A stretch of DNA of 34,537 nucleotides from a virus: positions 108 to 34,644 of the IMG/VR virus record IMGVR_UViG_3300000228_000023; one strand, 5' to 3'. The first letter of the stretch is position 1. The number at the start of each line of letters is the position of its first letter. Both the position numbers and the translations under genes were made by a program. This document shows, piece by piece, positions 1 through 34,537 of this stretch. Below the pieces are notes generated by a model that saw only the letters and a program-made list of their open reading frames with translations, searched no databases and had not been told where the DNA came from.

Positions 1-100
1 GCCATAGCCATAGCCAGAGCCAGAGCCATCGCCATAGCCATAGCCAGAGCCAGAGCCAGAGCCAGAGCCATAGCCAGAGCCATCGTTAACTGTATCAGTC
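1..100. repeat. Hexanucleotide GGC-NNT repeat, left end
   Basis: From base 1 to about 83 the plus strand repeats GCC followed by ATA, AGA or ATC with a perfect 6-base period and no indels. The same repeat fills 34413-34537. It is coding on the minus strand, so copy-number changes add or remove dipeptides without breaking the frame. Confidence 0.9.
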
Positions 101-102
101 AT
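1..102 (-). CDS. Gly-X dipeptide repeat protein, N-terminal part (continues past the window edge)
   Basis: Start ATG at 100-102 is preceded by AGAGGG six bases upstream, just past the stop of the gene at 112-450. The product begins MTDTVND and then alternates glycine with Ser, Tyr or Asp up to the window edge. Every glycine codon is GGC and every partner codon is TCT, TAT or GAT, so the DNA is a strict hexanucleotide repeat. The reading frame is open at base 1. The matching C-terminal end, with a stop codon, is at the right end of the window (34410-34537). Joining the ends on their shared 11 bases would give about 72 residues, but the true copy number is unknown because assemblers collapse such repeats. 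There is no signal peptide and the function is unknown. A flexible linker-like, adhesive or phase-separating protein is possible. Confidence 0.7.
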   Translation of the reverse strand, partial: MTDTVNDGSGYGSGSGSGSGYGYGDGSGSGYGYG

Positions 103-111
103 AAAACCCTC

Positions 112-450
112 TTAGTTTTTCCACGGTGTAACAGATAAGATCTTTTCAATGGCAACATCTGAGCAGTAGATAATTTCAAATCCTTGAGGTGAAACAATTT
201 CTGTCTTCGAGATTTCTTCTCCAAATTTGTTGGTATAAGCATTTGATGGACCAGATGCACCAACCTGTGAAAGACTGGCCCCTGACCACTGCCAAAGACG
301 ACGACTTTTTAACAAGGTAACAGTATCACCGATTCTTGAATCCATTAATCCAAAATGAACCCCTGACGAATGCGATCTAACGATAACATAAGGTAGTGGC
401 ATTTTTTTTACGAATTTCTTTTTTACAACTTTTTTCTTAGCTTTTTTCAC
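112..450 (-). CDS. DUF6948-like phage protein with lysine-rich N-terminus
   Basis: 112 aa. The start is GTG at 448-450 with a strong GGGGAG Shine-Dalgarno site. Residues 1-16 are almost all Lys and Val, followed by MPLPYVIVRSHSSGVHFG and then the pattern RRLWQWSGASLSQ. This matches from memory the small phage family DUF6948, in which a conserved YVIVRT-GVH-G start leads into an R-R-W-W-GA-LSQ core. The family has no assigned function that I know of. The basic tail could contact nucleic acid, which is inference. The gene precedes the Gly-rich repeat gene by 9 bases and is probably in the same operon. A 16-base inverted repeat (TTCGGA-TTAT-TCCGAA, 472-487) lies in its 5' leader. Confidence 0.8.
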   Translation of the reverse strand: MKKAKKKVVKKKFVKKMPLPYVIVRSHSSGVHFGLMDSRIGDTVTLLKSRRLWQWSGASLSQVGASGPSNAYTNKFGEEISKTEIVSPQGFEIIYCSDVAIEKILSVTPWKN

Positions 451-471
451 AAACTCCCCTTTGCGTTTTGT

Positions 472-487
472 TTCGGATTATTCCGAA
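472..487. promoter_or_regulatory. Short perfect inverted repeat in the leader of the DUF6948-like gene
   Basis: TTCGGA, a 4-base spacer TTAT, then TCCGAA lies about 22 bases upstream of the GTG start at 450. No U-tract follows on the minus strand, so it is not an obvious terminator. It could be an operator or a small mRNA hairpin. Confidence 0.3.
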
Positions 488-561
488 TTTTTTAATATTT
501 TTTAAAATGCCGTTTCTTTTCCATTTTATTACGCCCTCTTAAGCCACGGCAAAACATAAAT

Positions 562-1008
562 CTAGTGGCGGTCTACGTTATTTAAAAAATTATGATCCTT
601 CATCATCTCTTTTACGTCACTAGGCTCTACTGTGTCCTTAACGACGTATTTTGCTTGAGAAACATTTTCAACCTTTACAGACTTTCTATCTAGCGATGCT
701 TGAATTTTAAGAAGTTCACTAATGGCTTTTGTTGCCTCTATTTCCGTGATGTCTAAAATAGTAGCCTTTCTTTTAATGATACCCTCTAAAAAACTAAGAA
801 ACTGAGTTTCCGTTCTAGAAATCCTGTCTAGCATCAAAGATATTTCTTTCTTTTGAAAATCAGTGGCCAGAGGCTCAGAGCAATCAACAGGGTTGGCTTC
901 AGCCTCAATATCAATAATTCTTTTAAATTTATCTGAAAACGACTTAGGCACAAGAGTTAACGATCTTCTGATTACTGTTTTATTGGCCATAGCCCTTAAG
1001 TGTGACAT
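562..1008 (-). CDS. Hypothetical protein (alpha-helical)
   Basis: 148 aa from the ATG at 1006-1008, chosen because AGGA lies 7 bases upstream. An in-frame ATG two codons earlier has only 1 base of spacing. A third candidate, beginning MANK, lies a few codons inside. The product is Lys/Glu-rich and mostly helical by composition, and I do not recognise a family. The start lies inside the decayed 24-base repeat of the upstream gene (1018-1224), so this start region seems to derive from repeat DNA. The stop at 562 is followed by about 110 bases before the next gene. It belongs to the minus-strand accessory operon. Confidence 0.6.
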   Translation of the reverse strand: MSHLRAMANKTVIRRSLTLVPKSFSDKFKRIIDIEAEANPVDCSEPLATDFQKKEISLMLDRISRTETQFLSFLEGIIKRKATILDITEIEATKAISELLKIQASLDRKSVKVENVSQAKYVVKDTVEPSDVKEMMKDHNFLNNVDRH

Positions 1009-1108
1009 TGTCATGTCCTACAAGTGTGGCATTACCATGTCATCAAGCTTGGTATTATCATGTCCTACAAGTCTAGCATTGTCATAACCTACAAGTGTGG
1101 CATTGTCA
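977..1108 (-). repeat. 24-base tandem repeat, about five degenerate copies
   Basis: Five units of the form TATGACAATGCCACACTTGT plus AGGN follow one another on the minus strand. Unit 3 is 23 bases long and causes a frameshift. Units 4 and 5 lie beyond the frame break, covering the gene's stop codon and the start of the next gene. Confidence 0.75.
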
Positions 1109-1224
1109 TAATTTACTCTTACTCTAATTAATGAATCTGTCCTTATTTCAATAACCGTAAACTCTTCAAATGATGGATCAAGTGTGTCTAGCTCTTCTTG
1201 TGATTCAATTACAATCGTTTTCAT
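1018..1224 (-). CDS. Truncated YDNATLVG octapeptide-repeat protein
   Basis: 68 aa. GAGGTT precedes the ATG at 1222-1224. Residues 1-37 (MKTIVIESQEELDTL..., then FTVIEIRTDS) form a cap. The rest is tandem octapeptides: YDNATLVG, YDNARLVG, HDNTKLDD. Phage and bacterial proteins with many AYGNATV-type repeats begin with a very similar cap and are predicted to be beta-solenoids. Here only about three units are read, because copy 3 has lost one base and the frame runs to TAG at 1018. The DNA repeat continues past the stop for two more units (to about 977). The gene looks like a decayed member, though the short product may still fold. It follows an intrinsic-terminator-like hairpin. Confidence 0.6.
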   Translation of the reverse strand: MKTIVIESQEELDTLDPSFEEFTVIEIRTDSLIRVRVNYDNATLVGYDNARLVGHDNTKLDDMVMPHL

Positions 1225-1237
1225 TTTAACCTCAAAT

Positions 1238-1281
1238 AAAAAAAGCCCAAGGATCTAGCTGTGGGGCTAAAAACTTGGGCC
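1238..1281 (-). terminator. Intrinsic terminator or attenuator immediately before a Shine-Dalgarno site
   Basis: On the minus strand GCCCAAG (1280-1274) pairs with CTTGGGC (1251-1245), followed by seven T. The 22-base loop contains a smaller stem, TAGC/GCTA. The run of T is followed after five bases by the Shine-Dalgarno site of the gene starting at 1224. No promoter fits between them, so that gene must be reached by readthrough. Confidence 0.7.
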
Positions 1282-1340
1282 ATATCTTAAGTCGTAAACA
1301 GCGACTTAATTACTTATTGTTTTTATCTTCCCACAAAGAT
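1238..1340 (-). ncRNA. Structured leader RNA or small RNA candidate
   Basis: Downstream of a candidate promoter (1346-1373) the minus-strand transcript could form three hairpins in a row: ATCTT/AAGAT (1340-1325), a perfect 8-bp TTAAGTCG/CGACTTAA stem with a 7-base loop (1309-1287), and the terminator stem (1281-1245) with T7. This is the layout of a terminated small RNA or of a riboswitch-like attenuator for 1018-1224. I do not recognise a known RNA family. Confidence 0.4.
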
Positions 1341-1345
1341 GCCTT

Positions 1346-1373
1346 GTTTTAGCATATTGGTAGAAATTATCAA
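1346..1373 (-). promoter_or_regulatory. Candidate sigma70-type promoter
   Basis: On the minus strand TTGATA (1373-1368), a 16-base spacer, then TAAAAC (1351-1346). It would start the structured leader near 1339. The -35 is close to consensus and the -10 is weaker. Confidence 0.35.
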
Positions 1374-1391
1374 TTTAATTTTTATTTTATT

Positions 1392-1423
1392 TTATAACTA
1401 TTAATATTTTACAATAGTTATAA
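1392..1423. other. 11-bp AT-rich inverted repeat over a stop codon
   Basis: TTATAACTATT (1392-1402), a 10-base loop, then AATAGTTATAA (1413-1423) is perfect. It spans the stop of the gene at 1401-1598. The sequence after it on the minus strand is A-rich, so it does not look like an intrinsic terminator. It may be an mRNA 3' stem or a protein-binding site. Confidence 0.4.
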
Positions 1424-1598
1424 GCTTTCGTGTGCAGTCATGTACCGCCTTCTTTTCGGTATCATAATGGAGTCTTGATAAGTGCCTGTTTCTTTGATGA
1501 AACTCAATAAGGCAGTAATGCAAAAATTCCTGCATCTTTTTTAGTCTTAATTCCTCAATCTCTGTCGGGTCAGTAGTAAGTAGGAATAAAAACGACAT
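1401..1598 (-). CDS. Small hypothetical protein
   Basis: 65 aa. The ATG at 1596-1598 follows the stop of the metallopeptidase gene by three bases, so translation is probably coupled. The Shine-Dalgarno site is weak. The product has a short hydrophobic start (MSFLFLL) and a charged helical middle rich in His, Arg and Glu. I do not recognise a family. Confidence 0.5.
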   Translation of the reverse strand: MSFLFLLTTDPTEIEELRLKKMQEFLHYCLIEFHQRNRHLSRLHYDTEKKAVHDCTRKLITIVKY

Positions 1599-1601
1599 TG
1601 C

Positions 1602-1898
1602 TCATTTTTTAACAGAATCAAAAAAAGTATTAGCAAGTGTTTCACATAGAATTTCTTGCATCTCACTAGAGATAACCTGATTCAACCCAGCAATATACAT
1701 TCCAACATGACAAATCTCATGAAGGTACGTGATATACATATCCTCTTTGCTCATATTATTTGAGATAATAATAGATTTTCTTGTGAAATTCATCCCTCCC
1801 ATAACTCCAACTCCAATCTCTTTTTCAATAGCTTCTTTGCTAACAACTTTGACTGTAAATTTTCGCCCAAGAATTGTTACTGATTTTGGAATTTTCAT
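1602..1898 (-). CDS. HExxH zinc metallopeptidase (ImmA/IrrE-like small phage protein)
   Basis: 98 aa. I place the start at MKIPKSV (ATG 1896-1898), because it overlaps the upstream stop as ATGA and has AAGGA about 10 bases before it. A longer start at 1922 has no good Shine-Dalgarno site. The motif YLHEICHVGMYIAG near residues 56-69 contains HExxH, with Glu residues about 20 positions later (SSEMQEILCETLAN) as in gluzincin-type small peptidases. Similar short phage proteins begin with MKIPK-I-G and end with E-LA-, and some are annotated as ImmA/IrrE-like. ImmA-type enzymes cleave phage repressors, but no target is visible here. It is coupled to the metallophosphoesterase gene. Confidence 0.75.
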   Translation of the reverse strand: MKIPKSVTILGRKFTVKVVSKEAIEKEIGVGVMGGMNFTRKSIIISNNMSKEDMYITYLHEICHVGMYIAGLNQVISSEMQEILCETLANTFFDSVKK

Positions 1899-2857
1899 AA
1901 ATTTATTGTCCTTGGTCCCCATTGATCAACCCAGCCGAACCCTAGTTGATAGTTTGCTAATTTTGAAGATGTGTACGAAAGAGCCTTTGCCTCAATATCA
2001 CCAAGAAAGCCACAAGACATTTCAAAAATATTTTGGCCGTGAACTCTTCGATTTTGAACGTATAGTTTGTGGTCATGTCCATGGATAACGTGCTTAAGGT
2101 AGAAATCTTTATGCGCTCCGCTCCCTAGGAATCCGTGAGTAAAAAGAATACCGCCTATTTCAACTTCTTTTCGATGGTCAAACCCAGTGGTGACGTTTTT
2201 AAATGTAAATAACTCTTGAAAATATTTTTCAATCCAGTGCTCAACTATTGGCAGGCTTTCTAGTGTTCTCTTAAGGGCTCTTATATCATGATTTCCGAGT
2301 AGTTGATATTTCTTGGCACTGGGGCATATTTCATGAAGCCTTGACCACATCTCTCGGGCCATGCCTATCCCTAACTCTTCTTCTTGTTTAGGGGTGTAGA
2401 CATTGTGTGATCGTGGGAACTTTGAGGCTGCATAGCAATCGAGCAAGTCTCCCACCTGTATGATATGGTCTGGCTGATGAATTTGTGCAAACTCATAAAG
2501 CTTTTCCATTGCCTTCATATTTGTAAAAGGAAAATGTGTGTCGCCAATACAGAGAATCTTTGGGAACACAATACCAGCAAGAGGAACCCGAGGAACATAC
2601 TCGGTCACAACTTTCTCAACATCCTTTCTAAATATTTCGTTAGTTATTTTTTCTCTTTTATGGGTAAACAGGTCTCTACGAGAGATGGGCTCTAGGCTCG
2701 CTGCAGACATTAGCTTTTCAAACCCTATTGTCTGAATAGTCCAATTGCTCGCCCCTGCGGATTCAAGTTCCATTCGTAAAGGTGGCCGACCATATTCCGC
2801 ATTAAGCTCTTTAATTAGTCTTACTATTTCGTGAAGGTCTTTGATCTTTTTATTCAT
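1895..2857 (-). CDS. Calcineurin-like metallophosphoesterase with N-terminal HARE-like repeat
   Basis: 320 aa. AAGGATGATTA precedes the ATG at 2855-2857. The metal-binding motifs are in the canonical order: GDTH (105-108), GDLLD (136-140), GNHD (188-191), THG (240-242) and GHDH (260-263), so a two-metal phosphoesterase active site is complete. Residues about 8-55 read GRPPLRMELESAGASN...FEKLMSAASL, which fits the homing-endonuclease-associated repeat pattern (G-x-P-P-x-x-x-E-L...S...I...F....L..A). That would make this a DNA-binding domain fused to a phosphatase or nuclease. Phage members include protein phosphatases and DNA-end nucleases, and the substrate cannot be told here. It lies between the methyltransferase and the metallopeptidase. 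Confidence 0.88.
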   Translation of the reverse strand: MNKKIKDLHEIVRLIKELNAEYGRPPLRMELESAGASNWTIQTIGFEKLMSAASLEPISRRDLFTHKREKITNEIFRKDVEKVVTEYVPRVPLAGIVFPKILCIGDTHFPFTNMKAMEKLYEFAQIHQPDHIIQVGDLLDCYAASKFPRSHNVYTPKQEEELGIGMAREMWSRLHEICPSAKKYQLLGNHDIRALKRTLESLPIVEHWIEKYFQELFTFKNVTTGFDHRKEVEIGGILFTHGFLGSGAHKDFYLKHVIHGHDHKLYVQNRRVHGQNIFEMSCGFLGDIEAKALSYTSSKLANYQLGFGWVDQWGPRTINL

Positions 2858-2903
2858 TAATCATCCTTGATAGTAATAGGATGATTTTAAAAATGCTTAA
2901 TGT

Positions 2904-3590
2904 CTAGTGGGTGGGATAGTTAAAATCAAGAAGTGACGTCTGCGTAAAATTTTTATCATCAAGTCTTTCTTGTGCGGTCTTAAAATACTTTTCACTTAAC
3001 TCAAATCCGATAAATTGCCTTCCTTTTTGTTTTGCCGCAACACCCGTAGACCCACTTCCCATTGTAAAGTCAATAACAACCTCGCTTGGCTCACTTGACT
3101 TCACTATTAAATATTCAAGAAGATCAACAGGCTTTTCTGTAGGGTGATTTTCGTTTTTTGTTTTATTGAATTTTAAAATATTTGAATCCCTGCCATTTCT
3201 AAGGTCTCTTTTCCCCTTTGTTGCATATATAATCATTTCATACTTAGGAGCATAGTCGCCAAAAAGATCACCCATGGACGTGTTATTTTTCTCCCATATT
3301 AGAATGTTTTTGAAAGTAAAATGCTTTTCAATAGATTGCTTAAAAAGGTCTATCATGTGAAAGCTGCAAAAAAAATAAAGGTGTCGATCGTTTTTAATGA
3401 CGCGGCTTACCTCCATCATAAAATCATCATCAAGAAAAAATGAATCATCCTGACAAATCTTTTCATACTTTTCTTTCCTATAATTTGACTGGTAATCCAT
3501 CCCATAGGGAGGATCACATAAAACAAGGTCAATAGAACTATCCTTTAGTTTCTTGATACCTTTCTTACAGTCTTCATTGAAAATATTCAT
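2904..3590 (-). CDS. DNA methyltransferase, N6-adenine or N4-cytosine type (beta order)
   Basis: 228 aa from ATG 3588-3590, which has AAAAGGA well placed. A longer open frame to 3656 lacks support. The catalytic motif DPPYG is at 26-30 and the AdoMet-binding motif FTMGSGSTG is at 175-183. Catalytic-before-binding is the beta-class order. HPTEKPVDLLEY (139-150) is the usual segment just before the AdoMet motif. All key residues are present, so the enzyme should be active. The recognition site is unknown. No restriction endonuclease gene is visible nearby, so it is probably an orphan enzyme that protects phage DNA. It is the first large gene of the leftward operon. Confidence 0.92.
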   Translation of the reverse strand: MNIFNEDCKKGIKKLKDSSIDLVLCDPPYGMDYQSNYRKEKYEKICQDDSFFLDDDFMMEVSRVIKNDRHLYFFCSFHMIDLFKQSIEKHFTFKNILIWEKNNTSMGDLFGDYAPKYEMIIYATKGKRDLRNGRDSNILKFNKTKNENHPTEKPVDLLEYLIVKSSEPSEVVIDFTMGSGSTGVAAKQKGRQFIGFELSEKYFKTAQERLDDKNFTQTSLLDFNYPTH

Positions 3591-3687
3591 CACTTTTCCT
3601 TTTAAATAAATGCTTCTTGGTGAGAAGGTATGAGAAGAGAGATAAGATGAAAACAAACCATGTAAAATTAATACTGATTTTATTCAT
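3574..3687 (-). CDS. Small single-pass membrane protein (mini-ORF)
   Basis: 37 aa, overlapping the methyltransferase start by 17 bases. It begins MNKISINFTW, followed by a hydrophobic stretch (FVFILSLFSYLL) and a basic tail (TKKHLFKRKS), which is an inner-membrane signal-anchor layout. AGGCGG and AGG lie just upstream. Two similar tiny membrane ORFs occur at 6830-6943 and 6924-7016. Function unknown. A holin-like, superinfection or regulatory role is only a guess. Confidence 0.4.
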   Translation of the reverse strand: MNKISINFTWFVFILSLFSYLLTKKHLFKRKSDEYFQ

Positions 3688-3814
3688 CCTGTCCGCCTAA
3701 TCCTCCCATTCACCTAAAGCTTGTATGCTTCTCGGAGCCGAAGTTTAATCGTTCATTTCGTGATAGCGCCCTCAACCGTGTGCGACCTTTCCAATTGGCA
3801 AAGAGAGACGAGAA

Positions 3815-3901
3815 ATGAAAATCCGTCAGGGCCGCTCTAGAAATTTAGAGGCATGGTTAAAACATGAAAATACGCATGACGCATATGGTACCAATATGTG
3901 A
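3815..3901 (+). CDS. Possible 28-codon peptide in the control region
   Basis: ATG at 3815 with a purine-rich GAGAGACGAGAA upstream. The peptide begins MKIRQGRSRNLEAWLKH and stops at 3899-3901. It is basic and helical. The frame crosses the operator-like palindromes, so it may be a chance frame. Low confidence. Confidence 0.2.
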   Translation: MKIRQGRSRNLEAWLKHENTHDAYGTNM

Positions 3902-3940
3902 CTGTACTAATATCGTACTTTACTAATTTAGTACTATAAT
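3887..3940 (+). promoter_or_regulatory. Operator-like GTAC palindromes with a -10 box for the rightward operon
   Basis: Within 48 bases GTAC occurs four times: inside TGGTACCA (3887-3894), at both ends of GTACTAATATCGTAC (3904-3918), and at 3931-3934 overlapping the perfect 13-base palindrome TACTAATTTAGTA (3921-3933). The palindrome centres are about 16-17 bases apart. TATAAT follows at 3935-3940, 52 bases before the ATG at 3992. No good -35 hexamer is seen. Repressor sites covering a promoter are the simplest reading, with the XRE protein at 6424-6840 as the candidate binder. Confidence 0.4.
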
Positions 3941-3991
3941 TATTTTCACACCCCTGTTGATTTAAAGATTAAAAACCCCTAGTCTTCAATC

Positions 3992-4588
3992 ATGACAAAC
4001 GAAATGAAGCCTCTAACTACATTCCTAAACCACTGGGGTGACTCTAAATCCCTTAGTAACATGAAAGAGAAAACCCCTTTAGTGGAGCAAGCTGAGATTC
4101 AAAACCACTTGAAGTATCTAACTCAGCTATTTGATCGTGGGCCAGTTGAAGGGAAGTTTGATTTCTGGGCAAAGCTGATTCATGAAAAAGGGTATAGCTC
4201 TAAACAGGTAGGGGAAGTTATTAAAACAATCCCCGAGAGGTGCGAGAGGTTCCCTTCATTAAGCGAGATTCTGGCCTTCTTAAAGCCCTTTAAAACGACT
4301 TTTAGACGAGATGATATAGAAGTTAACAAGGACGCAGCAGAAGCGGCTAAAATCAAAGAAGAATGGCTTAAAATCATGGATCAAGAAACGCTCGACAAGA
4401 TGACCTTGAGTTATTGCAAGAACGTCCTTGGCATAACCCCAAGAGAACTTCAGTTAAACGGTCTAACTGGAAAGGCCTATGAAATGCTTGTTTTGCTTGA
4501 TTGGAAGCGGTCAGGCTTTGGAAATGCAGAAGCAATACTTAGACAGGGCAAGATTTCGCAATCTCGTGTAGATACACAAAAAACCTGA
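3992..4588 (+). CDS. Early protein, possibly replication-related
   Basis: 198 aa, first gene of the rightward operon. The ATG at 3992 is the first in the frame and has no clear Shine-Dalgarno site, and in-frame ATGs at 4004 and 4061 also lack one. The segment WAKLIHEKGYSSKQVGEVIK and then RFPSLSEILAFL has the shape seen in phage helicase-loader and replication-accessory proteins (a helical repeat ending in FPS-x-x-E). I do not recognise a definite family. The region after residue 110 is helical and charged. First position in the early operon fits a replication role, but this is inference. Confidence 0.7.
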   Translation: MTNEMKPLTTFLNHWGDSKSLSNMKEKTPLVEQAEIQNHLKYLTQLFDRGPVEGKFDFWAKLIHEKGYSSKQVGEVIKTIPERCERFPSLSEILAFLKPFKTTFRRDDIEVNKDAAEAAKIKEEWLKIMDQETLDKMTLSYCKNVLGITPRELQLNGLTGKAYEMLVLLDWKRSGFGNAEAILRQGKISQSRVDTQKT

Positions 4589-4615
4589 ATTTTTTACATA
4601 ACAAGATAAATTCTA

Positions 4616-4643
4616 TCGACAAATTTAATTAATCTGTTAGTAT
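4616..4643 (+). promoter_or_regulatory. Candidate promoter
   Basis: TCGACA (4616-4621), a 16-base spacer, then TAGTAT (4638-4643) lies about 28 bases upstream of the gene at 4671. It may give separate expression of the small-gene cluster. Confidence 0.3.
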
Positions 4644-4670
4644 CCAAGTACACCAACACGAGGAGGATTT

Positions 4671-4850
4671 ATGAAACCAGTATCTTTTAAAAAGTTAAAC
4701 CAAATTATTGACTCTCTTAACTCTTCTAATGAAAGACTTATTGTGCTTTTGACAGACGGAAGAGATTTGAGGGTTAAAGATTGGGAAGTTTTTTTCAAAA
4801 AATGTAAGACGTGTATCACGCTAACTCAATACATTTCTCAAAACATTTAA
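4671..4850 (+). CDS. Small hypothetical protein
   Basis: 59 aa. One of the strongest Shine-Dalgarno sites in the window (AGGAGG) lies 5 bases before the ATG. The product starts MKPVSFKKLNQIIDSL, continues with RLIVLLTDGRDLRVKDW and ends with a CKTC pair. The L-x-T-DGR pattern suggests a small beta-alpha fold. I do not recognise a family. The stop is 9 bases before the next gene, whose Shine-Dalgarno site overlaps the end region. Confidence 0.7.
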   Translation: MKPVSFKKLNQIIDSLNSSNERLIVLLTDGRDLRVKDWEVFFKKCKTCITLTQYISQNI

Positions 4851-4859
4851 GGATATTTT

Positions 4860-5300
4860 ATGATTGTAGAAATTAGCTATAAGTATTCTTCTGGAAAAAA
4901 TGAATGGCTTGAACAGAATGGCTATGCCGGTAATGAATGGGATTCTAAGAAATATATTGGCCCTATTAAAAATGTACCAATTGAAATCTTAAATAAAAAA
5001 GAAGTTTTTTATTTTTACTTTTTCAGTAACAGCCAAGATGAGTTTTCTTCTGTGTCAACACTCTTGGCCATGTCTGATAATTTAAAAAAGAGCGATTTTG
5101 CCAAGGCGAGCCAGAGGGAGACACCTATTCATATCCATATCCATTCTCCTGAGCTTTCTTTCTTTAATAAGGTTGACTGGATAGAAGACGCATGCATCAA
5201 TATGCTTCAAGGGCTGCTTGATGATGGATTTAGGATAATTGCCGGGATCTTAAGGGCTGGTCAAAGAAGACCTGATTACGTATTAGGCAAAAGGGTTTGA
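4860..5300 (+). CDS. Hypothetical protein
   Basis: 146 aa. AAGGA precedes the ATG at 4860. The product is rich in aromatic residues (EVFYFYFFSN), has an IHIHIHS alternation near residue 92 and a helical C-terminal third. There are no cysteines in recognisable zinc patterns and no membrane segment. No family recognised. It lies between two small genes in the early operon and ends one base before the next ATG, so expression is coupled. Confidence 0.7.
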   Translation: MIVEISYKYSSGKNEWLEQNGYAGNEWDSKKYIGPIKNVPIEILNKKEVFYFYFFSNSQDEFSSVSTLLAMSDNLKKSDFAKASQRETPIHIHIHSPELSFFNKVDWIEDACINMLQGLLDDGFRIIAGILRAGQRRPDYVLGKRV

Positions 5301-5301
5301 A

Positions 5302-5559
5302 ATGAGTTCTTATAACGAAATTTTTAGATCATTTATTGATGCGATCGATCCTGCAAACAAATTATTTTCAATTTACGCTATTGAAGAATTTACAATGAGT
5401 GTACAAAAAATATGCGAGACAACATCAGAAGAGATAGGGATATGCATTGTTTTAGGCTTAAGGAATTCCCTTAGGTATTGCCCTGTTCTTGATATTAGTT
5501 TTAAGAATCTTAAAATTGTCTTAATTAATGACTCCGCAAAACAAGAGGTCGAAGTATGA
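5302..5559 (+). CDS. Small hypothetical protein
   Basis: 85 aa, starting one base after the upstream stop. The composition alternates helical (IFRSFIDAID) and beta-like (NLKIVLIND) segments, and two cysteines are present. Its stop overlaps the start of the zinc-finger-like gene at 5556 as ATGA. No family recognised. Confidence 0.65.
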   Translation: MSSYNEIFRSFIDAIDPANKLFSIYAIEEFTMSVQKICETTSEEIGICIVLGLRNSLRYCPVLDISFKNLKIVLINDSAKQEVEV

Positions 5560-5726
5560 CTGAGATGATTTACTGCTCTATATGTAGAGAGTTTTTTGAG
5601 TGTCATGGAAACGATTCTTGCGTTTGCCCTCACAATAAAAAAAAAGAATTAAAAAAACTAGATTTTGCCATCGGTGAACTCATGATAAAGGGAGTGTTGA
5701 ATGAATCTTGCCCAGAAAATGATTAA
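5556..5726 (+). CDS. Small Cys/His-rich (zinc-finger-like) protein
   Basis: 56 aa. It starts in an ATGA overlap with the upstream gene and has AGAGG seven bases upstream. The N-terminal half reads YCSICREFFECHGNDSCVC followed by PH: CxxC, then Cys-His, then CxC and His, enough for one or two zinc sites. The C-terminal half is a Lys-rich helix. The last 26 bases overlap the ERF gene, which starts inside it. Similar tiny zinc-ribbon proteins are common in phage early operons. Function unknown. Confidence 0.6.
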   Translation: MTEMIYCSICREFFECHGNDSCVCPHNKKKELKKLDFAIGELMIKGVLNESCPEND

Positions 5727-6336
5727 TATTATGTCCAAAGTCGAGTCGGTTCATAAGGGTTCAACAGTGTCAATTACGCAATCATCCTCATATTCAGCCG
5801 TTTCACACGATGATGTGGCCGCTTTGCTACATAATGAGCTTGTTACAGAGGGTGTATGGGTTAAAGTGTCTGTTATTGAGGCCTCTGTAACCTCTCACAC
5901 TAAGGAAAAGGCTGGCTATAACGGTGGAGCACCCACTAGGTCTCTAGAATATATGGCCACAGTAAAGTGCAGGGTATCCTTTATTAACTCTGAAGATCCT
6001 AAAGATCGTGAAGAGGTGGATACTTTTGCATATGCCTTAGATTCTGGAGACAAAGCCGTGGGTAAAGCCGAATCAATGGCAGTAAAGTACGCTTTTCTAA
6101 AAAACTTCACCCTTGAATCAACAGATCAAGAAGAGGAGAGGGATGGCCATCGATATGAGCACAAGGCACCGCTTAGTAAGCAAACCTTAAAAGCAGAAAC
6201 GCCTACCTCTCCATTGTCTGACGCTCAGAGAAAAGTCTTGTATGCAATAAAATCAAAACACGGAGTAGTGATTCCAGAATTTAGAACATCAAACGAGGCT
6301 TCTCTCTGGATTAACAATTTCAATAAAAACAAGTAG
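5701..6336 (+). CDS. erf: ERF-family single-strand DNA annealing protein
   Basis: 211 aa. AAAGGGAGTG precedes the ATG at 5701. The segment SAVSHDDVAALLHNELVTEG (about residues 32-51) followed by GVWVKV, and the signature DSGDKAVGKAESMAVKYAFL with KNFTL (about 114-138), match the ERF core, where an acidic-K-A-x-G-K-A motif leads into a Y-A-F-L helix. ERF proteins form rings on single-stranded DNA and anneal complementary strands, which in P22 supports circularisation and recombination. The C-terminal tail (about 150-211) is variable, as is usual in the family. No exonuclease partner is visible beside it. With RusA (7607-8032) it forms the recombination module. Confidence 0.88.
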   Translation: MNLAQKMINIMSKVESVHKGSTVSITQSSSYSAVSHDDVAALLHNELVTEGVWVKVSVIEASVTSHTKEKAGYNGGAPTRSLEYMATVKCRVSFINSEDPKDREEVDTFAYALDSGDKAVGKAESMAVKYAFLKNFTLESTDQEEERDGHRYEHKAPLSKQTLKAETPTSPLSDAQRKVLYAIKSKHGVVIPEFRTSNEASLWINNFNKNK

Positions 6337-6367
6337 ATACAAAACAAGTGAAACCAATGGAGAAGTA

Positions 6368-6427
6368 ATGGATATTAAATTTAGATCACATTCTTTTGGT
6401 GAAGGCGACCAAAAGGAGTCCAAGTGA
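6368..6427 (+). CDS. 19-residue leader-like peptide
   Basis: An ATG with GGAGAAG upstream encodes MDIKFRSHSFGEGDQKESK and stops in a GTGA overlap with the XRE gene at 6424. The overlap suggests translational coupling of the regulator to this peptide. The Shine-Dalgarno site of the regulator (AAGGAG) lies inside it. It may be a real micro-gene or a regulatory leader. Confidence 0.4.
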   Translation: MDIKFRSHSFGEGDQKESK

Positions 6428-6840
6428 TTAATAAAGGAATAGCCCTAGGCGAGTTAATTAAAAAAAGAAGAATTGAGCTTGGTATTACACAGGATAAATT
6501 AGCTTCTCTTATTTTTCCTGACATTTACCACTCTACTTCTTGCCAATATATTTCTAATTGCGAGCGAGGAAAATCTTCTGTTTCTCCAAAGTACTTCTTT
6601 CCTTTAATGAAGGCATTACGACTAGACAAAAAAGAACTCCTTGAGGCTTATTGTTTAGACTATATAGACGTTATATTGGATGAAGTTGTTCTTGGAGAGA
6701 TAAAGGAAAAGAAAAGAATAGATAATTTTATCCTTAAAGGTCGGTTAACTATCGAGAAAAACAAAGAGGATGACAGAAAAAGAAGAATAGAAAATGCAAA
6801 AAAGGCGTGGAAAATGCTAGGATTAGAAAATGATAACTGA
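6424..6840 (+). CDS. XRE-family (HTH_3) transcriptional regulator
   Basis: 138 aa. The start is GTG at 6424 with AAAAGGAG upstream. Residues about 7-75 form a helix-turn-helix of the Cro/CI type: LGELIKKRRIELGITQDKLA, then the recognition region with YISNCERGKSSVSP. The C-terminal 60 residues are highly charged and helical (EIKEKKR, DDRKRRIEN) instead of the LexA/CI autoprotease domain, so it should not respond to RecA. A Cro-like or activator role fits. The GTAC palindromes at 3887-3934 are plausible binding sites, but this is inference. Confidence 0.85.
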   Translation: MINKGIALGELIKKRRIELGITQDKLASLIFPDIYHSTSCQYISNCERGKSSVSPKYFFPLMKALRLDKKELLEAYCLDYIDVILDEVVLGEIKEKKRIDNFILKGRLTIEKNKEDDRKRRIENAKKAWKMLGLENDN

Positions 6841-6943
6841 AATCTTCGCTATTAAATGTTTTTGCTTGGGGTTTTTCTTTTCTTGGATTATCAATCGAAA
6901 GAAAGTTAAAAGAATGAAGTGCTATGAAATCAAAGAGTTTTGA
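6830..6943 (+). CDS. Tiny single-pass membrane protein
   Basis: 37 aa, overlapping the XRE gene by 11 bases, with AGGA seven bases before the ATG. It begins MITEIFAIKCFCLGFFFSW, a hydrophobic segment, followed by the basic NRKKVKRMK. The layout suggests the N-terminus outside or in the membrane and the basic tail in the cytoplasm. It overlaps the next tiny membrane ORF by 20 bases in another frame. No family recognised. Confidence 0.45.
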   Translation: MITEIFAIKCFCLGFFFSWIINRKKVKRMKCYEIKEF

Positions 6944-7016
6944 CACCATTGGCTTATCTTTAGCATTTTTGCTTATTATCACTCTTAAAATTATTTATGA
7001 ATCCAATATAAAGTGA
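6924..7016 (+). CDS. Tiny single-pass membrane protein, nested overlap
   Basis: 30 aa. It begins MKSKSFDTIGLSLAFLLIIT, giving a basic start and then a hydrophobic helix. It starts within the upstream mini-gene and its stop overlaps a GTG start at 7013 as GTGA. The Shine-Dalgarno site is weak (GAAG). The unbroken chain of overlaps argues for real translation. Confidence 0.4.
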   Translation: MKSKSFDTIGLSLAFLLIITLKIIYESNIK

Positions 7017-7135
7017 ATTGCGTATGTTGTGTCCATAATGGATCTTTTTACCCATTATATAATGAGCACACCAAGACTCGTGGCAGTGGATGGACAAATG
7101 ATTCACGCAATGTCTATAAAATGTGTTGCAAGTGA
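7013..7135 (+). CDS. Small Cys-rich protein
   Basis: 40 aa from a GTG in a GTGA overlap. It begins MNCVCCVHNG and ends YKMCCK, so two cysteine clusters bracket a short loop, as in a small zinc site. The Shine-Dalgarno site is poor and translation probably depends on coupling. No family recognised. Confidence 0.4.
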   Translation: MNCVCCVHNGSFYPLYNEHTKTRGSGWTNDSRNVYKMCCK

Positions 7136-7168
7136 CACACTCTCAATGGCATGAAAGGGATCATTTAT

Positions 7169-7258
7169 ATGTCTGAAAAATTTCCATCATATAAAGATTG
7201 GCTAATTAAAAACGGCTGGTATATTTGTGAGTTACCTAAAAAGTGGAGGCACGATTGA
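7169..7258 (+). CDS. Micro-protein of 29 residues
   Basis: ATG at 7169 with AAAGGG nine bases upstream. The product begins MSEKFPSYKDWLIKNGWYIC and ends with a basic KKWRHD. The stop overlaps the TTG start of the next gene as TTGA. It has the aromatic-rich character of a folded micro-protein. Function unknown. Confidence 0.45.
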   Translation: MSEKFPSYKDWLIKNGWYICELPKKWRHD

Positions 7259-7500
7259 ACGCCCAAGATTTCAAGAAAAAGTATCTATACAGGGAAGATC
7301 CCGAGCCAATAACATTTAATAAAAAGGTTGAATGGTTTATTTATGAACGATACGCAGAGGTTAAGAAGCAACTAGAAAATGACAAGGAAAGGTTTTCTTC
7401 TTTGGCCACAAGGAGCTTTGCAAGCAATCTAAAAATCAGAATTTACTACAGTGAAATAACTCTAGCGTTAAATGAATCAATTCTTAAATATTTAAAGTAG
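7255..7500 (+). CDS. Small hypothetical protein
   Basis: 81 aa. I place the start at TTG 7255, which has GGAGG five bases upstream and overlaps the previous stop (TTGA). An in-frame GTG at 7243 is less likely. The product is charged and helical (EWFIYERYAEVKKQLEND) with a beta-like end. No family recognised. The stop lies in the first stem of a strong hairpin (7497-7532). Confidence 0.65.
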   Translation: MNAQDFKKKYLYREDPEPITFNKKVEWFIYERYAEVKKQLENDKERFSSLATRSFASNLKIRIYYSEITLALNESILKYLK

Positions 7501-7532
7501 TGCCCCTTGCAACCCATCGCAAGAGGCACTAC
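7497..7532 (+). other. Strong hairpin 1 between small gene and RusA
   Basis: A 14-bp stem with one mismatch: GTAGTGCCCCTTGC pairs with GCAAGAGGCACTAC around an 8-base loop. It includes the stop codon of the upstream gene. No T-run follows on either strand, so it is not a standard intrinsic terminator. It may protect the 3' end of the mRNA, bind a protein, or be part of a structured RNA with hairpin 2. Confidence 0.6.
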
Positions 7533-7545
7533 CCACCAACGGGAG

Positions 7546-7579
7546 ACATGGAGGAAACCCTGATAAAATTCTTCCATGT
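7546..7579 (+). other. Hairpin 2, 14 bases after hairpin 1
   Basis: ACATGGAGGAA (7546-7556) pairs with TTCTTCCATGT (7569-7579), 11 pairs including one G-U, with a 12-base loop. Its 5' arm carries GGAGG, a Shine-Dalgarno-like sequence held in the stem with no gene start after it. It ends just before the TATAAT at 7593-7598. Confidence 0.5.
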
Positions 7580-7592
7580 TCACCTCGACTTG

Positions 7593-7598
7593 TATAAT
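7593..7598 (+). promoter_or_regulatory. -10 box just before the RusA start
   Basis: TATAAT at 7593-7598 lies nine bases before the ATG at 7607. No convincing -35 hexamer is seen. If used, transcription would start at about 7605 and give a nearly leaderless mRNA, in keeping with the absence of a Shine-Dalgarno site. Confidence 0.35.
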
Positions 7599-7606
7599 AT
7601 ATTTAA

Positions 7607-8032
7607 ATGCTAACTTTACTACTCGATATTCGACCAAAATCAGTTAACTCATCCATGGCCGTAGTGAATGGGAGGATGATTAAAACCGCAGCTCATCGTC
7701 ACAAAAAGCGTGAATTAGAGCTTCTATTATTGCCGTTCCGTGATGAACTATCAGGGTTCTCCGACAAGTTCAAAGCGTCGAGAAAAAGAATTAGTATGGA
7801 GATCTTTTTTTATGACTCTCAGTATTGGACAAAGAGGGGAGAAATGAATCAGAAGACAGTGGACACTTCTAATATTATTAAATCAATTGAGGACTCAGTA
7901 TTTAAAGCAATGGGACTGAATGATTCTTTTAATCGAAAGATAATGGCCGAATCAATCCCATCAGATAAAGACAAGGTAATTATTACGCTTTCCTTAATAA
8001 ACCATGCTCAAATTAACGAGGTTTGTTTTTGA
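7607..8032 (+). CDS. rusA: RusA-type Holliday junction resolvase
   Basis: 141 aa. The N-terminus LLLDIRPKSVNSSMA matches the RusA start (beta strand, then P-x-S-x-N). The catalytic block VDTSNIIKSIEDSVFKAMGL and then NDSFN corresponds to D-x-x-N-x-x-K...D...G...D in RusA, so the key acidic residues and the Lys are present. RusA dimers cut four-way junctions, and phages use them to debranch DNA before packaging. The start at 7607 is needed to keep the first strand but has no Shine-Dalgarno site. It is the last gene of the rightward operon, and its 3' end overlaps the convergent gene at 8013-8162. Confidence 0.85.
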   Translation: MLTLLLDIRPKSVNSSMAVVNGRMIKTAAHRHKKRELELLLLPFRDELSGFSDKFKASRKRISMEIFFYDSQYWTKRGEMNQKTVDTSNIIKSIEDSVFKAMGLNDSFNRKIMAESIPSDKDKVIITLSLINHAQINEVCF

Positions 8033-8162
8033 GCTTGTTTAAAACATCGGTCCAAAATTTAATTTGATTCTTGTTGCCATTAAGCTTTGCCTGTTCAAGG
8101 TTTTGCTTAACATCTTCAAGTGACTCTTTCTTTTTTTTATTTACGCCATTTCTTGCATTCAC
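8013..8162 (-). CDS. Small helical protein, convergent overlap with RusA
   Basis: 49 aa from GTG at 8160-8162, with AGGA about 11 bases upstream. The N-terminal part is basic (VNKKKKES), followed by a coiled-coil-like LEDVKQNLEQAKLNGNKNQ and a WTDVLNKLKNK end. It overlaps the spanin-like lipoprotein gene by 26 bases and the RusA 3' end by 20 bases on the opposite strand. It is the last gene of the late operon that I can see. No terminator separates it from RusA. Confidence 0.55.
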   Translation of the reverse strand: MNARNGVNKKKKESLEDVKQNLEQAKLNGNKNQIKFWTDVLNKLKNKPR

Positions 8163-8418
8163 GAATTAATTCATCCTGATAATTACGTTCGCAGTTGTAG
8201 TCTTCAAGGGTGATGCCTGCTAAATCTTTAGGGTATAGAACGTCTTCTGGGCACAGATAGTTAATTTCATTATCTTCATTGAGCATAAAGATACATGATG
8301 GATTCTCTATCTCCCATAATGGTGGCCTACACTTTCTCTGGATAGGTGGCTTTGGCGCACCCATGGCGCAAGCATTAAGGCTTAGGATCATTGCGACCAA
8401 GGTCACGAAGAATTTCAA
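8137..8418 (-). CDS. Putative outer-membrane lipoprotein (o-spanin-like)
   Basis: 93 aa from TTG at 8416-8418, with AAAGGA six bases upstream. MKFFVTLVAMILSLNAC is a lipoprotein signal peptide with the lipobox L-N-A-C and the modified Cys at 17. A proline-rich stretch (APKPPIQRKCRPP) follows, then an acidic domain with several cysteines. Signal peptide, small size, proline content and overlap with an i-spanin-like gene in another frame match the outer-membrane subunit of two-part spanins. The extra cysteines and length (93 aa against 60 or less for Rz1) are unusual, so another lipoprotein is possible. Confidence 0.6.
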   Translation of the reverse strand: MKFFVTLVAMILSLNACAMGAPKPPIQRKCRPPLWEIENPSCIFMLNEDNEINYLCPEDVLYPKDLAGITLEDYNCERNYQDELIRECKKWRK

Positions 8419-8581
8419 GGCGAATCCTTTGGTTTTCTTCTACGATATATTTCGCACGAAGCTTTTTACGTTCCGCTATTCTTTTATGGAGTTCATTATC
8501 CGCAATCTTGTCTTGGAACCATAAGTAAACGTCCACGACCGTGTTTAACAAATGAACTACGGCCATGGCGTTTGTGAACAT
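8375..8581 (-). CDS. i-spanin-like small protein
   Basis: 68 aa. AAAGG precedes the ATG at 8579-8581. A moderately hydrophobic N-terminus (AMAVVHLLNTVVDVYLWF) is followed by a charged coiled coil (ELHKRIAERKKLRAKYIVEE). Its last 44 bases overlap the lipoprotein gene in another frame, the Rz/Rz1-like arrangement. The membrane segment is weaker than in typical Rz proteins and the coil is short, so the i-spanin assignment rests mostly on context. Confidence 0.5.
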   Translation of the reverse strand: MFTNAMAVVHLLNTVVDVYLWFQDKIADNELHKRIAERKKLRAKYIVEENQRIRLEILRDLGRNDPKP

Positions 8582-8582
8582 A

Positions 8583-8864
8583 TTAAGCCTTTAATGCTTT
8601 ATAATTTTCATAGGATTTCTGGACAAGCTTTAACCCTTCCATGACATCTAAATCTTTAATTTCTTCTTTTAATTTTGGCTTAGAAGAAATGAACTCAACT
8701 AATTCTTTGATGTTTTCAAAAACCTGTGGTGCCTTTAAGAGATCGGCTTCATTGAGGCCATCTTTGGCAATCTCGATACCCAAGACAACATTTTTAAATC
8801 CAAGGTCGATTACTTTTTCCAACCCCTCAGTTCCGTAAGTTTCTTTAATTTCTACTTTTTCCAT
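8583..8864 (-). CDS. Small helical phage protein
   Basis: 93 aa. AGGAG precedes the ATG at 8862-8864. The sequence is helical and acidic (EKVIDLGFKNVVLGIEIAKD, then LNEADLLKAPQVFENIKELV). Short phage proteins of this kind, with a repeated LG-x-G and a D-G-x-x-x-x-D-L-L-x-x-P pattern, sit near lysis and tail-tip genes in many genomes, but I know of no function for them. No membrane segment is visible, so it is not a typical holin. Confidence 0.65.
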   Translation of the reverse strand: MEKVEIKETYGTEGLEKVIDLGFKNVVLGIEIAKDGLNEADLLKAPQVFENIKELVEFISSKPKLKEEIKDLDVMEGLKLVQKSYENYKALKA

Positions 8865-8867
8865 AAG

Positions 8868-9245
8868 CTACTCCTCGTGTGGTTTAGTCTGAACATGACA
8901 GTGAATGCCGTTCGAATTATTATGAATTACAATTAGGTTAGGCTTTAATGTGTTAGATGACAATGCTGCCCAGTCAATATATTTATCCTCAAAGTATTGC
9001 TCGAATTTTTTTCTGAAATCTAGTGGCCACGAATGGACTCTAATATCTATGGCTCGCCCCTCTCTGTGTGACTTACTGACCCTTTTAAGTTTATTGTCCT
9101 CTGATTCCTCAGATAATACATCGGTAATCAAAAACTCATAACCATTATCGTTGCAAAACATGGCCATATCTTCAGCGATGATGCGCAATCTTTCTTTGAC
9201 TAACGGGTACTCTTTTTTTTCTTGGTTTGTTTTGAACTTAATCAT
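8868..9245 (-). CDS. M15-type peptidase, putative endolysin
   Basis: 125 aa from ATG 9243-9245, chosen because it overlaps the upstream stop as ATGA. A longer frame to 9266 is open. SHREGRAIDIR (59-69) provides the first zinc His (60) and Asp (67) of the S-x-H-x-x-G-x-A-x-D pattern, and GIHCHVQ (113-119) provides the H-x-H. These are the metal and catalytic residues of M15 L-alanyl-D-glutamate or D-Ala-D-Ala peptidases, which cut peptidoglycan cross-peptides. There is no signal peptide or cell-wall-binding domain, so release would need a holin. It heads the lysis group 9245-8013. Confidence 0.8.
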   Translation of the reverse strand: MIKFKTNQEKKEYPLVKERLRIIAEDMAMFCNDNGYEFLITDVLSEESEDNKLKRVSKSHREGRAIDIRVHSWPLDFRKKFEQYFEDKYIDWAALSSNTLKPNLIVIHNNSNGIHCHVQTKPHEE

Positions 9246-9943
9246 CTGTAAAGTCTCAAAATGCATCGTCCTGCACCACCAGTAAGACCAGCAATCGAAA
9301 AAGTTCCACCTAATCCTGCTGATCCAGCACCACCAGAGGCTAAGGACACAGTAATATTACTCGCAATAAAATCAATAGGCATCACGCCCGTCTTGGTGAA
9401 TGTAGCGGACCCACCTCCTGATCCATATAAAGCGTTAGTGCCATCATCTGACAACCCTCCTCCACCACCAGCACCATAGGCACCGTAAGAATTTCCCGAT
9501 ATAACCTGAACCCTGCCTGCTCCATAATAAGATGCGCCTCCTTGAGTGAAGCCACCGTAAAGTCCTGATGCGAAGGTTACAGTAGACCCACCCTGCCCTC
9601 CTCCACCATTGAAAGTATAGGTGTTTATTCCACCAAAAGAACCAGTGGCATTAAGCCCAGCGTTCCCCCCATTCCCCCCGTACCGTATGCTTGTTCCGGC
9701 ATATCCACCACCGCCACCAATAGCTTGAAGAGAAAATGTTCCGCCTCTAATTGTCGTGAAAGAAACTGTTGTTGTGCCTCCAGATGATGCGTTAGTGTTA
9801 CCACCAGAGCCACCGCCACCGCCTCCAATAATTTCAAAAGAGAAACCTTTTACTGGACCTGTAATCCCGTTAATGATTGTGCTAATGTCTCCGCCTGAAT
9901 ATTCCGTGGCGTATATTTCTCCGCTCATTGAGTCTAAGTTCAT
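9242..9943 (-). CDS. Glycine-rich tail adhesin-like protein
   Basis: 233 aa. The start is ATG 9941-9943 in a TAATG overlap, with GGAGAG well placed. A longer start at 9961 is less likely. After about 35 ordinary residues the protein has runs of Gly (IIGGGGGGSGG, GGGGYAG, GGNGGNAG, GGGGQGG, AGGGGGL) separated by short beta-like segments rich in Ser, Thr and aromatics. Gly-rich distal tail adhesins, such as gp38 of T-even-like phages, fold as polyglycine-II bundles with variable receptor-binding loops. Placement at the end of the tail genes fits a receptor-binding role. This is family-level inference. Confidence 0.65.
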   Translation of the reverse strand: MNLDSMSGEIYATEYSGGDISTIINGITGPVKGFSFEIIGGGGGGSGGNTNASSGGTTTVSFTTIRGGTFSLQAIGGGGGYAGTSIRYGGNGGNAGLNATGSFGGINTYTFNGGGGQGGSTVTFASGLYGGFTQGGASYYGAGRVQVISGNSYGAYGAGGGGGLSDDGTNALYGSGGGSATFTKTGVMPIDFIASNITVSLASGGAGSAGLGGTFSIAGLTGGAGRCILRLYR

Positions 9944-10512
9944 TAAATCTCTCCATAGCAATTAACAGTGATGTAGTATGGTAGCTGAAATGGATACGCC
10001 CATCTACTTGTAGAAAACGAATAATCTGGAACAAGAGTAATATCTAGAACCAGCATATCACCCACGTTTAAATTAATATTAGTGTCAAATACTTGGTTGG
10101 TTGACTTTTTATAATCCGCATCGGTTCCATAAGTTAATTTTGGCTTAGTTGTAAAAATACTCACAAGGTCAGCGTCTATGATTTTACCCGTAGTAGTCTT
10201 TCTTATATCGATCTCGATATCTCCCAGCAATGCAAGTGCATCAGTTAACTTACCCTTCTCAATTTGAAGATAGCAAGAGGTTACACTCATGGCTTGGTTT
10301 GCAATAAAAGGATGGGAGACAACTTTATAACTTGATGCCTGCTGTTCTATATATAATCTTGAAGTAAAAATAGGGATCTTCACTGCTCCCGCTTCAAAAT
10401 TATTTATTCTCTCTTCATGATCGTCGAAATCATTTTTAATTTTCGTGAAAAGCTCTTTCTTAAGAGCGTCACCTACGTCAATCTCACCTGAATTTATTGG
10501 AGTAAAGGCCAT
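9943..10512 (-). CDS. Tail tip or fibre structural protein
   Basis: 189 aa. AGGATAAAAC precedes the ATG at 10510-10512. The N-terminus (MAFTPINSGEIDVGDALKKE, then LFTKIKNDFDDHEERI) resembles a segment I associate with the start of phage fibre or baseplate proteins, where I-x-V-G-D leads into a helix with DDHE-RIN. The remaining 130 residues are beta-rich and probably a trimeric or jelly-roll-like domain. It lies between the tail hub and the Gly-rich adhesin and probably anchors the adhesin. Confidence 0.6.
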   Translation of the reverse strand: MAFTPINSGEIDVGDALKKELFTKIKNDFDDHEERINNFEAGAVKIPIFTSRLYIEQQASSYKVVSHPFIANQAMSVTSCYLQIEKGKLTDALALLGDIEIDIRKTTTGKIIDADLVSIFTTKPKLTYGTDADYKKSTNQVFDTNINLNVGDMLVLDITLVPDYSFSTSRWAYPFQLPYYITVNCYGEI

Positions 10513-10515
10513 GTT

Positions 10516-13056
10516 TTATCCTATTAGGTTGTTGCCTAGCTCTAGTTCACTATTAGAATCAGGCGTTAGCGTTAAATCGTCAACAATGTACCCATATTTT
10601 GATCGGCTATCGTCGCTAGAAAGCGTATAATCTGGCTCAGAGTCTGGGCAAATTGAGGGAACTCTATTGAAAACATTTCCTAGGTCATTAAAAGTCACCT
10701 CACTGCCAAATCCATCTTTTTTAATTGATGAAATGACTCCGATTTTTCTTCTAGATCTGCCACCATATCTTTTAAAAAGCCTATCTAGGGATATGTAAAG
10801 CTTGTCGTTAACTGATTTGTTGTGTAGGTTTAACTTTGTTTTTACTGTTACTCTACCTAGGGACAATGAGTTAAAAAAAGAAATTCTCTGCGCCATTGTT
10901 AGTGCCGAATCATCTTCATAAAGATATATTTCTCTTGATTCTTTTTTTGAGATTCCGATAATACTATCAACGAATCCAGAGTTAAACCTCTGAACCTCAA
11001 AAGTATCTTCCCCGGATACTAGATCAACAAACGGCCTATACTTTACCTCTGTTTCGTTTGAAATATTGTTAGACGTATCTGATGACCAATCCAAAATATC
11101 ATCATCCTTTAAAAAGCTTCCTAGGTCAGGTTTTTTTGAGTTCAATATAGAAAACGCAATGTTTAAATCAGGGCCTTGGTAAATTGATCCAAAGCAAGAG
11201 TTATTAATCTTTGTTAGAACATCTTTTATTTTTTCGCTTCCGCTTCCGGTATTCGGAGTAATTAAACTAACAGTGTGTTCACATTCTTGATTTGCCTTAG
11301 AGAAGGAATCTATATTTAAAGATGAGAACTCAGCATCATTTTGCAATAAATGTCTGGCCACATCTGAGGGAGTTTTTACCCATGTCTCACCATCTCCAAA
11401 ATCATACCCAAGTCCAATACAGTCAACAGTAATTAAAGAATCATCTTTGATCATTTCAATGTTTTTATAAATTATTGATACCGATCCAGACTCTAGCGAA
11501 GGTGTCCTTAATATAATCTCTTGCTCTTTAACCTCTAGCACTTCGTACCAATTGCTTACGCCTGCCGTGTCTTGTTTTATCCAGTCATTAACAAATACCA
11601 CTTGCCTTAAATCGGTTGTTGCTGATGTTGTGACAGACCTTGAAGACGAGGTAAAAGTGAATGTGTAAGATATGGTTTTAGGTTTAGCAATATTGAACTC
11701 TGCTAAACTATTAAAGACGAGATTACATCTAGATGTTGTATTATCTAACGTATAGTCCCTGTTTAGTATAAATTTTCTTACCCCATCTCTTGCGGCATAA
11801 ATAGGACTCTTTAGTAGAACATCACTATCAACAGGTAACGGAGTGATCGCGCTATCAGTGATAACCTCGTTCCCTGATATTCTTCTTATTACCCCTTGAG
11901 AAGAATTAATAGATATGGAATCACCCACCATTAAGCCGTCAACACTATCTACTTTAAACCTATTAGCATCCAATACGGTTAATATTTCTGCGTTAACTTC
12001 GAAAAGTTTGTGTCCAGATATATTCCAAGTTCTATTTGCCTGTCTATAAGGATTAACAGGAGTCCATTTAAAGGAAACCGAAGAAAAAGACAATTCAAGT
12101 TCTTCGCTGAGTCCTAGCCGAGTATCTGAATTAACAGAGTCAACACCAAATTCGATCTCTTCCCCGTTATCTACAATAGTAATCGTATCCCCAGATGAAA
12201 ATCTGCTTAAAAAACCTGTACCAGTTAGGAACTTATCCCCAAGCACCCCAGAAATAGTCCCATAGTTTTCATACCCTTCAAGTATGGCCGAAACAGACGG
12301 GCATTTCATTTGCTTTACTCTTCCATAGATTCTTCTTTTTGCCGAGTCCATTATACTGTCTTGAACTCGACCGTCATCAGTTGTAAATACTGGCTGGTTC
12401 AAAACACCCTGTAATTTAAATACAAAATCCTTAACCTTAAAATTGACAAAATCATCACCGTAAGACCTTGATTCAATTACTCCTGAGAATATTTTTTTTG
12501 CCTGATTTATGGGAATCTGTGGACCCCATAAATAAAATTCAATCTCTTTATTTTCCCAAGTTAAAACATCATATATGTCGTCAAAATATGAGTCTGAATT
12601 AATTAACTTAACCGACGAACTAGACTCAAGAACAACGCCTGTATTCTCATCATCAAGCTGCTGCCCAAGGCTACCAATTGAGTCCACTAAAGGCTCAAAC
12701 TCGACCATCTCCCCATTGTTTAAATCATATGGGAGAATAACTGGTGCAGTTGAAAAAAAGTGCTGATACGTCAAAACTATTTGCCAATTTCTCGGATCAT
12801 TTAATGCAGCAGTTTTTAAATAAAGCCTCTTTGCTTGAGCATCGAAAAAATACTCTCTCGGAAGCAAAGGAAGGGATTCTTTTTTTACATATGGAAACAA
12901 TTCGTCTTTTACTGAATTAATAAAAAAATCAACATCACGGTAATAGGTAAACCCATCTTCCGTAACTTGAAATATTTTAGCAAACTGAGACGACTTGGCC
13001 TTAACCAGCGTAATCTTTTCGCTTCTGGGATTATTGATAAATTCATCGAAAGTCAT
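10516..13056 (-). CDS. Tail hub / tip protein
   Basis: 846 aa. The ATG at 13054-13056 overlaps the upstream stop as ATGA. The protein is long and beta-rich, without signal peptide or coiled coil. Segments such as KKIFSGVIESRSYGDDFVNF, then KVKDFVFKLQG, resemble the beta-barrel domains of siphovirus hub proteins. Position downstream of the tape measure and the distal-tail-like gene, together with its size, fits the central tip component carrying fibres and contacting the cell. I see no peptidase motif. The call rests on order and composition. Confidence 0.65.
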   Translation of the reverse strand: MTFDEFINNPRSEKITLVKAKSSQFAKIFQVTEDGFTYYRDVDFFINSVKDELFPYVKKESLPLLPREYFFDAQAKRLYLKTAALNDPRNWQIVLTYQHFFSTAPVILPYDLNNGEMVEFEPLVDSIGSLGQQLDDENTGVVLESSSSVKLINSDSYFDDIYDVLTWENKEIEFYLWGPQIPINQAKKIFSGVIESRSYGDDFVNFKVKDFVFKLQGVLNQPVFTTDDGRVQDSIMDSAKRRIYGRVKQMKCPSVSAILEGYENYGTISGVLGDKFLTGTGFLSRFSSGDTITIVDNGEEIEFGVDSVNSDTRLGLSEELELSFSSVSFKWTPVNPYRQANRTWNISGHKLFEVNAEILTVLDANRFKVDSVDGLMVGDSISINSSQGVIRRISGNEVITDSAITPLPVDSDVLLKSPIYAARDGVRKFILNRDYTLDNTTSRCNLVFNSLAEFNIAKPKTISYTFTFTSSSRSVTTSATTDLRQVVFVNDWIKQDTAGVSNWYEVLEVKEQEIILRTPSLESGSVSIIYKNIEMIKDDSLITVDCIGLGYDFGDGETWVKTPSDVARHLLQNDAEFSSLNIDSFSKANQECEHTVSLITPNTGSGSEKIKDVLTKINNSCFGSIYQGPDLNIAFSILNSKKPDLGSFLKDDDILDWSSDTSNNISNETEVKYRPFVDLVSGEDTFEVQRFNSGFVDSIIGISKKESREIYLYEDDSALTMAQRISFFNSLSLGRVTVKTKLNLHNKSVNDKLYISLDRLFKRYGGRSRRKIGVISSIKKDGFGSEVTFNDLGNVFNRVPSICPDSEPDYTLSSDDSRSKYGYIVDDLTLTPDSNSELELGNNLIG

Positions 13057-13346
13057 AGACCTGTCTTTTTATTTAATCCCATTAGGTGATTCTTAATATC
13101 TCTAGTGTCTTCTGACAACGTATGCAGCTTTTCATCAATACTTTTTAGCTGTTGGTTTCTTAGGTTAATCCTAGGCGTAGACCAAACCTCTATCCTATTA
13201 TCCACGTAAGCATCGGCATAAGGAGCCGCCTGCCACCCCATAGAGAACGCACCACCTAAGGCTGTAACCATTACGATCATTAAATAAAAAGTCCATCGTA
13301 TAAACCATGGAGCTTTTTCTAAGATAATGTCGAATATAAATTTCAT
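13053..13346 (-). CDS. Single-pass membrane protein with coiled-coil tail (possible holin or tail-associated protein)
   Basis: 97 aa. An amphipathic start (MKFIFDIILEKAPWFIRW) leads into a hydrophobic helix (FYLMIVMVTALGGAFSMGW, about 21-39), followed by a soluble region with a charged coiled coil (SIDEKLHTLSEDTRDIKNHL). One membrane helix near the N-terminus and a helical C-terminus fit a pinholin, an i-spanin or an inner-membrane anchor. It sits oddly between two tail genes and overlaps the hub gene as ATGA. No holin is seen elsewhere, so it is the best candidate by exclusion. Confidence 0.55.
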   Translation of the reverse strand: MKFIFDIILEKAPWFIRWTFYLMIVMVTALGGAFSMGWQAAPYADAYVDNRIEVWSTPRINLRNQQLKSIDEKLHTLSEDTRDIKNHLMGLNKKTGL

Positions 13347-13367
13347 TCACCCTCCGAGATGATTGAG

Positions 13368-15656
13368 TTAGTAGGTACCTCTACATGAAACAGAAAGTCG
13401 AGTATCTAATGCTCCGTTCGGCGCTGTCACGCTTATGACTAGAGAGCCGCAATTAGTACAAGCTGGCAGCCCGTTTGGTCCGATAAGGGTTGTGTTAGCA
13501 TGAGGACCGAGAGTGCATATCAAAGTTGTGTAAGTTTTTTTAAAGGTTGTCGGATAAGAACCGGTCCCATTCCTTGTGATGCCTGTTACATAATCCCCGA
13601 TTTGGGTGTAAGAGCAGGGAGAAGAAGTACAATTGGTGTTTAAGTTTCCTCCATGGATTACAAATGAAAAATCATCAACTCTCCCACTCGTAGTCCCTTC
13701 AGTTTTGTTGTAGTCCTTAAGTTGAGCAACGATGAAGTTAACCTGAGTCCTTACTGAGTCTGCGCCTTGGCGATCACACTTCACTCTTAGCGGTAAATTG
13801 TTAGGTACGTCCGAAGAGTTAACAACAGGAAATGTCACGCTAGTTGTTGAAGTGGAGCTAGCCGCAAACGAAAATGAGTAAGAACCTCCGGTAACAGCAA
13901 AGCAAACAGGTGTAACAGTAAACTCGCCTGATGTAATATCGCAAACAACCGTAGTTGTTCCCGTACAAGTAGGGGCCCACGATGTCCCAAATGGAACCGC
14001 TGAACTAATTACGTTTGAGGTATCCCTTGAAAACGAAAGCTCTTGAACACAGTCGATCTGATCTTTACACTTATCACTAATATAAGGAGTGGTTGCAGAG
14101 TATTCGTTAACAGGTATTACGGCTTTAAAAGATAGTAAATTTGTTGAAACAAAAACCGCAGAGGCCGTAACCTTAGACAATAGAGAACGAGCGGATTCAC
14201 CTGCCCCAAATGTCACATAGCTCGCACTTGGCTCAACTAATACAGAGTAGCTATAAGAGGAGTTTACCACATTTCTACCAAGTGTTCCTGCAAGCGAAAT
14301 AGTGGGAAGCTGTGAGCTAGTCGTCAGGCCACTCCTTAGACTCACTCTTGCCTCAACTGCCGTAGTTGTACCGCTCTCGAAAGTACAATCAATAACCTCA
14401 TTTGTGCCAACTTGCTGGCCATAACAATCATGAACCGTTACTGTCCCGAATCCCGTGAATGTCGGAGTGTATTTTACTCTAGGCCCAATATTTGGATGAC
14501 TTGTAATATTGTCTTTAATATCTAACTTAAAATCATCGTACCTAACAACGAGTGGCGAAGCCGTCGATTTTTGCCTAACCATCCCACCGATTGAAGTTGT
14601 CCCGACAATGACTGGAATGGCATAAGTATTTTTAGAACCAATAGGCAAGCAGGCTATCTCAACGTCATCAACAAGTGCACAAAATTCTGTATCAATCCCA
14701 CTTGCTTGAGCTTTCACTGAAACTAAAGCAGGGAAACTTTCCATATTGGCGAGAGTATTTTGAGTCTGTGAAACTGAGCAAGCAGTAGATGAGCTACATT
14801 GCATTTTCCCTGTCTTTTTGCCAATACCTAAAAGAAGCGATGCTGTTGTTTCATTTGCAAATGCCCCTGTGCCAGATATTGTATATCCGTCATTGTCGGT
14901 AAGTGCTTCAAAGCCTGAGTTGTAAGCGATATTTGTATTATCACTTTCATTTAAGTATTTACCGGGAGCCGTAGGGGTTAGTTGATTAGACTTAAATTGA
15001 AGCTCTTTCAAAGTTACAGAAGTTAAATCTTCTGCTTTTGCTGAGATGCTTTTATCTTCCCATGTTGGAGCTGATGCTCCATTAGAATTTAAAGTCTGTC
15101 CCGTAGTTCCTGCTCCAAGAATTTCCATCGAACCAGCGTCAGTATAAATAACACCACCTAAAACAGGAGTTAAGTTTTTATCTGTTCCGCCATTCATCAT
15201 AGGAAGAACACCTGTTACGTCGGATGATAAATCAATTGGCAAATCGTTTGATAATATAGTCCAGTTAGCAATATCTGAAGCAAAAACCGTAGAAGTGTGA
15301 GCAGTATTACATTGGTAGATTTTATTAGATTCGACAATAACGTCATTAATAGCGTAATTAAAAGATGTTTCCCAGTTTGAGATACCACCGCCAGCACTTT
15401 TCCAAATTGTTCCATTGTAGATATTGAGCTGATTTGTGTTTGAATTATAAACACATCTTCCGGCCAATGGAGAAGCAATGGTATCTCTCTGTACTTCACT
15501 CATAACAGGACAAGGCTTTGATGCGATTGTGGTAGAATTTACTTCTAGATTACCATTAACCTTAATATCTTTCGAAGTCATAGAGTTAATATTTTGCTGA
15601 GAGTTTGCATTAAGTGAGATGATAAATAATAAAAGTAATAGTAGTAAATTCTTCAT
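13368..15656 (-). CDS. Large secreted tail-fibre-like protein with Sec signal peptide and carbohydrate-binding-like domains
   Basis: 762 aa. The ATG at 15654-15656 overlaps the upstream stop as ATGA. MKNLLLLLLLFIISLNANSQ is a textbook Sec signal peptide. Residues about 55-88 (AGRCVYNSNTNQLNIYNGT, then IWK) match the short linker of many fibres. Residues 92-137 (W...YAINDVIVESNKIYQC...H...W) fit the CBM5/12 chitin-binding pattern. Residues about 240-380 (NSGFEALTDNDGYTISG...YDDFKL) look like a jelly-roll carbohydrate-binding module. The rest is Ser/Thr-rich beta sequence with a Cys-rich C-terminus (CTNCGS near the end). A Sec leader on a virion fibre is unusual, and export to the envelope is implied. 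Host adsorption or surface modification are both possible. Confidence 0.7.
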   Translation of the reverse strand: MKNLLLLLLLFIISLNANSQQNINSMTSKDIKVNGNLEVNSTTIASKPCPVMSEVQRDTIASPLAGRCVYNSNTNQLNIYNGTIWKSAGGGISNWETSFNYAINDVIVESNKIYQCNTAHTSTVFASDIANWTILSNDLPIDLSSDVTGVLPMMNGGTDKNLTPVLGGVIYTDAGSMEILGAGTTGQTLNSNGASAPTWEDKSISAKAEDLTSVTLKELQFKSNQLTPTAPGKYLNESDNTNIAYNSGFEALTDNDGYTISGTGAFANETTASLLLGIGKKTGKMQCSSSTACSVSQTQNTLANMESFPALVSVKAQASGIDTEFCALVDDVEIACLPIGSKNTYAIPVIVGTTSIGGMVRQKSTASPLVVRYDDFKLDIKDNITSHPNIGPRVKYTPTFTGFGTVTVHDCYGQQVGTNEVIDCTFESGTTTAVEARVSLRSGLTTSSQLPTISLAGTLGRNVVNSSYSYSVLVEPSASYVTFGAGESARSLLSKVTASAVFVSTNLLSFKAVIPVNEYSATTPYISDKCKDQIDCVQELSFSRDTSNVISSAVPFGTSWAPTCTGTTTVVCDITSGEFTVTPVCFAVTGGSYSFSFAASSTSTTSVTFPVVNSSDVPNNLPLRVKCDRQGADSVRTQVNFIVAQLKDYNKTEGTTSGRVDDFSFVIHGGNLNTNCTSSPCSYTQIGDYVTGITRNGTGSYPTTFKKTYTTLICTLGPHANTTLIGPNGLPACTNCGSLVISVTAPNGALDTRLSVSCRGTY

Positions 15657-16066
15657 ATGGAAATTCTCACGATAGATAGTTTTAAAGTTGTAGATACGTG
15701 TCCAAAAATGTCGCCTGTCGAGTAAGATACTTGGCCAGAAGAATCAATAAATAATGAAATCATCTCACCACTCGTGATAGTCGGGTTTAGAATATCATCC
15801 CCAGAACTGTTACCTGTAGTTAAGTTCCAGCCTGAGCCATCGTAATATAACTGAATACTAATGGTTTGAGTGAAAACAGATGACCCTATTCTGATTATTT
15901 CAGCATCAATAAAAGCTGACTTATAAAGAAGTGGGTCAAAGATAAAGTCAGTAATGTTCACGCCTGTCCGATTATTTAATAAAACATAGTTTTCTTGCGT
16001 ACCACCGGCCACTGAAGGGGCCGAGGATGAAGTAAATGAATCGTTAAAACTTACTATTCTTGTCAA
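15653..16066 (-). CDS. Small beta-rich tail protein
   Basis: 137 aa, overlapping both neighbours by 4 bases. Ser/Thr- and Ile-rich beta sequence with hydrophilic loops (YDGSGWNLTTGNSSGDD). No motif recognised. Its place between the distal tail and fibre genes suggests a minor tail-tip component. Confidence 0.6.
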   Translation of the reverse strand: MTRIVSFNDSFTSSSAPSVAGGTQENYVLLNNRTGVNITDFIFDPLLYKSAFIDAEIIRIGSSVFTQTISIQLYYDGSGWNLTTGNSSGDDILNPTITSGEMISLFIDSSGQVSYSTGDIFGHVSTTLKLSIVRISI

Positions 16067-16509
16067 AGGATACCTTCTTTAAATTCTTTCACTCTAAACG
16101 CAAGAGAGTTTTGACTATCATCTAATGGTAAATAACTCATCACGTTTTGAACATCTTCAAATTGTTGTATCCATCCAATAAAAGAGGATGCATTAGGTGA
16201 GTATCCAGACGCACTAAGTCTAAGACTGTAACTACCCTTCTCAATTTTTAATGGGGTGAGTGGCATGATCGGAATAAAGGAATGAATGTAATTTGATGTT
16301 GTACCTATCGCTGTCTTGACCTCACTTAACGTAAAGTCTGCGGACATTAATGACTCAGAGTCTTTAATCAACTCAAAAGTAAAAACCCCTGCGCAATTAT
16401 GAAAGTAAATATACGGGGAAATACAGCCAATATGAATGCGCTCACTGGTATCAATTGATACCTCTTGAAGAAGCTCAGTATAAAGAGTTTGAACAAGAAG
16501 GGTGCTCAC
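16063..16509 (-). CDS. Small beta-rich tail protein
   Basis: 148 aa, overlapping its neighbours by 4 bases. The pattern FTFELIKDSESLMSADFTLS, then GSYSLRLSASGYSPNASSFIGW near the C-terminal side, is typical of jelly-roll domains in tail-tip proteins. Function not recognised. Probably a minor tail or fibre-attachment protein. Confidence 0.6.
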   Translation of the reverse strand: MSTLLVQTLYTELLQEVSIDTSERIHIGCISPYIYFHNCAGVFTFELIKDSESLMSADFTLSEVKTAIGTTSNYIHSFIPIMPLTPLKIEKGSYSLRLSASGYSPNASSFIGWIQQFEDVQNVMSYLPLDDSQNSLAFRVKEFKEGIL

Positions 16510-17261
16510 GTAGCCTCTCTCGCAGTAAAGGTTAAATTAAACCTATTAAAGCTTCCGTTTGTAATGGTTGGTACATCGCCTAAGAAAAACATTCCAGAGT
16601 ATCGCCTAAAATCGTCAGACATTACATCACAACCAAGAGACATATAAAACGGCTTAGACTCACCACAATAATCGTATAGTTTATAGAACTCCGCCAGCTG
16701 ATCTTTATTAAGAAGTCTCAACGCTCCAGAAATAGCTTTTTGCCTTAGAATAACATCTGTGAACTTTTGCCCATATCTATTTGTTTTAGATTGTGACAAC
16801 TCATCATATTTATATGTCCAAGAAAAAGAGATGCTTCTTTGAATGTCTAGCTTTTTACCTAGAAAGATATTTGCGATCTCGCAATAACCTAAAGTGGAAG
16901 TCATAACCATTCTACAAAACCTGTAAGAATGAGTGTCAAACTCTTTCAAACCTAGACCTTGGATATCGGAGAAAGTAATAGCCTCTGTTGCCGCTGGTAT
17001 AGACCATTCATTCGTCCCATTAAACTCTAATGTAATAGTCGATACTCCAAACCCTGATCTCTTGTCTGGCACGATGAAAAACGAAGAAACTTCAGATGTT
17101 TCACCAAAGTCAAACACGATACTATCTGAGTTGCTTGTTGATCTATAAACCTTAGATCTTCTATAGTCCTTAATGTTAGAGGTTGGAAACAAAGCGTTGT
17201 TAGAGCTTGTGGTAATGACAGACTGATCTACTAAATTATCAGAATAAAGATTGAAACTCAT
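16506..17261 (-). CDS. Distal tail-like protein with discoidin-like N-terminal half
   Basis: 251 aa, overlapping the tape measure stop by 4 bases. Residues about 15-130 (LFPTSNIKDYRRSKVYRS..., then IVFDFG, FFIVPDKRSG, ITLEFNG) have the discoidin or F5/8C-like layout common in distal tail proteins. The second half ends with a conserved-looking FNLTFTAREAT, as in Dit-like proteins that close a ring at the tail end. First gene after the tape measure, which is the usual place for Dit. Assignment is by order and fold-level similarity. Confidence 0.65.
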   Translation of the reverse strand: MSFNLYSDNLVDQSVITTSSNNALFPTSNIKDYRRSKVYRSTSNSDSIVFDFGETSEVSSFFIVPDKRSGFGVSTITLEFNGTNEWSIPAATEAITFSDIQGLGLKEFDTHSYRFCRMVMTSTLGYCEIANIFLGKKLDIQRSISFSWTYKYDELSQSKTNRYGQKFTDVILRQKAISGALRLLNKDQLAEFYKLYDYCGESKPFYMSLGCDVMSDDFRRYSGMFFLGDVPTITNGSFNRFNLTFTAREAT

Positions 17262-19300
17262 AAAACAAACCCTGCTTTTACTTGATTTCTTACGGCCCTT
17301 GCGATCTCCTTGCCATCCACTTGAATGACAATGTCGCCACCGCCACCGCCATTATTAAGCATATCTATAAGGTTCTTTTGTTGGTCCGCATTTAAAATCA
17401 TTTCCCCGTCCCTGATAGTGGCTTGACGATTATCTGGTCCAACACTCGCCCCATTGGTACCACCAACAACACCCCCTTGCTCGAATTGAACCCCTGAGAT
17501 TTGCGCAATCTGTGAAGCCGAAGCCGCAGCCGCAATACCGGCAAAAGTAAAGCCTAAAGGTGGTCCGCCAATACTTGAACCAAATCTGAATGATGTTGCA
17601 ATAGCTTCTTTCCCAGCAATTGTTGCGTTAACGATAGCTGCAGCCTTTCCGATAGCGGCCAATTCCTTGGATTGCGACGAAGCCAGCGAAGATGCTGTTG
17701 CAAAAAATGATTGTTGATCAGATAATTTTTGATCATTAATTCTTTTTGTTGCATTTAATTCGCTTGCTCCAATGGTTTGAATATCTTTAGTTTTTCTTTC
17801 AAGATAGGCTTTCTGGTCAGCAAGTTCTCTTTGTTGAGCATCCTGAATAAGCTTATTTTTCTCTAGTTGGGCTTGGTATACTGCTTCGTTTTTAGCAAGT
17901 TCAGATTCAGTCAAGATGGCAATATCTTCCTCTGTTCTTTGGCCCAAAATCTCTAGTTGTAATTGTCTATTTTGCTCATCAATAGAGTTCTGTTCCGCTA
18001 CAAGATTACCTTGCAGTGCCAATAGTTCAGCCGCCAAGGTCTCTCTTGCTGATATTGTTTGAGCGTTTGCGTCGTCTTCTGCTGACCCACGGCCATTAGT
18101 AGAGTTAATTATTTCTTGATTTGCTAACTTAACCTTCTCGGAGGCTTCGATAACTTTATCACCAAAAGCTGCTGTACCATCCGATAAAGATCTAAACAGG
18201 TTCTCGTCCGCCGACTTGCTAAAATCATCAATCGCTACTGCTAAATTTCCTTTAAGTGTTTCAGATAGAGAATTTAGAGGGTTTTCAATGTCTTTAAAAG
18301 AGTCCCCTAATATAGGGATCAGTTTTAATAAAGAAAGAGTTGCGTCGTAAGCTATTTTTAAAGGCTCGATCAATGTAAGATTTATTGAAGCGCCAAGAAT
18401 TTCAAAACTATTAATTACAACTTTCGTAACAACTGTGATCCCATCTAGCCCGTCTAAGAATATTTGGGTAGCGGTGATAGCCGCAAACAACCCGTCAGAG
18501 GCCAAGTCTCTGTATGCGCCATTATTATCTGCAATCTCACCAGTTAATTGATTAATAGAATCTTTTGTGGTGTTTATTAGTGCAATATAATCAGTGTTTT
18601 TAACGATCACGTCACCAATCGGCTCAAACAGATCACCATATGAGTTACTTAATGCGGTCACTGCACCAGAGTAAGTGTTGAGTTTTGTTTGAGCAGCGCC
18701 TCCAAATTGGTTACTGAGAGCAGTTAATGTGTTTGCAAATGTTTGTGAGGCACTTGCGGATTGCTCGATCTGAATTCCATATCTAGAGAATGCTGACACG
18801 TTACCATTAGCTGCTTTGCTAACAAGTAAAGACGCAGTATTAAGATCAATATTTAGGGCCGAAGCAAGATCGAGAGTTGCCTGTGTGGCCTGTTTTAACC
18901 CATCTTTATCGAGTTTTGTTAGTGATGTAAGAAGGGCCAATGTATTTAGAGCCGCATCGTCTCCGAAAATAGATGTGTTTTGAAGTTGTGATGCGTAATC
19001 CTGTAAATCTTTAGATGTTTCTTTTGTGAGAACCCCTGCACGAGATAGTGCAGAGTTTAAATTATTAACTGCTACCTCTTGCTCGGCAGCCGCTCTTATT
19101 GAGTCCTTGGCAACATCAATAAGGTCAGTAACCGCACCAGTCAAAGTATCAAATCCCTTGGTGATTAAATTACCACCAAAGACTCCGATCGCTGTTTTTA
19201 AAATCCCTTTAAGTTCATCGCTTTTCTTAATCCCTGAATCGAGGGCCTTATCTAATCCGTTTTTGTTGACGATTAAATCAAAGTCAATTTTTTCTGCCAT
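17258..19300 (-). CDS. Tail tape measure protein
   Basis: 680 aa. GAGGTTTTAG precedes the ATG at 19298-19300. Long Ala/Ser/Leu/Gln-rich helical sequence with an N-terminal KTAIGVFGGNLITKGFDTL, a central coiled coil (about 430-540) and hydrophobic segments, ending NGGGGGDIVIQVDGKEIARA. These are the hallmarks of siphovirus tape measures, which set tail length and enter the host envelope. At about 0.15 nm per residue the tail would be near 100 nm. I see no lysozyme or peptidase domain. It directly follows the frameshifted chaperone pair, as expected. Confidence 0.9.
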   Translation of the reverse strand: MAEKIDFDLIVNKNGLDKALDSGIKKSDELKGILKTAIGVFGGNLITKGFDTLTGAVTDLIDVAKDSIRAAAEQEVAVNNLNSALSRAGVLTKETSKDLQDYASQLQNTSIFGDDAALNTLALLTSLTKLDKDGLKQATQATLDLASALNIDLNTASLLVSKAANGNVSAFSRYGIQIEQSASASQTFANTLTALSNQFGGAAQTKLNTYSGAVTALSNSYGDLFEPIGDVIVKNTDYIALINTTKDSINQLTGEIADNNGAYRDLASDGLFAAITATQIFLDGLDGITVVTKVVINSFEILGASINLTLIEPLKIAYDATLSLLKLIPILGDSFKDIENPLNSLSETLKGNLAVAIDDFSKSADENLFRSLSDGTAAFGDKVIEASEKVKLANQEIINSTNGRGSAEDDANAQTISARETLAAELLALQGNLVAEQNSIDEQNRQLQLEILGQRTEEDIAILTESELAKNEAVYQAQLEKNKLIQDAQQRELADQKAYLERKTKDIQTIGASELNATKRINDQKLSDQQSFFATASSLASSQSKELAAIGKAAAIVNATIAGKEAIATSFRFGSSIGGPPLGFTFAGIAAAASASQIAQISGVQFEQGGVVGGTNGASVGPDNRQATIRDGEMILNADQQKNLIDMLNNGGGGGDIVIQVDGKEIARAVRNQVKAGFVL

Positions 19301-19529
19301 CTAAAACCTCTTTAATCCACGGGTAAATCATGGCCTTCTCAAATGAGATCTCTTTAAATCCAATTGTCAATCCGATATCGATTGCGTTCTTAAAAGCAAG
19401 ATAATCTTTTATGTCTCTTGCGGTTTCAAAAATAAGAGGGATCTTCCACTGCTCATCTTCAATGATCCAATTCTTTAGATCTTCCGCTGACGCACCCTCC
19501 TTGATTACATTTAACGCATCAACGATCAA
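19284..19529 (-). CDS. Tail assembly chaperone T-domain (expressed by -1 frameshift)
   Basis: 81 aa if started at the TTG at 19527-19529, which overlaps the stop of the upstream gene as TTGA. No Shine-Dalgarno site stands at the right distance. The better reading is that it is the T part of a G-T fusion: a -1 slip on A-AAA-AAG (19538-19532) takes the upstream frame straight into this one, giving about 179 residues (19822 to 19284). The sequence is helical with aromatic and acidic residues (EDLKNWIIEDEQWKIPLIFE). In lambda and many siphoviruses this extension recruits the tape measure. It overlaps the tape measure start by 17 bases. Confidence 0.75.
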   Translation of the reverse strand: MIVDALNVIKEGASAEDLKNWIIEDEQWKIPLIFETARDIKDYLAFKNAIDIGLTIGFKEISFEKAMIYPWIKEVLDGRKN

Positions 19530-19822
19530 GCCTTTTTTCTAAAGGCTCCAAAAGCTTTAGTCATTACCTCGTCAGCTATCTCGCTTAAAGGAATAGACAT
19601 TTCATCAAGCATAGAAAGAAGGTCTTCATAGTTATTCGCCCCCTCAATGCTTTCAATATCAACTAATGGAGAAAGAATTTTAACAATGTTTCTCTTTAGT
19701 TTTAATGGAGAAGTGACACCAGAAGAGAATCCAGAATCATCTAAAATATCATACGCTTCTAAAATATTAGGCATCCTATATTTCAGGACACCTTTTGAAG
19801 TTTTTTTATCTAGCCAAATCAT
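19526..19822 (-). CDS. Tail assembly chaperone (G-type)
   Basis: 98 aa. TAAGG precedes the ATG at 19820-19822. Small helical protein between tail tube and tape measure genes, the position of lambda G. The N-terminus (MIWLDKKTSKGVLKYRMPNI) with a following EAYDIL resembles other phage chaperones with a short beta start. It ends FRKKA-stop on the slippery AGA-AAA-AAG. Most ribosomes should stop here and a minority should shift to make the longer fusion. The product coats or stabilises the tape measure before tube assembly and is absent from virions in known cases. Confidence 0.75.
   Translation of the reverse strand: MIWLDKKTSKGVLKYRMPNILEAYDILDDSGFSSGVTSPLKLKRNIVKILSPLVDIESIEGANNYEDLLSMLDEMSIPLSEIADEVMTKAFGAFRKKA
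19532..19538 (-). promoter_or_regulatory. Slippery heptamer A-AAA-AAG for -1 programmed frameshifting
   Basis: On the minus strand the codons are AGA-AAA-AAG-GCT-TGA. The heptamer fits X-XXY-YYZ with the zero frame, and the stop is one codon further. After a -1 slip the frame continues GGC-TTG-ATC into the downstream ORF. CTTGAT (from 19530) can pair with ATCAAG about 20 bases later, a weak possible stimulatory hairpin. Confidence 0.8.
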
Positions 19823-19831
19823 AATTAAACC

Positions 19832-21328
19832 TTAAACGAAATTTAGGTAAATATCTTTTTTCGAAGTTGTAACGAATCCAGATAATGTAATTGAAACTTG
19901 AGCGAACGAATCGCCTTCAGTTGTGTAACTAGAAACTGTTGCCTTCTGCATATAAGCATTGAAAGATTTTCCAGCGATATAGTTACCACCTAACTTAGGC
20001 CCAGCATTAATAATTGCGCTTACATCAGTGTTAGCTAGTAGAGCGTTTAAAAGTTCCACATCATGTTTTTTCATCAATGCAGTTACTTGCATCTCAGCCG
20101 TTCTTGATGTTGGGATCTTTTCACTCACACCTGTTTCCTCACAAATACAGTCCACGTCAGTTAATTCTTTTGAAATTGTAATAGATACTGATTGGGCACA
20201 AATACAAACATTATCAACAGAGCTACCAATAAAAAGTTCTGCGCCCTTGATAACGATTTTATTATCATCATCGTAAGCAGGAGTTACCGAGGCAGCGTAA
20301 GACTGTGCGTTATCAGAAGTATAGGTAACTGCCCCCGTATCGTTTGATGCGACCAAGAAACCTAAAGTTATTCCAATCGAGTTAGCGGCATTTGTTCCAG
20401 TGTTCCACAATAATTCAAGAAGAACGCTTGTGCTTGAAGCAATAGTAAACTTTCCCGTAACGCTTGAGAATGAACAAGTATATGTTTCTACTGATGATGC
20501 ATTAAGTGCGGCTTCAATTGCTTGCGCTAAGGCAACAGGAGTTCTATAAAGAGCTTCACCGATCTCGACAGCAATTACGCCCCCATTATCCTTTATGTCG
20601 ATATACTTATTTGTTGCACCGATTAGGATTGGATTAAATGCATAATTAGTACCATTGAAAGAAAACGAAACTTCCCCATATCCATTGGCATCCATTGTGA
20701 ATGATGCCTCCGAAGTTGTATTTCCTGCGCTAATCTCTTTAGCGAATCCGTTTGAAATATTTTTAGTTGTCGAAAAAGTAGGCGCACCCTCTGCCACAGG
20801 GAGATAAGTAATTGCCTTACCGAGTCCCACTCCTGCGGTCGGAGCTGATGTAAGAGCAAAGTTAAGATTAAGATAATCTCCTACGATTGAGTCAATGTTT
20901 CTAATTTCATATCCGTTTGCTTTTTTTACAATAACGGCTTGTCCCTGAACAAAACTTGCGCCAACACCTGAGCCAACCTTAAGGACAGTTGTAGTACATC
21001 CAGAAATTGTCACTTGCTCTGATATAGGCACATTCTTGGCACCCATTAAAGACTCGTAAAAAACCCCTAACTCTGGCTCTTGGCCATCTACTCCTGAGTG
21101 TTTCAAGTATGCGCTATGTGAACCACTTACGTTTTCTTTTCCGTTAGCTGATTTTGTTGCACCAATATCATTTACAAATTCATCTGAGTCTAATTTTTCA
21201 GGCTCAAAACTTAAAGAGTTGTCAGGCCTAAGGGGGACATAATCAGACGCAATAGGCCCTTTATAAACCCCTGCCGTATCCTCTTTTGTTACTGCAAACA
21301 CACTCGCTCTTACTAATCCTACGGCCAT
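19832..21328 (-). CDS. Major tail (tube) protein with inserted domain
   Basis: 498 aa. AAGGAG precedes the ATG at 21326-21328. The N-terminal (about 1-110, with FEPEKLDSDEFVNDIGATKS) and C-terminal (about 370-498, with ITISKELTDVDCICEETG and QVSITLSGF) parts fit a tail-tube beta-sandwich. A typical tube protein is 150-250 aa. The extra 200-odd residues in the middle contain YAFNPILIGATNKYIDI, ALAQAIEAALNAS, and TGKFTIASS followed by LLWNTGTNAANSIGITLGF. I recognise this as a recurring module of large phage tail proteins, probably a surface decoration of the tube. Four Cys near 375-395 (VCICA, VDCICE) are notable. Confidence 0.8.
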   Translation of the reverse strand: MAVGLVRASVFAVTKEDTAGVYKGPIASDYVPLRPDNSLSFEPEKLDSDEFVNDIGATKSANGKENVSGSHSAYLKHSGVDGQEPELGVFYESLMGAKNVPISEQVTISGCTTTVLKVGSGVGASFVQGQAVIVKKANGYEIRNIDSIVGDYLNLNFALTSAPTAGVGLGKAITYLPVAEGAPTFSTTKNISNGFAKEISAGNTTSEASFTMDANGYGEVSFSFNGTNYAFNPILIGATNKYIDIKDNGGVIAVEIGEALYRTPVALAQAIEAALNASSVETYTCSFSSVTGKFTIASSTSVLLELLWNTGTNAANSIGITLGFLVASNDTGAVTYTSDNAQSYAASVTPAYDDDNKIVIKGAELFIGSSVDNVCICAQSVSITISKELTDVDCICEETGVSEKIPTSRTAEMQVTALMKKHDVELLNALLANTDVSAIINAGPKLGGNYIAGKSFNAYMQKATVSSYTTEGDSFAQVSITLSGFVTTSKKDIYLNFV

Positions 21329-21337
21329 AAATACTCC

Positions 21338-21790
21338 TTATAATCTTTCACTAATTACTATGTTAAAGTTAACTGAACAGTTTAGGAACTTTTTTTCCGC
21401 ACCTGTTTCTAATTCAATTCCTGATATGTTCACCAAGTCAATTCTGTCTACTTTGTCTTCTACCTGTAGCTCGTTATAAGAAAACACCATTGAGCAAAAT
21501 GCTTGCTGGGCTTCAAGTAACTCTACTGTGACGGCATCAAATCCGCTTTCCTTTCCTACCAATGAAATAAATTGTCGAGTAAGCACTAATTGAAAGGATC
21601 TCGAAAGAGTCATGTCGCAAAAGTCTTGAGTCTCCTGATTCGCTTCAAGGACCCCTACCCCCCAACCATTCTTTCTAACCAAGTCAGGATTCTCAAGTAG
21701 GTTATATGGATTATGAAGCCTTTCCTTTGTTGAAAAAAGCTCATTTGTCTTCAGTATTAATTGATTGTAAACGTCTGTGATTTTAGTCAT
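21338..21790 (-). CDS. Tail completion / terminator-like protein
   Basis: 150 aa from ATG 21788-21790 in an ATGA overlap. A longer frame opens at 21802. The alpha/beta sequence includes LSRSFQLVLTRQFISLVGKE and an end CSVNFNIVISERL. A small alpha/beta protein encoded just before the tail tube gene is normally the tail terminator or completion protein joining tail to head. The assignment is by gene order. Confidence 0.6.
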   Translation of the reverse strand: MTKITDVYNQLILKTNELFSTKERLHNPYNLLENPDLVRKNGWGVGVLEANQETQDFCDMTLSRSFQLVLTRQFISLVGKESGFDAVTVELLEAQQAFCSMVFSYNELQVEDKVDRIDLVNISGIELETGAEKKFLNCSVNFNIVISERL

Positions 21791-22611
21791 CGAGATAACC
21801 ACCCCTGAGAATATGTATTCTCTACAGCACTAGGGATAGCGTTATTGTCTTTATCGACATTGAATATTTTCATGTTCATTCTGGCCGTGTACTCTTTGCG
21901 TGCCTCTGATTTTTGAGTCTGGTAATCATTCCCAAAAGATGAAAATATAAGTTCGGCCGTCTTGTGGATTGATGCGTTAGTAAATAATGACCTATCAAGA
22001 ATCTGTCCTGCACCCATTATTACATTTTTAGCCTTAAGGTCTTTAATGATAATATCAGCAGCCTTAATAGATTGCTCTTCCCAGCTTGTTTTTCCGGCTT
22101 TGAATGATGTTAGAAAATCCATGTCGTTAAAGATAGGGAACTCTGAATATAAATCAATATCATCAGAGAAGTTGTGCCCCAAGTAATTTAGATTAACACC
22201 TTTCGCAAGATCGGCATCAAACGAAATTCTGACAGCGTAAACATCGTAAACTCTAATAGTTTCTAAATCTAAAATAGAATCGTTAACGTCTTTAGTAGAT
22301 CCTAGATACCAAGACTCTTGCCTATCGGGAGTAAAATCAACATGGCCAGATTTCTCTAGCCCATTAGTTAGGTCGTTAATGTTAACAACTTCAATCCATT
22401 TATTTAACGTATAGTACTCAACCTTCATATTGGCCGAAACATAATTAACAACATCACCAATAGATAGGTAAAAGTGATTAAATGGGAGGTCTGATAAAAG
22501 GTAAATATAGTCACCTTTAACGTAAGACATTGGAAAAGACTCGGAATCAACTCTTTTAACGAGGTTTGTAATCTCGGCAATTTCCAAACTGTCTTTATAG
22601 AATACTCTCAT
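21787..22611 (-). CDS. Virion structural protein of the head-tail joining region
   Basis: 274 aa, overlapping both neighbours by 4 bases. The first half is beta-rich with aromatics (VKGDYIYLLSDLPFNHFYLS, then NKWIEVVNINDLTNGLEKSG). The second half is helical (SIKAADIIIKDLKAKNVIMG), resembling the helical part of head-tail connector proteins. I do not recognise a family with certainty. The location between capsid and tail genes supports a connector or adaptor role. Confidence 0.6.
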   Translation of the reverse strand: MRVFYKDSLEIAEITNLVKRVDSESFPMSYVKGDYIYLLSDLPFNHFYLSIGDVVNYVSANMKVEYYTLNKWIEVVNINDLTNGLEKSGHVDFTPDRQESWYLGSTKDVNDSILDLETIRVYDVYAVRISFDADLAKGVNLNYLGHNFSDDIDLYSEFPIFNDMDFLTSFKAGKTSWEEQSIKAADIIIKDLKAKNVIMGAGQILDRSLFTNASIHKTAELIFSSFGNDYQTQKSEARKEYTARMNMKIFNVDKDNNAIPSAVENTYSQGWLSR

Positions 22612-23285
22612 ATGTCCTCATAGTAAGTTAGGGATACTGATAAGGCAGAGGTTGAGGTTGAGCCACTTGTCATAAATCCACTAACTGTAATCGTTAAAGT
22701 AGGTGGAACCCTTGTCTCAATGTCTCTTAAGTTTATTGATGCCGTTTGTCCTTTGGCAACAGTAATCGACACAACCTGGTCCCCATTAGTTATTGAAGCG
22801 GCAGAGGTATCCAGCTCTGACACAAGTCCTTGGCCTACACTTGAGTAGTTTTTATTAATTAGGGTTGAATTTGTCTTAACGAAAAACACTGCTGTTTTTA
22901 CCCTATTATTTGATAGGTTTAAAATAATTGGCTCAATCTCAACCTGATTAAGCTGATCTCTGCACACTCTTCTGTTTCTAACTGTTAACAAATGAGCCTC
23001 TGTGGTCCCTATTGATTTAGTGCTTAATACAGATCTAGTGTTTCTTGTGCTGACCTGAACGCCTAATAAAGACACGCTTCTAAAGTTTGCAGGGATGAAA
23101 CCGTAAATAGCTGACCCTAGTATTGCAGGAGTCAGAGAAGTGGTGACTTTGTAACCGTAAAGTCTTGATTGAATATTGTTTACGTTTACTCCATCTATCG
23201 CATCAATACCTACTAGAGTGCTTCCGTTTTTAGATTCTAGGAATTTATCAAACTCCCTTGAGTTAATGTTATTTACAATACCCAT
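22608..23285 (-). CDS. Virion structural protein
   Basis: 225 aa. TAGGATTCGAG precedes the ATG at 23283-23285. Ser/Thr- and Val-rich beta sequence (RSVSLLGVQVSTRNTRSVLS, then LTITVSGFMTSGSTSTSALS). No family recognised. Probably a head, neck or decoration protein, given that it lies between the capsid and connector genes. Expression may be set by the hairpin just upstream (23301-23322). Confidence 0.6.
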   Translation of the reverse strand: MGIVNNINSREFDKFLESKNGSTLVGIDAIDGVNVNNIQSRLYGYKVTTSLTPAILGSAIYGFIPANFRSVSLLGVQVSTRNTRSVLSTKSIGTTEAHLLTVRNRRVCRDQLNQVEIEPIILNLSNNRVKTAVFFVKTNSTLINKNYSSVGQGLVSELDTSAASITNGDQVVSITVAKGQTASINLRDIETRVPPTLTITVSGFMTSGSTSTSALSVSLTYYEDI

Positions 23286-23300
23286 CTCGAATCCTAGATA

Positions 23301-23322
23301 TGCCTCCCTTTTAAAGGAGGCA
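23301..23322 (-). other. Intercistronic hairpin
   Basis: TGCCTCC and GGAGGCA form a perfect 7-bp stem around 8 bases, located between the stop at 23328 and the next gene. No T-run follows on the minus strand, so it is probably an mRNA-stabilising or processing hairpin and not a full terminator. Confidence 0.5.
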
Positions 23323-23327
23323 ATTAA

Positions 23328-23723
23328 TTAAGCTTGGCAAATTTCAAAGATAAATTCTAGCTTACCAGCAGTGAGCGCAGCTGTAGCGACACCCATATTG
23401 ATAACTTCCCCGTCAGCAAGTGTAATAAAATTTGCTGATTCGGAAGCGTAGAATGCATTTAGCGTAAACGAAGTAATGGCTTCAGTTGAAATAAATTGAA
23501 CTCCAGAAGCTCCCTTACCTAGATCAATAGTGGCCCCGGTTCCAACTGGTGCAACATGGACATAAGCTCCTATACACTTAACAAGAACAACACCGTCGGC
23601 CGTAAAAACCGTGTTGTCTTCAATTTGTCCACCGTCTACCGAGAAATCATAGATCACTCTAACGATGTCGTTTTTGTTTGAAAATGGTGCTCCAACAACT
23701 TTAGCGTTTTTTAAAACTGGCAT
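23328..23723 (-). CDS. Putative capsid decoration or head protein
   Basis: 131 aa. TAGGAGTATTT precedes the ATG at 23721-23723. Small beta-rich protein with Gly-Thr-Gly turns (VAPVGTGATIDLGKGASG) and a C-terminal MGVATAALTAGKLEFIFEI. Phage proteins of this shape follow the capsid gene and decorate the shell or form trimers on it. I cannot name a family. A head-fibre role is also possible. Confidence 0.6.
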   Translation of the reverse strand: MPVLKNAKVVGAPFSNKNDIVRVIYDFSVDGGQIEDNTVFTADGVVLVKCIGAYVHVAPVGTGATIDLGKGASGVQFISTEAITSFTLNAFYASESANFITLADGEVINMGVATAALTAGKLEFIFEICQA

Positions 23724-23731
23724 AAATACTC

Positions 23732-23920
23732 CTATTTAATTTTTCTAATAATCTTTTTTTCTGTAATCACAACGGCTATATGGTTAACCCCGTCATGATA
23801 AATCTGAATAACTTCAACATGGCAATTTATACTTTTAATAAGAGTTAGCAACTCCCTAGAGGTTTTCGCCTCTAGGGTAATCGCATTCTTAAACTTATTA
23901 AAATTAAACCCTAAATCCAT
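23732..23920 (-). CDS. Small hypothetical protein after the capsid gene
   Basis: 62 aa. The ATG at 23918-23920 overlaps the capsid stop by one base (TAATG). Alpha/beta pattern (RELLTLIKSINCHVEVIQI, then HIAVVITEKKIIRKIK). No family recognised. The tight coupling to the capsid gene argues that it is translated. Confidence 0.6.
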   Translation of the reverse strand: MDLGFNFNKFKNAITLEAKTSRELLTLIKSINCHVEVIQIYHDGVNHIAVVITEKKIIRKIK

Positions 23921-24813
23921 TATGTGTTAAAGTTCGTAATGTGTTTAACAGAGCCTTGAATACCAAGTCCTGCACCACAAATAAACTCGGCAGTAAGTAA
24001 GTAACCACGTTGCTTGTTAGCGTGTAGATCACTTAATTTAATTGTAGGAATTTGTTGCATTACTAGATACATAAAGTCTGGTTGAAACATTAGAGCAAGG
24101 TCAGAAGATGCTCCTGTAGGAGAAATCTGGCTCATTGCATCCGAGTTGTCTTCCATAATGTTGAATCCGAAGCGATTAAACGGTTTCTTTCCGCCAATAG
24201 TAGGAAGGTCCGCCCCAACGTAATCAGAGCTTACTAAAGTAGTAGCACTTAAAAAATCGTTGTAATACGAAGGATCAAGTAGTGCCCACCAACCATTCTC
24301 AGAGGACCATTTAGCTTTTGAAGCAAGAAGTCTGTTTGAAAGAATTACAGCGGCATTAAAATTAGTAACACTTGCTACAACATGGTCAGGCCCTAAAGCA
24401 GAAGGTGCAACAATAGAGTAAAGGTGCTTATTAAGATTAAGCTCAAGTGATTTCATGAGCCCTTGGCGAATCTTAGATTTACCTTCAGGTGATCCAAGTT
24501 GAGTTTGAAGATCAATAAGGCTATCTAACTCGTAAGTAGCTTCGATAATCGTATCTGCCTTAACTTGAACTCTTTGAGTTTTTAGTTTCTCAGAGCTGTA
24601 GTTTTGGTGATCAACACCAATTTTTTTGATTGATCCATTAGCTGTCTCAACCATTGAGATATAAACAGTGTCACCAGCTTGTTTAATTTCCCCGTCGTAA
24701 TCTTTTGAAACGAGAGTAGGGAGAATTGCTGTCTCCTTAAGCTCATCCACCATCATTGGTGCCCAGAATTTTTGAACTTGATCAGCAAGTTCTGTTACTA
24801 AAGTAGCGCTCAT
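23920..24813 (-). CDS. Major capsid protein
   Basis: 297 aa. AAGGAGATCTAA precedes the ATG at 24811-24813. The N-terminus (LADQVQKFWAPMMVDELKET) leads into AILPTLVSKDYDGEIKQAGD, TVYISMV and a conserved-looking KADTIIEATYELDSLIDL with helices typical of HK97-fold shells. WWALLDPSYYNDFLSA (about 177-192) and FNRFGFNIMEDNSD (about 215-228) match the P-domain to A-domain pattern of P22-gp5-like or similar capsids. Position directly after a scaffold-like gene supports this strongly. There is no fused protease or delta domain, so maturation probably relies on the separate scaffold. Confidence 0.85.
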   Translation of the reverse strand: MSATLVTELADQVQKFWAPMMVDELKETAILPTLVSKDYDGEIKQAGDTVYISMVETANGSIKKIGVDHQNYSSEKLKTQRVQVKADTIIEATYELDSLIDLQTQLGSPEGKSKIRQGLMKSLELNLNKHLYSIVAPSALGPDHVVASVTNFNAAVILSNRLLASKAKWSSENGWWALLDPSYYNDFLSATTLVSSDYVGADLPTIGGKKPFNRFGFNIMEDNSDAMSQISPTGASSDLALMFQPDFMYLVMQQIPTIKLSDLHANKQRGYLLTAEFICGAGLGIQGSVKHITNFNT

Positions 24814-24826
24814 TTAGATCTCCTTG

Positions 24827-25417
24827 TTATTTTTTAACATCTTTAAAACGTGTTCTCTTTTCTGCAATCGGAAGCTTTACCCACTCTTCATAAGACAGAG
24901 TTGATGTTGTTGCGGCTGCCGAGTTGTCCACTTTTCCTGCTTTTTTAACTAACAACTCAGGGAATTTAACAATAAAATCGTTAGCAACTTGCTTAGCGAT
25001 ATTAATATCAATCTCTTTAGTTGCCTCATCAACTGGAATTCTGTCTAAATCAACAAAGTCCCAATACTCAGGCTTGGCCAATGGAACACCAAGTTCTTTC
25101 ATGACAACATCAACCTTTCTTAGGGCAAGTTCTTTTTTCTCTTTAAGCTTTAACTTCTCAGCGAGTTCAAGTTTTGATTTCTGCTCGTCTTCATAAAGCT
25201 TTTTGTATTCGCCTTGCTGTTTAAGAACTTCTTCTTCTTTTGTCTTCGCTTCGTTTTTAAGCCTTTCAAGTTCAGATTGAGCTTCTTGGAATTTAATCGC
25301 CAAAGCTTTCTTCTCTTCTTTGAGAGCTAAAAATCCCTTGTCTTCTGTTTTGGTTTTGTCCGATTCGTCACCGACGATGGCCTTAGTGTCACCGACACTA
25401 GATGTTTGATCACTCAT
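24827..25417 (-). CDS. Scaffolding protein
   Basis: 196 aa. GAGGAGAATTAA precedes the ATG at 25415-25417. Highly charged, Lys/Glu-rich coiled coil (about 30-105: KFQEAQSELERLKNEAKTKE, then QKSKLELAEKLKLKEKKELA) with a disordered N-terminus and a compact C-terminal part. This is the composition of phage scaffolds, and the gene stands immediately upstream of the capsid gene. No protease motif is visible. Confidence 0.8.
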   Translation of the reverse strand: MSDQTSSVGDTKAIVGDESDKTKTEDKGFLALKEEKKALAIKFQEAQSELERLKNEAKTKEEEVLKQQGEYKKLYEDEQKSKLELAEKLKLKEKKELALRKVDVVMKELGVPLAKPEYWDFVDLDRIPVDEATKEIDINIAKQVANDFIVKFPELLVKKAGKVDNSAAATTSTLSYEEWVKLPIAEKRTRFKDVKK

Positions 25418-25451
25418 TTAATTCTCCTCGGCATCATTGCCTATTGTCAAA

Positions 25452-25949
25452 TTATTTTGACTCAGTAATAACTTTAATTAAATCCGATCTAATATTTCTT
25501 ATTATTCTCTTTAATTCAGGATCAGAAAACTCAAAAATATCACGCCTTATGGCGTAATATGAAGCCAATTCGGAATTACTAATTCTGGGTGATGAACCAT
25601 CTAGTTCTTTGGCTCTAGCTTTTTCTTGGATAATTAAAGAGAATCCACTTGTAGTTACTTTGCTAATCATTGCGTCAAGCATTTGACCCGTAGCTGTAGC
25701 GTTGGACAAATTTACCTTAGCTAGTCTTCCTAGATTTGATTTGTGTTGTTTTCTTAAATCCTTATATGGTTGGCTTAACTCTGGAATCTTTGAAAGGTCT
25801 GGCATAAAACCCCTCTTGACTCTATTTAAGAAATCAGTCAAAGCCTTTTCTGCAACAATCTCAAACTGCTTTGATTTGAGATACGATGAAATGTTCTTAT
25901 TGTATTTCTTTTTGATCGACTCTAATTGCTGAGCTACTGTATTTGTCAT
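25452..25949 (-). CDS. Head or neck morphogenesis protein
   Basis: 165 aa, starting in a TAATG overlap. A basic helical N-terminus is followed by PDLSKIPELSQPYKDLRKQH and LSNATATGQMLDAM. The S-N-L/A-T-A-T-G-Q-M-L element recurs in small phage morphogenesis proteins next to the portal. Exact function unknown. A tail-completion or neck role is likely by context. Confidence 0.6.
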   Translation of the reverse strand: MTNTVAQQLESIKKKYNKNISSYLKSKQFEIVAEKALTDFLNRVKRGFMPDLSKIPELSQPYKDLRKQHKSNLGRLAKVNLSNATATGQMLDAMISKVTTSGFSLIIQEKARAKELDGSSPRISNSELASYYAIRRDIFEFSDPELKRIIRNIRSDLIKVITESK

Positions 25950-26458
25950 TACTCTGCCTCAAAGCCTGTATTATCAAGTATATCTTGGGCCACAACTCCA
26001 GCCTCTTTAACAAGTGAGACTCTTTCTGATCTAACTTCTTTATCTCTTAATGGATAGTTTGCAAGGATACTGTCTAGGTCTTTTTTTGTAATACCAAGAA
26101 AGTTTCTCGCCTTCCCCTTAACTGGACTGTCTTGACCATAGGTTCCAAGGACATTCCCTTCAACTTTCCCTATGCCTTCGTACCCTTTATCGTACCCTAT
26201 TCGTATAAAGCCAGATTTTTGCTGAAGTAGTTGAATCTCTGCTAACATATCTCCACTGAAAGTTAGATCAACATTGTCCTGCCCTTTGGATTCAACATAA
26301 TACTTTGAGTACTTCGCAAAAGACTTATTATTGGCATCTAGCCCACTCTCTGTTCGTGATATTACGTAATCTATTACCTCGGCAGCAATCGCCTGCCTCT
26401 CTTGTGGCGAGTAACCCTTGGGTATCTCTACGTCAAAAAATGGATTAAACTTGGCCAT
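25949..26458 (-). CDS. Virion morphogenesis protein (neck or tail-completion type)
   Basis: 169 aa. The start overlaps the portal gene end by 14 bases. SFAKYSKYYVESKGQDNVDL, then LTFSGDMLAEIQLL, GFIRIGYD and ARNFLGITKKDLDSIL follow the pattern of phage virion morphogenesis proteins: a Y-S-x-x-Y motif, V-D-L-T-x-S-G-x-M, a G-x-I-x-I-G-Y strand and a closing R-x-F-L-G-I. These usually assist head-tail joining. It is encoded between portal and scaffold. Confidence 0.7.
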   Translation of the reverse strand: MAKFNPFFDVEIPKGYSPQERQAIAAEVIDYVISRTESGLDANNKSFAKYSKYYVESKGQDNVDLTFSGDMLAEIQLLQQKSGFIRIGYDKGYEGIGKVEGNVLGTYGQDSPVKGKARNFLGITKKDLDSILANYPLRDKEVRSERVSLVKEAGVVAQDILDNTGFEAE

Positions 26459-27800
26459 TAAAAGAAACCTCTACTAATGATTCATTTTCGATCTCTGCTA
26501 ACTCTAGCTCTAGATCCGCATCAGTCATATCAGGGTTAAGTTCTTTGATTGCTTTTCTTTTAGATTTAAATCCAGAGTCAACTTCGAGTTTTTTCTCCGC
26601 AATAAGGTCAGCTTTCTGTCTTTGCGGTTGAGGCTCTGGGAACTTTATATCCACCATAAACGTGTCAGGCAGCTTTCCTAGACCTTTAATGTATCCGTTA
26701 TCAATCCAATTATTATGGACATTGATCATTTTTTGCCAGAACTCTTTTTCGTCACTCTCAAAGAAAGAGATTGAGTCTTTAACAACCTTATAAACATCCA
26801 TCTCGTCGATGATTTTAGATATTCCAGATGCCATATTGCCGGCATCAATGCTTCCAATGGACCCAACTCTCACGCCTTTAGTTTCAAGCCACATTACAAA
26901 TACAGAAACCACAAAATTCATAACCTCTGTAGTGTCCACCGTGGGCTTAATAACACCTACTTCAGGCTTCTTATTATCGTCAGACTTGATTGACCACAAT
27001 GCATTAGGAGACCATACAGCGTTTTCAAAATCTACATCAATCCCGTACAACACAGAGAAGCACTGAAATAGATTTGCTCCAGATAAGTCAGACAATAAAA
27101 CGCTAATGAGTTTACTCATAGCAATAATGTCAGTGTCCTGAACGGGTAACAACTCATTCTCGGCTCTATTGCCGTAAGTAAAATGAATTTCATTATATGG
27201 ATTAATCCCGTCATTACCTTCTAACGCAGGATAATAAGTTTCTCCGTCTTCAGTAAATGCGTCAATCTCATCCTTTGTGAATGCGTAATAGACATTAAGG
27301 TCTTTCCCATTGATATACTTCTTACCCATAGTTTTAATAAACACGGTTTCTGAAGTTGGATCTACTTGATTGTCCGAGTAGGGAAGGAATCTATCGTAAG
27401 GCAGAACTCTTAGTTTTGGCTTATCGTCGAAGAAAGGTTCGAAAGCGTAACCTTTAAATAAGTGAGAATACTGATCGGCCACTCTTCCCTTTTTGTTCAT
27501 TGCGAAAGCATCGATATAATAATCAAGGATCTTCTGGTTTTCAGGAGTGTCAGCTATCCTAGAAGGAGGGTTCTCGTATGCAACAGAAACTTTCTTGATA
27601 TACCTTTCAAGAATGTTGATTACTACTAACCTGTGTTCAATCTTTTCGAAATACTGTGGAGATAAAGACTTCTTTAAAACCTCCTTAACGTAAGGCAAAA
27701 GATTACCTCTAAACATATCGTAAACAATAAAGTTATTCTCAAGATAAATAGAATTATCTCTCGCATACTTGATGATGGCCGATCTTTTCTCTCTAAGCAT
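26445..27800 (-). CDS. Portal protein
   Basis: 451 aa. GGAGAAAAAA precedes the ATG at 27798-27800. IVYDMFRGNLLPYVKEVLKK with ILERYIKKVSVAYENPPSRI is the typical N-terminal portal signature (a short helix, then repeated hydrophobic helices before Y-x-N-P). The middle has PYNEIHFTYGNRAENELLPV and DLSGANLFQC. The C-terminal part is a charged helix ending in an acidic DADLELELAEIENESLVE. Twelve copies form the DNA entry channel. The gene stands between the terminase group and the head genes, in standard order. Confidence 0.85.
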   Translation of the reverse strand: MLREKRSAIIKYARDNSIYLENNFIVYDMFRGNLLPYVKEVLKKSLSPQYFEKIEHRLVVINILERYIKKVSVAYENPPSRIADTPENQKILDYYIDAFAMNKKGRVADQYSHLFKGYAFEPFFDDKPKLRVLPYDRFLPYSDNQVDPTSETVFIKTMGKKYINGKDLNVYYAFTKDEIDAFTEDGETYYPALEGNDGINPYNEIHFTYGNRAENELLPVQDTDIIAMSKLISVLLSDLSGANLFQCFSVLYGIDVDFENAVWSPNALWSIKSDDNKKPEVGVIKPTVDTTEVMNFVVSVFVMWLETKGVRVGSIGSIDAGNMASGISKIIDEMDVYKVVKDSISFFESDEKEFWQKMINVHNNWIDNGYIKGLGKLPDTFMVDIKFPEPQPQRQKADLIAEKKLEVDSGFKSKRKAIKELNPDMTDADLELELAEIENESLVEVSFNGQV

Positions 27801-28041
27801 TTTTTTCTCCTAGCCATAATTCCATGGAAATAATTAGTTTTTTATAGTTATAAACTGAAATATATTTAGGCCTACCACAGCACCATTTAACCTTCTTCCT
27901 TGATCCACAACCACAATTTCTATACATGAAACTCTGCGCCCCTAAAGGGTTCGGCACCATTGTCTTCTTGTCAGAAATGTATTTCCTGAAAATCTTTCTA
28001 GGTAACAAGAACCACATAAGTCTAATGATAAATAATTTCAT
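27793..28041 (-). CDS. SEC-C motif zinc-binding small protein
   Basis: 82 aa from ATG 28039-28041, which has AAGGAG just upstream and right after the terminase stop. A longer frame to 28098 is open but lacks support. A hydrophobic basic N-terminus (MKLFIIRLMWFLLPRKIF) precedes CGCGSRKKVKWCC (43-55), with the C-x-C-x-S-x8-C-C form of the SEC-C zinc motif (SecA C-terminal type). The C-terminus is YNYKKLIISMELWLGEKN. The motif binds zinc and often contacts proteins. A place between terL and the portal is unusual, and a packaging-accessory role is inference. Confidence 0.65.
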   Translation of the reverse strand: MKLFIIRLMWFLLPRKIFRKYISDKKTMVPNPLGAQSFMYRNCGCGSRKKVKWCCGRPKYISVYNYKKLIISMELWLGEKNA

Positions 28042-28048
28042 ACGCTCC

Positions 28049-29317
28049 TTAAAGCTGAATAGAAGTTGTCTTTTGTCTTTCTTTCTTGAGAGGGTCAATC
28101 GTCCAACAGAGATAGCCTAAAGCATCAGATATATGCGTAAGCATCTTATCCGTTCTCTGATCAAGAGCACCATCTTTCCAACTTACTTTCTCAAGATCGT
28201 TAACAAGCCTTCTGCATGACTCGTCAATAATAATCCTATCGTCTCTTAATAATCTATTAATATTATTCACACGGTCAATAACTAAAGGGTTTCTAGTTGT
28301 CTCAACAGTAAAGCCTGCTTGCCTCAATATCTCGTGATCGGATATACCAGAAGTCTTTCTATTTGCGCCCGTTGAGTCAGGGTAGATAGATGCTCCTGCG
28401 TGCCCTGCGCTTAGTAACTGCCCAGACATTTTGAATGTGTCAGAGTTTTCCAAGAAAACTTCTGCATAAATATAGAAAATGTTATTGATTACAGTGGCGA
28501 CAACTGCAGTCATTGGTTGGACGTTGAAATCCATACCAATCCTAACCTGTCCAAAAATGATACTTCTATCTATCTTTTGGACGTGCTTCTCTCTACTGAA
28601 TGAGTAATACACTTGACCGTCATCATCTTCTGAGAACTGCCCGTCCCTAAATCTCTTTCTTTGCGCCTCGGGCAAGTTGTTTAAAATCTCTGTTATATAC
28701 TCTGGGTCAATGTTATCTAGATTGTCTTTAGGGTTCATTAATATTGACGCATACCTACATGAATCAACCGGCACGTTATCGACTGGGTCGAGATACTTCT
28801 CAAACAACCAATAGCTCCAATGCTTTTTAGATGGCGGGTTCTGGTCAAAATAGGCTTTCTTAACGAGTTCATTCTTTTCAGCAAGGCGAGTCATTGCGAC
28901 CTGAATTGATTTGTATGGAATTTGAGAACACTCATTAAAATATATTGTTGAGTATTCCTTTCCTAAAATCTTCTCTACTCTTTTGTCATCATCTAACCCC
29001 CCGACCCATAACTCTGATCCGTTAGGGAAGTTAATGCAGTAATCCGTCTTATTCCATCCAACTACCAAGTCAGGAAAGGCAATCTTTAACACTTTTGGTA
29101 GAGTGTCCATCCAGATAGATGTTTTAATGTGATTAAAGTTTAGCCTAAGAATACAGTGTCTAGACTTTGTTTTACAGGCCCTCACAATGATTGCGTAAAC
29201 TGCTATAAAGGTCTTGCCAGACCTTGATCCACCGAACAGCATTACATATCTAGCTATACCAGCAAGAAGGATAATTGCCCTTATTTGAATTAATGTCTTT
29301 TTAAAGACGTGAGTCAT
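28049..29317 (-). CDS. terL: Terminase large subunit
   Basis: 422 aa from ATG 29315-29317 (MTHVFKK). A longer frame to 29371 runs over the small-subunit gene and is less likely. ATPase motifs: Walker A GGSRSGKT (29-36) and a Walker B region YSTIYFNECSQ. Nuclease motifs: IGMDFNVQPM (first Asp), YPDSTGANRKTSG (middle Asp) and HISDALGYLCW (last Asp), so the RNase-H-like domain is complete. The enzyme pumps and cuts concatemeric DNA into the procapsid. Its start overlaps the small-subunit gene by 17 bases. Confidence 0.95.
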   Translation of the reverse strand: MTHVFKKTLIQIRAIILLAGIARYVMLFGGSRSGKTFIAVYAIIVRACKTKSRHCILRLNFNHIKTSIWMDTLPKVLKIAFPDLVVGWNKTDYCINFPNGSELWVGGLDDDKRVEKILGKEYSTIYFNECSQIPYKSIQVAMTRLAEKNELVKKAYFDQNPPSKKHWSYWLFEKYLDPVDNVPVDSCRYASILMNPKDNLDNIDPEYITEILNNLPEAQRKRFRDGQFSEDDDGQVYYSFSREKHVQKIDRSIIFGQVRIGMDFNVQPMTAVVATVINNIFYIYAEVFLENSDTFKMSGQLLSAGHAGASIYPDSTGANRKTSGISDHEILRQAGFTVETTRNPLVIDRVNNINRLLRDDRIIIDESCRRLVNDLEKVSWKDGALDQRTDKMLTHISDALGYLCWTIDPLKKERQKTTSIQL

Positions 29318-29720
29318 CTGAGTCGATATTGATTGAAATCTTCTTAAGGTCGTCAGATAGGTCATACTCAACTTTGTCTTTAAAGTCGGTCACATTAATT
29401 GCCACGAACTTAGCAAAGCCAGCGTTATAGTTATTATTTAAACCGTGCTCAACAATGAACTCCTTTTGAATATCCTTACAAGCGGTGTAAGCACTCAAAA
29501 ACTCAGGGTGAACTAGCCCCCAGTTTCTCAAAGTGTTATGTGTAACACCGATATTTACTGCAAAGCGTTCAAACGTAGGCATTGAGTTTGACTTAAGTTT
29601 CTTTACCTGAACAACTCTTCCCCCTGATGCGACATCCTCAATGACCTCTTTATATAAAGGAACATTAAAATGATCCATTAGTTTTTTTGGCATCTCGTCT
29701 GTATAGTCAGTAGGTCTCAT
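29301..29720 (-). CDS. terS: Terminase small subunit
   Basis: 139 aa. The ATG at 29718-29720 overlaps the upstream stop as ATGA. FERFAVNIGVTHNTLRNWGL looks like a DNA-binding helix-turn-helix, followed by YTACKDIQKEFIVEHGLNNN and a KFVAINVTDFKDKVEYDLSD ending. The order helix-turn-helix, helical oligomerisation region, then acidic tail just before terL is standard for small subunits that recognise the packaging site. Confidence 0.85.
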   Translation of the reverse strand: MRPTDYTDEMPKKLMDHFNVPLYKEVIEDVASGGRVVQVKKLKSNSMPTFERFAVNIGVTHNTLRNWGLVHPEFLSAYTACKDIQKEFIVEHGLNNNYNAGFAKFVAINVTDFKDKVEYDLSDDLKKISINIDSDDSRL

Positions 29721-29899
29721 GATTCAACCCTTGTGAAGGCAACGGCCATTGATCTGTTTGACTCTGACCATAATTTCATTAAGTTTGAGATTAGCTCTTG
29801 ATTCGATGGGTCTATGTTGACTTTAATTGTTACTGATCCATCTACTTTGGTAGATAAGCCGTCTAAAATGGCGATACACGATCCTAGTACTTGTTCCAT
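29717..29899 (-). CDS. Small hypothetical protein, first gene of the late operon
   Basis: 60 aa. GGTGAG precedes the ATG at 29897-29899. Alpha/beta composition (VTIKVNIDPSNQELISNLMK). No motif recognised. It lies about 40 bases downstream of the predicted late promoter's start site and overlaps terS by 4 bases, so it is probably translated first and coupled to packaging genes. Confidence 0.6.
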   Translation of the reverse strand: MEQVLGSCIAILDGLSTKVDGSVTIKVNIDPSNQELISNLMKLWSESNRSMAVAFTRVES

Positions 29900-29924
29900 T
29901 AATACTCACCGAGTTTAAGGTTAT

Positions 29925-29939
29925 ATAGCTACCAGCTAT
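29925..29939 (-). promoter_or_regulatory. Short inverted repeat at the expected transcript 5' end
   Basis: ATAGCT-ACC-AGCTAT is a perfect 6-bp inverted repeat with a 3-base loop, placed where the late transcript would begin. It could be an operator or a 5' mRNA stem that protects the transcript. Confidence 0.35.
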
Positions 29940-29945
29940 TCCTTA

Positions 29946-29975
29946 ATGTTAGATGAGTTATTAATGGGTTGTCAA
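29946..29975 (-). promoter_or_regulatory. Predicted late promoter
   Basis: On the minus strand TTGACA (29975-29970), an 18-base spacer, then TAACAT (29951-29946). The -35 is perfect and the -10 keeps T, A, A, T at the key positions. It is the best promoter I see for the whole packaging, head, tail and lysis operon. The 254-base gap 29900-30153 holds no other convincing gene. Confidence 0.6.
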
Positions 29976-30153
29976 ATTAGTAGCATCCTTCTTTTGGGTA
30001 AAAGTCTCACATTGCTTTGCTTGCTACACTGGTACCACAAAGTAACCTTATTGTGCCACTAGGTCAGTTTGACATCCAATACAGCTTCTTGTGAGGTTAT
30101 GCACTTATTTGAAGGCTTTTCGCACGAAACACAGGGTAAAGATGTCTGGAATT

Positions 30154-30351
30154 TCACTCGTAATATTTTCTGTAAATAATTGTTTTTTTATTGTCGGCAA
30201 CAATTCTGATTACGCATTTATTTTCAGATGATTTATAGAAGTGAATTTCCAATTCTTCACCGGCTTCTGTTTTAATTTTACAGAACTCTGCCTTTGAAAT
30301 CTGTAATGACAAACCTCTTCTTTTTTCGTTTCCATCCTTGTCTTCTTTCAT
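30154..30351 (-). CDS. CsrA-like small protein
   Basis: 65 aa, starting in a TAATG overlap. After a charged N-terminus it reads LSLQISKAEFCKIKTEAGEE, LEIHFYKSSENKCVIRIVAD, NKKTIIYRK. The spacing matches the five-strand pattern of CsrA/RsmA-like RNA-binding proteins (L-x-L, x-G-E-x-I-x-I, I-x-I, V-x-I-x-I-x-A, then x-I-x-R). The usual G-E is replaced by A-E, and the N-terminal extension is longer. If real, it could bind GGA motifs in mRNA leaders and so control host or phage translation. It is the last gene of this operon. The resemblance is at pattern level only. Confidence 0.5.
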   Translation of the reverse strand: MKEDKDGNEKRRGLSLQISKAEFCKIKTEAGEELEIHFYKSSENKCVIRIVADNKKTIIYRKYYE

Positions 30352-30584
30352 TACAAATCCCCTCCAAAATTTCCCACATGTGGTTGCCCGACTACATCTT
30401 CAAGGCAACCCTTACTTCTTTTGAATCCATATCCTGTATCATCGTCATTACCAGTGTCTACATCTTCGTCATATAGTACACATTTATAATTTCCCCTAAT
30501 CTTTTTAATGTACTGACAATTAATCGAACATCTCAAATCATCTTTTTCATTAACCTCAACAGCTGTTTTTAAATAAATCCTCAT
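30351..30584 (-). CDS. Small Cys-containing hypothetical protein
   Basis: 77 aa. It has CSINC, a third Cys (KCVLY) and a fourth (KGCLEDV), spaced like small phage proteins with a C-x3-C...C...R-x3-C pattern that may bind a metal. The Shine-Dalgarno site is weak (GGTTACTTT). An acidic loop (YDEDVDTGNDDDTGYGF) follows the third Cys. The stop overlaps the CsrA-like gene start by one base. Confidence 0.55.
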   Translation of the reverse strand: MRIYLKTAVEVNEKDDLRCSINCQYIKKIRGNYKCVLYDEDVDTGNDDDTGYGFKRSKGCLEDVVGQPHVGNFGGDL

Positions 30585-30614
30585 AAAGTAACCAAGATAT
30601 TGTATGCTTCGTTA

Positions 30615-30836
30615 TTAATTTATTTCATCCATTGTAAATTTAAACTTCTTGTTTTCCCATCTTAATTCAACGTATCCATACTCCTTACAGCTGTCAACCA
30701 TATTTTCCATTCTATCGACTACTTGGCTATACTTATTAGCCCAAAACTTAACTTCAGTTTCAAGCTGTCTAAATCTGATTTCATCAATCTCAATTCGCGG
30801 GACATACTTAGGCATTGTTTCATTTGTATAGGCCAT
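30615..30836 (-). CDS. Small helical hypothetical protein
   Basis: 73 aa, starting in a TAATG overlap with the upstream gene. It has a helical middle (IDEIRFRQLETEVKFWANKY) and a beta-like end (VELRWENKKFKFTMDE). No family recognised. Confidence 0.55.
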   Translation of the reverse strand: MAYTNETMPKYVPRIEIDEIRFRQLETEVKFWANKYSQVVDRMENMVDSCKEYGYVELRWENKKFKFTMDEIN

Positions 30837-31066
30837 TATTTTTTACTCCGTTTAAAATGTTCCATAATTCGTCGACAGTCTTTTTCTTGAATAGCTATTC
30901 TTGACCCTTCAGGGGTACCTTCTAGGTATATAAAAAATATTTTTTCCTCATTACCTTTAGGAACAATCATTACAATCTTGGACATGTTTATTATAATCTC
31001 TCCGAATTTAATATTGTGGGCCCATCTTCCTGAGTTCTCTGTCATTTCAGTAATTGATATTAACAT
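30836..31066 (-). CDS. Small hypothetical protein
   Basis: 76 aa from ATG 31064-31066, which has AAAGAGA seven bases upstream. An earlier GTG at 31099 has no Shine-Dalgarno site. Beta-rich sequence (IIINMSKIVMIVPKGNEEKI, FFIYLEG) and a basic helix at the end. No motif recognised. It lies 45 bases after the zinc-finger gene. Confidence 0.55.
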   Translation of the reverse strand: MLISITEMTENSGRWAHNIKFGEIIINMSKIVMIVPKGNEEKIFFIYLEGTPEGSRIAIQEKDCRRIMEHFKRSKK

Positions 31067-31110
31067 TTTTATTCTCTTTTTAAATTTTGTTTTCGGCACG
31101 ATAATTTAGC

Positions 31111-31776
31111 TTATTGTGTTTCTATTCTTCTGGTTGAGTAACAAACGCTAATGTGTCCATCTACTTCAAAAGTGTTTTTGCATCTCTGGCAATTAATCTC
31201 TTCACTATCTGATTCACTATATTTATGGGCATCATAGCTATCCATTTCTAGGCCACAAAAAGGGCAGGTGAGCTCGTCTTTATGCCAATAATCATCCTCG
31301 TCATATTCGGGCATATTATCTAGAGCTTTTTTAAGTTCCTCAGCATCTTCTCTTTCTTTACAATCATTACAGGCCCAACCTTCTTTTCTTCCCCAGCAAA
31401 TACTCTTGTTGTCTTTACTGGAGATTCCACAAACTGAACAAACATCATGTTTTTCGCAAACGGAGTAACCCATCCAGTCTCTTTTGCTTCCGCTGCATTC
31501 ATAACACCCATTAACCCAATACCATTCACCATCGATAAATTCTGCGTAGTACTGCTTCTCAGTATGCTTTAGAATTACATCTGCGTTTTCTTCCTTGGTA
31601 AATTCTCGATCACCATAGTCACGACGAAATAATTGAGTTGAGCCAGATCGAACACTATCCATATCTGATGTAAGGCGTGGATCATTTATTTTCTCAAAGA
31701 TTAGATTTTTATATCCGTGCGAATCTAGGATATAGCCTTTATCGAGATGTGCTTCTTTGTAGTAATGCTTAATCAT
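31111..31776 (-). CDS. Multi-zinc-finger protein
   Basis: 221 aa, starting in an ATGA overlap. At least four Cys pairs: CYEC, CSVC with a following C, CNDC, CPFC and CQRC, the last two making a C-terminal ribbon of the kind LTCPFCGLEMD...INCQRCKNTFEV, ending near VCYSTRRIE. The Y-S-T-x-R/K end is common in small phage zinc-ribbon proteins. The first 100 residues are mixed and unassigned. A role in binding nucleic acid or host proteins is likely, but no specific function can be claimed. Confidence 0.65.
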   Translation of the reverse strand: MIKHYYKEAHLDKGYILDSHGYKNLIFEKINDPRLTSDMDSVRSGSTQLFRRDYGDREFTKEENADVILKHTEKQYYAEFIDGEWYWVNGCYECSGSKRDWMGYSVCEKHDVCSVCGISSKDNKSICWGRKEGWACNDCKEREDAEELKKALDNMPEYDEDDYWHKDELTCPFCGLEMDSYDAHKYSESDSEEINCQRCKNTFEVDGHISVCYSTRRIETQ

Positions 31777-32003
31777 TTTAAATCCTTTGGGGTATGAAAC
31801 TTTTTAGAACGACCTCTATATTTTTCATCATCAAGTTTTTCTTGGTGTCTTTGCTCGTTGATATAGAAATCACATTTCTTAAAGTAGTCTCTTTTATTAC
31901 AAGCAAAGCCTTCTGAGTCACCAACATCTCCATAGGCCCATTCATTCTGAAAGTATTTCAAGCAATGATTAAATCCTTTCATATCGGAGTGTGGGCTAGT
32001 CAT
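31773..32003 (-). CDS. Small hypothetical protein
   Basis: 76 aa. GAGGATTCT precedes the ATG at 32001-32003. Contains three Cys and many aromatics (HCLKYFQNEWAYGDVGD, CNKRDYFKKCDFYI) and a basic C-terminus. No motif recognised. Coupled to the zinc-finger gene by a 4-base overlap. Confidence 0.55.
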   Translation of the reverse strand: MTSPHSDMKGFNHCLKYFQNEWAYGDVGDSEGFACNKRDYFKKCDFYINEQRHQEKLDDEKYRGRSKKFHTPKDLK

Positions 32004-32028
32004 AGAATCCTCGTCTCGATAATGGTTT

Positions 32029-32499
32029 TTATCGTGCAGATTTTATATTTTTCCGCTTTAGTGCCCTGATCGCAGGCGTTTGATGAACTGATGCAATCCC
32101 TTCCTTTAGAGCATCTCTACATTCGATGGATTGATGAAGTTGAAAAGCAATTAACCACTCTTCAATTCTGGTAAGTTCTCGGCCAGCGGTCTTTTGTGCC
32201 CATTCATAAATTCTCATTCTCGCCTTGGGTACTAGCTCTTCATCTAGTTCAATCGCATAAAATTTAAACAGCGTTTCACAAAAAGCTCTTTCTGGGTCGT
32301 TGTATTTTTCAAGTAGTGCCTTATAAATTCTTTCAATAATTACTATTAACATTTCTCCGTCGCCACAAGAAGGTTCAAATATAAATGTTTCCCAGTCTGA
32401 TAGGAGAGTTGGGCGATCCTTGTATAATAGATCAAGCATTTCATTTGTAACCCAGGGTGGAGTGAAAACTTGATTGGCCTTTAGGTTTTCTTTATTCAT
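32029..32499 (-). CDS. Short adenine-methyltransferase-like protein lacking the catalytic motif
   Basis: 156 aa from ATG 32497-32499 (MNKENLKANQVFTPPW), which has AAGGA seven bases upstream. An in-frame ATG at 32544 with GGAGG would add 15 residues. NQVFTPPWVTNEMLDLL is the N-terminal element (motif X type) of N6-adenine methyltransferases, and FEPSCGDGEMLIVI is the AdoMet-binding motif I. The NPPY catalytic motif expected about 80-100 residues later is missing and the protein ends early. Similar short MTase N-domains occur in phages. It may bind AdoMet or act with a partner, or be a truncated remnant. Confidence 0.65.
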   Translation of the reverse strand: MNKENLKANQVFTPPWVTNEMLDLLYKDRPTLLSDWETFIFEPSCGDGEMLIVIIERIYKALLEKYNDPERAFCETLFKFYAIELDEELVPKARMRIYEWAQKTAGRELTRIEEWLIAFQLHQSIECRDALKEGIASVHQTPAIRALKRKNIKSAR

Positions 32500-32540
32500 G
32501 GATACATCCTTTATCTCTTCTTTTGATTTAATTTTTATTC

Positions 32541-32636
32541 TCATCTCCCCTCCATAATCTCTTTAATTTGTTTTTGTGCTTCACGGGTCAGATACGGCTT
32601 GTCTTATTGTTTTACCGTGAGAGAAGTTTTTCCCAT
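32541..32636 (-). pseudogene. Possible micro-gene with an in-frame stop
   Basis: On the minus strand an ATG at 32634-32636 encodes ten residues (MGKTSLTVKQ), then TAA, then KPYLTREAQKQIKEIMEGR after one Asp, and a TGA that overlaps the ATG at 32544 as ATGA. The second part looks like real helical protein. Low confidence: it may be a remnant or chance. Confidence 0.25.
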
Positions 32637-32639
32637 CGG

Positions 32640-33095
32640 TTACGACAAAAGAAGTTTCTTTTTAAAGTAAACTATTACCGTTCCAGAGTTGTTTGCCGTG
32701 GATGGTTTATTATTTTCATCCAAGAACGCTACTCTTCTCTCTAATATTTCAAAAAGGTATTTCCCATAAATGTGTGAAAACCAAACTGATGAACTCATAG
32801 AGTTTGAAGGCAAAATCATACCCACAATAGGACAATCATTATCATCCACTTCATGCGATGCTTTTTTAATCCACTCAATCTTGTTTGAAAATGGATGGTT
32901 ACAAAAAACACGATGCCCCCGGGAAGATTTTAACCCATCCTCACCTTTGTCTTTTTTTAAGCCAATAGGAGCTAAACAGTTATGAGATTCGCAGGCCGCA
33001 TCAAGGGTGAAATTTAAAACCCTGTTAAGAGAATCAAAAAGAAAGGGAGGAGTCTTAAAGCCATCATTCCATTTACCATTATTTTTCATATTCAT
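32640..33095 (-). CDS. Phage Dam-like N6-adenine methyltransferase with altered catalytic motif
   Basis: 151 aa. GAGGAG precedes the ATG at 33093-33095. The layout KTPPFLFDSLNRVLNFTLDA (14-33), then AACESHNC, GLKSSRGHRVFCNHPFS (54-70) and a following IEWIKKASHE, PIVGMILPSNS, fits the phage adenine methyltransferase (Dam-like) family. There the catalytic motif reads C-N-P-P-Y-S. Here it is C-N-H-P-F-S (65-70): the first proline is His and the Tyr is Phe. Phe is tolerated in some adenine methyltransferases, but His is not usual. The enzyme may be inactive or changed in specificity. About 20 residues shorter than many relatives. Confidence 0.75.
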   Translation of the reverse strand: MNMKNNGKWNDGFKTPPFLFDSLNRVLNFTLDAACESHNCLAPIGLKKDKGEDGLKSSRGHRVFCNHPFSNKIEWIKKASHEVDDNDCPIVGMILPSNSMSSSVWFSHIYGKYLFEILERRVAFLDENNKPSTANNSGTVIVYFKKKLLLS

Positions 33096-33096
33096 C

Positions 33097-34260
33097 TCAC
33101 TTCTCCTCTTTGTTTAGGCCGTATTTGGTGCGGATTTGTATAATCTTTTCTTTGCCTGTTCTTGTTACAGGCGAGGCCACAAGCAAAAGAAGATCAATAT
33201 CCTTCACTGCTTCTTGGTATTTTTCTTTTTCTTCAAGAACTTTCTTATCCATATATAGAACATCATTTCTTTCAGCTTTATATTTTTCTTGAAACTTTTC
33301 ACTGTCTTCCAAATGGCACACTCTAGCTTCTTCAAGCCTCTCGTTGGCAGATTTTAAGTGGGCTATTTCACCTTCCTTATCTTCAATCTCTTTTCGGTAT
33401 TCCGACGCCAGCCTTTCTAGTTCTTTTTTATTTCGATCAAGACTTTCATAATCTGACTTTAAGTCTTGAAGCTCTTTCATTGATGAGAGTTTTCCTGCTT
33501 GCCAAGCCTCTTTTCTTCCTCTGCTATTTCCGGTGTACGCCCAATGGTTTTCAAGTATCTTTTTTTTCCATTCTTCAAACCCCTCATTACAATCCTCTTT
33601 AATGTCTTGCTGTGCTTGGGTGTAGACTTGCTGATAACTATGGTGGTGACAAGCATTTGCCACTCTTTCAACTTCATTTAAAGAAACAAACTGATCATCT
33701 TCAAACTTTTGTCTGTCGTTAATTTCCCCTGTTATTGATTCAAGAGACTCAGTCTTTACAATAGAAGCAAAAGACTCAAATTCATCCCAAGAAGAATTGA
33801 CAACAATCTTAAAAAGCTCTTCTTTTCTTAATTTCATTTGCTCTAAATTTAACTTGATTCCGTTCACTGTTACATTTCCAAAAGATCGCAGTTCGGAAAG
33901 CTTTGCTTGCAAATTCTCCAATCTTTGCTTTTCCTTGTTTTCCCATTCAATAAGAGGTTCCCTGACTTTGTTTTCAAGGTCATCACAAAAATCTCTAATC
34001 TTTCTTCTTGATGAATCAACTAAGGCGGATTGCTTTTTCATCTCAGAAGTAAGCTCTTTTCCGAGATCATCGAGATATGTTTTAGACTTTGCAACCATGT
34101 ATGCCATGGATGCGATTTCTTCTCTGCCTTTTTTCGTAGTCATGTCAGGAGTAAATTTTGAGACTTCTTCTTTTAATTTCTGAAGAATTGGGTCAACACC
34201 ATTTCCCGCAGAAAAAACAGTCATCAAGTTTTGTTGTTCAATTTTAATTAAGTCTTCCAT
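33097..34260 (-). CDS. Large coiled-coil early phage protein
   Basis: 387 aa from ATG 34258-34260. Starts at 34272 (ATG) and 34281 (TTG) are also possible and none has a Shine-Dalgarno site. Residues about 15-100 (MTTKKGREEIASMAYMVAKS, KTYLDDLGKE, REPLIEWEN) match a widespread phage coiled-coil family that I know from recombination and early regions, with the signature GR-x-I-A-S-x-A-Y-x-V-A-x-S-K and E-V-R-x-P-L-x-E-W-E. Its function is unknown to me. The C-terminal half is a long coiled coil (about 255-360). First gene of the 34260-30154 operon. Confidence 0.75.
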   Translation of the reverse strand: MEDLIKIEQQNLMTVFSAGNGVDPILQKLKEEVSKFTPDMTTKKGREEIASMAYMVAKSKTYLDDLGKELTSEMKKQSALVDSSRRKIRDFCDDLENKVREPLIEWENKEKQRLENLQAKLSELRSFGNVTVNGIKLNLEQMKLRKEELFKIVVNSSWDEFESFASIVKTESLESITGEINDRQKFEDDQFVSLNEVERVANACHHHSYQQVYTQAQQDIKEDCNEGFEEWKKKILENHWAYTGNSRGRKEAWQAGKLSSMKELQDLKSDYESLDRNKKELERLASEYRKEIEDKEGEIAHLKSANERLEEARVCHLEDSEKFQEKYKAERNDVLYMDKKVLEEKEKYQEAVKDIDLLLLVASPVTRTGKEKIIQIRTKYGLNKEEK

Positions 34261-34302
34261 TAGCAATATCATTTTTTGCAATGTTGAGTTGAATACATTT
34301 AA

Positions 34303-34329
34303 GTTATAAGATTTTTTTATTAATGTAAA
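34303..34329 (-). promoter_or_regulatory. Candidate promoter for the second accessory operon
   Basis: On the minus strand TTTACA (34329-34324), then TATAAC (34308-34303) with a 15-base spacer. A shifted -10 (TAACTT, 34306-34301) gives 17. It lies about 40-70 bases upstream of the coiled-coil gene and directly after the terminator of the Gly-rich gene. Confidence 0.4.
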
Positions 34330-34350
34330 TACTTTTTAAAATAATTCTAT

Positions 34351-34375
34351 AAAAAAGAGGAGCCATTCGGCCCCT
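34351..34375 (-). terminator. Intrinsic terminator after the Gly-rich repeat gene
   Basis: On the minus strand a 7-bp stem (AGGGGCC/GGCTCCT, one G-U) with a GAAT loop is followed after one C by six T. It ends the leftward accessory operon 35 bases after the stop at 34410 and insulates the next operon. Confidence 0.8.
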
Positions 34376-34409
34376 TAATATTACTTTCTTTGTGTAGTTT
34401 ATTTAAGTG

Positions 34410-34537
34410 TTAGCCAGAGCCAGAGCCATCGCCAGAGCCAGAGCCAGAGCCATCGCCAGAGCCAGAGCCATAGCCAGAGCCAGAGCCAGAGCCATAGCCA
34501 GAGCCATCGCCATAGCCAGAGCCAGAGCCATAGCCAT
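34410..34537 (-). CDS. Gly-X dipeptide repeat protein, C-terminal part (entered from the window edge)
   Basis: The minus strand is open from the right edge and reads Gly alternating with Ser, Tyr and Asp until TAA at 34412-34410. It has no start codon here and is in the same repeat language as the N-terminal part at 1-102, which has a start but no stop. Forty-one full codons are visible. A terminator follows. Treating both parts as one gene explains the missing ends. Confidence 0.7.
   Translation of the reverse strand, partial: GYGSGSGYGDGSGYGSGSGSGYGSGSGDGSGSGSGDGSGSG
34413..34537. repeat. Hexanucleotide GGC-NNT repeat, right end
   Basis: Perfect 6-base periodicity (GCC followed by AGA, ATC or ATA on the plus strand) to the last base. 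The last 11 bases equal the first 11 of the window and are in the same codon phase. Confidence 0.9.

Follow-up and report, generated by a model that had tools for sequence, protein, structure and literature searches.

The locus and its gene order

The window discussed here is a stretch of 34,537 nucleotides that forms part of a 34,644-base virus record (IMG/VR IMGVR_UViG_3300000228_000023, positions 108 to 34,644). Within its tail block the genes are arranged in the order tape measure, 251 aa, 148 aa, 137 aa, fibre, 97 aa and 846 aa. The fibre gene, which starts with ATG and encodes a protein of 762 residues, is the main subject of this article, and its modules are listed below with the neighbouring genes, all coordinates being those of the window.

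17258..19300 (-): tape measure protein (phrog_9483, E=1.8e-24)
16506..17261 (-): 251-aa tail protein, the anchor for finding syntenic phages
16063..16509 (-): 148-aa protein of the tail region, its place in the gene order conserved
15653..16066 (-): leaderless 137-aa adaptor domain, with a 4-bp overlap with the fibre gene
13368..15656 (-): gene of the putatively exported fibre, 762 aa with 21 Cys
15600..15656 (-): residues 1-19, the predicted Sec signal peptide; cleavage is expected at ANS/QQ, or at LNA/NS, the latter being the top score of the rule
15381..15599 (-): residues 20-92, the base module (SKPCPxM...QR...SP..G.C.YN...L..YNG..W), which contains the Cys pair 49/68 and is 44-67% identical to siphovirus-type relatives
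15246..15380 (-): CBM5/12-like module, residues 93-137 (Pfam CBM_5_12)
14922..15245 (-): stalk-like segment, residues 138-245; 47-53% identity to relatives
14517..14921 (-): variable beta-rich segment, residues 246-380, originally predicted as a jelly-roll region; 21-30% identity, low-confidence model
14097..14489 (-): residues 390-520, a further variable beta-rich segment that contains Cys 411 and 424
13371..14087 (-): residues 524-762, the Cys-rich tip, which seems to consist of two related domains; the tip model resembles phage tail fibres
10516..13056 (-): 846-aa tail-tip-like protein (phrog_1980, E=3.5e-6), found after the fibre block in relatives that reach that far

Separating the fibre from the 846-aa gene is a 97-aa protein (13053-13346, minus strand) that has one strong transmembrane segment and a weak match to an Rz-like spanin profile (E=0.023), and that is possibly a holin or an inner spanin. 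Elsewhere in the window, the terminase reading frame (28049-29371, minus strand) owes an oddly hydrophobic N-terminus to an upstream TTG start and probably begins further in, and a leaderless 221-aa protein (31111-31776, minus strand) with 13 Cys (5.9%) matches phrog_27543 (E=3.6e-23) and is probably metal-binding.

The signal peptide and its conservation

The fibre opens with MKNLLLLLLLFIISLNANS/QQ, where the slash marks the predicted cleavage site, and this leader has by sequence the features of a strong Sec signal peptide. Leaders were called with a simple n/h/(-3,-1) rule devised for this analysis, under which 2 of the 52 window genes pass, namely the fibre and the gene at 8137-8418. The best N-terminal 11-mer hydropathy of the fibre, at 3.42, is the highest among all window genes. 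The gene at 8137-8418 (minus strand), near the end of the late block, encodes a 93-aa protein with a lipoprotein-like leader (MKFFVTLVAMILSLNAC) and 6 Cys, and is likely an outer-membrane spanin. Within the fibre family a leader is present in all 17 distinct proteins that have an intact N-terminus (the window protein and 16 relatives, identical contigs being counted once), as against 5.7% of shuffled N-termini. The original prediction of a Sec leader on this tail-block protein is thereby confirmed.

In L005/L007 a homologue with the same gene order, found by a short query, is 56% identical to the window protein over 279 aa, and its N-terminus, MKIILFISCLVAFLFMGEAMA/QQNIN, can be set against MKNLLLLLLLFIISLNANS/QQNIN of the window, the identity setting in exactly at the predicted mature start. 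Identity to the leader of the window protein is 21-47%, against 44-67% for the base, and despite this drift the cleavage zone persists, the n-h-c layout and a small residue at -1 being kept in 17/17. This combination of a drifting sequence with a persistent layout and cleavage zone argues that the leader is under selection. That the drifting leaders keep a cleavable c-region right before the conserved mature start also makes a mere hydrophobic start unlikely.

As start codons were predicted from sequence only, the leader might in principle reflect a mis-called start, or a chance hydrophobic stretch, on an otherwise ordinary fibre. In every one of the seven siphovirus-type loci (the window, L007, L017, L018, L019, L030 and L041), however, the start of the gene shares 4 bp with the upstream gene, which argues that the start codon is not mis-called, and the leaders are conserved across phages of different morphology. 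An artefact of this kind is thus very improbable.

Cysteines of the fibre

Cysteine accounts for 21 of the 742 residues of the mature fibre (2.8%), whereas the other late proteins have 0.66% (p=8e-7, Fisher test). In the tip, Cys 585, 627, 714 and 758 (window numbering) are invariant in 12/12 aligned tips, whose mean pairwise identity is about 31%, and further frequent cysteine columns of these tips lie near 530/536 and 562/572. The base Cys pair 49/68 is present in all SKPCP members, although the patterns of the base-module scan included the base cysteines, such that their presence in members found in this way is not independent. A leaderless cyanophage protein shares this base module but has no such pair, which is likewise missing from the module in the leaderless matches L006, L008-L012 and L015. 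An oxidising compartment would suit the tip cysteines as the place of folding, and the cysteine pattern of the fibre is compatible with disulfides, as expected of a Sec-exported protein. The conservation of both the leader and the cysteine pairs strongly supports export: the infected bacterium probably exports the fibre via Sec, and from the sequences we infer with high confidence Sec export, cleavage of the leader and formation of disulfides.

The alternative is that the hydrophobic N-terminus stays uncleaved, as a membrane anchor or as a segment buried on virion assembly, with the fibre being assembled in the cytoplasm as are other fibres. A Ser as the -1 residue of the window protein, and a weak likely site in L018, would suit this explanation. 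Yet the n-h-c layout and small -1 residue of all the members speak against it, as does the Gln that comes next in most siphovirus-type members, and the enrichment of cysteine together with invariant Cys pairs is hard to explain in a reducing cytoplasm. Retention of the leader is consequently improbable.

Modular organisation and fold

Along the mature protein, identity to siphovirus-type relatives falls from base to tip. By segment the base (residues 20-245) is 36-80% identical, mostly 44-67%, which is similar to the neighbouring tail genes, and residues 246-762 are 21-33% identical, with 22-33% for the tip. A constant base combined with carbohydrate-binding-like and tip domains that vary, as this sequence comparison shows them, is the layout of phage receptor-binding proteins. 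Among viral models, the weak tip model (pLDDT 59.7) matches phage tail fibres best (E=2.6e-5), and a PDB fold search with it returned nothing under E=0.001. The pattern of base and tip conservation, in combination with these structural matches of the tip, supports the earlier description of the protein as tail-fibre-like, and that it acts as an adhesin can be held with moderate confidence.

A chitin-binding-like segment had been proposed at residues 92-137. In the window protein CBM_5_12 matches residues 94-124 (E=0.0025) with 18.2 bits, under the Pfam cut-off of 26.2, but three relatives exceed the cut-off (L018 with 32.0, L028 with 29.4 and L041 with 27.5), which supports the call at the level of the family. 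PDB sequence searches gave weak chitinase-module matches only. Residues 240-380, described as a jelly-roll, are beta-rich by prediction, but the full-length AlphaFold model of the fibre is unusable (pLDDT 36.6) and the specific fold is unsupported.

Distribution of the fibre among uncultured phages

The same arrangement is found in at least 16 related uncultured viruses, counted as distinct proteins with intact N-termini. A scan with the 251-aa neighbour led to more syntenic phages, in which the fibre slot holds a leader-bearing protein wherever the locus reaches far enough, the complete fibres being 763-1001 aa long with 19-21 Cys. Further members were added by a base-module scan and by a tip scan, the leader being absent from the search patterns of both. 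L006 and L008-L015, considered as N-terminal homologues, were rejected, the common part being one short module. No isolate phage in the collection was found to encode the fibre family, either by family searches or by single-module searches, and a search of plasmids gave one weak match only.

Every siphovirus-type locus that reaches that far contains the fibre, which overlaps the upstream gene. Its presence in each syntenic relative that extends to it makes the fibre a core gene. An optional moron or lysogenic conversion gene was considered and rejected on the basis of this constant presence, the upstream overlap and the lack of any excess of promoter-like sites near the fibre gene. The family also crosses tail types, occurring in siphovirus-, podovirus- and myovirus-like settings, where morphology is inferred from neighbour genes. 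In L028 and L035 the fibre lies directly downstream of a leaderless tail-fibre gene that matches many tail-fibre profiles, and in L051 it comes after one gene that is baseplate-like and another that encodes a short leaderless fibre.

Two kinds of gene recur on the downstream side. A second leader-bearing, Cys-containing protein comes next after the fibre at L017:12689-13285, L051:10565-11308 and L028:11061-11843, the last with an IPT/TIG-looking repeat. A leaderless protein of 160-209 aa (MKKLLVK...EEVNKQKAIDAK), absent from the window, lies directly downstream of the fibre in many relatives (L018:14595-15212, L019:9869-10456, L041:9891-10367, L042:2383-3012 and L045:1478-2002), and could be a partner or chaperone of the fibre.

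A leaderless adaptor upstream of the fibre

Directly upstream of the exported fibre a 137-aa domain recurs, which has a small gene to itself in L029 and the siphovirus-type phages. In other members it forms the C-terminus of a larger upstream gene, as in L028 (hhalign 99.5%), L036 (91.2%, E=9.9e-7) and, weakly, L035. In the podovirus-like L028 the adaptor domain is fused to a tail-fibre N-terminus, in a gene that matches tail-fibre profiles. Profile searches of whole records found the adaptor in L028, L029, L035 and L036, each time in the gene upstream of the fibre, and did not find it in the records of L034, L044, L046, L049, L050 and L051. The idea of an adaptor in every member was dropped, L034 and the members with other than SKPCP bases being without one. 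What is seen is a linkage, in that the adaptor accompanies the SKPCP base in 5/6 independent contexts as against 0/4 with other bases (one-sided p=0.024, on small numbers). Inheritance as a gene block, rather than contact between the two proteins, could also explain this linkage.

Indications of the host

Shine-Dalgarno motifs are found before 28 of 43 window genes, where 13-23% would be expected; Bacteroidota are not known to have such motifs. A Bacteroidota host, considered in view of the Gln at +1 (the Q-rule, PMC10367356), is thus disfavoured by the Shine-Dalgarno frequency. The motifs, together with the leader and the lipoprotein-like gene, suggest a diderm host that uses Shine-Dalgarno initiation. 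In about ten members the mature protein, as predicted, has Gln at +1 although the phage uses Shine-Dalgarno motifs, and this residue may reflect a host group not yet suspected or a function of the N-terminus as pyroglutamate. Two scans of genome contigs for the host, the second with weak patterns, returned no relative. A Bdellovibrio-like host, expected at first on account of similar motifs, is not proposed here, and the earlier idea that the protein alters predation is unsupported.

What would an exported fibre be for?

The recurrence of a leader-bearing fibre is unexplained by normal phage assembly. The original prediction took virion proteins to be normally without Sec leaders; this has exceptions, since signal peptides are reported on the major capsid proteins of Porphyromonas phages (PMC10367356). 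The question then becomes whether the fibre ends up on the virion or elsewhere.

One answer is that the protein is an exported adhesin that is not part of the virion but borrows fibre modules, displayed on the host surface or freed at lysis, where it might mask receptors against loss of progeny on debris, exclude other phages or change host adhesion. The conservation of leader and cysteines fits such a role equally well. There are also parallels, which could serve as models, in lambda Lom, a signal-peptide protein whose gene lies between tail genes (PMC12309495), and in the phage-like fibres with a signal peptide on the Bdellovibrio surface (PMC10769870). The second leader-bearing Cys protein beside the fibre in L028, L017 and L051 is in keeping with it too. 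Against this, the gene is core and translationally coupled within the tail operon, unlike the variable presence of a moron, and promoter-like sites are not in excess nearby; most members have no lipobox, no anchor was found, and the base is linked to a tail adaptor. A role away from the virion is nevertheless a serious possibility, if one with somewhat less than an even chance of being right.

The answer that we favour, though we would put it slightly short of even, is that an exported receptor-binding fibre docks onto virions after lysis. Three features favour it: within the tail operon the gene is core, it is translationally coupled, and the base of its product tracks a leaderless tail adaptor. 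Late in infection the fibre would be translated together with the tail genes, pass through Sec and be cut just before Gln-Gln. It would then fold in the oxidising periplasm, with disulfides forming in both base and tip. On lysis the soluble fibre would dock via its base onto the leaderless domain that the tail carries as an adaptor, thereby completing the adsorption apparatus of the virion. Such export would open to the phage the use of tips that are stabilised by disulfides and cannot be made in the cytoplasm. Of the two earlier suggestions, assembly of a fibre across the envelope agrees best with the linkage to the adaptor, once modified so that the exported fibre would meet the tail after lysis. 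Docking in L034, L044, L046, L049/L050 and L051, which are without the adaptor, would need other partners. A point against docking is that a large fibre must remain soluble in the periplasm or exit with lysis. Among open-licence papers, to which the literature search was limited, no paper was found on a Sec-exported core tail fibre and no precedent for a Sec-exported tailed-phage fibre that later joins the virion.

The wider proposition is that uncultured phages of several tail types, as a widespread group, split their fibre into a cytoplasmic adaptor and a Sec-exported, disulfide-bonded distal part, with the virion being completed only once lysis has let the two compartments mix; this is conceivable, and is to be held more loosely than either of the two answers above. 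If true, it would run counter to the rule that places the completion of tailed virions in the cytoplasm, give phages access to disulfide-stabilised binding domains and provide a simple signature for a group of uncultured phages, namely an exported Cys-rich fibre that comes after a leaderless adaptor. Even a host-surface protein would represent an exported adhesin that is core, not accessory, within a phage tail operon.

Comparison with known systems

The protein resembles phage tail fibres in its position in the tail operon, its conserved base and variable tip, its CBM-like module and perhaps, on the weak model, the fold of its tip. Canonical tail fibres, in contrast, have no Sec leader and few cysteines, whereas here both leader and cysteines are conserved. 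With lambda Lom (PMC12309495) it shares a signal peptide and a coding position among tail genes, but Lom is an outer-membrane beta-barrel and the fibre has no Pfam match of that kind, CBM_5_12 being the only one. Phages of Porphyromonas gingivalis encode proteins of unknown function that likewise have signal peptides, several with Gln at +1 (PMC10367356); they are not described as fibres, and their host group is disfavoured here by the Shine-Dalgarno motifs. A leader followed by a mosaic, phage-fibre-like adhesin with swapped tips is shared with the mosaic adhesive trimer (MAT) fibres of Bdellovibrio bacteriovorus, a superfamily with a conserved beta-rich N-terminal domain of ~130 aa after the signal peptide (PMC10769870). 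A C-terminal S74 peptidase is found in 13/21 MAT members, and MATs without it exist (PMC10769870); S74 (PF13884) is absent from the window record. Unlike the chromosomally encoded MAT fibres, the protein described here is the product of a phage core gene, which lies in a tail operon within a virus record.
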